64,000 nucleotides of DNA from Neopararhizobium haloflavum. Lineage in GTDB: Bacteria > Pseudomonadota > Alphaproteobacteria > Rhizobiales > Rhizobiaceae. Position numbers and translations under genes: made by a program. Numbering within the stretch: the stretch's first letter is position 1; each line of letters opens with the position of its first letter. Below are positions 1-64,000 of this stretch, piece after piece. The stretch is taken from the NCBI RefSeq assembly GCF_002750855.1, contig NZ_NWUC01000004.1:301948-365947 (forward strand). Direction: 5' to 3'. The notes under the pieces were generated by a model. That model did no database searches and was not told the DNA's origin. It worked only from the letters and a program-made list of their open reading frames with translations.

Positions 1-1
1 C

Positions 2-744
2 TCCTCCGTCGCGGCGGAGTTGAACAACCGCGTCAATCGCAGCCGCCTGGGCATTCTTTGGCTGGTGATATCGCCGCTCGTGCAGGTTGCGATCTTCGCC
101 CTCATCCTTTCGGCCATCATGCGCGGCCGCATTCCGGGCATCGACAACCAGTTCGCCTACGCGATCTACCTGATGGCCGGCTTCCTGCCTTGGTATCTCT
201 TCACCGAGATCGTCACGCGCTGTTCGACGATGTTCATCGAGAACGCCAATGCGATGAAGAAGATCGTATTCCCCAAGGTGACGCTGCCTGTCGTCATCGC
301 CGCGATCGCAATCATCAACAATCTGATCTTCTTTCTTGCCGTAACCCTCGTCTATCTGGCGCTCGGCCATGGGCTGTCGCTGGCGACGCTCTGGCTGCCA
401 CTGCTCATCCTGGTCAACACCGGCCTTGCGACAGGTCTCGGCGTCATCCTCGGCACGCTCAACGTCTTCATCCGCGACGTCGGGCAGATGGTGCCGATCT
501 TCATCCAGTTCGGGTTCTGGTTCACGCCGATCGTCTATACGGCCAACATCATTCCAGAGGCCTATCGCGGCGCGCTTTATCTCAATCCGATCTACTGGAT
601 CGTGGCGGTGCACCGGGACGTCCTGGTGTTCAAGCAGGCGCCCGATCCCCTGACACTTTTCTGTCTTGTCGTGCTGACGCTGATCGTCGGCGCGCTCGGC
701 ATGTTCATGTTCAAACGCGCAAGCCCAGAAATGGTGGACGTCCT

Positions 745-748
<4 letters not shown>
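2..748 (+). CDS. wzm: ABC-2 type polysaccharide export permease, 5' end missing
   Basis: This is the inner-membrane permease of an ABC exporter that moves lipid-linked O-antigen or capsular polysaccharide out of the cytoplasm. The frame is open to the window edge, and the first usable codon (TTG at 20) lies inside conserved sequence, so the true start is upstream. The residues NRSRLGILW are the usual cytoplasmic lead-in to the first membrane segment of Wzm proteins. About six hydrophobic segments follow, with the polar stretch TPIVY before the last pair. The stop codon overlaps the start of the ATPase gene (TTGA). The family call is secure; the exact sugar polymer is not visible from this gene. 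Confidence 0.9.
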
Positions 749-1986
<1,238 letters not shown>

Positions 1987-2012
1987 TCACTTACGGCAAT
2001 GGAAAGACGGCA

Positions 2013-3164
2013 ATGGGAACGAGGGTGATCCTGTCAGTCGAAGCGGTGCGGTATCCGCTGACGGGAACCGGGCGCTACGCCTATGAATTGTCGCGGCACT
2101 TGCCGCATGTCGGCGGGATCGACGACCTGCGCTACTTCGGCATGGGTGGCTTTCTCGACAGCGCGCCGGAGCCTTCGGATGAGGGAAGCGCGGCAGTCGG
2201 CTGGATCAAGCGCACGCTGCAAAAGAGCAACACGGTGGTCGCGCTACGCCAGTCGGCGCTCGACTGGCGACGCCGGCGGGCTCTTCTGGCGCATGACGAA
2301 CACGTCTTTCACGGACCCAACTACTATCTGCCGCCACGCCAGGGCCCAAATGTCGTGACGATCCACGACCTGTCGATCTTCACAATGCCGGAATGCCACC
2401 CGCCGGCACGGGTGCGCTACATGCGCAAGCAGATCCGTCTTTCGCTGAAGCGCGCGACCCATCTGATCACCGACTGCGACTATACGAAAAACGAGACCGC
2501 CGCTTATTTCGACTGGCCACAGGATCGGGTGACGGCAATCCCGCTTGCAAGTTCGGACGATTTCCGCCCGAGGGACGAAACACAGACGCGCGACGTTCTT
2601 GCCGAACTGGGGCTCGAGCACGAGGGCTACTGCCTTTATGCCGGCACGATCGAGCCGCGCAAGAACGTCATGCGGTTGCTGGACGCTTATGAGGGACTGC
2701 CCGCGGCGATCCGCACGCGCTTTCCTCTGGTTCTCGTCGGGCATCGCGGCTGGCAGAGCGAGGCGGCCCACGAGAAGATAGAAAGGGCGGTTCGCGAAGG
2801 ATGGGCCGTTTATCCCGGCTACGTGCCGAATGCGCATTTGCCGCTGCTTTTCGCCGGCGCACGGCTTTTCGTGCTTCCCTCGCTCTACGAAGGCTTCGGC
2901 CTGCCCATTCTGGAAGCGATGGCCTCGGGGACCCCGGTCATCGTGTCACGCAATTCCTCACTGCCCGAGGTCGCCGGGGATGCGGCGCTTTACGTGGAGG
3001 CTGAGGATACGGCTGAACTGCGAGAGGCGATCGCGCGCGGCCTCGACGACACGCAATGGCGCAGCGATTCGATCCGCAAGGGGCTGGATCGCGCGGCGCT
3101 GTTCAGTTGGCGCCGCTGCGCAACGGAAACGGCCGCCGTCTATGCTCGTGCAGCCCGCGCCTAA
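2013..3164 (+). CDS. GT4-family glycosyltransferase
   Basis: Retaining GT-B glycosyltransferase of 383 residues, likely adding a sugar to the glycan exported by Wzm/Wzt. The N-terminal domain carries GTGRYAYEL, and the C-terminal domain carries the GT4 signature PSLYEGFGLPILEAMASGTPV near residues 289-308, with the two spaced glutamates that bind the nucleotide sugar. I preferred ATG 2013 because GGAAAG lies at 2001-2006. An in-frame TTG at 1983 overlaps the wzt stop and would add ten residues. It is the third gene of the operon. The donor sugar cannot be told from the sequence; mannose or rhamnose would fit the gmd/rmd genes nearby. Confidence 0.85.
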   Translation: MGTRVILSVEAVRYPLTGTGRYAYELSRHLPHVGGIDDLRYFGMGGFLDSAPEPSDEGSAAVGWIKRTLQKSNTVVALRQSALDWRRRRALLAHDEHVFHGPNYYLPPRQGPNVVTIHDLSIFTMPECHPPARVRYMRKQIRLSLKRATHLITDCDYTKNETAAYFDWPQDRVTAIPLASSDDFRPRDETQTRDVLAELGLEHEGYCLYAGTIEPRKNVMRLLDAYEGLPAAIRTRFPLVLVGHRGWQSEAAHEKIERAVREGWAVYPGYVPNAHLPLLFAGARLFVLPSLYEGFGLPILEAMASGTPVIVSRNSSLPEVAGDAALYVEAEDTAELREAIARGLDDTQWRSDSIRKGLDRAALFSWRRCATETAAVYARAARA

Positions 3165-3384
3165 CCCTTCGGACTATGTCAATTGTTTAACTTTCATCCA
3201 TTTTAACAAAAGACAATGTCAAAACGGTGCCTTATTCTTGTAGAGATTAGGCAACACAGCACTTTCAAACGCTCTTGATGCTTTCCGTCCGATGCGGAAG
3301 CCGTTATAAGATGAAGGGGGATGAGGGATCATGATCGCATTTCGGGGTGCCCGATCAGCAGCTCTTCCAGCCACCCTCTCGTCA

Positions 3385-3403
3385 CACGACGGGAGACGTC
3401 GTG
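3385..3403 (+). promoter_or_regulatory. Perfect 7-bp inverted repeat upstream of the acidic membrane protein gene
   Basis: CACGACG and CGTCGTG are separated by five bases, 36 bases before the start codon at 3439. There is no T-run after it, so it is not an intrinsic terminator. It may be an operator or an mRNA hairpin. The rest of the 274-base gap from 3165 is AT-richer at its left end, which fits a promoter region. Confidence 0.3.
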
Positions 3404-3438
3404 CCTGAAACCATACGGATTGGAAAGCGGCTGATCAC

Positions 3439-5121
3439 ATGAGTGCTTCGATCTTCTCCTTTGCTCGCGCCCGTCAGAAGACGGCCAATCGCCGGACAAG
3501 TGCCGATTGGGGCACACAGGAACTGGCGGAACTCTACAGGGTCCGTGACCGCCTGGTCGAAGCGGGCCTTCATATTTCCCTGCATCGCGGCATTACCGAC
3601 GAGGGCGAGCCCTGGGCGGTGTTCGAGCGCGACGATACGTATGAACCCATGGTGCACATCGCGCGCATCAACGAGGAAGTGGTCGTCGTCAACAACGCCA
3701 CCGGGCAGAGCTATCACGGCGTCGATTTCCGAGCGGTCACCGAGCAGATGCTGCAGGATGCGCCGCTCGCCCTTCCCCGCCAGCGCAGCGACAGCAAGGT
3801 TGTCATCCATCCGCGCGCCGTCTTCACTGCATTCGTGGCTGCCGCGATCGTCGTGACGGAACTGGCACGCAACGTCGAATCGGCCAAGGCCGCCGAAAAC
3901 GCTGCAGGCCATACCGACGACGACGCCGCCACGCATCTGCTCAGCCGTCTTTTCGGCCGCGAGAACGGCTCTCAGTCGCAGGGCCTGGCCGGCGGTTTCA
4001 CCGCGTTTGGCGCCCTCGGGGCAGCGGCCCTGGCGATCGACCTGATGGCAAGCGAACTCGGCGGCAGCGACGCGGCGGGAAGCAACCTGGCGCTTGACGT
4101 CGCCACCGTGCCGGAAGCCGGCGACGTGCCCGACGTCGAACGCTCGGCAGCGGCCGAGCGCGGTCAATCCGGCTCCGACCCGTCCCTGGCGCAAGCGCAG
4201 GGCACCGGCGTCGTGCTGAGCAACGGCGAGACCTTCGGCAATCTGGCGGCGATGGAGGATATGCAGGCGCGGAACGAGAGCGTCCTTGCCCGCAAGATCG
4301 AGCAGCCGGAAGCTGTCGACGACCCGACCGGCCACCACATCCTCGAGAAACAGACCCTCGATCTCGCACTCGATTTCAACGGCGCGCAGAGCGAGGCTCC
4401 GGAACAGCTGGAAGCGGCTCCGGCAAAACAGTCCGCCGGCAGTTCTTCGCGATCCGAGACGGCCGAAGCCGGTGCGACCCACAGTTCGGGATCGGGCACC
4501 GCGACTGCTTCGGCTTCGAGCACAAGTTCCTCCTCCACCGCCAAGGAGCCGGACGACACCAAGACGGCTTCTTCTTCCTCGCCAAGTTCCGGTCAGGCAA
4601 AGCAGCCCACTGCGACCGAGACGGCGGATGCCGACAATGACGGCTCCGAAAGCGTCGACGGCGATGCCGATGATGACGACGGACTGGTGGTCGCCAGTCT
4701 CGATTTGTCTGATCTGCTTGGCTCGCGGCGCGATCAGATCGAGATCGGAGATTCGGAGCCTGTCGTATCAGTCGAAAAGCCCGAGACGTCGGATGTCGGA
4801 GACACGCCGGATGGTATCGGAGACAAGGACGGCGAAGAAGGCTCGGCGATCGCATTCGTGTCGCACTTCACCACCGAAAACGGTGATGGCAGCAAGCTGA
4901 AGGACGACCAGACCGATTACGTCATCCATGATGGCGGCGATGCCTCCTATTGGGGTTTCCGCTTCGATCAGGACAAGTTGATGGTGTCGGACGCACCGGG
5001 CTCGATGAAGGTCATGACGGCCGAGTGGATCGACGAGATCTCCATCGTCGACAAAGACGTGCATCTGGTTGGTGTTGATGGGCACTCGATATGGCTGTAC
5101 GAGGCGGTCATCGCTGCCTAG
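3439..5121 (+). CDS. Acidic, Ser/Thr/Asp/Glu-rich membrane protein beside the type I exporter, function unknown
   Basis: A 560-residue protein I cannot place in a named family. The first 120 residues look folded. Two hydrophobic segments follow, near residues 128-146 (AVFTAFVAAAIVVTEL) and 182-203 (GGFTAFGALGAAALAIDLMA). Residues about 220-480 are low-complexity and rich in Ser, Ala, Asp and Glu, then a compact acidic C-terminal domain ends in HSIWLYEAVIAA. It precedes the secretion ATPase gene by 93 bases on the same strand, so it could be an accessory or substrate of that exporter. It has no RTX repeats and no cleavable signal peptide. The role is inferred from position only. Confidence 0.75.
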   Translation: MSASIFSFARARQKTANRRTSADWGTQELAELYRVRDRLVEAGLHISLHRGITDEGEPWAVFERDDTYEPMVHIARINEEVVVVNNATGQSYHGVDFRAVTEQMLQDAPLALPRQRSDSKVVIHPRAVFTAFVAAAIVVTELARNVESAKAAENAAGHTDDDAATHLLSRLFGRENGSQSQGLAGGFTAFGALGAAALAIDLMASELGGSDAAGSNLALDVATVPEAGDVPDVERSAAAERGQSGSDPSLAQAQGTGVVLSNGETFGNLAAMEDMQARNESVLARKIEQPEAVDDPTGHHILEKQTLDLALDFNGAQSEAPEQLEAAPAKQSAGSSSRSETAEAGATHSSGSGTATASASSTSSSSTAKEPDDTKTASSSSPSSGQAKQPTATETADADNDGSESVDGDADDDDGLVVASLDLSDLLGSRRDQIEIGDSEPVVSVEKPETSDVGDTPDGIGDKDGEEGSAIAFVSHFTTENGDGSKLKDDQTDYVIHDGGDASYWGFRFDQDKLMVSDAPGSMKVMTAEWIDEISIVDKDVHLVGVDGHSIWLYEAVIAA

Positions 5122-5214
5122 CGGCGTTCAGATGACGACAACCGCGCAGACGGGCGACTGCGGCGGTTCGACAATCAAGATCAAGCACATCGCCGGGTTC
5201 GAAGACCAGAGTTA

Positions 5215-6981
5215 ATGCCAAAAGGGCAGGACATGAAACGCAAAGATGCGGCCGACAACAGCCTGAAGATGCTGACGAATGCCATGCGCCAATGCCGCGG
5301 CAACATGATCGCGGTCATCGTTTTCAGCTTCTTCGTCAATCTGCTGGTCTTCGTCGGACCGCTCTATATGTTGCAGATCTACGATCGCGTGCTGGCGAGC
5401 CGCAGCGAGGTCACCCTGATCGTTCTGACCGGCCTTGCGATTGGCCTTCTCATGGTCTTCGCGATGCTGGAAATCGTGCGTTCGCGCATTCTGGTGCGCA
5501 CCGGTGTCATGTTCGATGAACTGCTCGCCGATAACGTCCTTTACACCGCCTTTCGCGGCCACGTCCGCCAGCCCGGACACGCCTACAGCCAGGCGCCGCG
5601 CGACGTCGATTCGATCCGCGAGTTCATGACGGGCGCCGGTCTGATCGCCTTTTGCGACGCGCCATGGGTTCCCGTCTTCATCACCGTCTGCTTCCTGATG
5701 CACTTCTGGCTCGGGATGGTGGCGCTGGTCGGGGCGATCATAATCTTCATCCTCGCGGTATCGAACGAGTTGATGACGCGCAGCATCCTCAGCCAGGCCT
5801 CCGGCGCTTCGGTCGCTGCCAACCAGTACGTTGTGTCGAGCCTCAGAAATGCCGAGACGGTGCATGTGCTCGGCATGTCGAAGGCGCTGATCGGCCGCTG
5901 GAACGCGCTGCACCTCGATGCGCTCGGCCTGCAGGCCAAGGCCAGCGACCGCGCCGGCGTGATCATGGGCAGCTTCAAGGCCGTTCGCATGTCGCTGCAG
6001 GTGGCCATCCTCGGCGTCGGCGCCTACCTCGTCATCCAGGGCGAAGTCAGCGCCGGCATCATGATCGCCGCCTCCATCATCATGGGCCGGGCCCTCGCTC
6101 CGGTCGAAGCGGCCGTCGGCCAGTGGAAGCAGTTCGTCAATGCACGCTCGGCCTATGGGCGCATCAAGCAACTGCTCGAGACCGTGCCGAGCGACAATGA
6201 AGAGCGCATGCCCCTGCCCAAGCCCAAGGGCGAACTGACGCTGGAGCGCCTGTTCGTTGCGCCTCCCGGCTCCAACGCACCGACGATCAAGAACATCAAC
6301 CTCAAGATCGAGGCCGGCGAGGTCGTCGCTGTCGTGGGTGCCTCGGGCGCCGGCAAGACCACGCTTGCGCGTGCCATCGTCGGCGTCTGGCTCCCCGTTT
6401 CCGGTTCGGTGCGCATTGACGGCGCCGAACTCAGCCAGTGGCACCCGGAAGATCTCGGCAACCATCTCGGATACCTGCCGCAGGAAGTCGAACTGTTCAA
6501 CGGAACCGTTGCGGAGAACATCGCCCGGTTCGGCGATGTCGATCCCGACGCCGTGATCCACGCCTCAGCGACGGCCGGCGCGCATGACATGATCCTGAAG
6601 CTGCCGGATGGGTATGAGACGAAGCTCGGCGACGGCGGGCGGTCACTCTCCGGCGGCCAGCGCCAACGCATCGCGCTGGCACGGGCGCTTTATGGCGACC
6701 CGCGGCTGATCGTGCTCGACGAGCCGAATTCAAGCCTCGACCAGGAAGGCGAGAAGGCGCTGGCCGACGCCATCCTGTGGGCCAAGCGCGAGAATCGCAC
6801 GGTCATCATCATCAGCCACCGCACGTCGCTGCTTTCGGTGGTCGACAAGGTCGCGGTGCTCGCCGATGGCGCGGTGGCCAAGTTCGATCGTCCGGAAGTC
6901 GTACTCGGCTCCCGTACCGGCCAGGCCGCCAATGTGAGCCAGCTTCGCACGCCTCAGGCCAAGGTGATTTCCGCCTCCTGA
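5215..6981 (+). CDS. Type I secretion ABC transporter, PrtD/RsaD-like permease-ATPase
   Basis: A fused membrane and ATPase subunit that energises one-step secretion of unprocessed proteins carrying C-terminal signals. The 588 residues hold a six-segment membrane domain (about 1-300) and an ATPase domain with Walker A GASGAGKTT near 374-382, signature LSGGQRQR near 478 and Walker B LIVLDEP near 499. There is no N-terminal C39 peptidase domain, so it belongs with PrtD-type exporters of proteases and S-layer proteins. ATG 5233, with GGGCAGG just upstream, is an alternative start giving 582 residues. The HlyD partner follows after 83 bases. No TolC-like outer-membrane gene is in the window. Confidence 0.92.
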   Translation: MPKGQDMKRKDAADNSLKMLTNAMRQCRGNMIAVIVFSFFVNLLVFVGPLYMLQIYDRVLASRSEVTLIVLTGLAIGLLMVFAMLEIVRSRILVRTGVMFDELLADNVLYTAFRGHVRQPGHAYSQAPRDVDSIREFMTGAGLIAFCDAPWVPVFITVCFLMHFWLGMVALVGAIIIFILAVSNELMTRSILSQASGASVAANQYVVSSLRNAETVHVLGMSKALIGRWNALHLDALGLQAKASDRAGVIMGSFKAVRMSLQVAILGVGAYLVIQGEVSAGIMIAASIIMGRALAPVEAAVGQWKQFVNARSAYGRIKQLLETVPSDNEERMPLPKPKGELTLERLFVAPPGSNAPTIKNINLKIEAGEVVAVVGASGAGKTTLARAIVGVWLPVSGSVRIDGAELSQWHPEDLGNHLGYLPQEVELFNGTVAENIARFGDVDPDAVIHASATAGAHDMILKLPDGYETKLGDGGRSLSGGQRQRIALARALYGDPRLIVLDEPNSSLDQEGEKALADAILWAKRENRTVIIISHRTSLLSVVDKVAVLADGAVAKFDRPEVVLGSRTGQAANVSQLRTPQAKVISAS

Positions 6982-7064
6982 GCGCCGCATCGATGATTTA
7001 GGTTGCCACCCTGCTGTCGCGTCGCGGCGGCAGACGCAACACTGGGAAATAACGGAGAGGCCAG

Positions 7065-8420
7065 ATGGCCGCACAGGAATCACCAAAGCCACCGGCACGC
7101 TTCGACCAGAAGAGCGGACCGACAAAGGCTGCCCGGCCGCCGCGCAGCGCCAAGGGCACCGTCCTTGCCGGCGCAGTCATCGTCGGGGTCACCTTTTTCG
7201 GCTTTGGAGCATGGGCATCCTACGCGCCGCTCGCCAGCGCCGTCACGGCCTCGGCGTCGGTGGTCTCGGAAGGCCGCACACAGGTCGTTCAGCACCTCGA
7301 AGGCGGGATCGTGGCCGAGGTCAATGTCCGCGAAGGCCAGATGGTCGAACGCGGCGAAGTTCTCTTCAGGCTCGACCCCGTTCAGGCAGCTTCCCGCGCG
7401 GATCGTTTCCGCAATCAGCTGCATGCACGCCAGGTTCAGGCCGCTCGCCTCAGGGCCGAACGCGACGATCGGGCGGAGATCGATTTTCCCGAGCACATCC
7501 TTGAAAGGGAAAGCAGCGACATTCAGGCGATGATCGAGGGTGAACAACGCCTCTTTCTGGAACGGCGTCAGTCCTTCGAAGGGCAGATCGAACTGCTTGA
7601 GGCAAAAATCATCCAGTTCAATCTCGAGGTGAACGGGCTCAATGTTCAGGAAGGCTCCAAGCGCGAGCAGATCCGGCTGATCACCGAGGAACTCGACAGC
7701 CTCCGTCCGCTTCTGGAAAAGGGCCTCGTGGCGCGTTCCCGCCTGCTTGCTCTGGAGCGTGAAGCGGCCCGTCTCGAAGGCGAAGTCGGCGATATCGAAT
7801 CACGGCGCGCGCGGGCGAACGAGTCCGCCACCGAGGCGCGGCTGGAGATGGAACAGCTCAAGCAGCAGTTCCGTGAGGAGGTCGTCGCAGAATTGCGCGA
7901 GGTCGAAACACAGATCGCCGACCTTGAAGAACAGCTGACGGCGGCCGAGGACGTGATGAGCCGTCTCAACATTCACGCGCCGACGACCGGAGTCGCGCAG
8001 AATGTGGCGGTGACGACGCTCGGCGCGGTCATCTCCCCCGGCGAGCCGCTCCTTGAAATCTCGCCGGAACAGGCCGAATTGGTGGTGGCCGCAAGGGTCA
8101 CGCCGCTCGACGTTCACGACGTCAAGCTCGGCCAGCGCGCCGAGGTTCGTTTCGTCGCGCTCGATGTGCGCAAGTTGCCGTCGATCTTCGGCGAGATTCG
8201 CTCGGTATCGGGCGACCGTATCGTCGACCAGTCCAACAATACGGAATATTTCCTGGTTCAGGTCTCCGTTCCACCGGAAGAAATGAAGAAGCTCGGCGAC
8301 CAGACCGTTCACCCGGGCATGCCGGCCGACATCATCGTACCAACCGGCTCGCGAACCTTCATGGATTACCTGTTGCGCCCGCTTTCAGACGCGATCACCC
8401 GCGGCCTGAACGAGGAATGA
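7065..8420 (+). CDS. HlyD/PrtE-family membrane-fusion protein of type I secretion
   Basis: A periplasmic adaptor of 451 residues linking the inner-membrane ABC transporter to an outer-membrane channel. A short cytoplasmic tail precedes one membrane segment (about residues 26-48). A biotinyl-lipoyl half motif (VVQHLEGGIVAEV) comes next, then a long charged coiled coil (about 110-290), the second lipoyl half and a beta-barrel C-terminus. GGAGAGG sits six bases before ATG 7065. It is cotranscribed with the ATPase gene, and an intrinsic terminator follows at 8428. The family call is firm. Confidence 0.93.
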   Translation: MAAQESPKPPARFDQKSGPTKAARPPRSAKGTVLAGAVIVGVTFFGFGAWASYAPLASAVTASASVVSEGRTQVVQHLEGGIVAEVNVREGQMVERGEVLFRLDPVQAASRADRFRNQLHARQVQAARLRAERDDRAEIDFPEHILERESSDIQAMIEGEQRLFLERRQSFEGQIELLEAKIIQFNLEVNGLNVQEGSKREQIRLITEELDSLRPLLEKGLVARSRLLALEREAARLEGEVGDIESRRARANESATEARLEMEQLKQQFREEVVAELREVETQIADLEEQLTAAEDVMSRLNIHAPTTGVAQNVAVTTLGAVISPGEPLLEISPEQAELVVAARVTPLDVHDVKLGQRAEVRFVALDVRKLPSIFGEIRSVSGDRIVDQSNNTEYFLVQVSVPPEEMKKLGDQTVHPGMPADIIVPTGSRTFMDYLLRPLSDAITRGLNEE

Positions 8421-8427
8421 GAAATGG

Positions 8428-8454
8428 AAGGACCGGCCAGCGCCGGTCCTTTTC
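8428..8454 (+). terminator. Rho-independent terminator after the type I secretion genes
   Basis: AAGGACCGGC pairs perfectly with GCCGGTCCTT around the loop CA/GC, followed by TTTTC and a T-rich stretch. It begins seven bases after the hlyD-like stop codon. Confidence 0.85.
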
Positions 8455-8474
8455 ACTTTCAGGGAAGAAAATCG

Positions 8475-9260
8475 TCAGAAAAGAAGTTCGTCGTCTTCGG
8501 CGACCTGCCATGCCGGCTTGGCGCTTTGCTGCGCCCTTGCGGCGGCGAGCTGGTCGCGCAGGCGGATGATCCGGTCGAAGTTTCCGATATTCTGCATCGA
8601 CAGCAGATGGGCGTAGATCACCGGCATCGCAGCCGACTGCCGCAGTTTCAGAAAATCGGCATCCGATAGTCCGTTGAGTGCTTTCTCGCTGACCCGCTTC
8701 AAGCCGCCGACGCGGCGCTCCTCGCCGTCAACCGAAACACTGATCGGCCAGTCTTCGACGATGCCCGTCTCCTTGATGGCCGCGGTCGCCCGCTCCGTCA
8801 GTGCACGGTTCTTTTCGCACTGCTTGAGGAATTCCAGTGTTTCGCTGACGCGCTTGCTGGGCCGGCCTTCCTCCTCGAACAGCGTCTCGCCTTCTTCGAA
8901 CTCGGCGCCCTCGCCGATCAGCCCGCTCTCTTCATCAAAGGCGAGCACGCTCTCGTTGCGCTCCTTTACCGGGACCAGACGAAACGGGTAGCCGCGGAGG
9001 ATGGATGGAACGTAGCCGCCAAGCCACTGGCCGTCGATCGAGACGAAAAGATTGATGCCCGGTGTCAGCGACGTCACGGCGACCAGAACCAGCCTCTCGT
9101 CGCGCTCGATGAAGGCGACAGGCAAGCCCATGGCCGTCTTGGCCAGATCGGCGGCAACCAACGGCACGAAGGTCTCGTTCGCGGCAAAGGTGTAGGACTG
9201 AAACCGCTTCCAGCGCGCATTGCGATGATTGCTGTGGCTGAGCGCGACGTATTTGGGCAT
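8475..9260 (-). CDS. SapC-family protein
   Basis: A 261-residue soluble protein with the SapC pattern: an N-terminal segment with FAANETFVPLVAADLAKTAMGLPVAF, then LFVSIDGQWLGGYVPSILRGYPFRLVP, then an acidic middle. SapC proteins were named from the Campylobacter S-layer secretion locus, and in alphaproteobacteria they are usually next to type I exporters of surface or RTX proteins. Here it faces the exporter genes tail to tail. The biochemical role of the family is not established; helping export or assemble a surface protein is an inference. The start is ATG at 9260. Confidence 0.85.
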   Translation of the reverse strand: MPKYVALSHSNHRNARWKRFQSYTFAANETFVPLVAADLAKTAMGLPVAFIERDERLVLVAVTSLTPGINLFVSIDGQWLGGYVPSILRGYPFRLVPVKERNESVLAFDEESGLIGEGAEFEEGETLFEEEGRPSKRVSETLEFLKQCEKNRALTERATAAIKETGIVEDWPISVSVDGEERRVGGLKRVSEKALNGLSDADFLKLRQSAAMPVIYAHLLSMQNIGNFDRIIRLRDQLAAARAQQSAKPAWQVAEDDELLF

Positions 9261-9335
9261 TGGGCTCCCCTGCGTTCGTTTTGGGCTTGATCCTCGTTAT
9301 CCGGCGGGCAGACAACCGTCAAACAAGTGGTCTCG

Positions 9336-9968
9336 TCAGTTCAGCGTGATGGCGCCGGTGTCTGCCGTCAGTGACAGGCGTGCGAGCCAGCCCGTCTCTG
9401 GCTGCAGGTTCCATCCCGCGCGATCGGCTTGGCGCGCCATCAGTTCGACGATGCGGTGCAATTCATCCCTGCCCACCGAAAGCCGCGCGAGCGGATGTCC
9501 TGCCGACTTCACGGCCAGATGAAATTGGCCCGCCCTCAGCGCGACATCAACGGAATCGACCAGCGGCAGGCGATCCGCAGGCATCGGCCTGTGCTCCGGC
9601 TCGCGCTGACTCGCTGACTTGGCGGAAGGCGTGGCAGTCTGCTTGCCCTCCGACAGCGCGCCTTGATGTTCGAAAACGATCATGTCGTCGCGCATCTCGG
9701 CTGGCGCGGTCGCAGCGGCGCTGCTCGTCTTCTCAAGCAGAGAGGCGAATGCGTCGATCATCCGGCCGCAGAGCCTTCGTGTCAGCGCGCATTCGCATGT
9801 TTCCGTTTTCAGCGGCGCGTCGGCCGAAAGCCCGGGAAGATGCTTGGTGATGACGAAGCGCATGCGGTCCGCCATCTGCTCGTAGCGAATCGAAAGCTGC
9901 CATTTGGCTTCCTGAGCATCAAGCGTTGCGGGAACGGCGGGCGGCGGGGTGCTTGTCTGATCGTTCAT
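9336..9968 (-). CDS. Conserved hypothetical protein, cytoplasmic
   Basis: A 210-residue protein with no family I recognise. The ATG at 9968 (MNDQTSTPPP) is preferred over a frame extension to 10067. Residues 15-110 look helical (KWQLSIRYEQMADRMRFVITKHLPG). A Ser/Ala/Pro-rich linker follows, then a C-terminal region with VALRAGQFHLAVKSAGHPLARLSVGRDELHRIVELM that looks like strands then a helix. There is no signal peptide. It lies between sapC and a DUF4214 exoprotein gene on the same strand, so a role in regulating or assisting surface protein export is possible but unproven. Confidence 0.6.
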   Translation of the reverse strand: MNDQTSTPPPAVPATLDAQEAKWQLSIRYEQMADRMRFVITKHLPGLSADAPLKTETCECALTRRLCGRMIDAFASLLEKTSSAAATAPAEMRDDMIVFEHQGALSEGKQTATPSAKSASQREPEHRPMPADRLPLVDSVDVALRAGQFHLAVKSAGHPLARLSVGRDELHRIVELMARQADRAGWNLQPETGWLARLSLTADTGAITLN

Positions 9969-10067
9969 GCACCGAGCGTTAGCACGGTGCGGCAGCGAGA
10001 ATAAGGTGGAATGCGGGAGCAAGACCGGCCGTATGAGCACGGCTGAATGGCTCGCTCCCGCCGACAC

Positions 10068-10985
10068 TCACACGTAGAAGATGCCGCCGGCGTATTCCGC
10101 CTCGACGTTCACCTTGTTTTCTAGGCTCTCGGAGAAACTCGCGAGCAGGACTTCCCGCGCGGCGCCGTCCTCCATCGCATCCAGCCAATAGTCGAGACCG
10201 GCATCGTCGGCCTGTCGCTCAAGCACGTTCTGGTAGAGCAATTCGATGAAATCAGAATTGGCCACGGCCGACCCGTAGACCGCCTGGAATTCATCCGACG
10301 CCAGAAAGGCGCGAGACATCGTCACGAGATCGATGTTGCCTTCGTCGAGCTGACGGATCCAATATCCAAGACCGGCATCGTCCGGCGCGCGATCGAAGGC
10401 CGCGCCATAGATCCGGTAGCCCTGCCCCGCTGCCCCGTCGATGTCGAAAGCGAGAAATCCATCGGTGAGCTCGACACGGGCCGTGACATCGATATCGATC
10501 GTCAGTGCGATGCCCGGCCCGCTCACCGTGACGTCGCCGGTCGCGGCGTTGAACACAGTCTCGACTTCGGCGAAGGACAGGTCGACGGTCTTGAAGCCGA
10601 CATCGCCGACCACATAGTCCACGCCGTCGACCACCGGATCGACGACACCGTCATCGCCATCGTCGGTGCCGTCCGTCCCATCAAAAAGATAAGCGAATTC
10701 TGCTGTTTGGGATAGAGGCGTGTCGTCCGGATAGCCCGCAAGGATCTCGATCGTCGCGTTCAGATCGAAGGCGACGGACCCGGCCGAGAAGAAATCGATC
10801 AGGACCTGTTCGGCAAGATCGATCTGGGCATCCAACTCGTCGGTCAATTGACCCTGGTTGTCGATCAGTGTCCGAATTTGGTCAAAGAACGTTGATATCT
10901 GATCCGGGCTGAAAGAAATGACACCGCTCGCGGCAAACTGCAGAAAGCCTCTCAGATCACCGACGGTCAATTCTGTCTGGTCCAT
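10068..10985 (-). CDS. DUF4214-domain exoprotein, likely type I secretion substrate
   Basis: A 305-residue acidic protein. The ATG at 10985 has AAGGGGG six bases upstream and gives the start MDQTELTVGDLRGFLQF; longer frames lack such a site. The N-terminal half is helical, a Gly/Asp-rich stretch follows (GTDGTDDGDDGVVDPVVDGVD), and residues about 180-295 hold DUF4214 repeats (IYGAAFDRAPDDAGLGYWIRQLDEG and LYQNVLERQADDAGLDYWLDAMEDG). No Sec signal peptide and almost no cysteine or lysine, as usual for type I secreted proteins. The exporter next door is the likely route. Surface-layer or adhesive function is a guess from the family. Confidence 0.8.
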   Translation of the reverse strand: MDQTELTVGDLRGFLQFAASGVISFSPDQISTFFDQIRTLIDNQGQLTDELDAQIDLAEQVLIDFFSAGSVAFDLNATIEILAGYPDDTPLSQTAEFAYLFDGTDGTDDGDDGVVDPVVDGVDYVVGDVGFKTVDLSFAEVETVFNAATGDVTVSGPGIALTIDIDVTARVELTDGFLAFDIDGAAGQGYRIYGAAFDRAPDDAGLGYWIRQLDEGNIDLVTMSRAFLASDEFQAVYGSAVANSDFIELLYQNVLERQADDAGLDYWLDAMEDGAAREVLLASFSESLENKVNVEAEYAGGIFYV

Positions 10986-11191
10986 GTTGTCCCCCTTGAA
11001 ACAATACCGTTCACATTGAACATTTGTGCTTCCGATAAGCAGCAGAGCGGATGTTTCGTCCATCACCCGGACAGGTGAGGCCGTCGCATTTCCGCACCGA
11101 TCAGGAGGGTTTGCGATTTGGCGATACGGAAGCTATGTGAGGCCGGCGCCGATGCCTTCGCCTCGGCCGAATGCCGCAGGAACGCCACGTA

Positions 11192-12763
11192 ATGACTGAC
11201 CGCGACGATCAGGACCATTCCGGTCAAAGCAAGGGCATGGACATCGACGCCATGCTCGCGGAGATCCGCGCCGAGGCGGCCGAACTGGAGCGGCGCAACG
11301 CCCGCCCGCAGGACGGATCCGGCGCGGCGGTGGATCATCGCGCTTTCCAGCAAGGAATCCATATTCCGGGCGTCGCCGACACTGATGGCGCCAAGCTTCT
11401 GCCTATTGGCGACCGCGCCTATGGCCTGATGGATTTTCAGCGGCTGTCCGACACGCAATTCATCCAGGCCGCCTATCACCTGATTCTGCGTCGCGAGCCC
11501 GACCAGACCGGTCATCAAACACTGACGGATGCGCTTCGCGCAGGCACTGCGACGCGCGCCCAGGTCCTCTCCGGTCTGATGCGTTCCCAGGAGGCCGAAA
11601 AGCGTCCCGTCGAGATCGCCGGGGTCAAGAAGCGCCGGCTGCTCGATATTGCCGGTCGTGTGCCGGTGATCGGCCGCCTTCTCGCGCCCCTTGTTTCGCT
11701 CGTCACGCTGCGCTCAGACATGCTGGCGCTGCGTCAGCGCCTTTCGGCGATGGATGAGCGGCACGGGCATCTCGTCGACCAGGCGAACGAGACGATCTCG
11801 GCCATTCGCCGGACGCTGCGCGATTTTGACATGCACGTTGACCGGTCTCTGGCAGGTGTCGATCGCGCCATGCGCGAACACGAAGTTGCGCTCGGCAAGA
11901 CGGAAGAGAAGAGCGAGAAGGCACTTTCGCTGATCGCGGATGCGACAGCGACCTCCAGCAATGCGGCTTCGGCGGCCCGCGCGGCGCAGACCATGCTTGT
12001 CGATCGCAGCCAGCATCTTTCACGCCTCATCGAGGAAGCGCGGCGCGCGCTCCCTGAGACGTCGACGCCGGCACGCCAAACCGTGGAGGTTTTGGACGAG
12101 CACAAGCTGGACGAACTCTATCTGGCTTTCGAAAACCGGTTCCGCGGCTCCAGGGAAGAGATAACGGCCCGTGTTCGGCGCTACATTCCGGCGATGAAGA
12201 CCTTGCCACCGGCCATGGACGGGCTGCCGGTGCTCGACATCGGGTGCGGACGCGGCGAATGGCTGAGTGAGTTGCGCGATGCAGGCGTAGCCGTCCAGGG
12301 CGCCGATCTCAATGTCGCCATGGTCGAGGAAGCGCGGGCCAAGGGCCATACGGTCCACCTCGGTGATGCCATCGCGCTGCTCAAGGAGACGCCTGACGCG
12401 AGCCTGGCTGGTGTGACCGGCTTTCATATCATCGAGCACATCAGCTACGACCAACTCATCACGCTCTTCGATGAGGCACGGCGGGCGCTTGCGCCGGGCG
12501 GCGCGATTCTTTTCGAGACACCGAACCCGGAGTGCCTGACGGTCGGCGCCTACACCTTCTATTTCGATCCGACCCACCGCAATCCCCTGCCCCCGGCCCT
12601 GACGCAGTTTCTCGCCGAGGCGCGTGGCTTCGAGCGAGCGCGCATCATTCGTTATGACGACGATCTCGATCTTGAGCGCGAGCCGCGCGGCTTCGATCCG
12701 AAAGAAATCAACGACTGGTTCCAGGTCCCGCTCGACTATGCCGTCCTGGCGTTCAAATCATGA
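11192..12763 (+). CDS. DUF4214 / coiled-coil / SAM-dependent methyltransferase fusion
   Basis: A 523-residue protein in three parts. Residues about 80-133 carry a DUF4214-like unit (FIQAAYHLILRREPDQTGHQTLTDALRAG). About 165-290 is a long charged coiled coil. About 320-523 is a class I methyltransferase with motif I LDIGCGRGEW near 348-357, the acidic SAM-ribose end GADL and the later motif ETPNPE. The order resembles chain-length-control methyltransferases of O-antigen loci, which cap the chain and measure it with a coiled coil; that role is inferred. ATG 11192 follows AGGAAC; an earlier ATG (11171) adds seven residues. The downstream glycosyltransferase genes are in the same operon. Confidence 0.82.
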   Translation: MTDRDDQDHSGQSKGMDIDAMLAEIRAEAAELERRNARPQDGSGAAVDHRAFQQGIHIPGVADTDGAKLLPIGDRAYGLMDFQRLSDTQFIQAAYHLILRREPDQTGHQTLTDALRAGTATRAQVLSGLMRSQEAEKRPVEIAGVKKRRLLDIAGRVPVIGRLLAPLVSLVTLRSDMLALRQRLSAMDERHGHLVDQANETISAIRRTLRDFDMHVDRSLAGVDRAMREHEVALGKTEEKSEKALSLIADATATSSNAASAARAAQTMLVDRSQHLSRLIEEARRALPETSTPARQTVEVLDEHKLDELYLAFENRFRGSREEITARVRRYIPAMKTLPPAMDGLPVLDIGCGRGEWLSELRDAGVAVQGADLNVAMVEEARAKGHTVHLGDAIALLKETPDASLAGVTGFHIIEHISYDQLITLFDEARRALAPGGAILFETPNPECLTVGAYTFYFDPTHRNPLPPALTQFLAEARGFERARIIRYDDDLDLEREPRGFDPKEINDWFQVPLDYAVLAFKS

Positions 12764-12794
12764 ATGATGGCGGTCTTCATGCGACGGAGGACGC

Positions 12795-13862
12795 ATGCGC
12801 GTAGGGGTGGCCACCGTCTTCACGCCGGATGTCGCGGGCGGCGCGGAGCTTCATGCAGACGGGCTTGTCGACGCCCTGAAGCGCGCCGGGCATCAGGTCC
12901 ACCGCATCACCGGACCGTTTCATTTCTCGCCGGTCGAGGCGACGCGCTATGCGATGGATGCCTGGGCGAGCCAGGACCACACGCGCTATGGCGGTGGCCA
13001 GATCGACCGCATGATCTGCCTGAAATTCCCAACCTATCTGATGTCGCATCCCGACAAGGTGGTCTGGTTGCTGCATCAGCATCGCCCGGCCTATGAGCTT
13101 TTTGGCACAGAGTACGGGTTTCCTGCCGGCGATGCACAGGCGGAGGCGTTGCGCACGGCCATCATCGCCGACGACACACGCGCGCTCGGTTCGGCGCAGG
13201 CGGTCTTCGCCAATGCCGGACGCGTGGCGGAACGCCTCATGGCCAACAATGGCGTCGCATCCACCCCGCTCTACCACCCGCCAGCCGATGCCGAAGCGTT
13301 CCATGTGTCCGATGCCGAGCCCTATATCTTCGTTCCCAGCCGCATCGAGGCCCTGAAGCGCCAGGATCTTCTCATCAGGGCGCTGGCGGAAACGAAATCG
13401 CCAGCGGTTGCCCTCATCTCCGGCAACGGCGGACGGCGCGAGACGTGCGAGGCGCTGGCGCACGAACTCGGCATCGCGGAGCGCGTCCGCTTTCTCGGCA
13501 ACGTGACCCGTCAGGAACTCATAACCCTCTACGCGAAAAGCCTCGGCGTCTTCTTCGGTCCGCTCGACGAGGACTATGGCTACGTCACGCTGGAGGCGAT
13601 GCTTTCGAGCAAGCCGGTCATCACCTGCCGCGATTCCGGTGGCCCGCTGGAATTCGTCATCGACGGCCAGACCGGATTTGTCACTGATCCGCAGCCGGCG
13701 GCGGTCGCCGCGGCCATCGACCGGCTCTACGCCGATCGCCGGAGAGCCGCCCAGCTCGGTCGCAACGGGCGCGATCGCTACGCATCGATGGGAATCAGCT
13801 GGGACAACGTCGTGGAAAAATTATTGGCGGCGGGACGCATCCCTGAAGGCATGGGAGACTAG
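12795..13862 (+). CDS. GT4-family glycosyltransferase
   Basis: A 355-residue GT-B enzyme. The N-terminus is short (VGVATVFTPDVAGGAELHADGL, with the Gly-Gly donor loop), and the C-terminal domain has VPSRIEALKRQDLLIRAL and DEDYGYVTLEAMLSSKPVI near residue 258, the GT4 nucleotide-sugar site with paired acidic residues. It starts 31 bases after the methyltransferase gene, and the next gene starts two bases after its stop, so it is part of one operon. It probably adds mannose or rhamnose units to the glycan; the linkage cannot be read from sequence. Confidence 0.85.
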   Translation: MRVGVATVFTPDVAGGAELHADGLVDALKRAGHQVHRITGPFHFSPVEATRYAMDAWASQDHTRYGGGQIDRMICLKFPTYLMSHPDKVVWLLHQHRPAYELFGTEYGFPAGDAQAEALRTAIIADDTRALGSAQAVFANAGRVAERLMANNGVASTPLYHPPADAEAFHVSDAEPYIFVPSRIEALKRQDLLIRALAETKSPAVALISGNGGRRETCEALAHELGIAERVRFLGNVTRQELITLYAKSLGVFFGPLDEDYGYVTLEAMLSSKPVITCRDSGGPLEFVIDGQTGFVTDPQPAAVAAAIDRLYADRRRAAQLGRNGRDRYASMGISWDNVVEKLLAAGRIPEGMGD

Positions 13863-13864
13863 TC

Positions 13865-16267
13865 GTGCGCATCGCCCTCGTCTCACCGCATCCCATTCCG
13901 TTTGGCCTTGGCGGGGCCGAAAACCTGATCTGGGGACTGCAGGACCATATCAACGAAGCCACACCGCACGACTGCGAAATCGTCGGAATGGTTTCTCCGG
14001 AGCGCAATCTGGACGATGTTGTCGCGTCCTACGAGGCGTTCACCAAACTCGATGTTTCGCGGTACGACTGCGTCATCACGGGCAAGTATCCGGCCTGGAT
14101 GATCGATCATCCCAATCACATCGTCTACATGCTGCATCGCCTGCGCGGTCTTTACGATACCTATCCCTTCGCTGCGCCTCAGAGCGGCGATTTCGATGGT
14201 GGCGAACCGGCCGTGAGAGACTTCGTGGCGACCCTGCGCGCCATCCGCGCGGCGGGTCCACCCGCAAAGGCCGACATCGCCGCAACCTTCGATCGCTATC
14301 GATCATTGCGCCGCTCCGGCGTTAGCGAAGCAGCTTTCGCCTATCCCGGCCCCCTTGCGCGGGAGATCGTACATTTTCTCGATGATTACGGGCTCGACCC
14401 GCGCCGTATCCGCCGCTATGCCGCCATCGCCAATACGGTTCGAAAGCGCGCCAGCTATTTTCCGAAGGACGTTCCCGTAGACGTCCTCTATCCGCCCGCC
14501 AACGGCAAGGATTTCAAATGCGGTGGGCAGGACTATTTCTTCACCGGCAGCCGGCTAGACGGGCCGAAGCGGGTCGGCCTCATTATCGAGGCGATGAAGC
14601 ATGTCAGCGCGGACGTCCCGCTTCTGATCGCCGGGACGGGACCTGCCGAAACGGAATTGCGTGCGCTCGCGGGCGATGATCCACGCATCCGCTTCCTCGG
14701 CTTCGTGCCCGACAGCAAGATGCCTGGTCTATATGCCGACGCCCTTGCCATACCGTTCGTGCCGTATGACGAAGATTACGGGCTGATCACCATCGAAGCG
14801 ATGAAAAGCGGCAAGCCGGTCGTCACGACGCGCGATTCGGGTGGCCCTCGGGAGTTCGTCGAGGACGGGCGCACGGGATTTGCCACCGCGGCGGACCCCA
14901 AGGCACTCGGCGAGAGACTGCAGTGGCTGGCCGACGAGCCGGCCGCCGCAAGACGCATGGGAGAACAGGCACGCGACCGGGTGGCCGGCATTTCCTGGGA
15001 TGTGGTCTGCCGAGGCCTCCTCGGCGAGCGAAGGAGCGTGCGCGCCAGACAGCGCAAAGCCGGCAAGATCACCGTCGCCGCAACCTTCCCCGTCTATCCG
15101 CCTCGCGGCGGCGGTCAACTCCGCGTCTTCCATCTTTATCGTCACATAGCGCAAGGCCACGATGTCGACCTTGTCACGCTCGCACCCGCCGGCAGCACCT
15201 ATCAGGAAATCGCCATCGCACCGGGCATGACCGAGATCCGCGTTCCACGTTCGGCACGGCATGCCGCGCACGAGCGCGATCTCACGCTGGCCATGGACCG
15301 CATTCCGGTGGGTGACGTCTGTGCTTCGCTGCTGACGGCGCTTACGCCCGATTATCGCGCCGCGCTCGCCTATTCGGCGCATTCCAGCGACGCTGTCATC
15401 GTATGCCACCCCTATCTGGTCGAGGAGATCGGCAAGGCCGCTCCGAACAAGCCCCTTTGGTACGAAGCTCAGGACGTCGAGCAGGATCTCAAGGCGGCGG
15501 CCTATGCGGGGGCGCCCGCAGGAGCGAAGCTTCTGGAGGAAGTCGTGCGGGTGGAAGCTCTGGCCTGGCGCGAGGCCGACCTCGTCTTTGCCTGCGCACA
15601 GCGAGATCTTGACCGACTCGGCGCGCTCTACGGTCCGACACGGGCCGAATTGCTGGAGGTCGCCAACGGGGTCGATCTCGACGACGTCGTGCACACCCCG
15701 CCGCAAGACCGTCGCCCCCTTGCCCTTGGCAAGGCGCGCAGCGCGCTCTTCATCGGAAGTTGGCATCCACCGAACATCGATGCGATCGAGCGCATCATCC
15801 GCGTGGCTCCCGAATTTTCCGATGTCCTGTTTCTCGTCGCCGGGACGGCATGTGGCCCGTTCACAGGACGCGAGTTGCCAGCAAACGTGGAACTGATGGG
15901 CATGGTCGATCACGCCACGCGCGATGCGCTGTTCGCCCGGGCGGATCTAGCGCTGAATCCGATGACGCAGGGATCAGGCACCAACCTGAAGATGCTCGAT
16001 TATTTCGCGGCGGGCATCCCGGTGATCTCCACGGCCTTCGGCACACGCGGACTGGCGCTTGATCCGGGCCGCCATCTCATCGTGACCCCCGACGACGATT
16101 TCTCGGCGGGAATCAGCCGCGCGCTCGACATGCCGCAGTCAGATCTTGCGGCAATGGTCGTCGCGGCGCGTACACTCGTGGAAGATCGCTACTCCTGGGA
16201 ATCGATCGCCGACGCGTTCATGAAGGCGTGCGACGCCCGCTTCAAGGCCTTTAAGACGCAGGCGTAA
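13865..16267 (+). CDS. Bifunctional protein with two tandem GT4-type glycosyltransferase domains
   Basis: An 800-residue protein with two complete GT-B modules. The first (about 1-375) resembles the preceding gene product and has DEDYGLITIEAMKSGKPVV near residue 300. The second (about 395-800) starts again with VAATFPVYPPRGGGQLRVFHLY and ends with the site GSGTNLKMLDYFAAGIPVIST near 702. The GTG start at 13865 has GGGAG just upstream. Such double enzymes often build a repeating disaccharide or two linkages in turn. The similarity of the first half to the neighbour suggests duplication followed by fusion. The last 17 bases overlap the convergent rmd gene. Confidence 0.85.
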   Translation: MRIALVSPHPIPFGLGGAENLIWGLQDHINEATPHDCEIVGMVSPERNLDDVVASYEAFTKLDVSRYDCVITGKYPAWMIDHPNHIVYMLHRLRGLYDTYPFAAPQSGDFDGGEPAVRDFVATLRAIRAAGPPAKADIAATFDRYRSLRRSGVSEAAFAYPGPLAREIVHFLDDYGLDPRRIRRYAAIANTVRKRASYFPKDVPVDVLYPPANGKDFKCGGQDYFFTGSRLDGPKRVGLIIEAMKHVSADVPLLIAGTGPAETELRALAGDDPRIRFLGFVPDSKMPGLYADALAIPFVPYDEDYGLITIEAMKSGKPVVTTRDSGGPREFVEDGRTGFATAADPKALGERLQWLADEPAAARRMGEQARDRVAGISWDVVCRGLLGERRSVRARQRKAGKITVAATFPVYPPRGGGQLRVFHLYRHIAQGHDVDLVTLAPAGSTYQEIAIAPGMTEIRVPRSARHAAHERDLTLAMDRIPVGDVCASLLTALTPDYRAALAYSAHSSDAVIVCHPYLVEEIGKAAPNKPLWYEAQDVEQDLKAAAYAGAPAGAKLLEEVVRVEALAWREADLVFACAQRDLDRLGALYGPTRAELLEVANGVDLDDVVHTPPQDRRPLALGKARSALFIGSWHPPNIDAIERIIRVAPEFSDVLFLVAGTACGPFTGRELPANVELMGMVDHATRDALFARADLALNPMTQGSGTNLKMLDYFAAGIPVISTAFGTRGLALDPGRHLIVTPDDDFSAGISRALDMPQSDLAAMVVAARTLVEDRYSWESIADAFMKACDARFKAFKTQA

Positions 16268-17201
16268 CCAGCATCGCGTCAAGCACGGCGTCGATTGTCT
16301 CGTTGAAGCCGTAGTGCGGCGTCCATCCGAGAAGAGCCTGTGCGCGATCGGCCCGGCCCAGTGCGCGCGGCACTTCCGAGGGCCGCACACGCGCGGGGTC
16401 GGTGCGAACCGTGATCGGCATGTCGGCGCGTTCGATCAGCCTGTCGAGAATGGAGCGGACGGGGCGCCCTGTGCCCGATGCGAGGTTGATCGCCTGATCG
16501 TCGAAGACGCGCTCGGGGTCGCAGGCCAGAACATAGGCCGCCACCACATCGCGCACGTCGAGGAAGTCGCGCACGGCGTCCAGATTGCCGACGTCGACGA
16601 AGGGTTCGCGCTGCCGCTTGATGATCGCCGCGATCTGGCTTGCGAATGCCGGGACGACGTAGGCATCCGACTGGCCCGGCCCGGTGTGGTTGAACGGGCG
16701 AAACCGCACCACATCCAGCCCGTCGCGGCGCATCTGGCCAAGCGCCAGATCGGCCGCGGCCTTGGTGGCGGCATAGGCTGTCATCGGTTCCAGCGGCGCT
16801 GCCTCGTCGACGATGCCGCCGAAGCGGTTGAAGCTTTCGCCATATGCCTCTGAACTACCGGCAAATATCAGTCTCGCCTTGGGAAGCTCCGCGATCAATG
16901 TCCGCGCAATGTTGAGCGTCCCGTCGACATTGACGCGCCATGCGTGACCGGGATCGCGCCTGGCGTCGGCAGGCGCTGCGACCGCCGCGAGATGGATGAC
17001 GACATCAGGCCGCAGTTCAAGCATTGCGGCCCGCACATCGCCGGCATGGGTGATGTCGAGCGTGCGGCCTTTTTCGCCGGAAGCGCTGAGCGGCAGAAGT
17101 TCCACCTCACCCGCATGCACCTTGCCGGCAAAGGCCGACTGGAGCCATTGTCCGACGAAGCCGCCGGCTCCGGTGATTGCGATGCGCCGTGCCCCTTCCA
17201 T
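16251..17201 (-). CDS. rmd: GDP-6-deoxy-D-lyxo-4-hexulose reductase (GDP-D-rhamnose synthesis)
   Basis: An extended short-chain dehydrogenase of 316 residues that reduces the 4-keto sugar made by Gmd to GDP-D-rhamnose using NAD(P)H. The nucleotide-binding GAGGFVG is at residues 11-17, the serines AGSSEAYG near 114-121 and the catalytic YAATK at 143-147. The RFRPFNHTGPGQSDAYVVPAF region is the sugar-binding signature of Rmd proteins. It follows gmd by three bases on the same strand. GDP-4-dehydro-6-deoxy-mannose could also be converted to another 6-deoxyhexose by a related reductase, so the exact product is likely rather than certain. Confidence 0.85.
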   Translation of the reverse strand: MEGARRIAITGAGGFVGQWLQSAFAGKVHAGEVELLPLSASGEKGRTLDITHAGDVRAAMLELRPDVVIHLAAVAAPADARRDPGHAWRVNVDGTLNIARTLIAELPKARLIFAGSSEAYGESFNRFGGIVDEAAPLEPMTAYAATKAAADLALGQMRRDGLDVVRFRPFNHTGPGQSDAYVVPAFASQIAAIIKRQREPFVDVGNLDAVRDFLDVRDVVAAYVLACDPERVFDDQAINLASGTGRPVRSILDRLIERADMPITVRTDPARVRPSEVPRALGRADRAQALLGWTPHYGFNETIDAVLDAMLVTPAS

Positions 17202-17204
17202 CGG

Positions 17205-18263
<1,059 letters not shown>

Positions 18264-18361
18264 TTAGCAATGTGTTTCCGGCGCATCACCTGTCTGGATC
18301 TTCGAGAGGCGGCTTGTCAAAGTTTGTGGAAGGCGCGGAGCGGCCTTGGTAGGCAGCGCCG

Positions 18362-19810
18362 ATGATCCAGAGCCTTACCGGACTGCTCACTTCAATGGCG
18401 GCACGCCCCAATCGGACGCTATGGCTGATGGCCGTGGTGCTCAGCGTGCTGCAGGGCTATCTGTTCACGGTCGGCTATCGTCTGACCGCCGACGACGTGA
18501 TGAGCCTTAAGCACGGCATGGACGGCTGGCCCGAGGTATGGGCGAGCATGCAGCGAGCGGCCACGGACCAGGGCCGGATCGGCGGCTATGTCCTGATGCC
18601 GCTCGTCATCTACGGCGCCTATTTCGCCGATTCCTTTGCTTTTCGCGTCCTCTACGTGGCGCTGTTCTTCGGTGTCTTCCTACTGATCGCGTTCTGGCTT
18701 CAAATCTTGGCCAGGCGAGCGGTGGCGGCCCTGTTCTTCCTGCTTTTGGTTGCTTTCAGCGTCCTGGACTATCAGCATCTGTCTCCCACGTCCTATCCGC
18801 TGCAGAACACGGTTCCATTTCTCGCCGTGGCCGGAATTCGGCTGGCGCTCGTCCACATGCGGAGCCGGTCGCCCCAACCTGGCATCAGCATGGGTGAAGC
18901 CGTTCTCTGCATGCTTTTCGCGCTCGCGATGCTGCCGACGGAGTACGCATTCCTACTCGGCACGGCCATGCTGGGGTGCGAATATGCCGGGGCGCTCGTT
19001 CGCGGGCGGGCAGCGCTTTCTCTCACGCTGAGGAATCGCCGATTCTGGCTCGACGTTGGCTCCGTTCTGGCCTCGCTGGCGATCTATCTCGGGTGGCGGC
19101 TCGCGCACCCTTCCTCCTATGTCGGCAACATGCTGGCCGATGCGACGGCGTTGCCCAAGGCGGGGGTCACCATGGCCGGGCACATGTTCGGCCTGCACCT
19201 CCTGCCCTATACGGCGTTCGCGCTCGACTGGCCGACGGTCGACGATGAGCGGCTGCTGTTGAGCGTCGCGGTTGCGGCTCTGACCGGCATTGCCGTCTAT
19301 ACGGGTCGGTCCGTCCTGGCCTCGCTGCCGCGTCCGGGATGGCTCGCCGCCCTTTCGCTCGCTGCTGCCGCCTATGTCGTCCTGCCGCCGTCGCTGACGA
19401 TCATGCAGCAGGAATGGTGCTCGCAGAGCCAGTACTGTGTGTTCCTCGACAGCCGGACGGCTTTCATCGGCATCGTCGCCATGTTCGTCGGGTTGATGGC
19501 CCTGGTGCTTCGCCTGCCGTCGAATGCACGCGCGACGTCGCGCCTTGCCGGCGTCATCGCCGTGCTTGTTGGCCTCGGCGCGGGCATGGTCCATCACCAC
19601 AATCTGCGGCTGGCCGAAGACATGGCCACGAAGTCAGCGGTTTGGCAGCGGGCGCGGCACCTCGCCTGCGACCCGGCGCAGCTCCTGCCCGTTGAGGCAG
19701 CCGCACGGTTTGTCGATCGCGATCAGGTCGTTTCGATGCACGGCTTCGTCGACCGCGACGACTTCTGGAACGACTATCTGGCGCATCTGCGCCGCACCAG
19801 TTGCCGGTGA
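18362..19810 (+). CDS. Polytopic membrane protein, possible GT-C type glycosyltransferase
   Basis: A 482-residue protein with about ten membrane segments. An Asp-Asp pair (YRLTADDVMSL) follows the first segment, in the place where GT-C glycosyltransferases keep catalytic acidic residues, and QGRIGGYVLMPLV follows in the first outer loop, as in GtrII-type glucosyltransferases. The C-terminal 60 residues are soluble with two Cys pairs possible. It sits between gmd and a secreted protease gene. I infer a lipid-linked sugar transferase acting at the outer face of the inner membrane, but no family motif proves it. Confidence 0.6.
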   Translation: MIQSLTGLLTSMAARPNRTLWLMAVVLSVLQGYLFTVGYRLTADDVMSLKHGMDGWPEVWASMQRAATDQGRIGGYVLMPLVIYGAYFADSFAFRVLYVALFFGVFLLIAFWLQILARRAVAALFFLLLVAFSVLDYQHLSPTSYPLQNTVPFLAVAGIRLALVHMRSRSPQPGISMGEAVLCMLFALAMLPTEYAFLLGTAMLGCEYAGALVRGRAALSLTLRNRRFWLDVGSVLASLAIYLGWRLAHPSSYVGNMLADATALPKAGVTMAGHMFGLHLLPYTAFALDWPTVDDERLLLSVAVAALTGIAVYTGRSVLASLPRPGWLAALSLAAAAYVVLPPSLTIMQQEWCSQSQYCVFLDSRTAFIGIVAMFVGLMALVLRLPSNARATSRLAGVIAVLVGLGAGMVHHHNLRLAEDMATKSAVWQRARHLACDPAQLLPVEAAARFVDRDQVVSMHGFVDRDDFWNDYLAHLRRTSCR

Positions 19811-19816
19811 TGAGGG

Positions 19817-21793
19817 TCAAGCCCACAGGTCGTGATAGAGGTCCGCCGGCTGGCCGGTCGTTGTCCCCGGTGCGTCCTGTGCCAGCTGGGACCGGTTTTC
19901 GTCGCTGACGGCAAAGCGCAGCAGCACATCCGGCCGGCTCAATCCGTCCGACATGGCGTCGCACCAATAATCGGCGCCCGCGCCATCGGCGCCGCGGTCG
20001 AGGACGTTCATGTAGAGCCTGTCGATGAATTCGGGATCGCCCATCGTCTCGGGCTCGCCAAAGCGATCGCAGAATTCGTCGCTGTCGATGATATGTGCCG
20101 CCATATAGGCGAGCGGCTTGCCCGATTGCAGCGTTGCCGACCAGTAGTCGAGACCCGACTGCTCGATCTCGCGGCCAAGCCCGGCGGAATAAAGCAGCGC
20201 GATGTCCTCGTCGAAGACCGACTGGCGCGGCGATTCGTTGCCGAGTTCGCTCAGCGCGAAGATGCCATCGCGAGCCGCGAGATAGGTGGCGTCGAAGGCC
20301 AGGACCTCGCCGCCGGCATAGCTCAGCAGGAGGCCGAGACCCTCTTTTGCCATCGAGATGGCCGAATGCACCAGGTCGATGACCAGCGTATCGACGCCGC
20401 CGCCGCCCTCCACCACGTCTCTGCCACCGGCGAGCACGAAGATGTCGTTGCCTTCCCCGCCGACCAGGCGGTCGTTTCCGGGCATGACCGAGGCCGGCAG
20501 GCTGGCTGTGATCCAATCCGCCTTCTGGAGACCGAGCAAAGCGAACGCATTGCCGACACCGTCGCCGGCCAGAATGTTGGTGCCTGCGACCGCCTCGAGC
20601 CGGTCGTCGCCCGCCCCGCCGACAAGAACGTTGTCGCCGCGGTTGCCGGTGATCACATCATGGCCCGACCCGCCGATCGCATTTTCCACCAGACCGCGCG
20701 CGTCGCCGCGGCTGAGATAGGCGAGTGCCAGGTTTCCGGGGGCCTCATGGCCGCGTCCGAGACCGGCCGTCTGCGTGCCGAAATCGCTCCAACTGCCCGG
20801 CCCGAGGTCGAGTACAAGGCCGGTTCCATAGGCCGCAAGATCGATCGTGTCGCGCCCGCCGCCATCCCAAAGGGTTTCGAAGACCCGGTTGTCAGCCGGC
20901 GCGCCCGCTCCGCGTCCGTCGATGAACATCTCGCCGGTGAAAGGGTCGAAGCGGTAGACCGTGTCGCCGGCACGCGTCGAATAGTCGGCACCATAGATAT
21001 ACTGCACGGCGGCGATGTCGCGCAGCATCGGCGTCTGGGCATAACCGAAATATTCGTTCTTGTAGCCACCGCTGTCGCCGACGAACGAGGCGTAGCTCAT
21101 GAGCGTGGCGGCCATCGCATCGGCCGCGCCGGGCATCGCATCAGTGCCGAAATAGGCGGCATCGAGGCGGCTGCCTGTCGTGCCCGGACCGGTACTGGCG
21201 CCGTCGTCGCTGCCGTCGAAGAGGCCGAAGATAGCCTGACTGCCGCCCTCGCCCGGTGCGCGGTGAACGGCACCGGCACAGCACGGGCACACGATGCCGG
21301 CGCTGCCGTCGTCGGCGCTGAAATTCGAGCCCGTCGCCGCATCATGAGGATGGGTCAGCCCCAGCGCATGACCGATCTCGTGAAGCATGGTCATGTAGGC
21401 ATAGTTCCCGGCGTCGGGCGTGTCGTAATAGCCCTTGGCGCGGCCGAACCAGATGTCGCCCGCGACGTCCGACGTGCCCGGCAGATAGGCCCAGGCGGTC
21501 GCGGGAACGCTGGAGTTGGCCAGCCTCAGATCGGCCGTGGCGCCGGCGGCCTCGACGATGTCGATGGCGATCAGGTCGTCCCAGGCGGCGAACGCGTCGC
21601 GCGCGGCGGCCATCTGGATGGCGCTGAGCGGTGCATAGCCGTTGTCGGCCTCGCCGCCGCCGTAGCCCCGCCCATAGTCGCCAGGCGATTTCGTGAACCC
21701 GAAGGTGATGCGCTTATCGCTCCATGCGTAAGACGCAAGAAGATCATCGACGACGGAATTGCCCGTCGTCTGCACGGATTTGACGCTCGACAT
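19817..21793 (-). CDS. Serralysin-like metalloprotease with RTX and DUF4214 repeats
   Basis: A secreted zinc protease of 658 residues. The zinc site HEIGHALGLTH is at residues 138-148 and the Met-turn TLMSYAS lies further on, both as in M10B serralysins. RTX-like nonapeptides follow (GGAGDDRL, GGEGNDIF), which bind calcium after export. The last 130 residues hold two DUF4214 units (GREIEQSGLDYWSATLQSG, DRGADGAGADYWCDAMSDG). ATG 21793 has GCAGGGGC upstream and begins like other serralysins. No Sec signal, so the type I exporter at 5215 is the likely route. Cysteines in the insert HIVCPCCAGAVHRAP-like region are unusual for this family. Confidence 0.85.
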   Translation of the reverse strand: MSSVKSVQTTGNSVVDDLLASYAWSDKRITFGFTKSPGDYGRGYGGGEADNGYAPLSAIQMAAARDAFAAWDDLIAIDIVEAAGATADLRLANSSVPATAWAYLPGTSDVAGDIWFGRAKGYYDTPDAGNYAYMTMLHEIGHALGLTHPHDAATGSNFSADDGSAGIVCPCCAGAVHRAPGEGGSQAIFGLFDGSDDGASTGPGTTGSRLDAAYFGTDAMPGAADAMAATLMSYASFVGDSGGYKNEYFGYAQTPMLRDIAAVQYIYGADYSTRAGDTVYRFDPFTGEMFIDGRGAGAPADNRVFETLWDGGGRDTIDLAAYGTGLVLDLGPGSWSDFGTQTAGLGRGHEAPGNLALAYLSRGDARGLVENAIGGSGHDVITGNRGDNVLVGGAGDDRLEAVAGTNILAGDGVGNAFALLGLQKADWITASLPASVMPGNDRLVGGEGNDIFVLAGGRDVVEGGGGVDTLVIDLVHSAISMAKEGLGLLLSYAGGEVLAFDATYLAARDGIFALSELGNESPRQSVFDEDIALLYSAGLGREIEQSGLDYWSATLQSGKPLAYMAAHIIDSDEFCDRFGEPETMGDPEFIDRLYMNVLDRGADGAGADYWCDAMSDGLSRPDVLLRFAVSDENRSQLAQDAPGTTTGQPADLYHDLWA

Positions 21794-22129
21794 TGCCCCT
21801 GCCCAGCCTGCTCGTTGTACAGTGCGTAAGGCATTACACGAGCCGTCTTCACAGATTGCTCTCGGCAACACGACAAATGTGTGGGGAGCGTTAACCTGGC
21901 GTTAGGAAGCGGATAGACGCGGGCCCGGCCACGGCCGCTCGGGCGGGTGCGGCGGCGTGGTGCGAACAAGGCGTCCTGTTGCCGCAGAATGGACAAAGCG
22001 TCGTGTTTTGGCTACCGCTCACATAGGTTCGGCGCGGCGGCGATGCCGCCGGTCCGCCGGCCACGGCCTGAGGGACAGCACGGCATGATGCCGTAGCGGG
22101 CCGTAATGCAAGGTGAAGGCCGTTCTTCT
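21794..22129. other. Divergent intergenic region between the protease and O-antigen ligase genes
   Basis: These 336 bases carry no convincing gene. A near-match to a CtrA site lies at 21891-21905 (TTAA, seven bases, TTAG), about 100 bases before the protease start. Nothing else in the gap could be assigned. Confidence 0.4.
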
Positions 22130-23494
22130 ATGCACATCCGCAATGCCCGCATGGCCGGCGCCGACACCATGGCCTCGCCCGCATCCGGCCGCCGGGGACA
22201 ACGTGCCATCCTCCCCTTCATCGGCGCCGCACTGGTGCTGGCCCTTGCCTCCGCGGCCTGGGTGGAAAGCGATCTCTACCGCTATGCGGCGGCACTGCTC
22301 GCGCTTGCCGGCCTTGTCGAATGGGCGCGCGACGGCTTCCGGCCCGCCCCGTCCTGGATGGCGGTCTTGTGCATGGCGTTCGCGCTCTATGTCGGCCTCA
22401 GGATGGCCTATACGGGGTATGCCCATCCAGAAAACACGGGCGGGTCGGCCGAGGGCATCTATTTCTTTCCCGCGCTCTATCCGGCGATCGGCATGGTCCT
22501 TTTCCATCTGCGCAGACAGATGGCGGCCATCGCGATGCTGTTCGTCGCCGTCAGCCTTCTCCTGCTCGTCGCCAGCGTCGATCCGCTTGTCGCCGTATCG
22601 GGCGAGCGGGCGGCGTTTCTCTACCACAACAACCCGATCCATGCGGCGACCGGCGGCGGCTTCATCGCGCTGGCGGCCATCTGCTTCGGGCTTTACGCCG
22701 CGACGGGCAGAGAGCTTTCACGCCCGCAGCGGCTCCTCGGCGCGCTTGCCGGTGCGGCAACGGCGGTGCTGGCGCTGATCGGCGTCTTCGGCGCGCAGTC
22801 GAAGGGCGTATGGATCGCGGTGGCGACGGCGCTGCCGGTGATGGGCGCGCTGGTGCTTTATTACGAGGAGCGCTTTGCCGCCCGCCTCGTCCTTTCCGCA
22901 GCGCTTCTTTCCGTCTTCGCCGCGACCCTCGTCTTCCGCGAAACCGTGATCGATGTCATCGGTCCCTCGGTGACCGGCCTTTTCGCCATCGCGGACGCGC
23001 TGCTTTCGGGCAACGGCCTGGCAACGCCGATCATCGCGGGCCATGTGCCGGACAATTTCAGCGACCGGCTGATGCTCTGGGTCAATGCCGCCGAGATCTG
23101 GAGCGCCAACATCGCCTTCGGCACCGGCATCTACTGGGAGAACCTGTGGGAAGAAACGCGCTATGCCGATGTCGGCTATCAGCTGATCCACAACGGCTTT
23201 CTCGAGATCGGCATGCGCTACGGCGTTTTTGGGCTCCTGTTCTTCGCGCTCGTCACGGTCTGGTCGCTGGTCCAGGCGCACAAGGCGCTCGGCGCCGGGC
23301 TGATCGACCGCACGGTCTTCATCTTCTACGTCTCAGCCACCCTGTTCTTCCTCATCGCCATCCTCACCAATTCGAGCAACCGGCTGGCGATCGGCGAATC
23401 CTTCATGTTGATGGCTGGCGGCTTCGGCTTCTGCTGCTATAGGATGTGCGATCCCATATGGAGCAAGCCGCTCCCGCCCCGCGGCCGCCACTGA
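22130..23494 (+). CDS. O-antigen ligase/polymerase family membrane protein
   Basis: About 454 residues with ten to twelve membrane segments and one large outer loop containing ENLWEETRYADVGYQLIHNGFLEIGMRYGVFGLLFF. The pattern HNGFLEIGMRYG is the conserved core of the Wzy_C/WaaL superfamily, which polymerises O-units or attaches glycan to lipid A core at the periplasmic face. With an ABC exporter in the same locus, a ligase role is the better guess. I took ATG 22130 because GGTGAAGG lies just upstream; ATG 22106 or 22151 are possible. It overlaps the GT25 gene by 37 bases. Confidence 0.8.
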   Translation: MHIRNARMAGADTMASPASGRRGQRAILPFIGAALVLALASAAWVESDLYRYAAALLALAGLVEWARDGFRPAPSWMAVLCMAFALYVGLRMAYTGYAHPENTGGSAEGIYFFPALYPAIGMVLFHLRRQMAAIAMLFVAVSLLLLVASVDPLVAVSGERAAFLYHNNPIHAATGGGFIALAAICFGLYAATGRELSRPQRLLGALAGAATAVLALIGVFGAQSKGVWIAVATALPVMGALVLYYEERFAARLVLSAALLSVFAATLVFRETVIDVIGPSVTGLFAIADALLSGNGLATPIIAGHVPDNFSDRLMLWVNAAEIWSANIAFGTGIYWENLWEETRYADVGYQLIHNGFLEIGMRYGVFGLLFFALVTVWSLVQAHKALGAGLIDRTVFIFYVSATLFFLIAILTNSSNRLAIGESFMLMAGGFGFCCYRMCDPIWSKPLPPRGRH

Positions 23495-24261
23495 AACAGA
23501 AATCGACGACCGCCATGCTGCCGATCTTCGTCATCAATCTCGATCGTTCCGAGGCGCGCTGGCGCGTCGTCACCGCTTCGGCCGAAAAGAGCGGGCTGAC
23601 CGCAACGCGCGTGCCGGGCTTCGACGGGGCGGCAGTCGCGCCCGCCGACTGGCAGGAAGTCGACCCCGAGCGCTTCAACACCTGCCATGGGCGGCGCATG
23701 CTGCCCGGCGAATATGGCTGCTATCGCGGCCACCTCGCCGCGCTCGACCGGGTGATCGCAGAAGGTGCGCCGCTCGCCATCATCTGCGAGGACGACATCA
23801 CGCTCAACGCGCGCCTCATTGCGCGGGCCGAGGCGCTGGCGCGCGCCGCGCGGCCCTTTGATGCGATCAAGCTGATCAATCACCGGGTCCAGGGCTTCGT
23901 CCAGAAGGGCGTCAGCGAGGAAGGCGACGCCTATGGGCGCTGCCTGCACGGCCCGCAGGGCTCGGCTGCCTGCTACCTCGTTACGCTGGAGGGGGCAAAG
24001 CGCCTGCGCGCCGGGCTTTCCCCGATGTGGCTGCCCTATGACGTGGCGCTGGAGCGCGGCTGGGCCTTCGGCGCCAACGTCCTGACGGTGCGCGATCCGC
24101 TGGTCGCCTTTTCGGGGCTGAGAGCGCAGTCCAACATCAACACCGACGCCGCCTCCACCTATGACAGCGCCAAGCCGCCGATCGCCAAACGCTGGCCCAC
24201 CGCCGCCTTCCGCGGCGCCGACTACGCCAAACGCGTCGCCTACGCCCTGAAGCGCATCTAG
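23458..24261 (+). CDS. GT25-family glycosyltransferase (LPS-type)
   Basis: About 267 residues. The domain begins with LPIFVINLDRSEARW, continues with GEYGCYRGHLAALDRVIAEG and has the acidic metal site CEDDITLN, all typical of family 25 enzymes such as LOS galactosyltransferases. The start is uncertain: GTG 23446, ATG 23458 and ATG 23515 are in frame, and the first 20 residues are not conserved. It is translationally coupled to the ligase gene. Acceptor and sugar are unknown. Confidence 0.82.
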   Translation: MEQAAPAPRPPLKQKSTTAMLPIFVINLDRSEARWRVVTASAEKSGLTATRVPGFDGAAVAPADWQEVDPERFNTCHGRRMLPGEYGCYRGHLAALDRVIAEGAPLAIICEDDITLNARLIARAEALARAARPFDAIKLINHRVQGFVQKGVSEEGDAYGRCLHGPQGSAACYLVTLEGAKRLRAGLSPMWLPYDVALERGWAFGANVLTVRDPLVAFSGLRAQSNINTDAASTYDSAKPPIAKRWPTAAFRGADYAKRVAYALKRI

Positions 24262-24305
24262 AACCGCGGCGGAGCGCGGAGTTTTCCGGCCACGATCAGA
24301 CAACG

Positions 24306-24338
24306 AAAAACCCCGGCCCTTCGCAAGAAGGACCGGGG
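24306..24338 (-). terminator. Intrinsic terminator for the large DUF4214 exoprotein gene
   Basis: CCCCGGCCCTTC and GAAGGACCGGGG form a 12-bp stem with one mismatch around GCAA. Read on the minus strand, the stem is followed by TTTTT. It lies 42 bases past the stop codon of the gene at 24380. It could also stop readthrough from the plus strand. Confidence 0.8.
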
Positions 24339-24379
24339 CTTGAAGAAGCGAGGGCGCCGTAGCGCCCTCGGGAGAGGTT

Positions 24380-26191
24380 TTAGGCTACGGTGTCGCTGTA
24401 GGTCAGGAAGCCGTTTGCGTCGAACGACAGACCGGCGACGTCAACGTTTGCGAGCTTGATGACATTACCACCGAATGCAGCACCGCTGTCGTCGGAACCG
24501 TCGAACGTGGCGGTTTCAATGTAGAGATCGACATCTGCACCATTCTGAACCGCAAAAATGTCGAGACCCGCGACATCGCCCTGGTCCGTGTTTGCGATCG
24601 TATCGGTGCCTTCCAGCGTGACGACTTCGAAGGAGAACTCGCTTCCGATGAAGAAGACATCGTCGCCATCTGTGCTGAAGTCGGTGATGGTCGCCGCAGC
24701 GGTAGCGTCGTCATAAAGATAGATGTCTGACTCGGCTGTTGCCGTGACATCGGCAGTAAGTTCTGCCGGCTGTTCATAGCCAATGTCGGCAAAACCGTCG
24801 AGTGCATCAGCAACGGCGTCTTCGAAGCCATCTTCTGCGTCTACAAATGACTGAGCGGTGTCTACATCAGCCTTGAGTTCCGCACGAGCATCGACAAGTT
24901 CTTGAGCGTCAGTAAGGTCTTCACGCTCTGTGAAAAGTGCATCTGTCAATGGTGAGTCTGTACCATTGACTGCATCGCCATCTACGACGGTCCCAGCGTA
25001 AGCATCGTTCTCCGTTTCGAAAACAACCTGAAGTGCATCGTTCCGGGCAGTCTGTGCGTCAGAAGCGACTTCCTGAGCAGCTTCGTTTGCAGTGGTCGCC
25101 GCGAGAAGATCAGCAATCCCAGCGACATCGTCGTATGCCGGATCGATTTCGAGATCACCATCGCCGTTCACGCCAATAAGCGTGACTGTAGTAGTTCCGC
25201 CTGCGCCATCATCGACGTCTGCCGTGACGCTACCATCCGCCAAAGCGGTGACATTGGCATAGTCCGCATTCAACGCGCCAAACGCTGCAATTTCACCTGT
25301 CAGGTCCGCTCCAGCCGCTACTTCAGCAGCATCCGCTGCTTCCAGTGCATCTTCAGCGGCTTCATATGTAGCAATTGCCTCTGCAAGACCTTCTACCGCG
25401 GCCACATCTTCTTCGGCATCAGCAAGTGCGTCCTCAGCATCTGCCAGACCTGCAGCCAGTGCGCTGTCTGTTCCGTTGGTCGTGATATCGCTCTGAAGAT
25501 CTGATTCAGCCTGAGCCAAATTAGCTGCAATTGCCGCCGAGATTTGCGCATCAGTAGCTGTTTCGGCCGTTGCGCCGCCCGTTAGTTCGGCAGCAACGTC
25601 TTCGTTTGCGACAGCTTCCTGATAGAAATCGGACAGATCGTCTTGAGCCGCCTCAAGGTTGCCAAGTGCAAAAGCAACCGGTTCCTGCTCGATTTCAGTG
25701 GCGATATAAAGATCAACTTCAGCCTGCGTCGGCGCGTTGTCGGCGTCTACGTCAGCAAGGAAGTTTACGCCGGCTTCGATGGCGTCGGGGCCGACATAGG
25801 CAGCAACTTCAGCGTCGGTGTCGAGCGATGCCGTGAAGAGGTTGGCGGCAGCTTCCTTGGCCTGAACGGTCTCAAGGTCGGTGCCCTGAGCGGCATTGAA
25901 GATTGCGATAGCGATCTGCTCGATCGTGTAGGTGCCATCTTCCAGGACGCCAGCCCAATAATCGAGGTCTGCTGCGTCGCCGGCACGGTTGAACAGCGAT
26001 TCGTAGATCGAGTTCACGATGCCGCGGTTGTTCAGGTTGACGAAGCGGTCAAGGTATTCCGGCTGACCGGCAAGTGCGCCGATCGCATCGAGGTTCGCAC
26101 CATCGTTGGATGCTTCCTGATAAAAAGCGAGACCAGCGGGGTCTGCGGGGCGCCCGAAGAGCGCGATGTAAATTCCCTGCACAGAAGCCAT
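24380..26191 (-). CDS. Large DUF4214-domain exoprotein, probable surface or S-layer-like protein
   Basis: A 603-residue, very acidic, Ala/Asp/Glu-rich protein with no Cys. Residues 1-110 hold two DUF4214 units (YIALFGRPADPAGLAFYQEA, IYESLFNRAGDAADLDYWAGVLEDG), the arrangement found at the N-terminus of alphaproteobacterial surface proteins. Residues about 170-470 are helical and repeat-like, and the end is beta-rich (YLYDDATAAATITDFSTDGDDVFFIG) as in type I secretion signals. GC content is visibly lower than the neighbours. A strong ribosome site (AGAGGAAA) precedes ATG, a consensus-like promoter lies at 26277-26305 and a terminator follows, so it is built for high expression. Secretion by the exporter at 5215 is inferred. 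Confidence 0.82.
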   Translation of the reverse strand: MASVQGIYIALFGRPADPAGLAFYQEASNDGANLDAIGALAGQPEYLDRFVNLNNRGIVNSIYESLFNRAGDAADLDYWAGVLEDGTYTIEQIAIAIFNAAQGTDLETVQAKEAAANLFTASLDTDAEVAAYVGPDAIEAGVNFLADVDADNAPTQAEVDLYIATEIEQEPVAFALGNLEAAQDDLSDFYQEAVANEDVAAELTGGATAETATDAQISAAIAANLAQAESDLQSDITTNGTDSALAAGLADAEDALADAEEDVAAVEGLAEAIATYEAAEDALEAADAAEVAAGADLTGEIAAFGALNADYANVTALADGSVTADVDDGAGGTTTVTLIGVNGDGDLEIDPAYDDVAGIADLLAATTANEAAQEVASDAQTARNDALQVVFETENDAYAGTVVDGDAVNGTDSPLTDALFTEREDLTDAQELVDARAELKADVDTAQSFVDAEDGFEDAVADALDGFADIGYEQPAELTADVTATAESDIYLYDDATAAATITDFSTDGDDVFFIGSEFSFEVVTLEGTDTIANTDQGDVAGLDIFAVQNGADVDLYIETATFDGSDDSGAAFGGNVIKLANVDVAGLSFDANGFLTYSDTVA

Positions 26192-26631
26192 GAAAGATTT
26201 TCCTCTTGAGTGTTCCGACCATGGGGCTCGACGGCAAAGCGGGGACTCCGCCGCATGACCGTTAGCGGTCTATCGCTGACTATCTAGCGAATACCGAACT
26301 GTCAACTTTGAATTTCATAGTTGCTATACATTTGGCATGAGTGGATGATGATTTTTCCCGCAAAGCCTGGCGCGAAGGACGTCACGGAATGCGGTAATAT
26401 TTTGTTTTCCTTGATGATATTAACCGTCTGTAAAGGGTGAAATATCCCGATAAAACCGCCGCCGCGCCCTATTCCCGCCCTAATAAGTCACACCTTATGG
26501 ACGCTGAGGGCTCTTGCAATTGTGACGGAGACACGCCATACAGCATTCAGTGAATACAGCGACACTTAAACCTATTGGGCCTGTCCGGCCGCCACAATTC
26601 GGTCTGGACTGGGGTTTAAAGGACACTCAAC
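26192..26631. other. AT-rich divergent regulatory region
   Basis: These 440 bases separate the exoprotein gene from the XRE regulator gene and hold no gene I can support. They contain the promoter at 26277-26305, a one-mismatch CtrA-like site at 26420-26434 and several A/T runs. The length suggests multiple regulatory inputs. Confidence 0.5.
26277..26305 (-). promoter_or_regulatory. Probable sigma-70 promoter of the large exoprotein gene
   Basis: On the minus strand TTGACA (26300-26305) is followed after 17 bases by TAGTCA (26277-26282). Transcription would start near 26270, leaving a leader of about 80 bases. The -35 matches consensus; the -10 is weak. Confidence 0.45.
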
Positions 26632-26958
26632 ATGTACACTCATCCGCAACAGACCATGGATAGCGAGCAGGTTCTGCAACTGCGCCAGCGCGCCGGACGC
26701 TGGCTGCGCATTCTGCGCGAGAATTCCGGGCTTTCGCAGCGCCAGCTCGCCAAGGCTGTGGGGGTGGATTACTATACATTCATCTCGCAGATCGAGGCCG
26801 GCCGCGGCCGCATCCCGCCGGAGCGCTACGCCGCCTTCGCCCGCGCCTACAATGTCGAGCCGCGCTTTTTCGTGCGCGAGCTTATGCGCTATTACGACCC
26901 CGTAACGCACGGCATCCTCTTTCCGGACAGCGATCACTCTACCGCCAACGGCGCCTAG
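26632..26958 (+). CDS. XRE-family helix-turn-helix regulator
   Basis: A 108-residue DNA-binding protein. The Cro/C1 helix-turn-helix covers about residues 15-75 (LRQRAGRWLRILRENSGLSQRQLAKAVGVDYYTFISQIEAGRGRIPPERYAAFARAYNV). A short tail, with no ligand domain, ends at residue 108. AAAGGA lies about ten bases before the ATG. It is divergent from the large exoprotein gene and could control it and itself, which is an inference from position. Confidence 0.85.
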   Translation: MYTHPQQTMDSEQVLQLRQRAGRWLRILRENSGLSQRQLAKAVGVDYYTFISQIEAGRGRIPPERYAAFARAYNVEPRFFVRELMRYYDPVTHGILFPDSDHSTANGA

Positions 26959-27434
26959 TGATTCGGCGTGCGTGGCGGAGGGACGCCGCGCGCGCATGAT
27001 TGCGTCTCGAAGGCTCAGCCCTCACCAGCAAAAAACCCGGCACCTTGGCTGACGCCGAGATCCCGGTGGTGCGCCCTCCACCAATTTGGGGAGGGGTGAC
27101 GCGCGGTGCCCGATTCCCTTCCTGAAACGTCCCCCCTCTCCTTCGTCATCCTCGGCCTCTTCCGAAGATCTGCCGGCCCATCCGCAGCGATGCGGGCGAT
27201 GCTTCACCGACGGCCGAGTTGGGCACGACGGCTCTCCCCGAACCGATCGTTCGAATCGCTGCGGGTCATGAAAGGGCGCATTAAGCATCCGCTGCGAAAG
27301 CGGGGCCGTGCGAGGCGCGGCGCGGTCTGATTTCAACCTTTGGTAAGCCGTCGCGGTTAGCGTCGCCCCTGTCACCGGCATGCGCTGCAGCGCCGGGTGT
27401 CAGCCGATGAACCAGACCCCCGTGAAAGCGCGCC
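26959..27434. repeat. Gene-free interval with a degenerate palindromic repeat
   Basis: No gene is supported in these 476 bases. CCCTCC/GGAGGG pairs at about 27076-27098. Near 27140-27185 there is TCATCCTCGG followed by CCGAAGATCTGC, which resembles short intergenic palindromic repeats common in Hyphomicrobiales genomes. The remainder shows nothing I can name. Confidence 0.35.
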
Positions 27435-28703
27435 ATGGCGATTGCCGCAACCGATTTCAGCGAAAACCAGGACGACCGCAGGTCAGCGGGAGCCGTTGCC
27501 ATAGCGGTGCATCGCGGGCTTGCCGCAGCGCTGCCGGAATGGCGGCGCCTTGAAGACGAGCTCGTGATGACGCCCTATCAGCGGCCGGGCTGGGTGGCGA
27601 GCCACACGCGGGCGAACGGGCTTTCGCCGGACGACATCGTTCTGGTGACAATGGCAGCCGACGGGCGGACAATCGGGGCCCTGCCCCTCATGCTCGAGCG
27701 GCGCTATGGCGTGACCATCGCGCGCATGCCGACCTCGGCGATCGCCAACAGCGACTTTCCCATGCTTTCGGCGGAAGGCGCTCATGCCATGACGCCGGCG
27801 GTGGTGCGCGCAGCGCTCAAGGCTGCGGCCGACGCGGTTGGCGGGCTGGACGTCGCCTTCTTCACAAACCAGCCTGGGGCATGGCAGGGCATTGCCAATC
27901 CGCTGCTGCGCCTGCCTCATCATCCCTCGCCCGATCCGTTCTATTTCGGTGCGATCGGGCCGGAGATGGAGCGGCCGAATGCCAAGCGCATCCGCAACAT
28001 TCGGCGTGGCTGTCGACGGCTGGAAGAAGCCCATGGCGCGGTCGAACTGCGCCGCGCGGCAAGCCGGGCGGATGTCGAGGCATTCCATGCCGCCTTCCTC
28101 GAACAGCGCGGCGCGCGGTTCCGCCAGCAAGGCATCCGCAACATCTTCGCGGAGCCGGGCTTCGTCGCCTTCTTCAAGGATGCGGCGATCCGTTCGCTCG
28201 GCGACGAGCGGCCGACGCTTTCCATGCACGCGCTTACTGCCGGCGAGGACATCCTCGCGGTGTCGTTCGGCACGTATTCCGGCACGCATTTCTCGCAGTA
28301 CATCAACTCGATCTCCAGCGGGCCGGCGTCCCGCTACAGCCTGATGGGCATCCTGATGCTGTCGCTGATCGAGGCGCTGTCGGCCTCGGGGATCAAGACG
28401 ATCGACATGGGGATCGGCGAATTCGACTACAAGAACGACTGGACCGACCGCACCACCGGGTATGACGGAGCGATCGCGCTGACGCCGGCGGGCCGGCTGG
28501 CGGCCGCGGTCCTGATGGGCGAGCGCGGCTCCAAGCGACTGATCAAGCAAAATCCGCGGCTGTGGCGATGGGCAAAGACGGTGCGCGGCTTCGTGACACG
28601 CAACCATGAGCGGCGCACGGCGCGGCTGATCGCGGTGGAGACACCGCAAACCAGCTACGAGACGGATGGAATGACGACCAGCGGGGAGGCACGCAGCGCA
28701 TGA
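27435..28703 (+). CDS. CelD/BcsL-family GNAT acyltransferase
   Basis: A 422-residue protein of the double-GNAT type (acetyltransferase_6, CelD/BcsL-like). The first GNAT half includes WRRLEDELVMTPYQRPGWV, and the second has RRGCRRLEEAHGAVELRRA, FHAAFLEQRGARF and the core TIDMGIGEFDYKNDWTDR. Homologues act beside polysaccharide genes and are thought to acylate a glycan or lipid precursor in the cytoplasm. The stop overlaps the next start (ATGA). The acyl donor and acceptor are unknown. A paralogue lies at 31038. Confidence 0.8.
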   Translation: MAIAATDFSENQDDRRSAGAVAIAVHRGLAAALPEWRRLEDELVMTPYQRPGWVASHTRANGLSPDDIVLVTMAADGRTIGALPLMLERRYGVTIARMPTSAIANSDFPMLSAEGAHAMTPAVVRAALKAAADAVGGLDVAFFTNQPGAWQGIANPLLRLPHHPSPDPFYFGAIGPEMERPNAKRIRNIRRGCRRLEEAHGAVELRRAASRADVEAFHAAFLEQRGARFRQQGIRNIFAEPGFVAFFKDAAIRSLGDERPTLSMHALTAGEDILAVSFGTYSGTHFSQYINSISSGPASRYSLMGILMLSLIEALSASGIKTIDMGIGEFDYKNDWTDRTTGYDGAIALTPAGRLAAAVLMGERGSKRLIKQNPRLWRWAKTVRGFVTRNHERRTARLIAVETPQTSYETDGMTTSGEARSA

Positions 28704-29641
28704 GCGAGGGCATATTCAGCGATTTCGACGCGGTAGCACGGGCATTGTGGGGACATCACGACGTCAAGCTCCGTCACCGGCTGCATGAGCGGTCCCTTTT
28801 CTCCGACGCGGCGCTCGGGCGCATCCTGGATGCGATCCCGCCCGGCCAGATGGCGATCAACACCATGGGGCGCACCGGCCATGATGTGCGCAGCTGGTCC
28901 TATTGCGAGCGCGGCGACATGAGCGGCGAAGAGCTCATCAAGGCGGTGAACGCTGGTCGCATCTGGATCAACGTGACCAAGGCAAACGAGATCGTGCCGG
29001 AATTCGGTGCGCTGCTCAGCGAAATGTTCGGCGAGATCGAGGCGAACGTGCCGGATCTCGACGTCATCCGCAAATCCATGGGACTGTTGATCTCCTCGCC
29101 CAATGCGCAGGTGTTCTACCACGCCGACGTGCCGGGACAGTCGCTGTGGCAGATCCGCGGCGAAAAGCGCATCTACATCTATCCCAACCGCGAGCCGTTC
29201 CTTCGGCCGGCGGACCTTGAGAACATCATTCGCGGGCGCACCGAAGAGGAAGTGCCCTACCACGCCTGGTTCGACCGCCACGCCGCGGTCCACGACCTTG
29301 CGCCGGGCGACATGCTGCACTGGCCGCTCAACGGACCGCACCGGGTTGAGAACAAGGACTGCCTGAACATATCGATCACGACGGAACACTGGACGCCGGA
29401 GATCCGCCGCCATTTCGGCGTGCAGTACGGCAACGGGATCCTGCGCTCCGCCGGGCTCGCGCCGCGATCGGCCTCGGTGCACGGCGCTGCCGCCTACGCC
29501 AAATGCGCGCTGGCGGTGGGTTGGCGCCTTTCGGGCCAGCAGAAGCGACAGAGCTTCCGCCGGACGATGAAATACCGGCTGGATTCGCGCGAACCGGGCT
29601 ATCTCGTGCCGATCGGTGGCGCGCTTCAGGCCGGCGAATAG
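28700..29641 (+). CDS. Cupin/JmjC-like Fe(II)-dependent oxygenase candidate
   Basis: A 313-residue protein. After an N-terminal helical part, VFYHADVPGQSLWQIRGEKRIYIYP supplies His141 and Asp143, and GDMLHWPLNGPHRVEN supplies a distal His214, the usual 2-His-1-Asp metal triad of JmjC/cupin_8 oxygenases. The sequence RGEKRIYIYP between them matches the strand pair of that fold. Substrate unknown; position between a GNAT enzyme and a flippase suggests hydroxylation of a surface precursor or of a peptide. Translationally coupled to the upstream gene. Confidence 0.65.
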   Translation: MSEGIFSDFDAVARALWGHHDVKLRHRLHERSLFSDAALGRILDAIPPGQMAINTMGRTGHDVRSWSYCERGDMSGEELIKAVNAGRIWINVTKANEIVPEFGALLSEMFGEIEANVPDLDVIRKSMGLLISSPNAQVFYHADVPGQSLWQIRGEKRIYIYPNREPFLRPADLENIIRGRTEEEVPYHAWFDRHAAVHDLAPGDMLHWPLNGPHRVENKDCLNISITTEHWTPEIRRHFGVQYGNGILRSAGLAPRSASVHGAAAYAKCALAVGWRLSGQQKRQSFRRTMKYRLDSREPGYLVPIGGALQAGE

Positions 29642-29728
29642 GAGCGGGCCATCACCAACGCTGCCACCCATAGCGGGGCCCCTGCGGCCATTGCGACGAA
29701 TGAAGGCACGCGGCGCGGACGCCAGGGC

Positions 29729-31036
29729 GTGACCGTCATCGGCATCCGCGTGGCCTCGGCCGGCCTTGGCCTCATGGCGCAGATCCTCGCCGCGCGCATG
29801 GTCGGCGCAGAAGGTTTCGGGCAATACAGCCTCCTGCTCGTCTGGCTGATGCTGATGGGGCATGGCGCGACGGCCGGCACCAACCAGGTGGTCTGCCGCT
29901 TCCTGGCGCAGTATCTTCACCGCGGACAGGCGGGGGAAGCGGCGGGGCTGATGCGTTTCGTCCTTGCCGTCGTCATGGCCATCGCCGGGCTGGTGGCCGG
30001 TGGCGCGCTCCTGATCACCGCGCTCAACCCGTTCGGTCTAAATCCCGCCTTCCAGATGCTGGCGCTGATGGCGTTCGCCGCCGTGCCGCTCCTGACACTT
30101 CAGGATTTCCTCGAAGGCATCGCACGCGGGATGGACCGGCCGGAGCTCGGCATCGCGCCGGCGTTCCTGCTGCGCCATCTGGCGCTTCTGACCGGCATGT
30201 GCGGGCTCTTCCTCCTCGGCATGGACGCCGACGCGACCCATATCATGGGGCTGACGATCGGCGGGCTTTTCGCCAGCGTCATCATCCAGTACGGGCTTGT
30301 CGCCCGGCCGATCCGCGCGCGCCTTTCAGGTGCCCGCCCGATCTATGCCTGGCGCGTCTGGACGCGCGCGGCGCTGCCGCTCGCCCTGGTCGACACGGCT
30401 CAGGTTCTCTTTCTCAACGCCGACATCCTGGTTCTGGGGCTTTTCGTCGAGCCGGAGCTCGTCGCCTACTATTTCGCTGCCTCGCGTCTGGCGCAGATCC
30501 TCGGCTATGTGCCCTATGGCGTCACCGCCGTGACGGCGCAGCGCTTTGCCGCGCTCGCGGCGCCGAGCGACAGGGCGATGCTGCAGACCCTCATCCATCA
30601 GGTTGCGCTCATCTCCACGACGATCACCCTTGGCGGCATGATCTTCCTGACGGTTTCGGCAGAGCCGCTGTTGGCACTGTTCGGCCCGGATTATGTGGCG
30701 GGCGCGGTTCTGGTGCCGCTGCTGTGTCTCGGTCCGGTGCTGATCTGCCTCTTCGGGCCGGGCGAGGACGTGCTCTCGATGCTGGGCGAAGAGCGGGTCT
30801 GCTCGCTGGCTTTCCTCATCGCGCTGGCCGTCAATGTCGCGCTGAACTTCACTTTGATCGCCTGGCTCGGGCTGGTTGGCGCGGCCATCGCCTCGGCGTG
30901 CGCACTGGCGGTGCGCAGCGCGCTGCTGGCGTTTTTCGCGCGGCGCAGGCTGGGACTGACATTGCCGGCCTTCTTCGCCGCCGGCGCGATCGCAAGCACC
31001 ATCAATGCCACGCGGGGGACGAGAGGGGGAACGTGA
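29729..31036 (+). CDS. Oligosaccharide flippase (Wzx/MATE-like)
   Basis: A 435-residue protein with about 12 membrane segments, belonging to the MOP exporter superfamily. The N-terminus has ILAARMVGAEGFGQYS, the typical Wzx opening with an FG.Y motif, and central loops are short. It would translocate lipid-linked saccharide across the inner membrane. The only in-frame start is GTG 29729; the frame is open back to 29642, so the true N-terminus may be longer with a rare start. It lies between two CelD/BcsL acyltransferase genes, suggesting it flips an acylated glycan. Confidence 0.8.
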   Translation: MTVIGIRVASAGLGLMAQILAARMVGAEGFGQYSLLLVWLMLMGHGATAGTNQVVCRFLAQYLHRGQAGEAAGLMRFVLAVVMAIAGLVAGGALLITALNPFGLNPAFQMLALMAFAAVPLLTLQDFLEGIARGMDRPELGIAPAFLLRHLALLTGMCGLFLLGMDADATHIMGLTIGGLFASVIIQYGLVARPIRARLSGARPIYAWRVWTRAALPLALVDTAQVLFLNADILVLGLFVEPELVAYYFAASRLAQILGYVPYGVTAVTAQRFAALAAPSDRAMLQTLIHQVALISTTITLGGMIFLTVSAEPLLALFGPDYVAGAVLVPLLCLGPVLICLFGPGEDVLSMLGEERVCSLAFLIALAVNVALNFTLIAWLGLVGAAIASACALAVRSALLAFFARRRLGLTLPAFFAAGAIASTINATRGTRGGT

Positions 31037-31037
31037 C

Positions 31038-32234
31038 ATGATCCAGGGCCAGGCCATCGAGCGCGTCAATCACATGCCGCATCCAACTGCCGGCAACGGG
31101 CTTTCGGCAACAATACTCGATGCGGCCGGCATTGCCGCGCTCGATCCCGCGGCCTGGGACCGGCTGGCCAGGGGCAGCCTCGTTTCCAACCCGTTCTACG
31201 GGCGGCAATACATTATGGCCGGGCTCGACACGATCGACGCGGATGGCGGGCTGAGAGCCCTCGCCTTCACCTGTCCGGATGCGGGCCTGGTCGGGCTCTT
31301 CTTCTTCCGCTGGATCGGCGCGGGACCGCTCGCCATGATCCGCTCTGCCGGCAATTGCTATCAGGTCAACGCGGCCCCGCTCGTTGCGGCCTCCCATGCG
31401 CCCCGCGTCGTTTCCGCGTTCGTGGACCGGCTTTGTAACGATCCGTCATTGCTGCGCGCCTGGAGCATGCCGAATATCGATATGTCATCGCCTTTCGCCG
31501 CGCTGCTCAGCGATGCGTGCCGTCAGGCCGGCGTCGTGCTGGAGGAACTGCGTCGCTATGAGCGGCCGGTGCTGCGCCCCATGCCGGGCGGCTTCGACCG
31601 GCATGTCGAGACCGTGCTCTCGCGCAGCCGGTTGAAGGACATCAGACGCAATCTGCGCCGGCTTGGCCAGGCAGGCGCGGTGCGATTCGAGCGGGCGCGC
31701 GCACCGGAACTCGTCAGCCGGCGCGTGGAAGATTTCCTGCGCATCGAGCATACGGGCTGGAAGGGCGAGCGGGGCACATCGTTTCTCTCGCGCGATGATC
31801 ACGCGGCCTTCGCGCGCGCCGCCTTTTCGTCCGGCTCGACGCCGGAGGGCGCGGCCGTGATCGACAGTCTGCTCCTTGATGAGGTTCCCATCGCCGTCAG
31901 CATCAACATCGTCGATGGCCAAAACGTCGTCACGCCGAAATGCGCCTATGACGAGCGCTATCGCAAGTACGGGCCGGGCATGCTGCTTGAGTATCTCGTT
32001 ATCGAGGCATTTCACCAGGAAGAGCGCTGGACGCTGATGGATTCGGCGACGACCATCGACGATCACGTCATCGGCGGGTTCTGGAACGATACGGTGCCGA
32101 TGGCCGATATCGCTCTGGCGCCCGATACCCTGTTCGGTCGCAGCGCACTGGCCGCCAACCGTGCCGGGCTGCTTGCGCAATCGATCGCCGTTTCGATGCG
32201 CAACAAGCTGCGTCAACAGGGCATGCCGATCTGA
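31038..32234 (+). CDS. CelD/BcsL-family GNAT acyltransferase (second copy)
   Basis: A 398-residue relative of the gene at 27435. It has the double-GNAT layout with LARGSLVSNPFYGRQYIMAGL, SRLKDIRRNLRRLGQAGAVRFERA and IEHTGWKGERGTSFL. The later GNAT core has ALNIVDGQNVVTPKCAYDERYRKYGPGMLLEY-like sequence with the substrate-facing YGPG turn. ATG 31038 follows GAGAGGGGGAA and starts two bases after the flippase stop. Probably modifies the same glycan pathway. The acyl group is not predictable. Confidence 0.8.
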   Translation: MIQGQAIERVNHMPHPTAGNGLSATILDAAGIAALDPAAWDRLARGSLVSNPFYGRQYIMAGLDTIDADGGLRALAFTCPDAGLVGLFFFRWIGAGPLAMIRSAGNCYQVNAAPLVAASHAPRVVSAFVDRLCNDPSLLRAWSMPNIDMSSPFAALLSDACRQAGVVLEELRRYERPVLRPMPGGFDRHVETVLSRSRLKDIRRNLRRLGQAGAVRFERARAPELVSRRVEDFLRIEHTGWKGERGTSFLSRDDHAAFARAAFSSGSTPEGAAVIDSLLLDEVPIAVSINIVDGQNVVTPKCAYDERYRKYGPGMLLEYLVIEAFHQEERWTLMDSATTIDDHVIGGFWNDTVPMADIALAPDTLFGRSALAANRAGLLAQSIAVSMRNKLRQQGMPI

Positions 32235-32313
32235 GCCCGGCGTCTTGCGTCTAAATCATGAGTGCGATAGTCCATAAATAAAGGGCAACGCCCGCGATCG
32301 CAATGGACCATGC

Positions 32314-33180
32314 ATGCTCGACGTTCCGCAAAACCATCGGCTGGCACATTGGCTGCAGTGGCAGGCGGCCCACTGGCCCCGTCCACTGGTAACGCTCGGC
32401 GCACTGGAAGATGGCTGGCAAACGGTCGACGCCCTCACCCGCGAAGAGCCGGCGCTCGACCGGCTCCTCGTCGCGCAGGCCATGGGGCGTTCCGGGATCG
32501 ATCGTCGCACACTCGCAGCCTATCTCATCGCACGCCACAGCTATTGCGTGGCGTTCGCGTTCGGGCCGGCCTATCTGCATGGCGGCATTCTTGCCGACGT
32601 TTCGGACCGGTCCATGGCGATACGGCTGACGCCCGACAGCTTCGAAGCGGACGGCAGGCGCATCGAGTATACGGCTGTCTCGCTTCGTTTTCTCAAGAGC
32701 GGCGTTCTCAGCGACGATCCGGTTCTGGAAAGCCGGGATGGTGTCATGCAGGTCGACGACCGCGCTGCGCTGCGCCGGATGGCCTGCCAGCGACTGGAGG
32801 CGCATTTCTCACCACTGATCGACGCCATCGGGGAGATGACGGGGCTGCCGGCTGCGGCGCAGTGGCGCCTCGTTTCCGACTCGGTCGCTGCGGTCTTCCT
32901 CGATATTGGCCAACGTGCCGATGCCGTCGACGCGGCCTGCACGGAAGCGACTGCCATCTTGAAGCAACCTGGATCACCGCTTGCCAATCCGCAGATGCAT
33001 TTCTTCGATCTCGACGTTCCGGGTTCCCCGGGCAACGCGAGCGTCAAACGCCGCTACCGCTCGCGCGGCGGCTGCTGCCGTTACTACAAGACCGACGGCG
33101 GCTCGCTCTGCGCAACCTGTGTGCTGCAAAAGCCCGAGGCGCGCGACGAATTGTTGCGCGCCCAGGCTGCGTCCTCCTGA
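32314..33180 (+). CDS. fhuF: FhuF-like siderophore-iron reductase
   Basis: A 288-residue protein whose C-terminus has Cys254, Cys255, Cys266 and Cys269 in the spacing CC-x10-C-x2-C, the [2Fe-2S] site of FhuF proteins. FhuF reduces ferric siderophores in the cytoplasm to release Fe2+. The N-terminal part carries AYLIARHSYCVAFAFGPAYLHGG. The gene stands alone on the plus strand with no siderophore receptor or transporter in the window, so any partner is elsewhere. I found no clear iron-regulator box upstream. Confidence 0.8.
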   Translation: MLDVPQNHRLAHWLQWQAAHWPRPLVTLGALEDGWQTVDALTREEPALDRLLVAQAMGRSGIDRRTLAAYLIARHSYCVAFAFGPAYLHGGILADVSDRSMAIRLTPDSFEADGRRIEYTAVSLRFLKSGVLSDDPVLESRDGVMQVDDRAALRRMACQRLEAHFSPLIDAIGEMTGLPAAAQWRLVSDSVAAVFLDIGQRADAVDAACTEATAILKQPGSPLANPQMHFFDLDVPGSPGNASVKRRYRSRGGCCRYYKTDGGSLCATCVLQKPEARDELLRAQAASS

Positions 33181-33244
33181 CGAGCAGGGTATGCCCATCC
33201 TCTTCACCAGCCTCCCGATCGCTTCCTTGTAGAATACATGCGTT

Positions 33245-34144
33245 CTATCGCATCCGATCCAGAAACCGGTAGATCTCGGTGTGGTCGGCGCCCTGCCCCA
33301 ATGCCTCGCTCGCCCGCTTCCAAAGGTCGCTGGCATCGTGAAGACCGGGCATCGGCAGGTCGAGGGCATCGGCCAGATCGGCGGCGGTGCCGACGTCCTT
33401 GGCCATCAGGTCCATCGCGAACCCTGCCTCGCGGAACTTTTCCGACAGGACGAACGGCTTCAGCTTGTTCTCTGTGGAGTTGTTGCGGCCCGTGGACTGG
33501 TTGAGGACATCGACCATGCGCTCCGGATCGAGGCCGAAGGCCTCGCCGACGATGAGCGCCTCGCAAGCCGCAGCAAGGCCGGCGGCGGAAACATAGTTGT
33601 TGAGCGCCTTGAGCGCATGACCCGAGCCGAGCCTCCCGGTGCGGAAGACGCGGCCCATGGCGCCGAGAACCGGGCTCACCCGGTCGAGCACACCGTCGTC
33701 ATCGCCGCCTAGCATGATGGCAAGCTCGGCGGAGACCGCCTTGCGCACACCGCCAGAGACGGGCGCATCGACCAGCGTGACGCCGCGCGCGGCAAGCATT
33801 TCGCCCAGCTCGCGGGTCGCCAGCGGCTCGGACGAACTCATGTCGATGACGACCGCACCGTCCGGCAGGGCCTCGGCAATCCCCCCGTCCAGCACGGCGC
33901 TTCGAACGATCTTGCCGTTCGGCAGCATCGTAATGACGATGGAGGCAATCTCACCAAGGACCCGAGGGTCGGGAGCGACCTTGCAGCCGATCTGCGTCGC
34001 GAGCGTTTCGGCGATGTCCGTGCGCACATCATGGACCACCAGGTCGTGCCCGGCGGCACCGAGCGCTCGCGCCATCGGCGCCCCCATCATGCCAAGGCCG
34101 ACGAACCCGATCGTTTCGGACCTACTTTCCGGCGTGGACATCAT
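33245..34144 (-). CDS. NAD(P)-dependent oxidoreductase, 3-hydroxyisobutyrate dehydrogenase family
   Basis: A 299-residue beta-hydroxyacid dehydrogenase. The Rossmann motif GFVGLGMMGAPMARAL is at the start, the substrate signature DAPVSGGVRKA near the middle, and the catalytic region GSGHALKALNNYVSAAGLAAACEAL follows, with the conserved Lys in LKALNN. It oxidises or reduces a small hydroxy acid. Its start overlaps the carboxymuconolactone decarboxylase gene by 23 bases, and it is the last gene of the GntR operon. The substrate is not known. Confidence 0.85.
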   Translation of the reverse strand: MMSTPESRSETIGFVGLGMMGAPMARALGAAGHDLVVHDVRTDIAETLATQIGCKVAPDPRVLGEIASIVITMLPNGKIVRSAVLDGGIAEALPDGAVVIDMSSSEPLATRELGEMLAARGVTLVDAPVSGGVRKAVSAELAIMLGGDDDGVLDRVSPVLGAMGRVFRTGRLGSGHALKALNNYVSAAGLAAACEALIVGEAFGLDPERMVDVLNQSTGRNNSTENKLKPFVLSEKFREAGFAMDLMAKDVGTAADLADALDLPMPGLHDASDLWKRASEALGQGADHTEIYRFLDRMR

Positions 34145-34505
34145 CGATCACCTGGCGTGCGATTCGGAAGCTGTCGACCATGGCCGGCACACCGCAATAG
34201 ATGCCGACCTGCAGCAGGATTTCCTTGATCTCGTTTTCCGTAAGGCCATTGTTGAGCGCGCCGCGCACATGGGCCGCCAGTTCATGCGGCCGGTTGAGGG
34301 CGCTGATCATGGCAAGATTGATGGTCGAGCGGGTCTTGTGATCGAGCCCCTCGCGGCCCCAGACCTCACCCCAGCAATAGGTCGTGACGAATTCCTGCAG
34401 CTCCTCGGTGAATTCGTTGACGTTGCCCATCGCCTTGTCGACGTAGGCGTCGCCCAGCGTCTTGCGGCGGATCTTCATCCCCTTCTCATATGTTGCCTTG
34501 TCCAT
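34122..34505 (-). CDS. Carboxymuconolactone decarboxylase family protein
   Basis: A 127-residue AhpD-like fold protein. I chose ATG 34505 since AAGGAG ends six bases before it; ATG 34511 leaves no spacing. The sequence EFVTTYCWGEVWGREGLDHKTRSTINLAMISALNRPHELAAHVRGALNNGLTENEIKEILLQVGIYCGVPA matches the 4-carboxymuconolactone decarboxylase (PcaC) pattern closely, including the HVRGALNNG loop. No other beta-ketoadipate genes are nearby, so the substrate may differ. It is sandwiched between overlapping gntR and dehydrogenase genes. Confidence 0.88.
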   Translation of the reverse strand: MDKATYEKGMKIRRKTLGDAYVDKAMGNVNEFTEELQEFVTTYCWGEVWGREGLDHKTRSTINLAMISALNRPHELAAHVRGALNNGLTENEIKEILLQVGIYCGVPAMVDSFRIARQVIDDVHAGK

Positions 34506-35223
34506 CGGCATCTCCTTGATTCCTAATTGCTTGTGATCTTTGGCGTTCTGCGAAACACCGATCCGCCACCGCGGCGGCTCTTTCGACGTGGAGCTCTGCC
34601 AGCCGGCGCGCTTCGACCGGATCACGCCGTTCGACCGCAGCCACGACGGCGGCGATCTCGCGCAGCGTGTCACCGAGACGACCGGCTGCCGACAGCGATA
34701 GCCGGCGAAGCTGGACGATGCGATTGTTGAGCCGGGTGAACATGTCGGCCAAGGTCTGATTGCGACAGCCGGAAAGGAGCCGTTCATAGTAGACATTCTT
34801 GGCGTCGATCAGCCTTTGTGGCGGATCATCCTCGCTCAATGTCTGAAGCCGTGCTGCCGCGGCGAAGAAGGCATCGCGCTGACTAGCGTCGGCACGCTCG
34901 GCAAATTCGGCGCAGGCCAGCCCCTCCAGCGCCGCGCGCACGCGATAAAGATCGCGCGCCGCATCCCGGTCTATGAGCGTCACCTTGGGCCCGCGATGAG
35001 GAACGATGGTGATGAGGCCTTCCGCCGCCAGCGCCTGCAACGCCTCGCGCACGAGGCTTCGACTGACATCGAAGAGCGCGCAGAGCTCGCGTTCGGGCAG
35101 ATGGCGGCCGGGCTCAAGCGTTCCATCGAGGATCGCGTCCCGCATCGCGCCAACGAGGCGAAGGCTCAGCGTCACATCGGTGCGCGAGAGCGCCAGTCTG
35201 GTTTCGGCATGAGGGCGCATCAT
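34486..35223 (-). CDS. GntR-family transcriptional regulator, FCD (FadR) subfamily
   Basis: A 245-residue regulator. The winged helix covers residues about 20-85 (GRHLPERELCALFDVSRSLVREALQALAAEGLITIVPHRG). The all-helical FCD ligand domain follows (VRAALEGLACAEFAERAD, with Asp and later His residues for metal and effector). It heads an operon with the decarboxylase and dehydrogenase genes. A perfect palindromic operator lies 14 bases before its start, indicating autoregulation. The effector is probably the pathway's organic acid. Confidence 0.9.
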   Translation of the reverse strand: MMRPHAETRLALSRTDVTLSLRLVGAMRDAILDGTLEPGRHLPERELCALFDVSRSLVREALQALAAEGLITIVPHRGPKVTLIDRDAARDLYRVRAALEGLACAEFAERADASQRDAFFAAAARLQTLSEDDPPQRLIDAKNVYYERLLSGCRNQTLADMFTRLNNRIVQLRRLSLSAAGRLGDTLREIAAVVAAVERRDPVEARRLAELHVERAAAVADRCFAERQRSQAIRNQGDADGQGNI

Positions 35224-35236
35224 GCCGACAGGTTAT

Positions 35237-35251
35237 GATTGTCTGACAATC
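35237..35251. promoter_or_regulatory. GntR/FCD operator upstream of the catabolic operon
   Basis: GATTGTC-T-GACAATC is a perfect inverted repeat. The core TTGTCTGACAA fits the FCD-type consensus of GT and AC halves three bases apart. It starts 14 bases before the gntR start codon, where a bound repressor would block transcription. Confidence 0.7.
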
Positions 35252-35316
35252 TGTCAATCTGCAATCGACATGCTGCGCCTGGGCAAGGTGCCTCGCCCAG
35301 GCGCTATCTTGCTCGC

Positions 35317-35481
35317 TCAGGCCTCCCGCGAAGGCTGGCCGGCTGCCTGTTCGCAGACTTCCACATGCTTGGCCAACGCCTCGATCGTCATACAGGCGCT
35401 GATCGTACGAATGTCGCGGTTCTGGAACTTCGGCATCTGCTGGAGCTCCTTGAGCCGATCGAGAAGTGCTACCCGGGTCAT
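35317..35481 (-). CDS. Small conserved-looking protein, 54 residues, downstream of minE
   Basis: A short gene reading MTRVALLDRLKELQQMPKF and ending GQPSREA. AAGGAGA lies six bases before its ATG. Residues 5-16 and 24-47 are likely helices, with Cys30 and Cys43. It is cotranscribed in direction with minC-minD-minE, 71 bases after the minE stop. I do not recognise the family. The strong ribosome site and clean codon pattern support it as a real gene. Confidence 0.6.
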   Translation of the reverse strand: MTRVALLDRLKELQQMPKFQNRDIRTISACMTIEALAKHVEVCEQAAGQPSREA

Positions 35482-35552
35482 GCTCGTCTCCTTTCGGGTC
35501 GGGCCGTCAGGCGGTACGGGCGAACCGTCTCGCCGGACAGCGTTCCGATGGG

Positions 35553-35816
35553 TCAGGCCGCGCGCACGCTGGCGTCGAGCGGGATTTCGATATCCACCTC
35601 GAGCGTGGAAACCTGGTCGCCGCGGTCCATCTTCACATTCACCTTGTCGCGGTCGACCTGCACATGCTTGGCGATGACCGCGACGATCTCCTCGCGCAAC
35701 AGCGCCACGAGATCGGAATGACCGACCGACGAGCGCTCATGGGCGAGCAGGATCTGGAGACGCTCACGCGCCTGCGGCGCGGACGTCTTCCGATTGAAAA
35801 AGCCGAAGATGCTCAT
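35553..35816 (-). CDS. minE: Cell division topological specificity factor MinE
   Basis: An 87-residue protein that stimulates MinD ATPase and drives pole-to-pole oscillation of MinCD. It shows the membrane-targeting start [10 protein letters not shown], the MinD-binding helix [13 protein letters not shown] near residues 19-31, and the dimerisation domain [44 protein letters not shown]. Its start overlaps the minD stop by four bases. Confidence 0.96.
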
Positions 35817-36628
35817 GCTGCCCTCCGTCCGAAGATCTTGCCGAAGAAACCGCGCTTCTCGCCGGGAACGCTCATCGGGATCTGCTCTCCGGCCAGACGC
35901 TTTGCAGCGTCCATATAGGCCAGTGACGGTGCGCTGCGGGTGTCGGCGAGCGTGACCGGCGATCCGATGTTGGAGGCCCTCAGGACATCCATGCTCTCGG
36001 GGATGATACCGAGCAGCGGGATCGAGAGAATCTCCAGGACGTCGTCGACCTTGAGCATGTCACCACGTTCGGCACGGGCCGGGTCGTAGCGCGTCAGGAG
36101 CAGATGCTTTTCCACCCGCTCGCCGCGCTCGGCACGCGCCGTCTTGGCGTCGAGAAGACCGATGATGCGGTCCGAATCGCGCACCGAGGAGACTTCCGGG
36201 TTCGTGACGACGACTGCGATATCGGCATGGCGCATTGCCAGCGTCGCGCCGCGCTCGATGCCGGCCGGGCTGTCGCAGATGATCCAGTCGAAGGATTTCC
36301 TCAATTCGGCCATGACCGTTTCGACGCCTTCGGAGGTGAGGTTGTCCTTGTCGCGGGTCTGCGAGGCCGGCAGCAGGTGCAGCGTCTCCAGACGCTTGTC
36401 GCGGATCAGCGCCTGGGGCAGCTTGGCATCGCCCTGGATGACGTTGATCAGGTCGTAGACGACGCGGCGCTCGGCGCCCATCACCAGATCGAGATTGCGC
36501 AAACCAACGTCGAAATCGACGACCACGGTCTTTTCGCCGCGCTGCGCGAGTGCAGCGCCGAGCGCGGCAGTCGACGTCGTCTTGCCGACGCCGCCCTTGC
36601 CCGATGTCACCACGATTACTTTTGCCAT
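35813..36628 (-). CDS. minD: Septum-site determining ATPase MinD
   Basis: A 271-residue ParA-type ATPase that binds the membrane and recruits MinC. The deviant Walker [11 protein letters not shown] is at residues 9-18, with [17 protein letters not shown] near 38-54 and the switch DSPAGIERG near 118. The C-terminal [13 protein letters not shown] is the amphipathic membrane helix. ATG 36628 with GGAG upstream is chosen; the frame extends further but without conservation. Confidence 0.97.
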
Positions 36629-36660
36629 CTCGTTCTCCTCGATGCTGGCCGCCCGCCGGC

Positions 36661-37434
36661 TCAGATAAGTGTCTCTGCCATGATCGCGTCGCCGTCGAGC
36701 CAAAGCTGGACGGCCTTGCCGCGCAATTTGGGATCCATGTCGTCGACCATCTTGTAGAGGCCGTCGATCGCCAGAAGCTCGGCCTCGAGCTTGCGGCAGA
36801 AGATGCGCGCCGAGGCGTTGCCCACCGAACCGGCCAATGCCCTGCCCCGCAAGGTGCCATAGACGTGGATCGAGCCGCCGGCGACGATCTCCGCGCCAGA
36901 GGCGACCGAGCCGACGACGGTCACGTCGCCCTCGGGAAATATGACCGACTGGCCGGAGCGCACCGGCTCCTTGATGATGACCGACGGCATGGCGCGCACG
37001 ACCTGAGGTTCGACACGCTGCTTGGGCTCGTCTTCCTTCGCTTCAGCCGGCGAATCAGACGGCTTCGTGGCCGCGGCCGATGCCGCCGCCTCGGCTTCGG
37101 CGTCCGCATCGAAATCGGTCGCCGGGCGCCCGCCGCTCATGGCTGGCGGCATGCCGGGACCAAGCAGCGACAGTCGCGCGCCTTCCACGCCCATGATCCG
37201 GACGCCGCGCTCACTCAGCGCGTCGATCAGTTCCTTCAAGCCCGCCTTGCCGATATCGAGGCCCTCCAGATCGAGGACGATCGGCCGGCCGAGGAAGAAG
37301 CCCGCCGAACGGGCCGCCAGATCATCGAGCCTCGCCAGCCAGCCTTCGAGCGGGTTTTCCGGCGTCAGAACGAGTGCCAGAAAGGAGCGGCCCTTCAGCC
37401 GGATCGGACGCGTATCGGTTAGCACTTTGGTCAT
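36661..37434 (-). CDS. minC: Septum-site determining protein MinC
   Basis: A 257-residue inhibitor of FtsZ assembly. The N-terminal FtsZ-binding domain includes LKGRSFLALVLTPENP and PIVLDLEGLDIG. An Ala/Glu/Pro-rich linker follows (about 125-160). The C-terminal beta-helix domain has VRSGQSVIFPEGDVTVVGSVASGAEIVAGGSIHVYGTLRGRALAG, which binds MinD. First gene of the minCDE operon, with a CtrA-type site 43 bases upstream. Confidence 0.95.
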   Translation of the reverse strand: MTKVLTDTRPIRLKGRSFLALVLTPENPLEGWLARLDDLAARSAGFFLGRPIVLDLEGLDIGKAGLKELIDALSERGVRIMGVEGARLSLLGPGMPPAMSGGRPATDFDADAEAEAAASAAATKPSDSPAEAKEDEPKQRVEPQVVRAMPSVIIKEPVRSGQSVIFPEGDVTVVGSVASGAEIVAGGSIHVYGTLRGRALAGSVGNASARIFCRKLEAELLAIDGLYKMVDDMDPKLRGKAVQLWLDGDAIMAETLI

Positions 37435-37476
37435 CTACGTTAATTTTCCGTTGCTCGATTTCTACAATCGGGGTGG

Positions 37477-37491
37477 TTAACCAATGGTTAA
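37477..37491. promoter_or_regulatory. CtrA-type binding site between minC and the BA14K-type gene
   Basis: TTAA, seven bases, TTAA is a perfect match to the CtrA consensus. It lies 43 bases upstream of minC. In Sinorhizobium the cell-cycle regulator CtrA has been reported to control min genes, which fits. It could also act on the divergent gene at 37662. Confidence 0.65.
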
Positions 37492-37661
37492 TTTCCCTGC
37501 TCGCTACAGTGGCAGGACGTTGAAAATTAGGCGTTCCACCCCTCGACGACAGCGCCGTGCCCGATACCGGGCGGGTCCTTTGCTCCGACCCTGGCAGAAA
37601 ATCTCGGAACCCGAATCACGGGGTCCGCATTCTCTTAACCAAAGGGAAAAGGATCGCGCTC

Positions 37662-38390
37662 GTGAAACCGTTCTTCGCCATCGTCACCGGATTTGTCGTC
37701 TCGTTCGCCATGTTCGCAGGGGGTGGCGGACTGGCCGCCTATTACCTCGCGGCCGAACCGGTTCGGGATATCGAGCAGAGGCAGGACGTCGCTGCGATGT
37801 GGAGCGCGGACCCCAAGCGCGTCGACCCGAGCGAACAGGATTTCGAGCGCATCGAGACGGCCGCTGCGCCAGCCGACGACACGCAGGATGAGGAAGTTCT
37901 CGTCGCCATGGCCGATCCGCAATCGGCGAACGACGCGACCGCTACGGCGAGCGAGCCGACGACGCCCGACCAACTGACGATGGCCGCAGCAGCCGGCGAG
38001 ATGGACGAGACCAAAGATCAGCAGCCGGCGGCGACGAAGCCGGAGCCGCAAGCCAATCGCCTGCCGGCCGCACATGTTGCCTGGTGCGAGGACCGCTTCC
38101 GCTCTTATCGCCGGGAGACCAACAGCTACCGGCCCTATAGCGGCGGCACCAAGCCCTGCGTCTCGCCCTTTCTCGAGGGCCAGCAGGCAGCGCGGAGCAG
38201 CGCCCCCGCTCCAACCGAAGAGCGCGAAACCGCAGCACAGCCCCTTGCCTATGCCGCTCAGGATGCCGCGCCGCGTCAGCGCGTGACGATGGAGCACGTG
38301 CAGGATTGCTTCAATCGCTACCGGTCCTACCGCATGGAAGACAACACCTACCAGCCCTACGGCGGCGGCCCGCGCCAGCAGTGCCAGTAA
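37662..38390 (+). CDS. BA14K-type protein with two Cys-framed repeats, membrane-anchored
   Basis: About 242 residues. One N-terminal membrane segment (PFFAIVTGFVVSFAMFAGGGGLAAYYLA), then an acidic disordered stretch, then two copies of a Cys-framed unit: CEDRFRSYRRETNSYRPY and CFNRYRSYRMEDNTYQPY, each ending with a second Cys. The pattern C..RYRSY....TY..Y matches the BA14K domain of rhizobia and Brucella, known as a surface lectin-like antigen. GTG 37662 follows GGGAAAAGGA. Its divergent neighbour is minC. Function in the envelope is inferred. Confidence 0.75.
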   Translation: MKPFFAIVTGFVVSFAMFAGGGGLAAYYLAAEPVRDIEQRQDVAAMWSADPKRVDPSEQDFERIETAAAPADDTQDEEVLVAMADPQSANDATATASEPTTPDQLTMAAAAGEMDETKDQQPAATKPEPQANRLPAAHVAWCEDRFRSYRRETNSYRPYSGGTKPCVSPFLEGQQAARSSAPAPTEERETAAQPLAYAAQDAAPRQRVTMEHVQDCFNRYRSYRMEDNTYQPYGGGPRQQCQ

Positions 38391-38416
38391 GGCGCGGGGC
38401 GGCGACGTTCGAGCTG

Positions 38417-38986
38417 TTGAAGGGGCTGTGCGCTGGCACGGCACTGCTTCTCGCTTCGAGCGCTCCCGCGCTGGCCTGGTCGACGGAGGAAGCGACACTG
38501 ACCGTGGTTTTCTGGGTCGCGGCAGCGGGCTTCCGCTCCACCGAGAGCGCCTATGTTTTCACCGACACCGCCAACGCTTCCAATGACCAAGTCGCTCCAG
38601 ACATGATGCGAGCGGACAAGCGCCAAGGCTGCGTGGTCGCGATCGAGCGGACGGAAGCTGATCGAGGGGCGCCCGGAACAACCGTGAAAACGACGACCAC
38701 GGTCGACTGAACCGCCGTCCCCTTCAACGAAATCGAGGTCACGGAATTGCCGATCGCCGGCCAGAGAGACGGGGCCAGTTATCGCACGCTCACCATACCC
38801 GGCGACTTTGTGCATGAGCGCGTTGTATTGGAAACGGGCGTCGGGGAGATGGTCGTGCTCAAGGACCAGATGGTCGGCGGGATGAAAGCGAAGGGTGCCT
38901 ACGTTCCCGGAAAGCCAAGTGGCCACCTTCTTCAGCGCGAAGCACTCAAGTATCTACGGGAGAAATGCGCCACAAATGCCGCCTGA
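38417..38986 (+). pseudogene. Secreted hypothetical protein gene interrupted by an in-frame TGA
   Basis: A reading frame starting at TTG 38417 gives a signal peptide (MKGLCAGTALLLASSAPALA) and continues to a TGA at 38708-38710. The same frame resumes without a break (TAVPFNEIEVTELPIAG) and runs to 38986, with the same codon style on both sides. A Trp codon changed to TGA, or a sequencing error, explains it best. The product is not recognised. The start is weak. Confidence 0.45.
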
Positions 38987-39195
38987 TCCGCGCATCTGCC
39001 GGCGTTCTGGCCGTTCGCCGAGACTTTGTCGATGCGATATCGATCGAGAATTACTGACCGCATGCGTGGAACCGGCCGCAGACCGACCAGTAGCGCGACA
39101 TTCCGCTAAATCTTTGTTTTTAAATGCAACTTCGAGCGATGGCGGGCCATGCGGGATAGCGATGAGAACGATATCTACTCCATAGCCCTCTATTA

Positions 39196-39477
39196 CCCTC
39201 CCAAATAAGCGGTCGATCGGACGCTTCTTCATCCGTGACGGGTTGTTGGGGATGATCGCGACAGCGCCAGCCTTGGTGATGGCCTCGCGGAAGTGATTTG
39301 CGCCGTAGGCGGCATCGGCCAGCCGCCCGTCGGGCCGATCCTCACCGAGCAGGGCAGCAGCCTGGGGCGCATCGCCGCGCTGACCGGCGGTCAGGATGAT
39401 CCTGGCCGGGCAGTCAAGGCTGCGCACGGCCAGGTGGATCTTGGTGCTAAGGTCGCCGCGGGAGCGGACAATATACT
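39196..39477 (-). pseudogene. IS5-type transposase fragment
   Basis: On the minus strand the frame reads VRSRGDLSTKIHLAV, then RIILTAGQRGDAPQAAALL, then AIIPNNPSRMKKRPIDRLFG. This is the central and C-terminal part of an IS5-family (IS427-like) DDE transposase. Both ends are missing, so it cannot act. It marks a past insertion between the interrupted gene at 38417 and the LysR gene. Confidence 0.75.
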
Positions 39478-39563
39478 GAATTATCAGACATTTTTGCGCC
39501 TACTGCGTGTCGGTGGGCCTGCGCGATGGTCCTGTCGAAGGTCAGGTAGCGAACTCCTTGCCG

Positions 39564-40472
39564 CTACGCCTCCGGCTCGCGAGGGAACGCAGCCAGCACC
39601 GTGTCGATGAAGTGCCGCAGCTTGGGCGTCATCCGGCGATCCTGCGCATAGAGAAGATGCATAGGGCGGGAAGGCCCGTCGTAGTCGGCAAGAACCTGAA
39701 CCAAACGACCGGCTGCGATGTCGTCGCGCAGCGCAACCATTGGCCCGAGCGTCACTCCAAAGCCGACCAGCGCCGCATGGTGAAGGCCCTTCCAGTCATT
39801 CGCCCTCAACCTGCCATGGACGGGTATACGAAACAGCGTGCCTGCTTTCCGGAAAGTCCATTCACGCGCCATCGCCTGCGACCAGTAACTGAAGCCTAGG
39901 CATTCATGCCGGCTCAGATCGTCAGGTGTGGCGGGGACGCCGCGCTCTTCGAGATAGCCAGGTGCGGCGCAGGCAATCAATTTATAAGGGCTGAGCTCTC
40001 GCGCGCTAAGTGCGCTGGTTTCCGAAAGTGGACCGATACGGATCACGGCTTCGAAGCCGTCCTCGACCAGATCAACCAACCGATCTGACAAGACGACGTC
40101 CGCTTGTACTTCGGGGTTCTCCACAAGATATCGGGTGATGACCGGGAGGAGCGCATGGGTACCGAACGTCACGGGAGCATTGATCCGCAAGACGCCCCGC
40201 GCAACCTTGCGGACTTCGGTCGCCTCGGCTTCTGCGTCCTGGATATCGCCAAGGATCGTCCGGCAGCTTTCACAGTAGCGCTGACCGAATTCGGTCAGGC
40301 TCTGCCGCCGTGTGGTGCGGCTGATCAGGCGCAGGCCGAGGCGGCTTTCAAGAGCGGCAACATGCTTTGCCACCATCTGCGGCGATACTCCGAGGCTCTC
40401 AGCCGCTGCGGCGAAGGAGCCTAGTTCTGCCGCCTTGACGAAGGCGGCCATGCTTTCGAGCCGGTCAGGCAT
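39564..40472 (-). CDS. LysR-family transcriptional regulator
   Basis: A 302-residue regulator with an N-terminal helix-turn-helix (MAAFVKAAELGSFAAAAESLGVSPQMVAKHVAALESRLGLRLISRTTRRQSLTEFGQRY) and a periplasmic-binding-like effector domain (DVVLSDRLVDLVEDGFEAVIRIG, LIACAAPGYLEERG). This is the subgroup of one-helix PtxR/AaeR-like proteins. It is divergent from a YciI-family gene, and an inverted repeat lies between them, so it likely regulates that gene. The ligand is unknown. Confidence 0.92.
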   Translation of the reverse strand: MPDRLESMAAFVKAAELGSFAAAAESLGVSPQMVAKHVAALESRLGLRLISRTTRRQSLTEFGQRYCESCRTILGDIQDAEAEATEVRKVARGVLRINAPVTFGTHALLPVITRYLVENPEVQADVVLSDRLVDLVEDGFEAVIRIGPLSETSALSARELSPYKLIACAAPGYLEERGVPATPDDLSRHECLGFSYWSQAMAREWTFRKAGTLFRIPVHGRLRANDWKGLHHAALVGFGVTLGPMVALRDDIAAGRLVQVLADYDGPSRPMHLLYAQDRRMTPKLRHFIDTVLAAFPREPEA

Positions 40473-40487
40473 TCAACACCATTGGTT

Positions 40488-40506
40488 GTTTCTGTACGGT
40501 AGAAAC
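40488..40506. promoter_or_regulatory. Inverted repeat in the lysR-yciI intergenic region
   Basis: GTTTCT, seven bases, AGAAAC is a perfect inverted repeat of the T-N11-A type, 16 bases from the lysR start. It is a candidate LysR binding site. Confidence 0.5.
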
Positions 40507-40568
40507 TACGATTTATCATTACTGTTTGCCAATGTTAGTCGTGCCTTCGCAATAAAAGGACATCGATC

Positions 40569-40967
40569 ATGGCATTCTATATCGTCACCATGTCTCATCC
40601 CGACGGACCGGAATGGAACCGTCACGTCGCTGAACATGTCGAATATCTGCTGGAACTGGTCGAGAAGGAAAAGCTGAAGGCCTCCGGCCCGCTGAAGGGA
40701 TCGCCGTTGCGGTCAGGCTTTCTGATCATAGTCGCGAACAGCAGGACGGAGGTCGAAGCCCTGATCGAAGAAGATCCCTTCAGCCGGGAAAAACTGATCG
40801 TGTCGCTCTCCATTGAAGAATGGGATCCACTCTTCGGCGTCTTCGGCGAAGAATCCAGCAGAACTCTGCCGCCGGACCTCAATGCGATTGCCGAAAAACT
40901 TGGGTACGCCTGGGGTCGGCTCCCCGGTGCCGATCCACGCGACCCTGATCTAGGGCGGACAATGTGA
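40569..40967 (+). CDS. YciI-family protein
   Basis: A 132-residue protein of the dimeric alpha-beta barrel (YciI/YCII) fold: MAFYIVTMSHPDGPEWNRHVAEHVEYLLELVEKEKLKASGPL, then SGFLIIVANSRTEVEALIEEDPFSREKL and a longer than usual C-terminal tail. The invariant His of the family is present (HVAEHVEY). Family members act as small dehalogenase-like or muconolactone-isomerase-like enzymes, but most are unassigned. AAAGGA lies upstream of the ATG. Probably controlled by the divergent LysR. Confidence 0.85.
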   Translation: MAFYIVTMSHPDGPEWNRHVAEHVEYLLELVEKEKLKASGPLKGSPLRSGFLIIVANSRTEVEALIEEDPFSREKLIVSLSIEEWDPLFGVFGEESSRTLPPDLNAIAEKLGYAWGRLPGADPRDPDLGRTM

Positions 40968-40979
40968 TAGCGCGCTCAG

Positions 40980-41215
40980 CCCTGCTCGATCTGCAAAGTG
41001 CGGGCTGCAAGTTTGAAAGCAACGCCGCGCCGGCCTCGGTGGGCGCGACGGATCGAGTCAGCGCGCCAGAAGCCGCACTCCTAGGCGCTCCTCCAGTCAT
41101 CGCATCGCGTGGCGGAGTGTAGGAAGGGTGATACTCCGAGATCGGCCGCAGCAGTAGTAAAGCTCTGGCGGCGCACGACGGCGGCAAAAGCGGTCCGATC
41201 GTTGAGTGAGGTGCG
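40980..41215 (-). pseudogene. LysR-type regulator N-terminal remnant with frameshifts
   Basis: Reading the minus strand across frames gives DRTAFAAVVRRQSFTTAAADLGVSP, then LEERLGVRLLAR, then TRSVAPTEAGAALLSNLQPAL. Together they reproduce a LysR helix-turn-helix in the right order, broken by at least two frameshifts and stops. The effector domain is gone. Confidence 0.6.
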
Positions 41216-41310
41216 AGTCATTCCTAGCAGAAACCTTGCTCGATCAGGTCGTGGCCCCGGTGATCTACCGGATATTGTTCACCAAAACCGCTCCAGCTGC
41301 CTGGCGCCGA
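41206..41310 (+). pseudogene. TetR-type regulator C-terminal remnant
   Basis: The plus strand reads ETLLDQVVAPVIYRILFTKTAPAA, which resembles the end of TetR-family ligand domains (LLDQIVGPVYYRLLF). The N-terminal DNA-binding half is missing. The region up to the araC gene adds nothing recognisable. Confidence 0.4.
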
Positions 41311-41349
41311 TTACGGCGCAGGGCTTTTCCGCGCCAGCCTCGCGCGGGG

Positions 41350-42291
41350 CTAATGCGTGACGGCCAGCGCCTCAAGCTGCGTGGGCGCCATTAACGCGAA
41401 GGCCGAACGCATCTCGCGTGCTTCTTCGCCCGGGGAACGGCCAAAGAGCCGCCTGAACTCACGGTTAAACTGCGAAGCGCTTTCATAGCCCACCCGCGCC
41501 GCCGCCGCCGCTGCCGTCAGATTGTCACGGATCATCATCAGCCGCGCCTGATGCAGACGCACGGATTTGATGTACTGAATGGGCGAGGTCGCAGCGACCG
41601 CCTTGAAATGCGCGTGAAAGGCCGGGACGCTCAGCCCTGCCTCGCCCGCCAACGTCGCCACATCCAGCGACTGGCCGTAGTCGTTGTGGATGCGCCGCAG
41701 CGCCCGCGCGATGCGCCCGAAATTACCATGACTTGCCAAAGCTGCGCGGATGGCCCCGCCCTGCGGCCCAATCAGCACCCGAAAACACAGCTCGCGCATG
41801 ATTGCTGGCCCCAGTACCCGCGCCTCAAGCGGCGATTGCAGGGCGCGTAGCAGTCGCAAGGTGGTATCGGCCAGCGTGGCATCGAGCGGCGTCGAGAGGA
41901 TCCCCACGGGCGTGGCAGGCGGCACCGAGGCGCTCTGATCGACCTCGATCACCAGATCGGCCAGCGCCGTCATGTCGAGCCGGACCGATACGGCCAGCAG
42001 CGGCTCCTCCGGGCTCGCCTCGGTTTCGGTCGAAAACGGCAGCGGCACCGAGAGCACCAGATAATGCTGCGCATCATAATGATAGACCTGATCCGCCAGA
42101 TAGCCGCGTTTGTGGCCCTGACAGACGATGACGATGCTCGGCTCATAAAGCACCGGCGTGCGTCCCAAAGGGTGATCGGTGCGCATCAGCCGCACCCCGT
42201 CCAGCGCGGTTCTGGTGTGGCCCTCATGCGGGGCCAGTTGCTGAATCAGGGCGATCATCTCCTGCTGTAGCATTGGGTCGGGTGCATGCAT
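41350..42291 (-). CDS. AraC-family transcriptional regulator
   Basis: A 313-residue regulator with the AraC_N-type ligand domain (YEPSIVIVCQGHKRGYLADQVYHYDAQHYLVLSVPLPFSTE) and two C-terminal helix-turn-helices (LDVATLAGEAGLSVPAFHAHFKAVAATSPIQYIKSVRLHQARLMM, AARVGYESASQFNREFRRLFGRSPGEEAREMR). It is divergent from an SDR gene, and regulators of this kind commonly control such reductase genes. The 203-base space between them is AT-rich. Confidence 0.92.
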   Translation of the reverse strand: MHAPDPMLQQEMIALIQQLAPHEGHTRTALDGVRLMRTDHPLGRTPVLYEPSIVIVCQGHKRGYLADQVYHYDAQHYLVLSVPLPFSTETEASPEEPLLAVSVRLDMTALADLVIEVDQSASVPPATPVGILSTPLDATLADTTLRLLRALQSPLEARVLGPAIMRELCFRVLIGPQGGAIRAALASHGNFGRIARALRRIHNDYGQSLDVATLAGEAGLSVPAFHAHFKAVAATSPIQYIKSVRLHQARLMMIRDNLTAAAAAARVGYESASQFNREFRRLFGRSPGEEAREMRSAFALMAPTQLEALAVTH

Positions 42292-42494
42292 GCTGCACGG
42301 TCCTGAAAATTTAAGTTCAAGATGAACATGGCATATTATATGCGTTTCAATCTATGAATTTATGAATACCAAATAGGATTAGGCAATTATGAAATAGCCC
42401 TCGGCCTAGTCCGGCCTTCTATCGCTCCTTAGGTTCCCACCATCGCAACACCGACCCCAGGCGGGCGCATCGCAGTGAACGAACGGAGCCTTCC

Positions 42495-43349
42495 ATGCAA
42501 AACATCTCTCCCAAAAACATCTGGTTCATCACCGGGGCCGCACGCGGCATCGGCCTGTCGCTGGCCCGTCAGGTTCTGGCGCGGGGCGATGCCGTCGCCG
42601 CCACATCGCGCAATCTTGCCAGCCTGCGCAATGCGCTTGGCGAAGACAGCGCGCAGTTTCTGGCGCTCGCGGTCGATCTGGCCGATGATGCCAGCACCAA
42701 GGCCGCCATTGAGCGCACCATCGCCCATTTCGGCCGCATCGACCGCGTGGTGAACAACGCAGGCTACGGCCAGCAGGGCGCGATCGAGGCGCTGTCGGAT
42801 GCCGAGCTGCGGCGCAATTTCGACGTCAACGTCTTCGCCCCGCTCAACGTGCTGCGCCATGCGCTGCCGCATCTGCGCGCCGCCCGTAGCGGGCATATCT
42901 TCAACGTCGCATCCATCGTCGGCTTTCAGGGCGGTTATGCGGGTTGGGGCAGCTATGTCGCCAGCAAATTCGCGCTGGCCGGTCTGACCGAAAGCCTGCG
43001 CGCCGAGGTGGCAGAACTGGGGATCAAGGCCACGGTGGTTTACCCCGGCCCCGTCCGCACCGGCTTCCTGTCGAAGGACAGCCTCGTCGTCGCCGAACGC
43101 GCGATTGCCGATTATACCGAGGCGCAGGCCTCGCTCGACCTGCATCTGAATGCGCTGGATGGCAAGCAGGCTGGCGACCCGGAAAAGGTGGCGGCACTGA
43201 TTATTGAGGCCTCAAAGGTTGCCGAGCCGCCTTTGCACCTGTTTGCAGGCAAAATCGCCACCACGCTGGCTGATGAGAAGATGAACGCGGTGAAGACGGA
43301 TCTCGACGCCTGGCGCACAGCCTCGGATGCCACTGATTTTGAGGACTGA
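42495..43349 (+). CDS. SDR-family NAD(P)-dependent oxidoreductase
   Basis: A 284-residue classical short-chain dehydrogenase. The cofactor motif ITGAARGIG is at residues 13-21, NNAG near 92, the catalytic Ser in NVASIVGF and the YVASK pair near 154-158. The substrate loop and a C-terminal extension suggest a lipid- or steroid-like ketone, but this is not certain. The flavin reductase gene follows in the same direction, 62 bases on. Likely an AraC-regulated target. Confidence 0.9.
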   Translation: MQNISPKNIWFITGAARGIGLSLARQVLARGDAVAATSRNLASLRNALGEDSAQFLALAVDLADDASTKAAIERTIAHFGRIDRVVNNAGYGQQGAIEALSDAELRRNFDVNVFAPLNVLRHALPHLRAARSGHIFNVASIVGFQGGYAGWGSYVASKFALAGLTESLRAEVAELGIKATVVYPGPVRTGFLSKDSLVVAERAIADYTEAQASLDLHLNALDGKQAGDPEKVAALIIEASKVAEPPLHLFAGKIATTLADEKMNAVKTDLDAWRTASDATDFED

Positions 43350-43411
43350 ACCTCAAGCACCGGGCAGGCCCATCCTGTACCTGCCCGGGGCCAACCCTGT
43401 GAGAGCTTGCC

Positions 43412-43969
43412 ATGTTCGACGAAATCCCGCCAGAAAAAGCCTATCGCATTCTCGAATCCGGCCCCATCGTCATGGTCTCCACCCGCTCGCACGCGGGCAA
43501 GGCCAATCTGATGACCATGGGCTTCCACATGATGATCAGCCACGCGCCGCCGCTCGTCGGCGCGGTCATCGGGTCCTGGGATCACAGCCAGAAGGCCCTG
43601 CTGGAAACCGGCGAATGCGTGCTTGCGGTGCCGACCGTTGATCTGGCCGAGACGGTGGTCGATATCGGCAATTGCTCGGGCGATGAAATCGACAAGTTCG
43701 ATCATTTCGGCCTGACGCCCTTACCGGCGCAGACCGTGGGCGCGCCGCTCGTCACAGAATGCTGGGCCAATCTGGAATGCCGCATCGCCGATGATGGCTG
43801 GCTAAACCGCTATGACATGGTGGTGCTGGAAGTGCAGCGCATCTGGGCTGACACCAAGCGCCGCGAAAAGCGGCTGATCCACCATCAGGGTGACGGACGC
43901 TTCAGCGTCGATGGCGGAACCATCGATCTTGGTGAACGCATGGTCAAATGGCGCTATCTCATGGACTGA
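43412..43969 (+). CDS. Flavin reductase-like FMN-binding protein
   Basis: A 185-residue split-barrel flavoprotein. The motif GPIVMVSTRSHAGKANLMTMGFHMMISHAPPLVGAVIG is the FMN-binding start of the flavin reductase family, and ETGECVLAVPT and LECRIADDGWLNRYDMVVLEVQ follow. It may supply reduced FMN to a partner oxygenase or reduce a quinone-like substrate. It is transcribed with the SDR gene. Confidence 0.9.
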   Translation: MFDEIPPEKAYRILESGPIVMVSTRSHAGKANLMTMGFHMMISHAPPLVGAVIGSWDHSQKALLETGECVLAVPTVDLAETVVDIGNCSGDEIDKFDHFGLTPLPAQTVGAPLVTECWANLECRIADDGWLNRYDMVVLEVQRIWADTKRREKRLIHHQGDGRFSVDGGTIDLGERMVKWRYLMD

Positions 43970-44016
43970 TCCCGCGGACAGAGATAGCGGAGCCGATACT
44001 GCGGCTCAGCGAGGTA

Positions 44017-44170
44017 TCAGTTCCGCCGCCAGGACTGGACATCCATCCCGCCAAACAACATCGGCATCGGCAGTTGAAAGATAAAATACGGATTGATGAC
44101 CGGCAGTACTCTGGCTGCATCAAGCCGCGCCCGGTGATCCTCGGACAGATGCAGCGAAAGCGCCGCGAAG
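44017..44170 (-). pseudogene. C-terminal remnant, possibly of an aldo/keto reductase
   Basis: The minus strand reads ALSLHLSEDHRARLDAARVLPVINPYFIFQLPMPMLFGG and ends at a stop. The pattern of a helix with RLDAAS followed by PYFIF resembles the end of some aldo/keto reductases. The rest of the gene is absent. The identification is tentative. Confidence 0.35.
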
Positions 44171-44459
44171 TTCGCCGTTAACTGTGCAGGCCGGCTCGCG
44201 CCTAAGGACCGCCACGGAAGCGCTACGGCAGAAATGCGTGAGAGGCCTGCGCGTCACCGAGATTTCGCCTGGCTTCATAGATACGGGTTTTGCAGATGCG
44301 GCCATCGACGATCCTGCCGTCAAGGCAGCCATACTGAAGCGGAAGGAGGAAATGGCCGTCTCTCCTGACGCCATCGCACGGGCCATCGCCTTTGCCGTCG
44401 AGCAGCCCGACGATGTCGAGATCGGCAGCATCGTCGTGCGTCCTACTGCTCAGGATTGA
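44165..44459 (+). pseudogene. SDR-family dehydrogenase remnant (C-terminal part, frameshifted)
   Basis: AKFAV near 44172 and then, in a shifted frame, TATEALRQKCVRGLRVTEISPGFIDTGFADAAIDDPAVKAAILKRKEEMAVSPDAIARAIAFAVEQPDDVEIGSIVVRPTAQD. This matches the second half of a YdfG-type SDR. The Rossmann half is missing and the two pieces are out of register. Confidence 0.65.
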
Positions 44460-44522
44460 GAAGCGCCAACAGGAACGCCGGCACCGACCTTACGAAATCG
44501 GCGTATCGTGCAGCAGTCGTGC

Positions 44523-44966
44523 TCAGCCGGCGTCGTGCACATGCAATGTGGGGGAATCCGGATTTGCCGGCAGCAGCGTATCGAGGGTCACCTCGCCGAA
44601 CCGCCTGACGAACAGCGCTTCCGCCTGCGCCATCGTCTCGGAGAGGGCGGCGTTGACGTTCTTTTGAATCATACAATCCGTACGCTCGCTGCGATTACCT
44701 ATGGCGAACAGGGTCGGGCAATTGAGCGCCTGATAGACATCCAGCAATGTGATCTCCGCCAGCGGACGCGCCAGCCGCCAGCCACCACCATGGCCTTTGC
44801 CTGAATGGACATGGCCTGCCTCGCGTAACCCCGCCATCGTCCTGCGGAACACCGCCGGATTGGTTCCCATGCTCTTGGCGAGCATCTCGGAGGTCAGCGG
44901 CTCGTCGACCTGCCCCATGTGGAGCAGGACGTGCAGCACGTCGGAAAGCCTTGTGTCCTTGTTCAT
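44523..44966 (-). CDS. Rrf2-family transcriptional regulator
   Basis: A 147-residue winged-helix regulator: RLSDVLHVLLHMGQVDEPLTSEMLAKSMGTNPAVFRRTMAGLREAGHVHSGKGHGGGWRLARPLAEITLLDVYQALN. It has two cysteines (NCPTLF, TDCMIQK) rather than the three-Cys cluster of IscR and NsrR, so it may sense oxidants or electrophiles through a thiol pair. It is divergent from an MFS/redox operon with two matching operators between. Confidence 0.88.
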   Translation of the reverse strand: MNKDTRLSDVLHVLLHMGQVDEPLTSEMLAKSMGTNPAVFRRTMAGLREAGHVHSGKGHGGGWRLARPLAEITLLDVYQALNCPTLFAIGNRSERTDCMIQKNVNAALSETMAQAEALFVRRFGEVTLDTLLPANPDSPTLHVHDAG

Positions 44967-45021
44967 CCGTATTTCCGTTTGCGAGCTTTCAGGCCGCAGA
45001 CCGGCCTGATCCGGAGTTCAT

Positions 45022-45038
45022 GTATCTGTTCTTGATAC
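45022..45038. promoter_or_regulatory. Rrf2 operator, distal copy
   Basis: GTATC, seven bases, GATAC; flanking A/T bases extend the match with one mismatch. Same pattern as the copy 38 bases to the right. Confidence 0.65.
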
Positions 45039-45057
45039 GTAAGGCGGCACTGGTTAT

Positions 45058-45078
45058 ATGTATCTTCGTCTGATACAT
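45058..45078. promoter_or_regulatory. Rrf2 operator, proximal copy
   Basis: ATGTATC, seven bases, GATACAT is a perfect palindrome, ending 14 bases before the MFS start codon. The two copies are almost four DNA turns apart, which suits cooperative binding by two Rrf2 dimers. Confidence 0.7.
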
Positions 45079-45092
45079 GATCCGGTGCCCAA

Positions 45093-46688
45093 ATGTCCAG
45101 CTTTGACAGTTCGACTTCGCCTGAAGACGCCATTCTTCTTCATGGTGATTCCTTGCCCGACCCTACGGTCCACGATCCCGCGCGACGCCGCAGCATCCTG
45201 ATCACGGTCTGCATCGCGCTGATGGCGGTCATCGCCGCCGTGACCGGCCTCAATGTCGCGCAGCCGCATCTGGCGCTCGATCTCGGGGCCAGCCAGAGCC
45301 AGGTGCTCTGGATGATCAATCTCTATGCGATCAGCCTTGCCTCGCTGCTGCTGCCGCTGGGCGCGGTGGGAGACCGCTGGGGCCGCAAGCCGGTGCTGCT
45401 GATCGGCCTTGCGGTTTTCGGGGTCGCCAATATTGGCTCGGCTCTTGCCCCGAGCGTCGAGGTGATGCTCGGCGCACGCTTCCTGAGCGGCGTCGGCGCG
45501 GCGATGATCATGCCGGTGACGCTCTCGGTCATTACCTCGGCCTTTCCCGACGAGGAACGATCGAAGGCCATCGGCATCTGGACCGGCGTGGCCGGCGCGG
45601 GCGGCATCCTCGGCATGTTCCTTTCCGCCGTGCTGGTCGATTTCCTGTCCTGGCGCTGGCTGTTCGCGCTTCCTGTCGTACTGGTAGCAGTTGCCGCGGT
45701 CATGGCTTTGCGTGCCGTTCCCAATTCGCGCCAGTCCTCGGAACATCGGTTCGATACGGTCGGCTCTGTCCTGTCGCTTCTCGCCATCATGGGCGCGAGT
45801 TTTGTTCTGCATGAAGGCCCGGCGATTGGTTGGACAGCGGCTCCGACGCTGTTTGGCTTTGCGGTCAGCATCGCCGCCTTCATCGCTTTCGTCTGGTGGG
45901 AACTGCGCCATCCCGACCCGTTGCTTGATATCAGGCTGTTCAGGAAACGCAGTCTGACCAGTGGCTCGGTCTCTCTGACGACCTGGTTCGGCGTGCAGGC
46001 CGGCGTATTCATCGTCCTCTATCCATTCTTCCAGGCGGTCCTCGGGTGGTCGGGCCTGCGCGCCACGCTGGGCCTCATGCCCATGGCGTTGCTGATGATG
46101 GTTTTTTCCGGGGTCGCGCCGCTTCTGTCCGCACGAATCGGCCCGAAGACGACGATCGCCGGGGGCGTGCTGCTGGGTGCGACGGGGCTGGCACTGATGT
46201 CGCTCCTTGTGTCGGTCGATGGCGGATACCTCTCGGTTCTGCCGGGCATGGTCGCGATGGGCATCGGCATGGGATTGGCCATGGCGCCCTCGACGGAAGC
46301 GATCACGTCCTCCCTGCCACGCGATCAGCAGGGTGTCGCGTCGGCGCTCAACGATGTCACGCGCGAGTTGGGAACATCACTTGGGGTCGCTCTGCTCGGC
46401 GCGGTGTTCGCCGCAGGCTACACAAGCGCGATCGCTCCGCGACTGGCCGGATTTCCCGGCGATGCAGCCAGACTGGCGGGACAAAACATTGCCAACGCAA
46501 TGGCCCTCGCGGACGGCGGGTTGCCTTACGCGGATAGCCTCTACAGGGCCGCGCAGGAAGCTTTCGTCGAAAGCTGGCAGCAGGCGATGTGGGTCGGCGT
46601 CGGTGTGATGGCGCTGCTTTTCCTTTTTATCGTCCTGCGCGGCCCTGAGCGGCCTGCGTCAACCGAATCCACTTCCGCAAAAGCCTGA
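45093..46688 (+). CDS. MFS drug/solute exporter, DHA2 family
   Basis: A 531-residue transporter with 14 predicted membrane segments. The motif GDRWGRKPVLLIGL between segments 2 and 3 is the MFS motif A, and GVGAAMIMPVTLSVI carries the motif C-like proline-rich stretch of proton-driven exporters. It probably removes toxic organic compounds. First gene of a four-gene operon (15 bases to the next gene), under the Rrf2 operators. Confidence 0.9.
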   Translation: MSSFDSSTSPEDAILLHGDSLPDPTVHDPARRRSILITVCIALMAVIAAVTGLNVAQPHLALDLGASQSQVLWMINLYAISLASLLLPLGAVGDRWGRKPVLLIGLAVFGVANIGSALAPSVEVMLGARFLSGVGAAMIMPVTLSVITSAFPDEERSKAIGIWTGVAGAGGILGMFLSAVLVDFLSWRWLFALPVVLVAVAAVMALRAVPNSRQSSEHRFDTVGSVLSLLAIMGASFVLHEGPAIGWTAAPTLFGFAVSIAAFIAFVWWELRHPDPLLDIRLFRKRSLTSGSVSLTTWFGVQAGVFIVLYPFFQAVLGWSGLRATLGLMPMALLMMVFSGVAPLLSARIGPKTTIAGGVLLGATGLALMSLLVSVDGGYLSVLPGMVAMGIGMGLAMAPSTEAITSSLPRDQQGVASALNDVTRELGTSLGVALLGAVFAAGYTSAIAPRLAGFPGDAARLAGQNIANAMALADGGLPYADSLYRAAQEAFVESWQQAMWVGVGVMALLFLFIVLRGPERPASTESTSAKA

Positions 46689-46703
46689 TGCGGGGAGAAT
46701 TTC

Positions 46704-47609
46704 ATGCACTATGATGCGATCATCATCGGCGGCAGCTTCGCCGGCCTTTCCGCTGCCATGTATCTTGCCCGCGCCCGCAAATCCGTCTGCGTTCTCGATA
46801 CGGGTGAGCCGCGCAATCGCTTCGCCGCCGCATCGCACGGCTTATTTGCGCAGGATGGGAGCGATCCCAAACTCATGCTTGACACGATGCGCCAGCAGGT
46901 TGGCGCCTATCCGACCGTACGCTTTTTCAACGATGCCGCCGTCGAGGCACAGAAGGCAGACGGTTCGTTCTCCGTGACCTTGCAGAGCGGGGCGACCATC
47001 GCCGGAAAGCGCCTGCTGCTCGCCTTCGGCGTCTCAGACATTCTTCCCGAGATGCCGGGGCTAGCCGAACGCTGGGGCGCATCCGTCATTCATTGCCCCT
47101 ATTGCCACGGCTACGAGTTCAGCGACCGCCTGCTCGGCGTGCTGAACGTCTCGCCAATGTCCTACCATCAGGCGATGCTGATCGCAGACTGGGGCCCGGC
47201 GACCTTCTACCTGGACGGCGGCGAGCTGGAGGCAGCGGCCAGCGAAGCGCTTTCCCGGCGCGGTGTGCGCATCGAGCCGGCGCGTGTCGAACATGTGACG
47301 GGTGACGGATCCAACCTTTCGGCAATCCACCTTTCGGATGGCAGCACGCAGCCCATCGATGCTCTGTTCATCAGTCCACGCAATCGTCTCAACAGCGAGA
47401 TTGCCGGGACGCTGGGCTGCGATATCGATCATGGGCCACTCGGCTCAACCGTGAAGGTCGACCAGATGCAGATGACCAGCGTTCCCGACGTGTATGCCGC
47501 CGGCGACATTACCCGCATGGCGCACAACGTCACCTTCGCCTGCGCCGACGGGGTCATGGCGGCAATGGCGATCCATCGCTCCCTTGTGTTCGGGGGTGAC
47601 AAGCAATGA
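46704..47609 (+). CDS. NAD(P)/FAD-dependent oxidoreductase, thioredoxin reductase-like
   Basis: A 301-residue flavoprotein. FAD motif GGSFAGLSAAMYLARARKSV near residues 9-28, the redox pair CPYC at 131-134, and the second FAD motif VYAAGDITRMAHNVTFACADGVMAA at the end. The middle NADPH domain lacks the full GGGNSA motif of thioredoxin reductase, and LLGVLNVSPMSYHQAMLIADWG stands in its place. It may act on a small dithiol or on another carrier. Its end overlaps the next start by four bases. Confidence 0.85.
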   Translation: MHYDAIIIGGSFAGLSAAMYLARARKSVCVLDTGEPRNRFAAASHGLFAQDGSDPKLMLDTMRQQVGAYPTVRFFNDAAVEAQKADGSFSVTLQSGATIAGKRLLLAFGVSDILPEMPGLAERWGASVIHCPYCHGYEFSDRLLGVLNVSPMSYHQAMLIADWGPATFYLDGGELEAAASEALSRRGVRIEPARVEHVTGDGSNLSAIHLSDGSTQPIDALFISPRNRLNSEIAGTLGCDIDHGPLGSTVKVDQMQMTSVPDVYAAGDITRMAHNVTFACADGVMAAMAIHRSLVFGGDKQ

Positions 47610-48286
47610 ACGACAATCTCACGCCGTTCCTGAACCCGACCTCTGTCGCATCTTACGCCGAGGAAACTTTGAAGAAAGTCCCCGGCCTCACCGACCTGCA
47701 CCGCATGACCGAGCTGCTTCTCGCCGAGCACGCGCCGGACGCAGCGCGCATCCTCGTGGTCGGCGCCGGCGGCGGGCTGGAACTGAAGGCGATGGCGCAA
47801 GTGCGACCGGAATGGCGCTTCACCGGCGTCGATCCGTCACCTGCCATGCTGGACCTCGCACACAAAGCCGTCTCGCCGTTCGCTGGCCGCATGGACCTGA
47901 GTGCCGGAACTGTGGATGAGGCACCGCCCGGTCCATACGACGGCGCGACATGTCTTCTCACGCTTCACTTTCTCGACAGGGATGAAAGGCTGAAGACGCT
48001 GCGGGAAATCCGTCATCGCCTGAAACCCGGCAGCGCCGTCGTCGTCGCTCATCACACCGCGCCGGACGCCGCCTCGGAGCGATGGCTCGCTCGCTCGGCT
48101 CTCTTCGCCGACCGGGACGGGTCCGATCCGGCAAAGGCCGCCGCTTCCGCAGCTATTATGGCACAGCGTCTGCCCCTCCTGACGCCTGACGACGAGGAGA
48201 CGCTTCTGCTGGAAGCAGGTTTTGTGGACCCGGCGCTGTTCTATGCCGCGTTTTCGTTCCGCGGCTGGGTCGCGATCGCCGGCTGA
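47606..48286 (+). CDS. Class I SAM-dependent methyltransferase
   Basis: A 226-residue enzyme with the SAM motif RILVVGAGGGLELKAMAQV, then FTGVDPSPAMLDLAHKAV and the motif IV region GATCLLTLHFLDRDERL. No DNA or RNA target domain. In this operon it may methylate a small toxic compound or thiol. Translationally coupled to the flavoprotein gene. Substrate not predictable. Confidence 0.85.
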   Translation: MNDNLTPFLNPTSVASYAEETLKKVPGLTDLHRMTELLLAEHAPDAARILVVGAGGGLELKAMAQVRPEWRFTGVDPSPAMLDLAHKAVSPFAGRMDLSAGTVDEAPPGPYDGATCLLTLHFLDRDERLKTLREIRHRLKPGSAVVVAHHTAPDAASERWLARSALFADRDGSDPAKAAASAAIMAQRLPLLTPDDEETLLLEAGFVDPALFYAAFSFRGWVAIAG

Positions 48287-48324
48287 GTGGTGGGTTTGCC
48301 TGACCGGACATAGGAGCCGACATA

Positions 48325-49059
48325 TTGGCCATCAAACTCTACAATTTTGCCTTCGGGCCTTATCCGCAAAGGCTCAACATCTACCTGGCCGAGAAAAAGC
48401 CAACCAATGTTGAGGTCACCCTGTTCGACGAGCCGGACAGACGGGCCGATGTCCCGCCGGCAGCGATCACGGCGCTTACTGTGACCGGGTCGATGCCTAT
48501 CCTCAAAGATGAGGACGGCACGGTCATTGGTCAGTCGCTGGCGATCCTCGAATATCTCGAGGACAAGGCCTTCGGTCCCGACATGTTGGGAGCAATGCCT
48601 GCTGCGCGGGCGCGCACCCGGCAATTCGTGCATATGCTCGATGAAGCGCTGACGTTCTTCGGCCTATGGGGGCGTCATGGCAGTCCGCTCGGCCATGGCA
48701 TCGTGCGGACCAGTCAGGACGTCGCCGAAATCTGCGCTATCAGGTATTTCGGGCAACTGCGTCTTATCGAGAAAATGATTGGCGGCACTGAGTTCATCGC
48801 AGGAGATCGGATAACCGTGGCCGACTGCGTTGCCATGGCGACCCTGCAATATGCGGCAGACTTCTACGCGGTACCGGTTCCACCGGAATGCATCAAACTA
48901 CAGACGTGGTTCGAACATTTCTCCACGCGACCGAGCGCCGCTCGGCCCGGATACCCCGAGGATAAGCTTGCACGGGCGCAGGGCCTGGCCGCCTACTCGC
49001 TCAGCAGGCGCAGCAATGAGGTGGCTCCGGTTGTTCGGACAGCATGGCGGCTTGGCTAA
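48325..49059 (+). CDS. Glutathione S-transferase, C-terminus replaced by IS sequence
   Basis: About 244 residues. The thioredoxin-like domain starts KLYNFAFGPYPQRLNIYLAEK with the TGSMPILKDEDGTVIGQSLAILEYLED glutathione-binding region, and a helical domain follows (EFIAGDRITVADCVAMATLQYAA). TTG 48325 with GGAG upstream is the start. The IS3-family element begins at 49017, so the last 14 codons and the stop come from the element. The main fold ends before that point, so the enzyme may still work. It is the fourth gene of the Rrf2-linked operon. Confidence 0.85.
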   Translation: MAIKLYNFAFGPYPQRLNIYLAEKKPTNVEVTLFDEPDRRADVPPAAITALTVTGSMPILKDEDGTVIGQSLAILEYLEDKAFGPDMLGAMPAARARTRQFVHMLDEALTFFGLWGRHGSPLGHGIVRTSQDVAEICAIRYFGQLRLIEKMIGGTEFIAGDRITVADCVAMATLQYAADFYAVPVPPECIKLQTWFEHFSTRPSAARPGYPEDKLARAQGLAAYSLSRRSNEVAPVVRTAWRLG

Positions 49060-49068
49060 GGTCGGTTC
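49017..49068 (+). repeat. Left terminal inverted repeat of the IS3-family element
   Basis: Starts TGAGGTGGCT and ends near GGTTC. It pairs imperfectly with 50279-50321, with about nine extra bases after CGGACAG. It supplies the end of the GST reading frame. Confidence 0.75.
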
Positions 49069-49077
49069 AGATTCAGA

Positions 49078-49950
49078 TTACGCCGCCAGTCTGCGCTCAG
49101 GGTTAGCCCTATCCGGGGCGAGCCCCGGATAGGGCGGCACCTGGATTTGCCTATAAGCCTCGTCGGGGGTCGCCCCGGCAAGGGCCGAGTGAGGTCGGTT
49201 GGTGTTGTAGTAGTTGATCCACCAGGTCAGACCGGCCCGCAACTCCGATCCGGTCTCGAAGGCGTGGATGTAGACGCACTCATATTTGAGGCTACGCCAC
49301 AGCCGCTCGATGAAGACGTTGTCCATCCAACGGCCACGGCCATCCATTGAGACCCGCACGCCAGCGTCCTTCAGCACGTCGACGAAGCGGGGGCTGGTGA
49401 ACTGACTGCCCTGGTCGGTGTTGAAGATTTCCGGAGGCCCATAGCGGGCCAGGGCTTCTTCCAGGGCGGCGATGCAAAACTCGGCATCCATACTGTTGGA
49501 CAGCCGCCAGGACAGCACTTTGCGCGTCGCCCAGTCCATCACCGCCACCAGATACATGAAGCCCCGGCGCATCGGGATGTAGGTGATATCAGCGCACCAG
49601 ACCTGGTTCGGCCGGTCGATCGTCAGCTCGCGCAGCAGGTATTTGTAAGTCCTGTGCTCCGGGTGAGGGATGGTGGTGCGCGGCTTCTGATAGATCGGCG
49701 TCAGGCCCATCTTGGCCATCAGCCGGCGCACCCGCTTCCGGCCGACCCCATAGCCCAGGCGACAAAGGTGGCGAACCATCTGGCGAGAGCCGTACCAGGG
49801 CATCTCCAGGAAGGCCTCGTCGATCAGCCGCATTAACGTCAGGTTCAGCGGGCTTTCTCCCGTCGGCCGGTAATAGAAGCCCGATCGGTTAATCGACACC
49901 AGAGCGCATTGGCGCAGGATCGAAATCTTCGGGTGATCGGGCTCGATCAT
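49078..49950 (-). CDS. IS3-family transposase OrfB (DDE integrase)
   Basis: Catalytic half of the transposase. The rve domain shows VWCADITYIP, FNTDQGSQFTSP and FIERLWRSLKYE, giving the DDE triad. ATG 49950 would start it alone, but the frame is open upstream and joins orfA by a -1 slip at TTTTTTA (49992-49998), after which the peptide continues FFSQSLRSLSVDRR. The fused OrfAB is the active enzyme in this family. Confidence 0.92.
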   Translation of the reverse strand: MIEPDHPKISILRQCALVSINRSGFYYRPTGESPLNLTLMRLIDEAFLEMPWYGSRQMVRHLCRLGYGVGRKRVRRLMAKMGLTPIYQKPRTTIPHPEHRTYKYLLRELTIDRPNQVWCADITYIPMRRGFMYLVAVMDWATRKVLSWRLSNSMDAEFCIAALEEALARYGPPEIFNTDQGSQFTSPRFVDVLKDAGVRVSMDGRGRWMDNVFIERLWRSLKYECVYIHAFETGSELRAGLTWWINYYNTNRPHSALAGATPDEAYRQIQVPPYPGLAPDRANPERRLAA

Positions 49951-49970
49951 CGCTCGCCTCCGGTCCACGC

Positions 49971-50255
49971 TCAGCGACCGAAGGCTTTGGCTAAAAAATC
50001 CCGTTCCACCACCAACTGGCCGATCTTGGCGTGCAGCTTGTCGATTTCGCCCTCGCGTACGCTTTCGGTCGCCTCGACCTTGCCCGAGAACACCCCCGAA
50101 AGCCCCTCGACGGCCTGCTTGCGCCAAGCCGCGATCATCGTCTGGTGCACGCCGTGCTTCGTCGCCAGTTGCGACAGGGTCAGTTCCCCCTTCAGCGCCT
50201 CCAGCGTAACCTTGGCCTTGAAATCAGCCGAATACCGCTTCCGTTTGCCAGTCAT
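49971..50255 (-). CDS. IS3-family transposase OrfA (helix-turn-helix)
   Basis: A 94-residue DNA-binding protein: RYSADFKAKVTLEALKGELTLSQLATKHGVHQTMIAAWRKQAVEGLSGVFSG, followed by a leucine-zipper-like helix (EIDKLHAKIGQLVVERDFLAKAF). It binds the terminal repeats. Its end overlaps the orfB frame, and the slip site lies eight codons before its stop. Confidence 0.92.
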   Translation of the reverse strand: MTGKRKRYSADFKAKVTLEALKGELTLSQLATKHGVHQTMIAAWRKQAVEGLSGVFSGKVEATESVREGEIDKLHAKIGQLVVERDFLAKAFGR

Positions 50256-50278
50256 AAAGTCCGTCCTTCATCGAGGTC

Positions 50279-50321
50279 GAACCCACCTTAGCCGACTGTC
50301 CGTTTTTTCGGCGCCACCTCA
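50279..50321 (-). repeat. Right terminal inverted repeat of the IS3-family element
   Basis: Read on the minus strand it begins TGAGGTGGCG, then CGGACAG and GGCTAAGGT, as at the left end. It lies upstream of orfA and probably holds its promoter. Confidence 0.75.
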
Positions 50322-50370
50322 CAACCCTGATGACGCGATTGCCGATCTGCGCTGCCGCGAAGGTACGATC

Positions 50371-50601
50371 ATGAAGCGAATAGGTTTCTATTTCCGCGAT
50401 GGCAGCCGGACTTGTTCGCCCCCCGTGCCGGACGCAGTCGCTGAATGGGCTGCCGAAAAAGAATATGATGTCGTAGTGTGGACAGGGCTGCCCAGCAACT
50501 TCAAGGATAAGACTGGCAAAGAGTTCTCAGTCGCAGAGGCAATTAGTCACCTCCAATCGCTGACTAAAGACGGCAAGTCTATGGCCGCAACTTATGTTTG
50601 A
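50371..50601 (+). CDS. Small hypothetical protein (76 residues) or C-terminal part of a disrupted gene
   Basis: Reads MKRIGFYFRDGSRTCSPPV, then AVAEWAAEKEYDVVVWTGLPSNFKDKTGKEFSVAEAISHLQSL. GAAGG lies just upstream of the ATG. I do not recognise it. The frame is open back to the IS edge. If the IS and one CAA copy are removed, it joins the GST frame exactly without a stop, so it could be the displaced tail of a longer protein. Tail to tail with qatD. Confidence 0.45.
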   Translation: MKRIGFYFRDGSRTCSPPVPDAVAEWAAEKEYDVVVWTGLPSNFKDKTGKEFSVAEAISHLQSLTKDGKSMAATYV

Positions 50602-50729
50602 AGCGCACCGGATCTAATCCGAACGCCTCTAAGGAATGCCTTACAAGTCGAGCCATGGTTTGCCGCGTTTGCAACCGCCGGGGATGCAGCACATACCAAT
50701 GCATCCGTAGGCGACGGTGAGCCGCCCAT

Positions 50730-51482
50730 CTAGCTCCGCTCGGCAAGTAGGTCTTTGAGGTTATTCAGAATGGCTGCGGACATGTCTCTTACTGAAATCC
50801 CATGCAGACGCGCCAATCCCTCGACAGCGACCCAAACATCGCTTGGTGTGGAAGGATTACCGCTAGTTTGTGTGAACGGTCCGTCCGTCTCTGTCAAAAT
50901 GCGATCGAGAGGCAAAGATTTGGTTATTGCCGCCCGCTTTTCATTTACGAGCATCTCGGCGTTCACTGAAAAATAGCAGCCGAGATCTACCGCCCGCTTT
51001 GCCTCTTTCGCGGTACCGGTGAACCAATGAAGCACAACGCGTCCACGCTGGGGCGGCATGTATTGCTCGACCATATCGAGCACGGCTTTCGTCGCTCTGA
51101 CGCTATGCGTCGTGACGATCTTGTTCCCCGCCGCCGCACAGAGCGTCAGCACACGAGCGAAAATCTCTTTTTGCGTCTCAAACGACCTGTAGAACCGCGG
51201 GCCGGCGTCCAGTCCGACCTCGCCAACATAGCGTGTTAGCGGAAGCAATTCCTCCCACAGCCCGATCTCGCGGGCGCGCTCGCCGACCAGTTGAGGATGC
51301 AGGCCGAGAGCCGCGCGAACGTGACGGGTGGCGGACGCCAGTTCATGGTTCCGCGGCCAAGCTCTAGGCGTGGTGGTCACGGCGAGGGTGAAAACGCCAT
51401 CGCTCTCGCAACGCTCCACCGCGGCCACGTGGTCCGGGTAGAGATCGAGGTGGCAATGAAAATCAACGAGACTTGATCGCAT
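50730..51482 (-). CDS. qatD: QatD, TatD-family metal-dependent nuclease of the Qat defence system
   Basis: A 250-residue TatD-like hydrolase. The metal ligands are visible: His9 and His11 (FHCHLD), Glu88 (GEVG), His126 (TTHS), His152 (LHWFTG) and Asp200 (TETDGPF). On its own it would look like a DNA-repair nuclease, but it starts eight bases after a QueC-like gene in the order fixed for Qat. In that anti-phage system QatD is required for protection; its target is not established. Confidence 0.88.
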   Translation of the reverse strand: MRSSLVDFHCHLDLYPDHVAAVERCESDGVFTLAVTTTPRAWPRNHELASATRHVRAALGLHPQLVGERAREIGLWEELLPLTRYVGEVGLDAGPRFYRSFETQKEIFARVLTLCAAAGNKIVTTHSVRATKAVLDMVEQYMPPQRGRVVLHWFTGTAKEAKRAVDLGCYFSVNAEMLVNEKRAAITKSLPLDRILTETDGPFTQTSGNPSTPSDVWVAVEGLARLHGISVRDMSAAILNNLKDLLAERS

Positions 51483-51490
51483 GATGCCTC

Positions 51491-52840
51491 TTACGACGGT
51501 GCGGTGCGAACGCCAGTCAGCAAGCGCCCAACCTCTTCCAATCCGCGGCGGTAGACATCAGCCAAGTCATCGTGACGGGAAGGATCATCATAGAGCGGCC
51601 CTGGCTTGTGGATGAGGGCCTTGGCGAGTTCCGGACGCTTCGATAGCCGCGCGATCGCGATCTGAAAGGATCGGACCTGCTGACCTTCGGCCTGTCGGGT
51701 GTCTAATGTGGCAGTCTTCAGGTCTGGCACGCCGTAAATTGTCGAATCCTTGCCCTGTAGAGAGGCCCGTCGAATGAGACACGGTAGGCAGTATCCGCAG
51801 TGTCCCTGTGGCTTCTTGGTCCAGCGCCCCTTCGTCGGCGATGAACATGATAGCGACAGCGGGGCGAGCTGCTTCAACAGGGCCGGATTGGTGCATTGGG
51901 TGACCATCTCCCCCTTGGTCTTGTCCCAATAGGGATTTTCGACCTTCCCTCCGACACCGAGCGCCCGCAGCAGATCGTTCCACCGGGCCATGTAGAAGGG
52001 ATGCGTCGTGCGGGTGCTGAGCGCGCCGAGCCGAAGTCTATCGAGCGGCACGTTGAGCGCGATCAACCCGTTTTCCGGAACCTTGAGCACGAAGTCGCGG
52101 CCGAGCGCAGTCCCGGCGGCCAAGCCCAGCGAGAAGAACAGGAACGAGCGGCCGCGTGTGGTGTCCTCCGATCCGACGTCCTCGACAAACCCGCTATCGA
52201 AGCTCATCCATACCCGCAGCCGATCGAAAGAAGAGGCTTTATAAGCGGCTTTCAAACCGTGGAAGCACTGCTCCTGCGACTTGCTCACCAGTCCTTCGCC
52301 GGCATGGCTGACCAGAAGCGGCGTCTCGCCGGCATTCAAGCTGTCGATCGCACCGATCAAACTGTCCAAACCACCGGAGAACAAGCTCACGCCATCGAAC
52401 GGGGCGGGAATGAGGGTGGGCGCGGCAGGAGAAACCAGCTTCGCGTAGCCCTTGGCCCGTTTGCGGAAGCCCACATCCCATCTGTCGCCTGTCAGGAAGT
52501 TCAAGGCGCGGACCAAGATCGGCGCGGCGGCCGTCCATCGCACTGGATCGCTCACGGGGACGACTAATCGAATCTCGCGCGTCCAGGCATCCTGCGATTC
52601 CGTCGAGCGGGAGATGCGGGTGTCCGCTGCGTGAACGTGGGCCGCGACCACGAGCATGTCCGCGCCGATCTCGCTCGGGGTCAGGTGCAGCGCCTTGAGG
52701 TCAGCCAAGGCGTGGCCGATCCCATGATCGAGACGCTTGCCCGCTACCAACTGTAAGATCGATGCGACTTCGTCGCGCGCCTTTGGAACACGGGTCTTAT
52801 CGTCCTCGCCGAAACGGCCAATGATGACATGGCGCCTCAT
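51491..52840 (-). CDS. qatC: QatC, QueC-like (7-cyano-7-deazaguanine synthase-like) protein of the Qat defence system
   Basis: A 449-residue protein with the ATP pyrophosphatase loop SGGLDS at 155-160 and a zinc site at Cys332, Cys348, Cys351 and Cys354 (HCGYCLPC), as in QueC. It is about twice the size of housekeeping QueC, having an extra N-terminal domain of 150 residues. No other queuosine or 7-deazapurine genes are near. In Qat it is thought to modify a protein or nucleotide rather than make preQ0. The start overlaps the qatB stop by four bases. Confidence 0.9.
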   Translation of the reverse strand: MRRHVIIGRFGEDDKTRVPKARDEVASILQLVAGKRLDHGIGHALADLKALHLTPSEIGADMLVVAAHVHAADTRISRSTESQDAWTREIRLVVPVSDPVRWTAAAPILVRALNFLTGDRWDVGFRKRAKGYAKLVSPAAPTLIPAPFDGVSLFSGGLDSLIGAIDSLNAGETPLLVSHAGEGLVSKSQEQCFHGLKAAYKASSFDRLRVWMSFDSGFVEDVGSEDTTRGRSFLFFSLGLAAGTALGRDFVLKVPENGLIALNVPLDRLRLGALSTRTTHPFYMARWNDLLRALGVGGKVENPYWDKTKGEMVTQCTNPALLKQLAPLSLSCSSPTKGRWTKKPQGHCGYCLPCLIRRASLQGKDSTIYGVPDLKTATLDTRQAEGQQVRSFQIAIARLSKRPELAKALIHKPGPLYDDPSRHDDLADVYRRGLEEVGRLLTGVRTAPS

Positions 52841-53715
52841 TTCGCTGCCTCCCCATCGCCCATCGTCTGCAACACGTCGAAGGCGGATTGATAGACGTTA
52901 GTTACAAAGCCCATCACTGCATCTGGGGTCAGCGACTGAATGTTGACACCCGCGGCGTTGATCGCGTCGCTGACACCCCGCTGGATGAAATCACGCAATT
53001 GCGCCTGAACCCTCTCGGCCGCGCGCGGATCGGCAGGCAAGGTTACGACCTTGGTGCCGATGTCGTTACAGATGCGCGCCTCGATCGCGTGAGTCGCATA
53101 TAGTTCGAAGACGGTCTGGATTTGCCCAGGTGTCAGCGCGTCGATGTCGGTAATGCCAGCACCGGCGAGATCGGCGATCGTCTCGACGAAGGCGTCTCGC
53201 GCGATTCCCTCATCAATAGACCCACCTTCGGGGCAGATATAATCGGCGAGACCCGCGAACACTTCCTCGATCGGACGCCCGGCGAGGCTTTCAAGGTTGA
53301 GCGTTCGTAGCGCCTCACGCACGCCATTCGCGCTGGCGTCGTTGAGGAACCTGACCAGTCCAGCACCCGCGCCCCGCGACGAACCCATCCGCTGCGCAGC
53401 CTGGCGTGAGCCGCCCGCTGATTTGGACACATATTGCGAAACCGCGCGGCCGAGGCTCCTACGGTCGCTTCCGCCCGAACTTGCGAAACGCGTGAAATTG
53501 TTTCGGGCGGAAGTGAAGCGATCCGACGCCCCTGCCGGCGCGGTCGGCCGAGGTGCTGGCGCGGGAGGAACTGCGGGCGGCGCTCCATCAGGAGCCGGGG
53601 ATTGCGTTCCGTCGCTATCACCCGCGCCAGCTCCGCCGTCGCTGTCACCTTGCAACCAACTCGGAATGAGCGGCGTACCGCCTCCTGCACCCCCATAGGC
53701 GTTCGACGTGCCCAT
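52837..53715 (-). CDS. qatB: QatB, small adaptor-like protein of the Qat defence system
   Basis: A 292-residue protein. ATG 53715 shares one base with the qatA stop (TGATG). Residues 1-20 read GTSNAYGGAGGGTPLIPSWL, the conserved QatB opening, followed by a Pro/Ala/Gly-rich disordered stretch to about 75. The rest is helical (SRQAAQRMGSSRGAGAGLVRFLNDASANGVREAL, TPGQIQTVFELYATHAIEARICNDIGTK). Identification rests on this N-terminal motif and on the gene order. Function within Qat is unclear. Confidence 0.85.
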   Translation of the reverse strand: MGTSNAYGGAGGGTPLIPSWLQGDSDGGAGAGDSDGTQSPAPDGAPPAVPPAPAPRPTAPAGASDRFTSARNNFTRFASSGGSDRRSLGRAVSQYVSKSAGGSRQAAQRMGSSRGAGAGLVRFLNDASANGVREALRTLNLESLAGRPIEEVFAGLADYICPEGGSIDEGIARDAFVETIADLAGAGITDIDALTPGQIQTVFELYATHAIEARICNDIGTKVVTLPADPRAAERVQAQLRDFIQRGVSDAINAAGVNIQSLTPDAVMGFVTNVYQSAFDVLQTMGDGEAAK

Positions 53716-55673
53716 CAGCGACCACCCTTCCGCGTGCGAAGCGCGGCGCTCGCCGTGGGCTTCAGGAAGGACGAACCGGAGGTGGACCATCCTAAGAGTA
53801 GATTCTCGAAGCGCGCCACGGCGTCGGAATCCTTGACGACACCCTCCCAACCCGACGCGGGCCAAGGCCCGCACCGATCGGCGGGCAAGGCTTCGAGCAG
53901 GTCAAGAAGATTGGCTTGAAGCGTCGGATGCGCGCGAACTAGCACCGCGAGTCCGTCGATGCCGGGTGGCACGGTATCAAAGGTGTCTCCGCCCATAACG
54001 CGCCCGCGCAGTTCCTCGAAGACCTGCGCCGCCTCCGCAGGAACGAGTTGCTTGAGTTCGCCTTCGAACGCTTGGACCGCGAGTTTTGGGCCGAGCAGTT
54101 TTTCGACCACAGCGGCGAGACGCCCGAGGACGGAGGCCGCGCCAAAATAGTCTTTCCGATCCTTGGTGACGAACAGATAGGGGCGCAGATCGACCTCAGC
54201 CAAGGCCGGCGATAGCCGCGCCCAGGCCCGTATCGCGTCGGCCGCCTTCCATTCCGTCAGAACGGCACTGTCTTTGGAATCCGGCACGACGGTCGGCTTG
54301 GTGTCATCGATGACACTGATTTTCGGCCCGGCCCGCTTGGCCTTTGGAACTGGCTTCTTCTCCAACGCGGCGGCTTCAAGCGCCGCCAAGTCTGCGCAAC
54401 GGCCGTCTGGATCACGGGCGGCGGCGCTGGCGATCTGATCGAATAGTCTGGAGAGGAACCGTTCGGCCAGCATTAGTTTCGCCAGGACGGGCAGCTTCAC
54501 CTCTTCTCCGAAGCCGCGAGCGAGCGCGGTCTGATGGCGCAGCAGCAAGGTGTTCAAGAAGCGCTTGATCTGCCGCGGATTGCCCTGAGTACCGCTGGCC
54601 AGGATCGGACCGATCTGGTCGCTCAAGGTGAGCGCGTTCTGTACCTGGCCGGCTTTGTCGCCCAAGGCGGTCTTCACCGTCTGCGCGTCGAGCCCGGCCG
54701 TCTTCCAAGGCCGTTTGAGCAATTCACGCGCGACTGTGATGAGCGACGAGTAAGCGGGATCGTCGTCACCCAGCTCGGCGCCGATGAGCAACAGGGTGAC
54801 GTAGATACGGGTTTCTGTTTCGCCCAAAGCCGGAATCCGGAATGGAATCTGGATCAGCTTTTCGAGATAGTTGCGCGCATAGTCACGGGGGCCAGTCGTG
54901 TCCGGCAACTCGGGGAAATGCTTGCGCACCGAATACTCGATCATCGCCTCGTCGGCCGCGACGATGAATGCGGTGCGAGCGGTGAAGACGAACAGTCGGA
55001 CGGCTTCGAGCGTTTCGATCGCCGTGTCTGGCAGGCAGCGGTCAAGATCGTCGATGAGTACGATCAGTTGCTTGATGCCTGCCTGCTTGAGCAAATCGTC
55101 AAAAGCCTTCCTGAAGGCTTCGATCTCCTCCGGGACGTTCTTCGACTCTCCGGGCTTCAGCAGACCCTGCACACCATCGATCGCTTTGTCGTAATTCTCC
55201 TGCGTGGCGAGTTTCGAGGGATCGGAGAAGATTCCCTTCAAGGTGCCCACCACTGCGCCGATCTGATCGGCTGTGGGGATGCCGGTGAACGCGGTGAACG
55301 CGAGACCGCCCCCGCGCCGCGCGATCTTCAGCCAGTCGATCCGCCGAAAGATGTCTTTCACGGCCACGCCGGCCTGGGTGAGTAAGGGCCGCTTTTCAAC
55401 GAGCCCGGTAACGATGCCCTCGATCAGCGCGATCTTGGCGTCTTCGAACCCCTGGAAACGCCACCCGTTGAATTTGATGCAGAGCACGTCCTCATCCGAA
55501 CTGAGGCCATTCTCGATCATCTCAAGGATGCTGGATTTGCCTGCGCCCCAGTCGCCATGAACACCGATTGTCACAGCGCGGTCAGGCTTTTCACGCAGCA
55601 GTTCGATGATAGTTTTGGCGATCGCCTCATTGTTGAGGAGATCCACCTTTGTCTCATTATCCGTTAGAATCAT
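53715..55673 (-). CDS. qatA: QatA, KAP-family P-loop ATPase of the Qat defence system
   Basis: A 652-residue STAND-like NTPase. Walker A GDWGAGKSS at 40-48, Walker B LIDDLDRC at 206-213, then KAP sensor features (FIVAADEAMIEYSVRKHFPE). Residues about 105-150 contain a weak hydrophobic stretch (GGGLAFTAFTGIP) seen inserted in many KAP ATPases. The C-terminal part is helical with a Lys-rich linker near 440. Likely the sensor or motor subunit. It starts 27 bases after the herA stop, in the same direction. Confidence 0.9.
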   Translation of the reverse strand: MILTDNETKVDLLNNEAIAKTIIELLREKPDRAVTIGVHGDWGAGKSSILEMIENGLSSDEDVLCIKFNGWRFQGFEDAKIALIEGIVTGLVEKRPLLTQAGVAVKDIFRRIDWLKIARRGGGLAFTAFTGIPTADQIGAVVGTLKGIFSDPSKLATQENYDKAIDGVQGLLKPGESKNVPEEIEAFRKAFDDLLKQAGIKQLIVLIDDLDRCLPDTAIETLEAVRLFVFTARTAFIVAADEAMIEYSVRKHFPELPDTTGPRDYARNYLEKLIQIPFRIPALGETETRIYVTLLLIGAELGDDDPAYSSLITVARELLKRPWKTAGLDAQTVKTALGDKAGQVQNALTLSDQIGPILASGTQGNPRQIKRFLNTLLLRHQTALARGFGEEVKLPVLAKLMLAERFLSRLFDQIASAAARDPDGRCADLAALEAAALEKKPVPKAKRAGPKISVIDDTKPTVVPDSKDSAVLTEWKAADAIRAWARLSPALAEVDLRPYLFVTKDRKDYFGAASVLGRLAAVVEKLLGPKLAVQAFEGELKQLVPAEAAQVFEELRGRVMGGDTFDTVPPGIDGLAVLVRAHPTLQANLLDLLEALPADRCGPWPASGWEGVVKDSDAVARFENLLLGWSTSGSSFLKPTASAALRTRKGGR

Positions 55674-55700
55674 TTCCCCCCCAATGCGCCTTTGCGGGCT

Positions 55701-57452
55701 TTATCCGCCGTTACGCGATTGCCCCCGCAAACATTCGACCGCAGAAGTTATTGCGGCATCATCCGGCTTGGCCGATCCCCATTCCTTCCAGAAATCTCGC
55801 GTCGCGCTATCCGGCGGCACTTTTGGCATGTCGAGCTTGATCCGCGTCGGTAGCAGAACAGCGTCACCCAACAACAGCGCCTCACCCGTATCAAGCAATG
55901 GCAAGATGCTCGTCAGCCCAGCCAGCGAATCCGGCATCAGGCGCTTGATGACGCCCTGATCGGTTTCGTTCGTCAGGCGCAAAGCCAAGAAATTATTGCA
56001 CTGGCTCAGGATCGTCCGGCTGACATCCGACGGGCGCTGGCTCACCACGAGCAACGAGAAGCCGTATTTACGGCCTTCCTTGGCGATCCGCTCGAATGAT
56101 CCGAGGGCCTGACGCTGGACCGCGTCAGCGTCATCGCGAACCGGAAGGTAAAGATGAGCCTCGTCGCAGAGCAGCGTAACCGGCGTCCGGGTCTTCCCGC
56201 TCATCCAGAACTGAACATCATAAAGTAGCCTCGCCAGCGTTCCCGTCACCACGGGGAGTACGTCGGCGGGCACTTCGGAGAAGTCGATAACCTTGATGCC
56301 TGTGTCATCGCCAGATTGCAGCAGTTTGAGCACCTGCGTTGCAAGCCAGTCGTATTTCATCGCAGCAGGTGGCGGTGCGAACATGAAGCCGTAGCGACGA
56401 TCGTCCAGCTTTGCTTCGAGGCGCGACAGGAACCGGGTCAGCTTGTCCTCCCATTCCCCCTTCACCGGGCCGTTCTTACCCACCCCTTTTGTGGTGTTGT
56501 CTGTGTTCAGAAGCCCGACCAACTGTTTGACGTCGTAAGGAATCGGCGAATCGACAGTGTACGTTTTCTTGATATCGGCCTTCTTCTCAGCATCGAGTGT
56601 CTGCCCTTTTAAGGAGCGGACATGCAGCGTGAACCGCGACGCCTGATTTGGCGCGTTCTGGTCGCTGCGATCGAGGATCATCGACAGCATTTCATCACGG
56701 TTGAGCAACCAATATGGCAGGAACAGCGTGTCGTTTCCCGGATTTTCCAGATCGCCGGGACCAGCGACGCGGAAGCGCGTAGCGAATCCTCCGTTCGCCT
56801 TATCTGCCAACGGAGCGTATTCGCCGTGCATATCGAACACGATGATGTTTGGAAACTTCAGCTTGGCGGCCCGTTCGAGGATCAGTGCAACAGCCCAGCT
56901 TTTGCCGGACCCGGTGCTTCCGAGGATCGCTGCGTGCCGCTGAAAGAACTTGTCCCCACTGGCGATCGCATCGGCCGTGCGATCCGCAACGAACGTGCCG
57001 AGCTTGAGTCTTTCATCGGCGGAAAAACCGGCACCCAGGATTCCCATGAAGCGCTGAAGATTTCCGCCTTCAATGACGAAGCAGTCCCGGTCGATCTGCG
57101 GAAAGCTATCCGCACCGCGCTTGAATGTATTCCGCCGATCTCCCTCCACCGTTCTGAACGTACCGATCAACACGCCCTGGATCAGGTCGGTCGGCACCGC
57201 TGCCAAAAGCCCGCCATCGGCATCCTCATCGTCCGGGCCGGGCAATTCTTCCCTGATGCTGCGGGTAACGCGCTCTGTCATGGCGATGAGGTATTCGCGC
57301 TCCGTCGCGCCGCGAATGGCGATGAGCTGTCCGATGCCGATCCGCGTGAGCAGAACGGAGTTCGTCACATCGATCGCAACACGGCTGGTATCGACCGACG
57401 CGACGCGCCCGATTTTATCCTCGTCAGCAAATTGGAGAGCGGCTTCAGTCAT
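55701..57452 (-). CDS. herA: HerA-like ATPase of a SIR2-HerA defence pair
   Basis: A 583-residue hexameric translocase-type ATPase. The N-terminal HAS-barrel covers about 10-130 (GRVASVDTSRVAIDVTNSVLLTRIGIGQLIAIRG). Walker A GSTGSGKS is at 178-185, IIVFDMHGEY at 203-211 and the Walker B DEAH at 430-433. There is no NurA partner; instead a SIR2 gene overlaps its start by four bases. In the SIR2-HerA system the two proteins form a large complex with NADase and DNA-linked activity that stops phage growth. Confidence 0.92.
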   Translation of the reverse strand: MTEAALQFADEDKIGRVASVDTSRVAIDVTNSVLLTRIGIGQLIAIRGATEREYLIAMTERVTRSIREELPGPDDEDADGGLLAAVPTDLIQGVLIGTFRTVEGDRRNTFKRGADSFPQIDRDCFVIEGGNLQRFMGILGAGFSADERLKLGTFVADRTADAIASGDKFFQRHAAILGSTGSGKSWAVALILERAAKLKFPNIIVFDMHGEYAPLADKANGGFATRFRVAGPGDLENPGNDTLFLPYWLLNRDEMLSMILDRSDQNAPNQASRFTLHVRSLKGQTLDAEKKADIKKTYTVDSPIPYDVKQLVGLLNTDNTTKGVGKNGPVKGEWEDKLTRFLSRLEAKLDDRRYGFMFAPPPAAMKYDWLATQVLKLLQSGDDTGIKVIDFSEVPADVLPVVTGTLARLLYDVQFWMSGKTRTPVTLLCDEAHLYLPVRDDADAVQRQALGSFERIAKEGRKYGFSLLVVSQRPSDVSRTILSQCNNFLALRLTNETDQGVIKRLMPDSLAGLTSILPLLDTGEALLLGDAVLLPTRIKLDMPKVPPDSATRDFWKEWGSAKPDDAAITSAVECLRGQSRNGG

Positions 57453-58516
57453 GGTTCAAGCACCTCGGCAACGAATGAGCCCAGATCCCACAGGTCCAGA
57501 CCAGGAAAGAAGGTCTCGACGCCAGCGACAAAGACGCCAGAGCCGGAAACACCAGCTTGTTCGGCGCGCTGAATCGCGATGACATTGCGGCACTCGTTTA
57601 CGAGCTTCACCGCATTATCCGACAGTCCGTAAGTTAAAAGCAGCGTGGGCACGCCGCTGCGGATACGGGGCGTCAGGTGAGTTTCAAGGTGATCGTCGTT
57701 GAAACCATAGCCGATCACGAGAAAGCGGCTGGCACGGTCGATCGCCGAATTTGCCCGTTCCCGATGGCGGTCAAACGGGCTTTCGTAGCCGTTGCGGAAC
57801 TTGTTCAACCCCGGCGTGATGATGAGCCTCGGTAGATCGAGATCACCAGAGTAGCGGACGGGCTTCCCGTCACGGTGATACCAGTCGAGACTGCCATGAG
57901 GTTTGAAGATATTGGCGCGCGGACGATAACGAAACTGTGCTCGTCCGGCCTTCAGCGTCACTTCCCGGCAGAAGCTCAGGCGGCTTTCCTGCTCGTTCAA
58001 CTCTCCTGCAAAATGGCCGATAAACAACGTATCAACGCCGAGACCGGCTTCTTCCACGGCGACCTCAACCAGGCGATCATAGTTGGTAGTAACCACCGGA
58101 AGTCCGGTATGAGGTTTCAACAAGTGCTTGACGAGCCCGGTAAAACGCAGCGTCCGGGTCCGCGAGAAAACTTCGGCAACAATTTGACGCTCACGTATAG
58201 CGATCAGTTCGGCCGTGCGCGCAACGATCGCGATTTCCAGTCCTGTCGTCGGGGGCACTTCCAGAAGAGCCGCTTCGAGTCCCTTGGTTGGCAGGAGCGG
58301 TGAAATCGCTTTCCACCGATCTACCTCCGCTGCCGCCAAGCCTGCTGTCACTGTCGCATCGAGATGAGTGCCCAACTCGCCCATACCCGGCAGCCCTTCC
58401 GCGCATGACAGACCAGAGCCGACAACCGTTACTAGGCCGTCTGTCAGATGCTGTTGCAACAGTAGTTTAAGCTCGTGAATGTCCAAGCGCGTCTTCTCGT
58501 CTTTATATTTTGACAT
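57449..58516 (-). CDS. SIR2-family NAD-hydrolase effector of a SIR2-HerA defence pair
   Basis: A 355-residue SIR2-like protein. The NAD-binding loop is VVGSGLS at 31-37, the catalytic-type Asn145 lies in TTNYD, His207 in KPHGS, and GYGFNDDH at 269-276 closes the fold. Zinc-binding cysteines of deacetylase sirtuins are absent, as in defence SIR2 proteins that cleave NAD+. It is the first gene of the six-gene operon. A palindrome lies 36 bases upstream. Confidence 0.92.
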   Translation of the reverse strand: MSKYKDEKTRLDIHELKLLLQQHLTDGLVTVVGSGLSCAEGLPGMGELGTHLDATVTAGLAAAEVDRWKAISPLLPTKGLEAALLEVPPTTGLEIAIVARTAELIAIRERQIVAEVFSRTRTLRFTGLVKHLLKPHTGLPVVTTNYDRLVEVAVEEAGLGVDTLFIGHFAGELNEQESRLSFCREVTLKAGRAQFRYRPRANIFKPHGSLDWYHRDGKPVRYSGDLDLPRLIITPGLNKFRNGYESPFDRHRERANSAIDRASRFLVIGYGFNDDHLETHLTPRIRSGVPTLLLTYGLSDNAVKLVNECRNVIAIQRAEQAGVSGSGVFVAGVETFFPGLDLWDLGSFVAEVLEP

Positions 58517-58551
58517 CTATTTGGCCAGTATGGCAGATGATCAATTCCTAA

Positions 58552-58570
58552 GCGATACCAACTATATCGC
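58552..58570. promoter_or_regulatory. Perfect inverted repeat upstream of the defence operon
   Basis: GCGATA, seven bases, TATCGC, 36 bases before the sir2 start and between that start and the repeat module at 58591. It is a candidate operator. No regulator gene is adjacent to the operon. Confidence 0.5.
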
Positions 58571-58590
58571 AACAGAATAACAAAAGCGGC

Positions 58591-58893
58591 GATCAGGATG
58601 CTCGGTCCTCGGGTTTTGGGGCTTTGCACATCCTGATCTAGCTTTGTACCCGTCCTCCGCTTCGCTCTTGCCGGGCGGGTGGCTTGGGGGCGCTGCCCCC
58701 TGGCGCGGCACAAGGGCAGCAGGGCGGTATCCCCAGCCTTCCGCGCGGATATGTGCTCCGCACTCTCGTCACGACTTCGATCCGCTTGTGCAGGCCGGGT
58801 GATCCCCCTCCGCCCGTCCGCCCTTGCGCCTTGCACCCCCCGGTCTCGGCGACGGCCAGGGTTGCAGCGCAGCGCTGCGCTCCAACCCAGACC
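58591..58893 (+). repeat. Repeat module copy 1 (hairpin plus 243-bp near-identical segment)
   Basis: Bases 58651-58893 match 63758-64000 with about five differences. Before that, a 60-base part has diverged more but keeps an inverted repeat (GATCAGGATG at 58591 with CATCCTGATC at 58629). Further short hairpins occur inside (GGGGGC/GCCCCC near 58686, and the palindrome GCGCAGCGCTGCGC at 58867). The module ends 15 bases before the parB-like start codon. I see no gene in it. Confidence 0.85.
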
Positions 58894-58908
58894 AAAAGGA
58901 TCAAGATC

Positions 58909-61023
58909 ATGACGACCATTACACAGATCACGACCGTTCCAGAACATGGCGAAACGGTTTTCATCCCGCTCAACAAGCTTAAGAAGCATCCGAAGAATGC
59001 CCGGAAGACCCCGCACAGCGAGGCGTCTATCGAGGGGAAGGCCGCAAGCATCGCCGCCAAGGGGATGCTGCAAAACCTTGTGGTAGAGCCGGAAACGAAC
59101 GCGGGCGGGGAACCGACCGGCTTCTATCTCGTCAGCGTCGGGGAAGGCCGCAGGTTGGCGCAGCTTCTGCGCGCCAAGCGCAAGGAGATCAAGAAGACGG
59201 AGCCGATCCGCTGCGTCATCGACACGGCGAACGACGCCGCCGAGATCAGCCTTGACGAGAACGTGAACCGCGAAAACCTTCACCCCGCCGACGAGTTCGA
59301 GAAGTTCCGCGAGCTTTCGGAAGATCGCGGATGGGGCGCGGAGGAAATCGCGGCCCGGTTCGGCAAGTCCGCGCATGTCGTGAAGCAGCGGCTTCGCCTC
59401 GGCGCTGTCAGCCCCAAGCTGATTCAAGTTTACCGCGATGGCGGGCTGACCATGGACCAGTTGCAGGCGTTCGCCATCACCGACGACTACGACCGGCAGG
59501 AACAGGTCTATGAGAATCTGTCCTACAACAAGGAGCCGTGGATCATCCGCCGCGACCTGACCGCTAGCAATGTGGCGGCTTCGGATCGGCGCGCGGTGTT
59601 CGTCGGCGCGGAAGCCTATACCGAGGCAGGTGGCAACATTATCCGTGACCTGTTCACCGAGGATCGCGGCGGCTTCTACGAGGACGCCGCGCTGCTGGAC
59701 CGGCTTGCCCTCGACAAACTGGAAAGCACTGCCGCCGAGGTTCGGGAGGCCGAGGGGTGGAAATGGGTTTTGGCCTATATCGACTGGCCCCATGCGCACG
59801 GCATGCGCCGCACCTATCCGCAGCCGGTGGAGCTTTCCGAGGAACAGGAAGCCGCCTACGACGCCGCGCAGGAGGAACTTGAGCGCCTGTCGGCGGAATG
59901 GCAGGACGCAGACACAGACCTGCCGCCCGATGTGGATCAGCGCCTTGCGGAGCTTGAAGCCGAGATCGAGCGGATCGACGGGCTGCGCTACGCTTATGAC
60001 GCCGACGAGATCGGGCGCGGCGGCGTGTTCGTGGTGTTGAACCATGACGGCGAAGCCCGGATCGAGCGCGGTTTCATCCGGCCCGAGGACGAGGCACCGG
60101 AACCGGAAGAAGAAGCAAGCACAGATGGCGAAACCATCATCGACGGCGTTCACGTCAACGGCGATGGCGAAATCATCGGAGAGGACGGCGAGTATGACGA
60201 GGACGGCAACCATGTTTCCGCGTTCGACGCCGAGGACGATGAAGCGGAGGAAGACGGCAAGCCGATTTCCGATCTTCTCATTCGCGACCTGACGGCCCAT
60301 CGGACGCTTGGCCTGCGTCTCGCTCTTGGCGAACAGCCGGACATGGCCTTGATCGCCGTCACCCATGCGCTTGCCGCGCAGACCTTCTATCGTGGCGGCG
60401 GGGACGCCCACGCCCTCGAAATCCGCCCGATCAGCGCCAGCCTTGGCGGGCATGCGGACGGCATCGAGGACACGGCGGCGGCGAAGGCGCTGGCGGATCG
60501 TCATGCCGGATGGGCGGCGGACATGCCGCGCGACGTGGCCGAGCTTTGGGGCTTCATCGCCGGTCTGGACCATGCGAGCGTCATGGCGCTGTTCGCCCAT
60601 TGCGCCGCGCAGACCGTCAACGCCCTCAAGCTGCCATGGGAGCAGAACAAGCGCCACGCCTATGCAACGGCGGACAGGCTGGCGACGGCGGTTGCGCTCG
60701 ACATGACGGCGCATTGGACGCCGACCGTTCGGGCCTATCTCGGGCGTGTCACGAAGGCCCATATCCTTGACGCCGTGCGTGAGGCGCTTGGCGACGAAGC
60801 CGCCGAGCGGATCGCGGACAAGAAGAAGCCGGACATGGCGGAAGCTGCCGAACGGCTTCTGGCCGGAACCGGGTGGCTCCCGCCGATCCTGCGCACGGAG
60901 CGGCCCGCATGGTTGGCGGTGGACGAGCAGCCGGAAGCCCTCGCCATGGAGGACGAGGCTCTGCCCGAAACCGACAGCGCCGAAACCGTGGAAGATGAGC
61001 CTTTCGCCGTCGCGGCGGAATGA
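58909..61023 (+). CDS. ParB/RepB/Spo0J-family protein of a mobile element
   Basis: A 704-residue protein. The N-terminal ParB-like nuclease/CTPase domain has IPLNKLKKHPKNARKT, VSVGEGRRLAQLL and NREN-type sequence (LDENVNRENLHPADEFEKF). A helix-turn-helix follows (GAEEIAARFGKSAHVVKQRLRLGAVSPKLIQVYRDGGLTMDQLQAFAI). The long C-terminal part is acidic (EPEEEASTDGE, DGEYDEDGN) then helical. It is twice the length of chromosomal ParB and is typical of alphaproteobacterial integrative elements. ATG 58909 follows AAAAGGA. Role in partition or transcription of the element is inferred. Confidence 0.88.
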   Translation: MTTITQITTVPEHGETVFIPLNKLKKHPKNARKTPHSEASIEGKAASIAAKGMLQNLVVEPETNAGGEPTGFYLVSVGEGRRLAQLLRAKRKEIKKTEPIRCVIDTANDAAEISLDENVNRENLHPADEFEKFRELSEDRGWGAEEIAARFGKSAHVVKQRLRLGAVSPKLIQVYRDGGLTMDQLQAFAITDDYDRQEQVYENLSYNKEPWIIRRDLTASNVAASDRRAVFVGAEAYTEAGGNIIRDLFTEDRGGFYEDAALLDRLALDKLESTAAEVREAEGWKWVLAYIDWPHAHGMRRTYPQPVELSEEQEAAYDAAQEELERLSAEWQDADTDLPPDVDQRLAELEAEIERIDGLRYAYDADEIGRGGVFVVLNHDGEARIERGFIRPEDEAPEPEEEASTDGETIIDGVHVNGDGEIIGEDGEYDEDGNHVSAFDAEDDEAEEDGKPISDLLIRDLTAHRTLGLRLALGEQPDMALIAVTHALAAQTFYRGGGDAHALEIRPISASLGGHADGIEDTAAAKALADRHAGWAADMPRDVAELWGFIAGLDHASVMALFAHCAAQTVNALKLPWEQNKRHAYATADRLATAVALDMTAHWTPTVRAYLGRVTKAHILDAVREALGDEAAERIADKKKPDMAEAAERLLAGTGWLPPILRTERPAWLAVDEQPEALAMEDEALPETDSAETVEDEPFAVAAE

Positions 61024-61029
61024 ACGGCG

Positions 61030-61057
61030 GGCCGGGATCGCGTCAGCGGTCCCGGCC
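61030..61057 (+). terminator. Hairpin after the parB-like gene, terminator-like
   Basis: GGCCGGGA pairs with TCCCGGCC, then TTCT. It begins seven bases after the stop codon. The T-run is short. Confidence 0.4.
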
Positions 61058-61070
61058 TTCTACCCGTAAA

Positions 61071-61103
61071 ATCCGGCCGCGCGGCTTCCCCGCGCGGCCG
61101 GAT
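61071..61103. other. Perfect 14-bp stem hairpin
   Basis: ATCCGGCCGCGCGG and its exact complement are separated by CTTCC. On the plus strand no T-run follows; on the minus strand TTTT follows. It may act as a bidirectional transcription barrier between parB and the next gene. Confidence 0.45.
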
Positions 61104-61203
61104 GACCTCGACAGAACAAGAACACATCGGCACACATCGGAACGTGCAGCCGCCATCATGGCGATTGCACGAAAGGCGGTGCCGTCAGCAAAGGTGAAAC
61201 ATC

Positions 61204-61620
61204 ATGGTCGCCGTCATGTTCATGAGTGTTGCGCTGGTCGCGTTGCTCTGCGTCCTCGCCTACAATCTCGCCGTCTATGCCCTGCCTTTCATGCTCGGGC
61301 TGACCGCAGCGCAGTTCGCGTATCAGACCGGCTCTGGCCTGATCGGTGCGGGACTCGTCGGCTTGTTCTCGGCTTGTGCCGCCTTCGGCATTCTGGCCGG
61401 GCTGTTCGAGACGATCCGCACTCCCATCATCCGCCTGATCGTGGCGCTAATCTTCGCCGCTCCCGCCGCCGTTGCGGGCTATGCGCTGGTCCATGGCGTC
61501 ACCAAGGAGGCCGTCCCGTCCGACATCTGGCGGCAAATCTTCTGTATCGTCGGAGGCGGTTTCGTCGGCTTCTCTGCCTTGGCGCGGCTGGTGAACGGTG
61601 TCGGCCACCCCGCGAAATAA
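61204..61620 (+). CDS. Small membrane protein, function unknown
   Basis: A 138-residue protein with four hydrophobic segments (FMSVALVALLCVLAYNLAVYAL, SGLIGAGLVGLFSACAAFGILAGLF, LIVALIFAAPAAVAGYALV, IFCIVGGGFVGFSALARLV). I do not recognise it beyond similar small proteins in conjugative elements. ATG 61204 follows AAAGGTG; two Met codons come just after. It lies between parB and the toxin-antitoxin pair. Confidence 0.65.
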   Translation: MVAVMFMSVALVALLCVLAYNLAVYALPFMLGLTAAQFAYQTGSGLIGAGLVGLFSACAAFGILAGLFETIRTPIIRLIVALIFAAPAAVAGYALVHGVTKEAVPSDIWRQIFCIVGGGFVGFSALARLVNGVGHPAK

Positions 61621-61660
61621 AGGCGCGGAACCGGCTGGCAGAGCAAGGCGACGGCCAATC

Positions 61661-61689
61661 TTGACATGATAAGGAATATTCCTTACATT
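61661..61689 (+). promoter_or_regulatory. Promoter with embedded palindrome for prlF-yhaV
   Basis: TTGACA (61661-61666), 17 bases, TACATT (61684-61689). The spacer holds the 16-base palindrome TAAGGAATATTCCTTA (61670-61685), a good site for the antitoxin to repress its own operon. The start codon is at 61718, with GGAGG just before it. Confidence 0.75.
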
Positions 61690-61717
61690 CCACTCGACCG
61701 ATTTATGGAGGCCCGCC

Positions 61718-62053
61718 ATGGGAGCGTTGCTGAAAGAAGAAAGCACCATCACCGCCAAGGGACAGACCACCGTGCCGAAGTCCGTTCGGCAGGCGCTGGG
61801 CGTTGACTATGGTGGACGCATTGCTTTTCTCATTGACGAGCAGCACCGCGTCTATGTCCAGAAGGCCGAGATTGAAGAAACCGCCGATCCCGTGATCGAC
61901 CGCTTTCTCGAATTTCTCGCGCGAGACATGGCGAAGCACCCCGAGAAATCCGTTCTTCCGTTCCCCCAGTCCTTGCTCGACCGGGCTGTTGCCCTGACGG
62001 CGGGCATGACGGTCGATCTCGATGCCGAGATCGAGGGGGACGTTTCGATCTGA
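61718..62053 (+). CDS. prlF: PrlF-type antitoxin (AbrB/SpoVT fold)
   Basis: A 111-residue protein with the swapped-hairpin DNA-binding start ESTITAKGQTTVPKSVRQALGVDYGGRIAFLIDEQHRVYVQ. The tail DPVIDRFLEFLARDMAKHPEKSVLPFPQSLLDRAVALTAGMTVDLDAEIEGDVSI is the toxin-binding part of PrlF (SohA). It neutralises YhaV and represses the operon. The toxin starts one base after its stop. Confidence 0.93.
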   Translation: MGALLKEESTITAKGQTTVPKSVRQALGVDYGGRIAFLIDEQHRVYVQKAEIEETADPVIDRFLEFLARDMAKHPEKSVLPFPQSLLDRAVALTAGMTVDLDAEIEGDVSI

Positions 62054-62054
62054 T

Positions 62055-62546
62055 ATGCCGACGATCAATGGCTGGACGGTCCTCGCACACCCTCTCTTTC
62101 TCGATCAGTGGGAAAAGCTGATCGAGGCGGTCGGCGCGCTCAAAGCGAAGAAACCGGACGATTATCAGAAATCCGCAGACGCCAAGTTACTCGCGTCCCT
62201 GGTCCAGCTCGTCACCGTCAATGTGCCATCGGACCCGACAGCTTCCATCTATCGCCAGGGCGCGACCCTTGGCGATGACCGCAAGCACTGGTTTCGCGCC
62301 AAGTTCGGCAATGGTCGTTTCCGGCTCTTTTTCCGCTACAGCAGCACCAGCAAGGTCATCATCTTCGCATGGGTGAACGACGAAAACAGCTTGCGGACCT
62401 ATGGCTCCAAAACGGATGCCTACAAGGTCTTCAAGGGGATGCTGGATGACGGCAATCCGCCCGACAATTGGGATGCTCTGCACAAAGAGGCTTCCGACCC
62501 CAAGGCCGTTGCACGGCTGGAAAAAGCCTCGCCCCCGAATCCATGA
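62055..62546 (+). CDS. yhaV: YhaV-type toxin (RelE-like RNase)
   Basis: A 163-residue toxin matching YhaV along its length: INGWTVLAHPLFLDQWEKLIEAVGAL, TASIYRQGATLGDDRKHWFRAKFGNGRFRLFFRYSS and KVIIFAWVNDENSLRTYGSKTDAYKVFKGML. The basic and aromatic residues of the RNase site are in place (RAKFGNGRFRLFFRY). ATG 62055 is used since the earlier frame overlaps prlF. It would stabilise the mobile element. Confidence 0.93.
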   Translation: MPTINGWTVLAHPLFLDQWEKLIEAVGALKAKKPDDYQKSADAKLLASLVQLVTVNVPSDPTASIYRQGATLGDDRKHWFRAKFGNGRFRLFFRYSSTSKVIIFAWVNDENSLRTYGSKTDAYKVFKGMLDDGNPPDNWDALHKEASDPKAVARLEKASPPNP

Positions 62547-63301
62547 CGAGTGCTGTTGAACGTCACAGGATTGGGCGTTGCCCTCCGGGCCGGGCTTTCG
62601 GCTGCGCCGGAACCACGACTTCGCCGCGTTTCCGCCATTCGGCTTCAATCCCATAACGCAAGGGGCGGCGGCGGACATTTCGCGGGAAGCTCCCATCCGG
62701 TGAGGGAGGCAGTCTCGGAGGCCGGTCACGGTCGCCACGGCAGCCCCATGATGAGGTTAGGCTTTCCGTCCGCTTCGACGGGCGGGGCGGATCAGCGCCG
62801 GGAAGCTCGGATCATCCGCTTGGCGAGGTAGTGCATGCCGCCCCGCAAGCGGTCTTCCGGCCACACCGGGCACGCCAGCACCGGCGAAGGTCAGACGAAG
62901 CCGTGCCCGCCAACGCCCCGCTGGTATCATACGAACTGGCCTTGGCGGTCAGGGTGGAAAAGACCGCACCCAAGGCGACCGGCGCAGCGTCCCCGATCCC
63001 GGCGAGGCGCAGGACGGCCGCCATTGCCGTATTCCCGCGATTTCCTGAAACGGGCGCTCCATTCGCGTCCTCGATTGGAATGGGTCTGACCGAAGATCGG
63101 CTTCGCCTCGCTCGTCTTCCCGCAACGTCCGTCGCCAACTTTTTTCCGCCGCCTTCGGCTTTGCATCGCGAAGCAAAAAAGCTGCCGCCGGCCGCCTTCC
63201 ACGATGTTCCAGCCCCTAGGGGTGCGGGGCCGATCGTCCCCGGTCTCACGACCACCATCGAGGTCGCAATGGTGCGGCCCGACAGGAAAAGGAATACGAC
63301 A
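62547..63301. other. 755-base interval without a supported gene
   Basis: Open frames exist on both strands but lack start signals and family features. The frame that runs into DUF736 from 62831 is judged non-coding upstream of 63302. Part of it may be a long leader for DUF736. No RNA gene was recognised. Confidence 0.5.
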
Positions 63302-63619
63302 ATGGCGACCATCGGCACCTTCACCCAGAACGAGAACGGCGCGGGCTTCACCGGCGCGGTCAAGACCCTGACCCTCAACGTCAAGGCCAAGTTCGTTCCC
63401 AGCGAGGGCGACAGCGAGCGCGCCCCCGACTTCCGCATCTTCGCCGGTGCTACCGAGTTCGGCGCGGCCTGGAGGAAGACCGCCCGCGAGACGCAGCGCG
63501 AATACCTCTCCGTCAAGCTGGACGATCCGAGCTTCCCCGCACCGATCTACGCCAGCCTGGTCGAAGCCGAGGACGGAAATTCCCACAACCTCATCTGGTC
63601 CCGCCGCAACGGCGACTAA
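63302..63619 (+). CDS. DUF736 family protein
   Basis: A 105-residue protein: [77 protein letters not shown] and LIWSRRNGD. This is the DUF736 family, found almost only on alphaproteobacterial plasmids and integrative elements near ParB and transfer genes. GGAAAAGGAA precedes the ATG. Its molecular role is not known. A clear terminator follows. Confidence 0.93.
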
Positions 63620-63635
63620 GGCCAGCTCCCCGATT

Positions 63636-63666
63636 GCCCCGCTCAACCGAGCGGGGCTTCTTTTTG
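63636..63666 (+). terminator. Rho-independent terminator after DUF736
   Basis: GCCCCGCTC pairs perfectly with GAGCGGGGC around AACC, followed by TTCTTTTTG. It begins 16 bases past the stop codon. Confidence 0.85.
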
Positions 63667-63697
63667 CTCATCTCCGCCGCCTTTCAGGAAACCAGGA

Positions 63698-64000
63698 GAT
63701 CAGGATACGCGGCTTTCCGGTTTTCAGGCTTTGCGTATCCCGATCGGATCTTCTCCCCGTCCTCCGCTTTGCTCTGGCCGGGCGGGTTGCTTGGGGGCGC
63801 TGCCCCCTGGCGCGGCACAAGGGCGGCCGGGCGGTATCCCCAGCCTTCCGCGCGGATATGTGCTCCGCACTCTCGTCACGACTTCGATCCGCTTGTGCAG
63901 GCCGGGTGATCCCCCTCCGCCCGTCCGCCCTTGCGCCTTGCACCCCCCGGTCTCGGCGACGGCCAGGGTTGCAGCGCAGCGCTGCGCTCCAACCCAGACC
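63698..64000 (+). repeat. Repeat module copy 2, runs off the window end
   Basis: Bases 63758-64000 match 58651-58893. The preceding hairpin GATCAGGATACGC (63698) with GCGTATCCCGATC (63733) sits at the same offset as in copy 1 but with different bases. By analogy with copy 1, a start codon should follow about 15 bases beyond the window. Confidence 0.85.

Follow-up and report, generated by a model that had tools for sequence, protein, structure and literature searches.

Probable stacking of complete SIR2-HerA and QatABCD defence systems in one six-gene operon of Neopararhizobium haloflavum

The DNA analysed in this work (the window, a stretch of 64,000 nucleotides from Neopararhizobium haloflavum) carries six genes on the minus strand at 58516-50730, in the order sir2, herA, qatA, qatB, qatC and qatD. 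The first two, which overlap by 4 nt, encode the SIR2_2-type protein (sir2, 58516-57449, 355 aa) and the HerA-type ATPase (herA, 57452-55701, 583 aa) of SIR2-HerA. After a junction of 27 nt on the same strand (55674-55700) follow the genes for a KAP-family P-loop NTPase (qatA, 55673-53715, 652 aa), an MGTS-starting protein that is a putative QatC substrate (qatB, 53715-52837, 292 aa), a QueC-like enzyme (qatC, 52840-51491, 449 aa) and a TatD-family nuclease (qatD, 51482-50730, 250 aa), with overlaps of 1 nt between qatA and qatB and of 4 nt between qatB and qatC, and a spacer of 8 nt between qatC and qatD. The start of qatB was set at the ATG at 53715 because the profile match begins at the MGTS methionine; the mechanical open reading frame begins further up, at 53874. 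Between sir2 and a 300-nt repeat, the minus-strand segment 58517..58587 is the likely leader of the six-gene unit, with a presumed promoter role, and it contains an inverted repeat (GCGATA-N7-TATCGC) read by eye.

SIR2-HerA and QatABCD were reportedly described as defence systems by Gao et al. 2020. The best PADLOC matches of the six products extend over nearly the whole profile length: PDLC04082 (498 bits) for sir2, PDLC04105 (771 bits) for herA, PDLC02209 (1045 bits) for qatA, PDLC02213 (477 bits) for qatB, PDLC02214 (702 bits) for qatC and PDLC02215 (414 bits) for qatD. Chance matching is of no concern with six profile matches of full length, and the gene order, overlaps and gaps of the original prediction were borne out by these matches and by the coordinates. 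Pfam profiles above cut-off were SIR2_2 (PF13289) for sir2, DUF87/HerA for herA, KAP_NTPase (PF07693) for qatA and TatD_DNase (PF01026) for qatD, and the Pfam profile search gave no match for QatB or QatC.

The catalytic residues had also been predicted to be intact, and the key motifs were indeed present in alignments to solved chains, with those of QatA read by eye. SIR2 keeps TTNYD and the PHGS histidine (8yhx, 8j4u), HerA keeps the Walker A sequence GSTGSGKS and DEAH (9c1m), and QatD keeps the TatD-type HCH, E, H, H and D positions (3gg7), which we take to be metal ligands; QatA contains GDWGAGKSS and LIVLIDDLDRC, presumably its Walker motifs. QatC retains the SGG-DS loop (SGGLDS) and the Thr pair (TRTTHPF) when aligned to solved QatC (9vlk, 9zee), its residues being matched to those of PMC13279940 by motif and not by number. 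The N-terminal MGTS and the Pro-x-Trp (PSW) of QatB are kept in the alignment to 9zee_A; both motifs are important according to passages of PMC13279940, which also attest to solved QatBC structures, and MGTS or VGTS was found in 75/75 relatives alignable from residue 1. The locus thus resembles SIR2-HerA (solved relatives 8j4u, 8uaf) in having a SIR2_2 protein gene directly followed, with overlap, by that of the HerA ATPase, motifs intact, and resembles QatABCD in having all four genes in order with the MGTS of QatB and the catalytic motifs of QatC. By gene content both systems are complete, and the six proteins would have the biochemical activities of their families.

In other genomes the two halves usually occur apart. 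The Qat set comprised the best 80 of 142 relatives, 76 of them with a readable qatA start (the other 4 were dropped from start-based counts), and 67 of the 76 have at least 2.9 kb ahead of qatA. By tblastn, intact window-type SIR2-HerA was found in 0/80 of these loci: window-type sir2 matched none of them, and window-type herA matched only as a fragment in locus L016. Another 37 Qat loci had flanks of about 1.5 kb, and the qatA start is visible in 36 of them; window-type HerA was present only in L142, which shows the L016 arrangement again. Conversely, qatB, qatC and qatD were absent from 15/15 related SIR2-HerA loci (13 distinct, as L126/L127 and L125/L128 are near copies), the sequence after herA being visible in 14 of the 15; the sole qatA-like match among them (L119, 26% over 93 residues) lies about 7.6 kb from herA, whereas in the window herA ends 27 nt before qatA. 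QatA was found in 7 genomes of a 219-genome phylum sample, including the window's own and two already known; the new loci of this sample (L177-L180) and the QatA matches G788, G878 and G1128, which have no locus, were left out of the comparisons.

The halves are not always kept or lost together. In L016, codons 418-583 of herA (90%) remain before the qat genes, and in L019 its last 29 nt or so; herA is thus decayed in both loci, and both lack sir2. An assembly chimera was rejected because L016/L142 show the herA-qatA boundary again and L019/L141 show it as the remnant of about 29 nt; the final 60 nt ahead of qatA are identical between L019 and L141. L142 and L141 may be conspecific with L016 and L019, respectively, and were not counted as independent.

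A search for the same gene order had been proposed as a check, and its absence outside close relatives had been named as part of what would count against the joining. The order was found elsewhere: two related MAG loci, Rhodoferax L067 and Janthinobacterium L068, have the identical sir2-herA-qatABCD order with 40 nt between herA and qatA. Among the best 80 Qat loci no others showed this order, and the partners differ, since the L067/L068 SIR2 and HerA belong to another lineage (HerA with a KTSC tail and 30% identical to that of the window; best SIR2 profile PDLC04094 vs PDLC04082) and their QatA lies in a clade distant from the window QatA. Viral contigs contained neither QatC relatives (7 patterns matched) nor L067-type HerA relatives. 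The QatA tree covered the window and 75 of the 76 start-readable loci, without L132-L169; L014, whose qatA frame ends after 168 residues, was removed by the length filter. In this tree the joining label needs at least 2 changes, and hence, judged from the sequences, the joining of SIR2-HerA to Qat is a trait that arose separately at least twice. The window adjoins L009-L011 (87/89, not well supported), and L016 pairs with L019 as its sister (99/88); one shared joining for the window, L016 and L019 is therefore not established. In a sliding comparison along qat, which relies on few sites, the first 40 nt of qatA seem nearer to L016/L019 and the body nearer to sphingomonad alleles.

Qat was also found tightly joined to other modules. 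In the main set, counting was confined to loci whose flank reached 1000 nt, which left 71 on the upstream side and 66 on the downstream side. A tight gene lies upstream of qatA in 16/54 distinct contexts and downstream of qat in 2/50 (Fisher p 0.0005), and the upstream partners include Gabija, Mrr-type, reverse-transcriptase, Hachiman-like, mad8, Septu-like, AbiJ-type and RES genes. Plasmid examples come from among the matches listed (40 of 84, 60 of 72, 20 of 33); on one Delftia lacustris plasmid, qatABCD stands directly behind a defence/toxin module, as in the window but with a different partner, namely genes for an AbiEii-type toxin, a restriction endonuclease and a poly-gamma-glutamate hydrolase, the last joined to qatABCD by a 4-nt overlap, and an ATP-dependent endonuclease and a UvrD helicase are encoded after it. 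In a Gabija control of 5 loci, a tight upstream ORF of at least 150 aa is present only in L182, at 24 nt; this control is too small for comparison and no claim of Qat-specific tight joining is made.

The edges of these units coincide closely with the genes. Similarity of the window DNA to 27/29 close Qat relatives begins between -18 and +15 nt around the first base of qatA. The upstream context is common to 33 of the 243 qatA pairs with at least 85% identity, and in 141 of the other 210 the homology break falls within -20..+5 of the start codon; at the 3' edge, 54/78 non-shared pairs break at most 20 nt from the qatD stop. The best reading is that Qat behaves as a gene-exact cassette docking behind other modules. 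A wider role as a general downstream accessory, which would travel gene-exactly, give up its leader, dock behind any defence or toxin module at hand, borrow the upstream promoter and add a second layer co-expressed and perhaps co-triggered with its partner (SIR2-HerA at least 2 times), is considered improbable. The second joining could mean selection for the SIR2-HerA and Qat pair itself: the mechanisms would be separate, and the pair would be favoured because the two phage ranges complement each other or because NAD depletion serves as a fail-safe behind Qat. This idea is rather unlikely, because the at least two independent joinings in its favour are few as 2 events among about 17 tight contexts, and because L016 and L019 lost sir2 and most of herA.

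Regarding transcription, the leader that precedes several stand-alone qatA relatives, close ones included, is missing before the window qatA, and the herA end is found in its place. This leader is not universal, its score being not above shuffles in the stand-alone Qat loci L008, L015 and L131; in L005, L009 and L017 it also precedes a divergent prlF gene, and hence part of it may serve prlF, whereas in L012 and L014 no prlF adjoins it. A promoter or terminator at the herA-qatA junction, with independent transcripts, had been named as evidence against shared regulation, and the scan matched neither in the 27 nt; this is a weak test, as sigma-70-like sites were 0 in all 11 kb scanned, vs 2.3 expected from shuffles, and therefore the silence at the junction says little. 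Given the short gap, the junction without a site and the absent leader, a single sir2-to-qatD transcript is likely, and a promoter ahead of sir2, at a putative position, probably reads the whole unit. The shared regulation originally proposed is plausible on these grounds and from the second joining outside close relatives, the transcript itself being deduced. Plain island clustering, with same-strand neighbours using their own promoters and a qat promoter within the herA 3' end, seems unlikely: host promoters may escape the scan, defence systems often lie in common islands (co-localisation reached 58.9% in E. coli, according to survey passages of PMC10121019), and in the window's class plus the G035 family a tight upstream gene of at least 150 aa was found in only 2/36 Qat loci with visible start (L135 has one at 58 nt and L142 at 30 nt), but the 27-nt gap, the missing leader and the excess of upstream over downstream joining in the main set argue against it.

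The original prediction went further, suggesting one layered system, and this part is not supported. HerA-type ATPases bind DNA. The QatA of a studied Qat system is also DNA-binding in passages of PMC13279940, which, with the tight gene spacing and a pairing that arose at least 2 times with different SIR2-HerA lineages, would fit six interdependent proteins (HerA with QatA, or SIR2 with QatB/C/D) answering the same infection signal. Such an arrangement is nevertheless very unlikely, since SIR2-HerA and Qat are usually found apart, the qat genes survive beside truncated herA, Qat is joined equally tightly to many unrelated modules, and QatBC by itself defends against some phages in tests reported in passages of PMC13279940. 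In addition, neither SIR2 nor HerA of the window begins with Met-Gly as QatB does, so that they are not obvious QatC substrates. A functional fusion into one machine is not supported; independent cassettes are favoured because each half stands alone elsewhere and qat outlasts decayed herA, and the two halves most likely function independently.

The locus is best explained, with a probability of about three in four, as a composite defence operon in which a complete SIR2-HerA and a complete QatABCD were stacked by recombination at the qatA 5' edge, probably under one promoter, and most likely work separately. Recombination at this edge would have placed qatABCD behind sir2-herA, and the promoter ahead of sir2 would probably drive all six genes. 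SIR2 and HerA would form a complex and destroy NAD once phage is sensed; a supramolecular complex and NADase activity are reported for SIR2-HerA relatives in passages of PMC11263360. The join would bring shared expression and co-transfer, not shared mechanism. Neither the SIR2-HerA/Qat join nor Qat docking is described in the titles and abstract beginnings of the open-access papers searched or in passages of PMC10952713, PMC13279940, PMC10121019 and PMC11263360.

Defence islands are usually described as neighbours. If the reading is correct, joining at the start codon with replacement of the leader would mean that immune systems are stacked into one regulated unit, and that, in naming a new system, adjacent operon genes could not simply be taken for components of a single one. 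The wide choice of modules joined to Qat would provide a natural series for comparing additive and synergistic stacking.

The six genes sir2, herA, qatA, qatB, qatC and qatD lie on the minus strand (58516-50730), and re-derivation of their coordinates gave the order, overlaps and gaps of the original prediction. Their identity as SIR2-HerA and Qat also stood, each of the six proteins matching its profile across nearly its full length, and the key residues are preserved in alignments to solved relatives, consistent with the intact catalytic sites that had been proposed. The qatB start is the ATG at 53715, giving a protein that begins with MGTS, a motif reported to be essential in QatB (PMC13279940). 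All 75 relatives alignable from residue 1 begin with MGTS (69) or VGTS (6). This Met-Gly start is absent from the SIR2 and HerA proteins of the window.

A scan with one genome per species gave 142 Qat relatives, and the best 80 of them were used to determine the frequency of the join. The qatA start was readable in 76 of these 80, with at least 1 kb upstream in 71 and at least 2.9 kb in 67. By tblastn, SIR2 of the window type was found in none of the best 80 of 142 loci, and the only HerA of this type was a fragment (residues 418-583, 90%) located 30 nt before qatA in Rhodopseudomonas faecalis (L016). In an Afipia MAG (L019), a remnant of about 29 nt from the end of herA lies at the place matching this fragment, and qatA-D are still present in both loci. 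The class sample (385 genomes, 8 with QatA, including the window's own genome) and a second sample from the family of genome G035 (391 genomes, 34 with QatA) provided 37 loci, 36 with a visible qatA start, and HerA of the window type preceded qatA in only one of the 36 (L142), a copy of the R. faecalis arrangement. The six-gene order does recur outside close relatives, in MAGs of Rhodoferax (L067) and Janthinobacterium (L068) with SIR2-HerA 40 nt before qatA, but this pair belongs to another lineage.

The reciprocal analysis included 15 SIR2-HerA loci (13 distinct), with HerA identities to the window of about 36-45% in 8 genomes of the order, 75-80% in 6 viral contigs and 66% in one plasmid. 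DNA past herA was visible in 14 of the 15, L127 having only a partial herA. No match to qatB, qatC or qatD was found in any of them, and the sole qatA-like match (26% over 93 residues, L119) was far from herA. A Mesorhizobium plasmid with SIR2-HerA of the L067 type has no qat gene annotated or matched within 5 kb. Another SIR2_2-type protein (frame of 446 aa, G000:C34:97028-97390; L002, L122) is encoded elsewhere in the window's genome, with no HerA match in the surrounding 15 kb.

The halves are thus normally found apart, the intact window-type pair being absent from all 67 Qat loci, counted because they have a readable start and at least 2.9 kb upstream, and qatB, qatC and qatD from all 15 SIR2-HerA loci. 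Sir2-HerA has been described as a large complex in which Sir2 forms a dodecamer and which acts on NAD (PMC11263360). For Qat, the minimal unit is reported to be QatB-QatC, whereas QatA and QatD influence the range (PMC13279940). The suggestion that sir2-herA and qatABCD work as one layered system is considered unlikely, given the separation of the halves in relatives and the lack of the QatB Met-Gly start in SIR2 and HerA.

Compared with the window, 27 of 29 close Qat relatives show DNA similarity that begins between -18 and +15 nt of the first qatA base; in the other two, L016 (-503) and L019 (-55), it begins further upstream. Among 243 pairs with at least 85% qatA identity, which are non-independent events, 33 had a common upstream context; in the 210 with differing upstream DNA the break was within -20 to +5 of the start codon in 141, at -119 to -21 in 57, further up in 3 and further in in 9. 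Recent swaps, exact at the qatA start codon, were found between L045 and L067, with 95% identity from this codon onward and unmatched DNA upstream, and likewise between L042 and L038/L040 (about 98% identity). Because the 3' break also lies no more than 20 nt from the stop of qatD in 54 of the 78 non-shared pairs, Qat behaves as a gene-exact cassette at both edges, and its 5' precision is not unique. In L014, the qatA frame (at 7162) stops after 168 residues though the whole gene was matched, so that either this copy is broken or its sequence contains an error. On the QatA tree (76 rows), the joined state requires at least two changes, forced by well supported branches. The common herA end suggests one joining event for the window, L016 and L019; the tree places L016 and L019 as sisters (99/88) and the window instead with L009-L011, with weak support (87/89).

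The region has mobile features. A 300-nt direct repeat (92%; 58588-58887 and 63695-63994) flanks a ParB-HTH gene and a PrlF-YhaV toxin-antitoxin pair beside sir2, and a 71-nt piece of it is also present at the edge of another contig (C20) of the same genome. Just past qatD, a transposase pair (49078-50255) with integrase core and HTH_Tnp_1 domains is presumably of the IS3 type. Relatives of the ParB, PrlF and YhaV genes also flank stand-alone qat in sphingomonad loci (L005, L007, L009-L011, L017), therefore pointing to a similar mobile element, of one family, that carries Qat both alone and joined to SIR2-HerA.

Several stand-alone qatA genes are preceded by a recurring leader, roughly 70-95 nt long, which is a possible promoter or operator. 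About 100 nt before qatA, L005, L009, L012, L014, L017 and L049 carry ACATATRGCGA, then TTCSGGCAGT and TTGCGYG-type stretches, the last element in most of them being GCTGCGAGTCGCGGG. When the last 70 nt of 12 sequences not tightly joined were compared with L009 as reference (100 shuffles each), 8 scored above all shuffles (L003, L005, L012, L013, L014, L017, L049, L130), L003 and L013 being near copies and the lowest scorers; the stand-alone L008, L015 and L131 did not. A divergent prlF starts on the far side of the leader in L005, L009 and L017, and no prlF match was found in the leader-bearing L012, L014, L049 and L130. The last 70 nt of the window, L016, L019 and L027 did not exceed their own shuffles, and a leader-derived pattern with up to 3 mismatches had no match in the window. 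The herA-qatA junction (55674-55700) has no promoter-like or terminator-like match, a weak result since the same scan found no sigma-70-like sites across the region. In the simplest reading, the Qat of the window would have given up its own leader and would be read from the sir2 promoter. From these features of the DNA, shared expression of sir2-herA and qatABCD is likely, and to this extent the shared regulation proposed in the original prediction is retained.

Tight genes (same-strand ORFs of at least 150 aa within 60 nt, in loci with at least 1000 nt of flank) were commoner upstream of qatA (16 of 54 distinct contexts, 71 loci) than downstream of qatD (2 of 50 contexts, 66 loci; Fisher p 0.0005). 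Besides the HerA fragment (L016) and SIR2-HerA (L067/L068), the 16 upstream contexts comprise a poly-gamma-glutamate hydrolase that follows Gabija GajA-GajB (L043, hydrolase by clustering), RmrA (L041, hydrolase by profile) or an Mrr-type protein (L055 group, hydrolase by profile; L078, hydrolase by profile and Mrr-type by clustering), an Mrr-type protein without hydrolase (L073), reverse transcriptase (L061/L071), HamB (L081), a HamB-like helicase (L057), mad8 (L082), a PtuA-like ATPase (L042), an AbiJ N-terminal domain (L079), RES (L037), a large protein whose AAA match is below cut-off and which hits no defence profile (L027), and one non-defence gene, for an HlyD-type protein (L006). The hydrolase, of the PF05908 family, overlaps or abuts qatA and comes after the defence genes (L041, L043, L055, L078; L187).

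Plasmid loci repeat this pattern. A Delftia plasmid has the order AbiEii-type toxin, restriction endonuclease, hydrolase, qatABCD, ATP-dependent endonuclease and UvrD helicase; in a Celeribacter plasmid, with qatC and qatD absent from the gene listing, an Xre-type antitoxin and a RES gene precede qatA, RES and qatA overlapping by 4 nt. In Sinorhizobium fredii plasmids (H18-H20, H129, H130), QatA was matched over its first 143 residues only (79%), some of these matches being annotated as 'restriction endonuclease'. Docking by Qat is not claimed to exceed that of other systems, because a tight upstream gene was present in only 2 of the 36 class and G035-family loci with a visible start (L135, 58 nt; L142, 30 nt) and the Gabija control comprised 5 loci only. 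Worth following is the wider pattern, in which Qat would be a cassette that docks in composite operons of defence genes.
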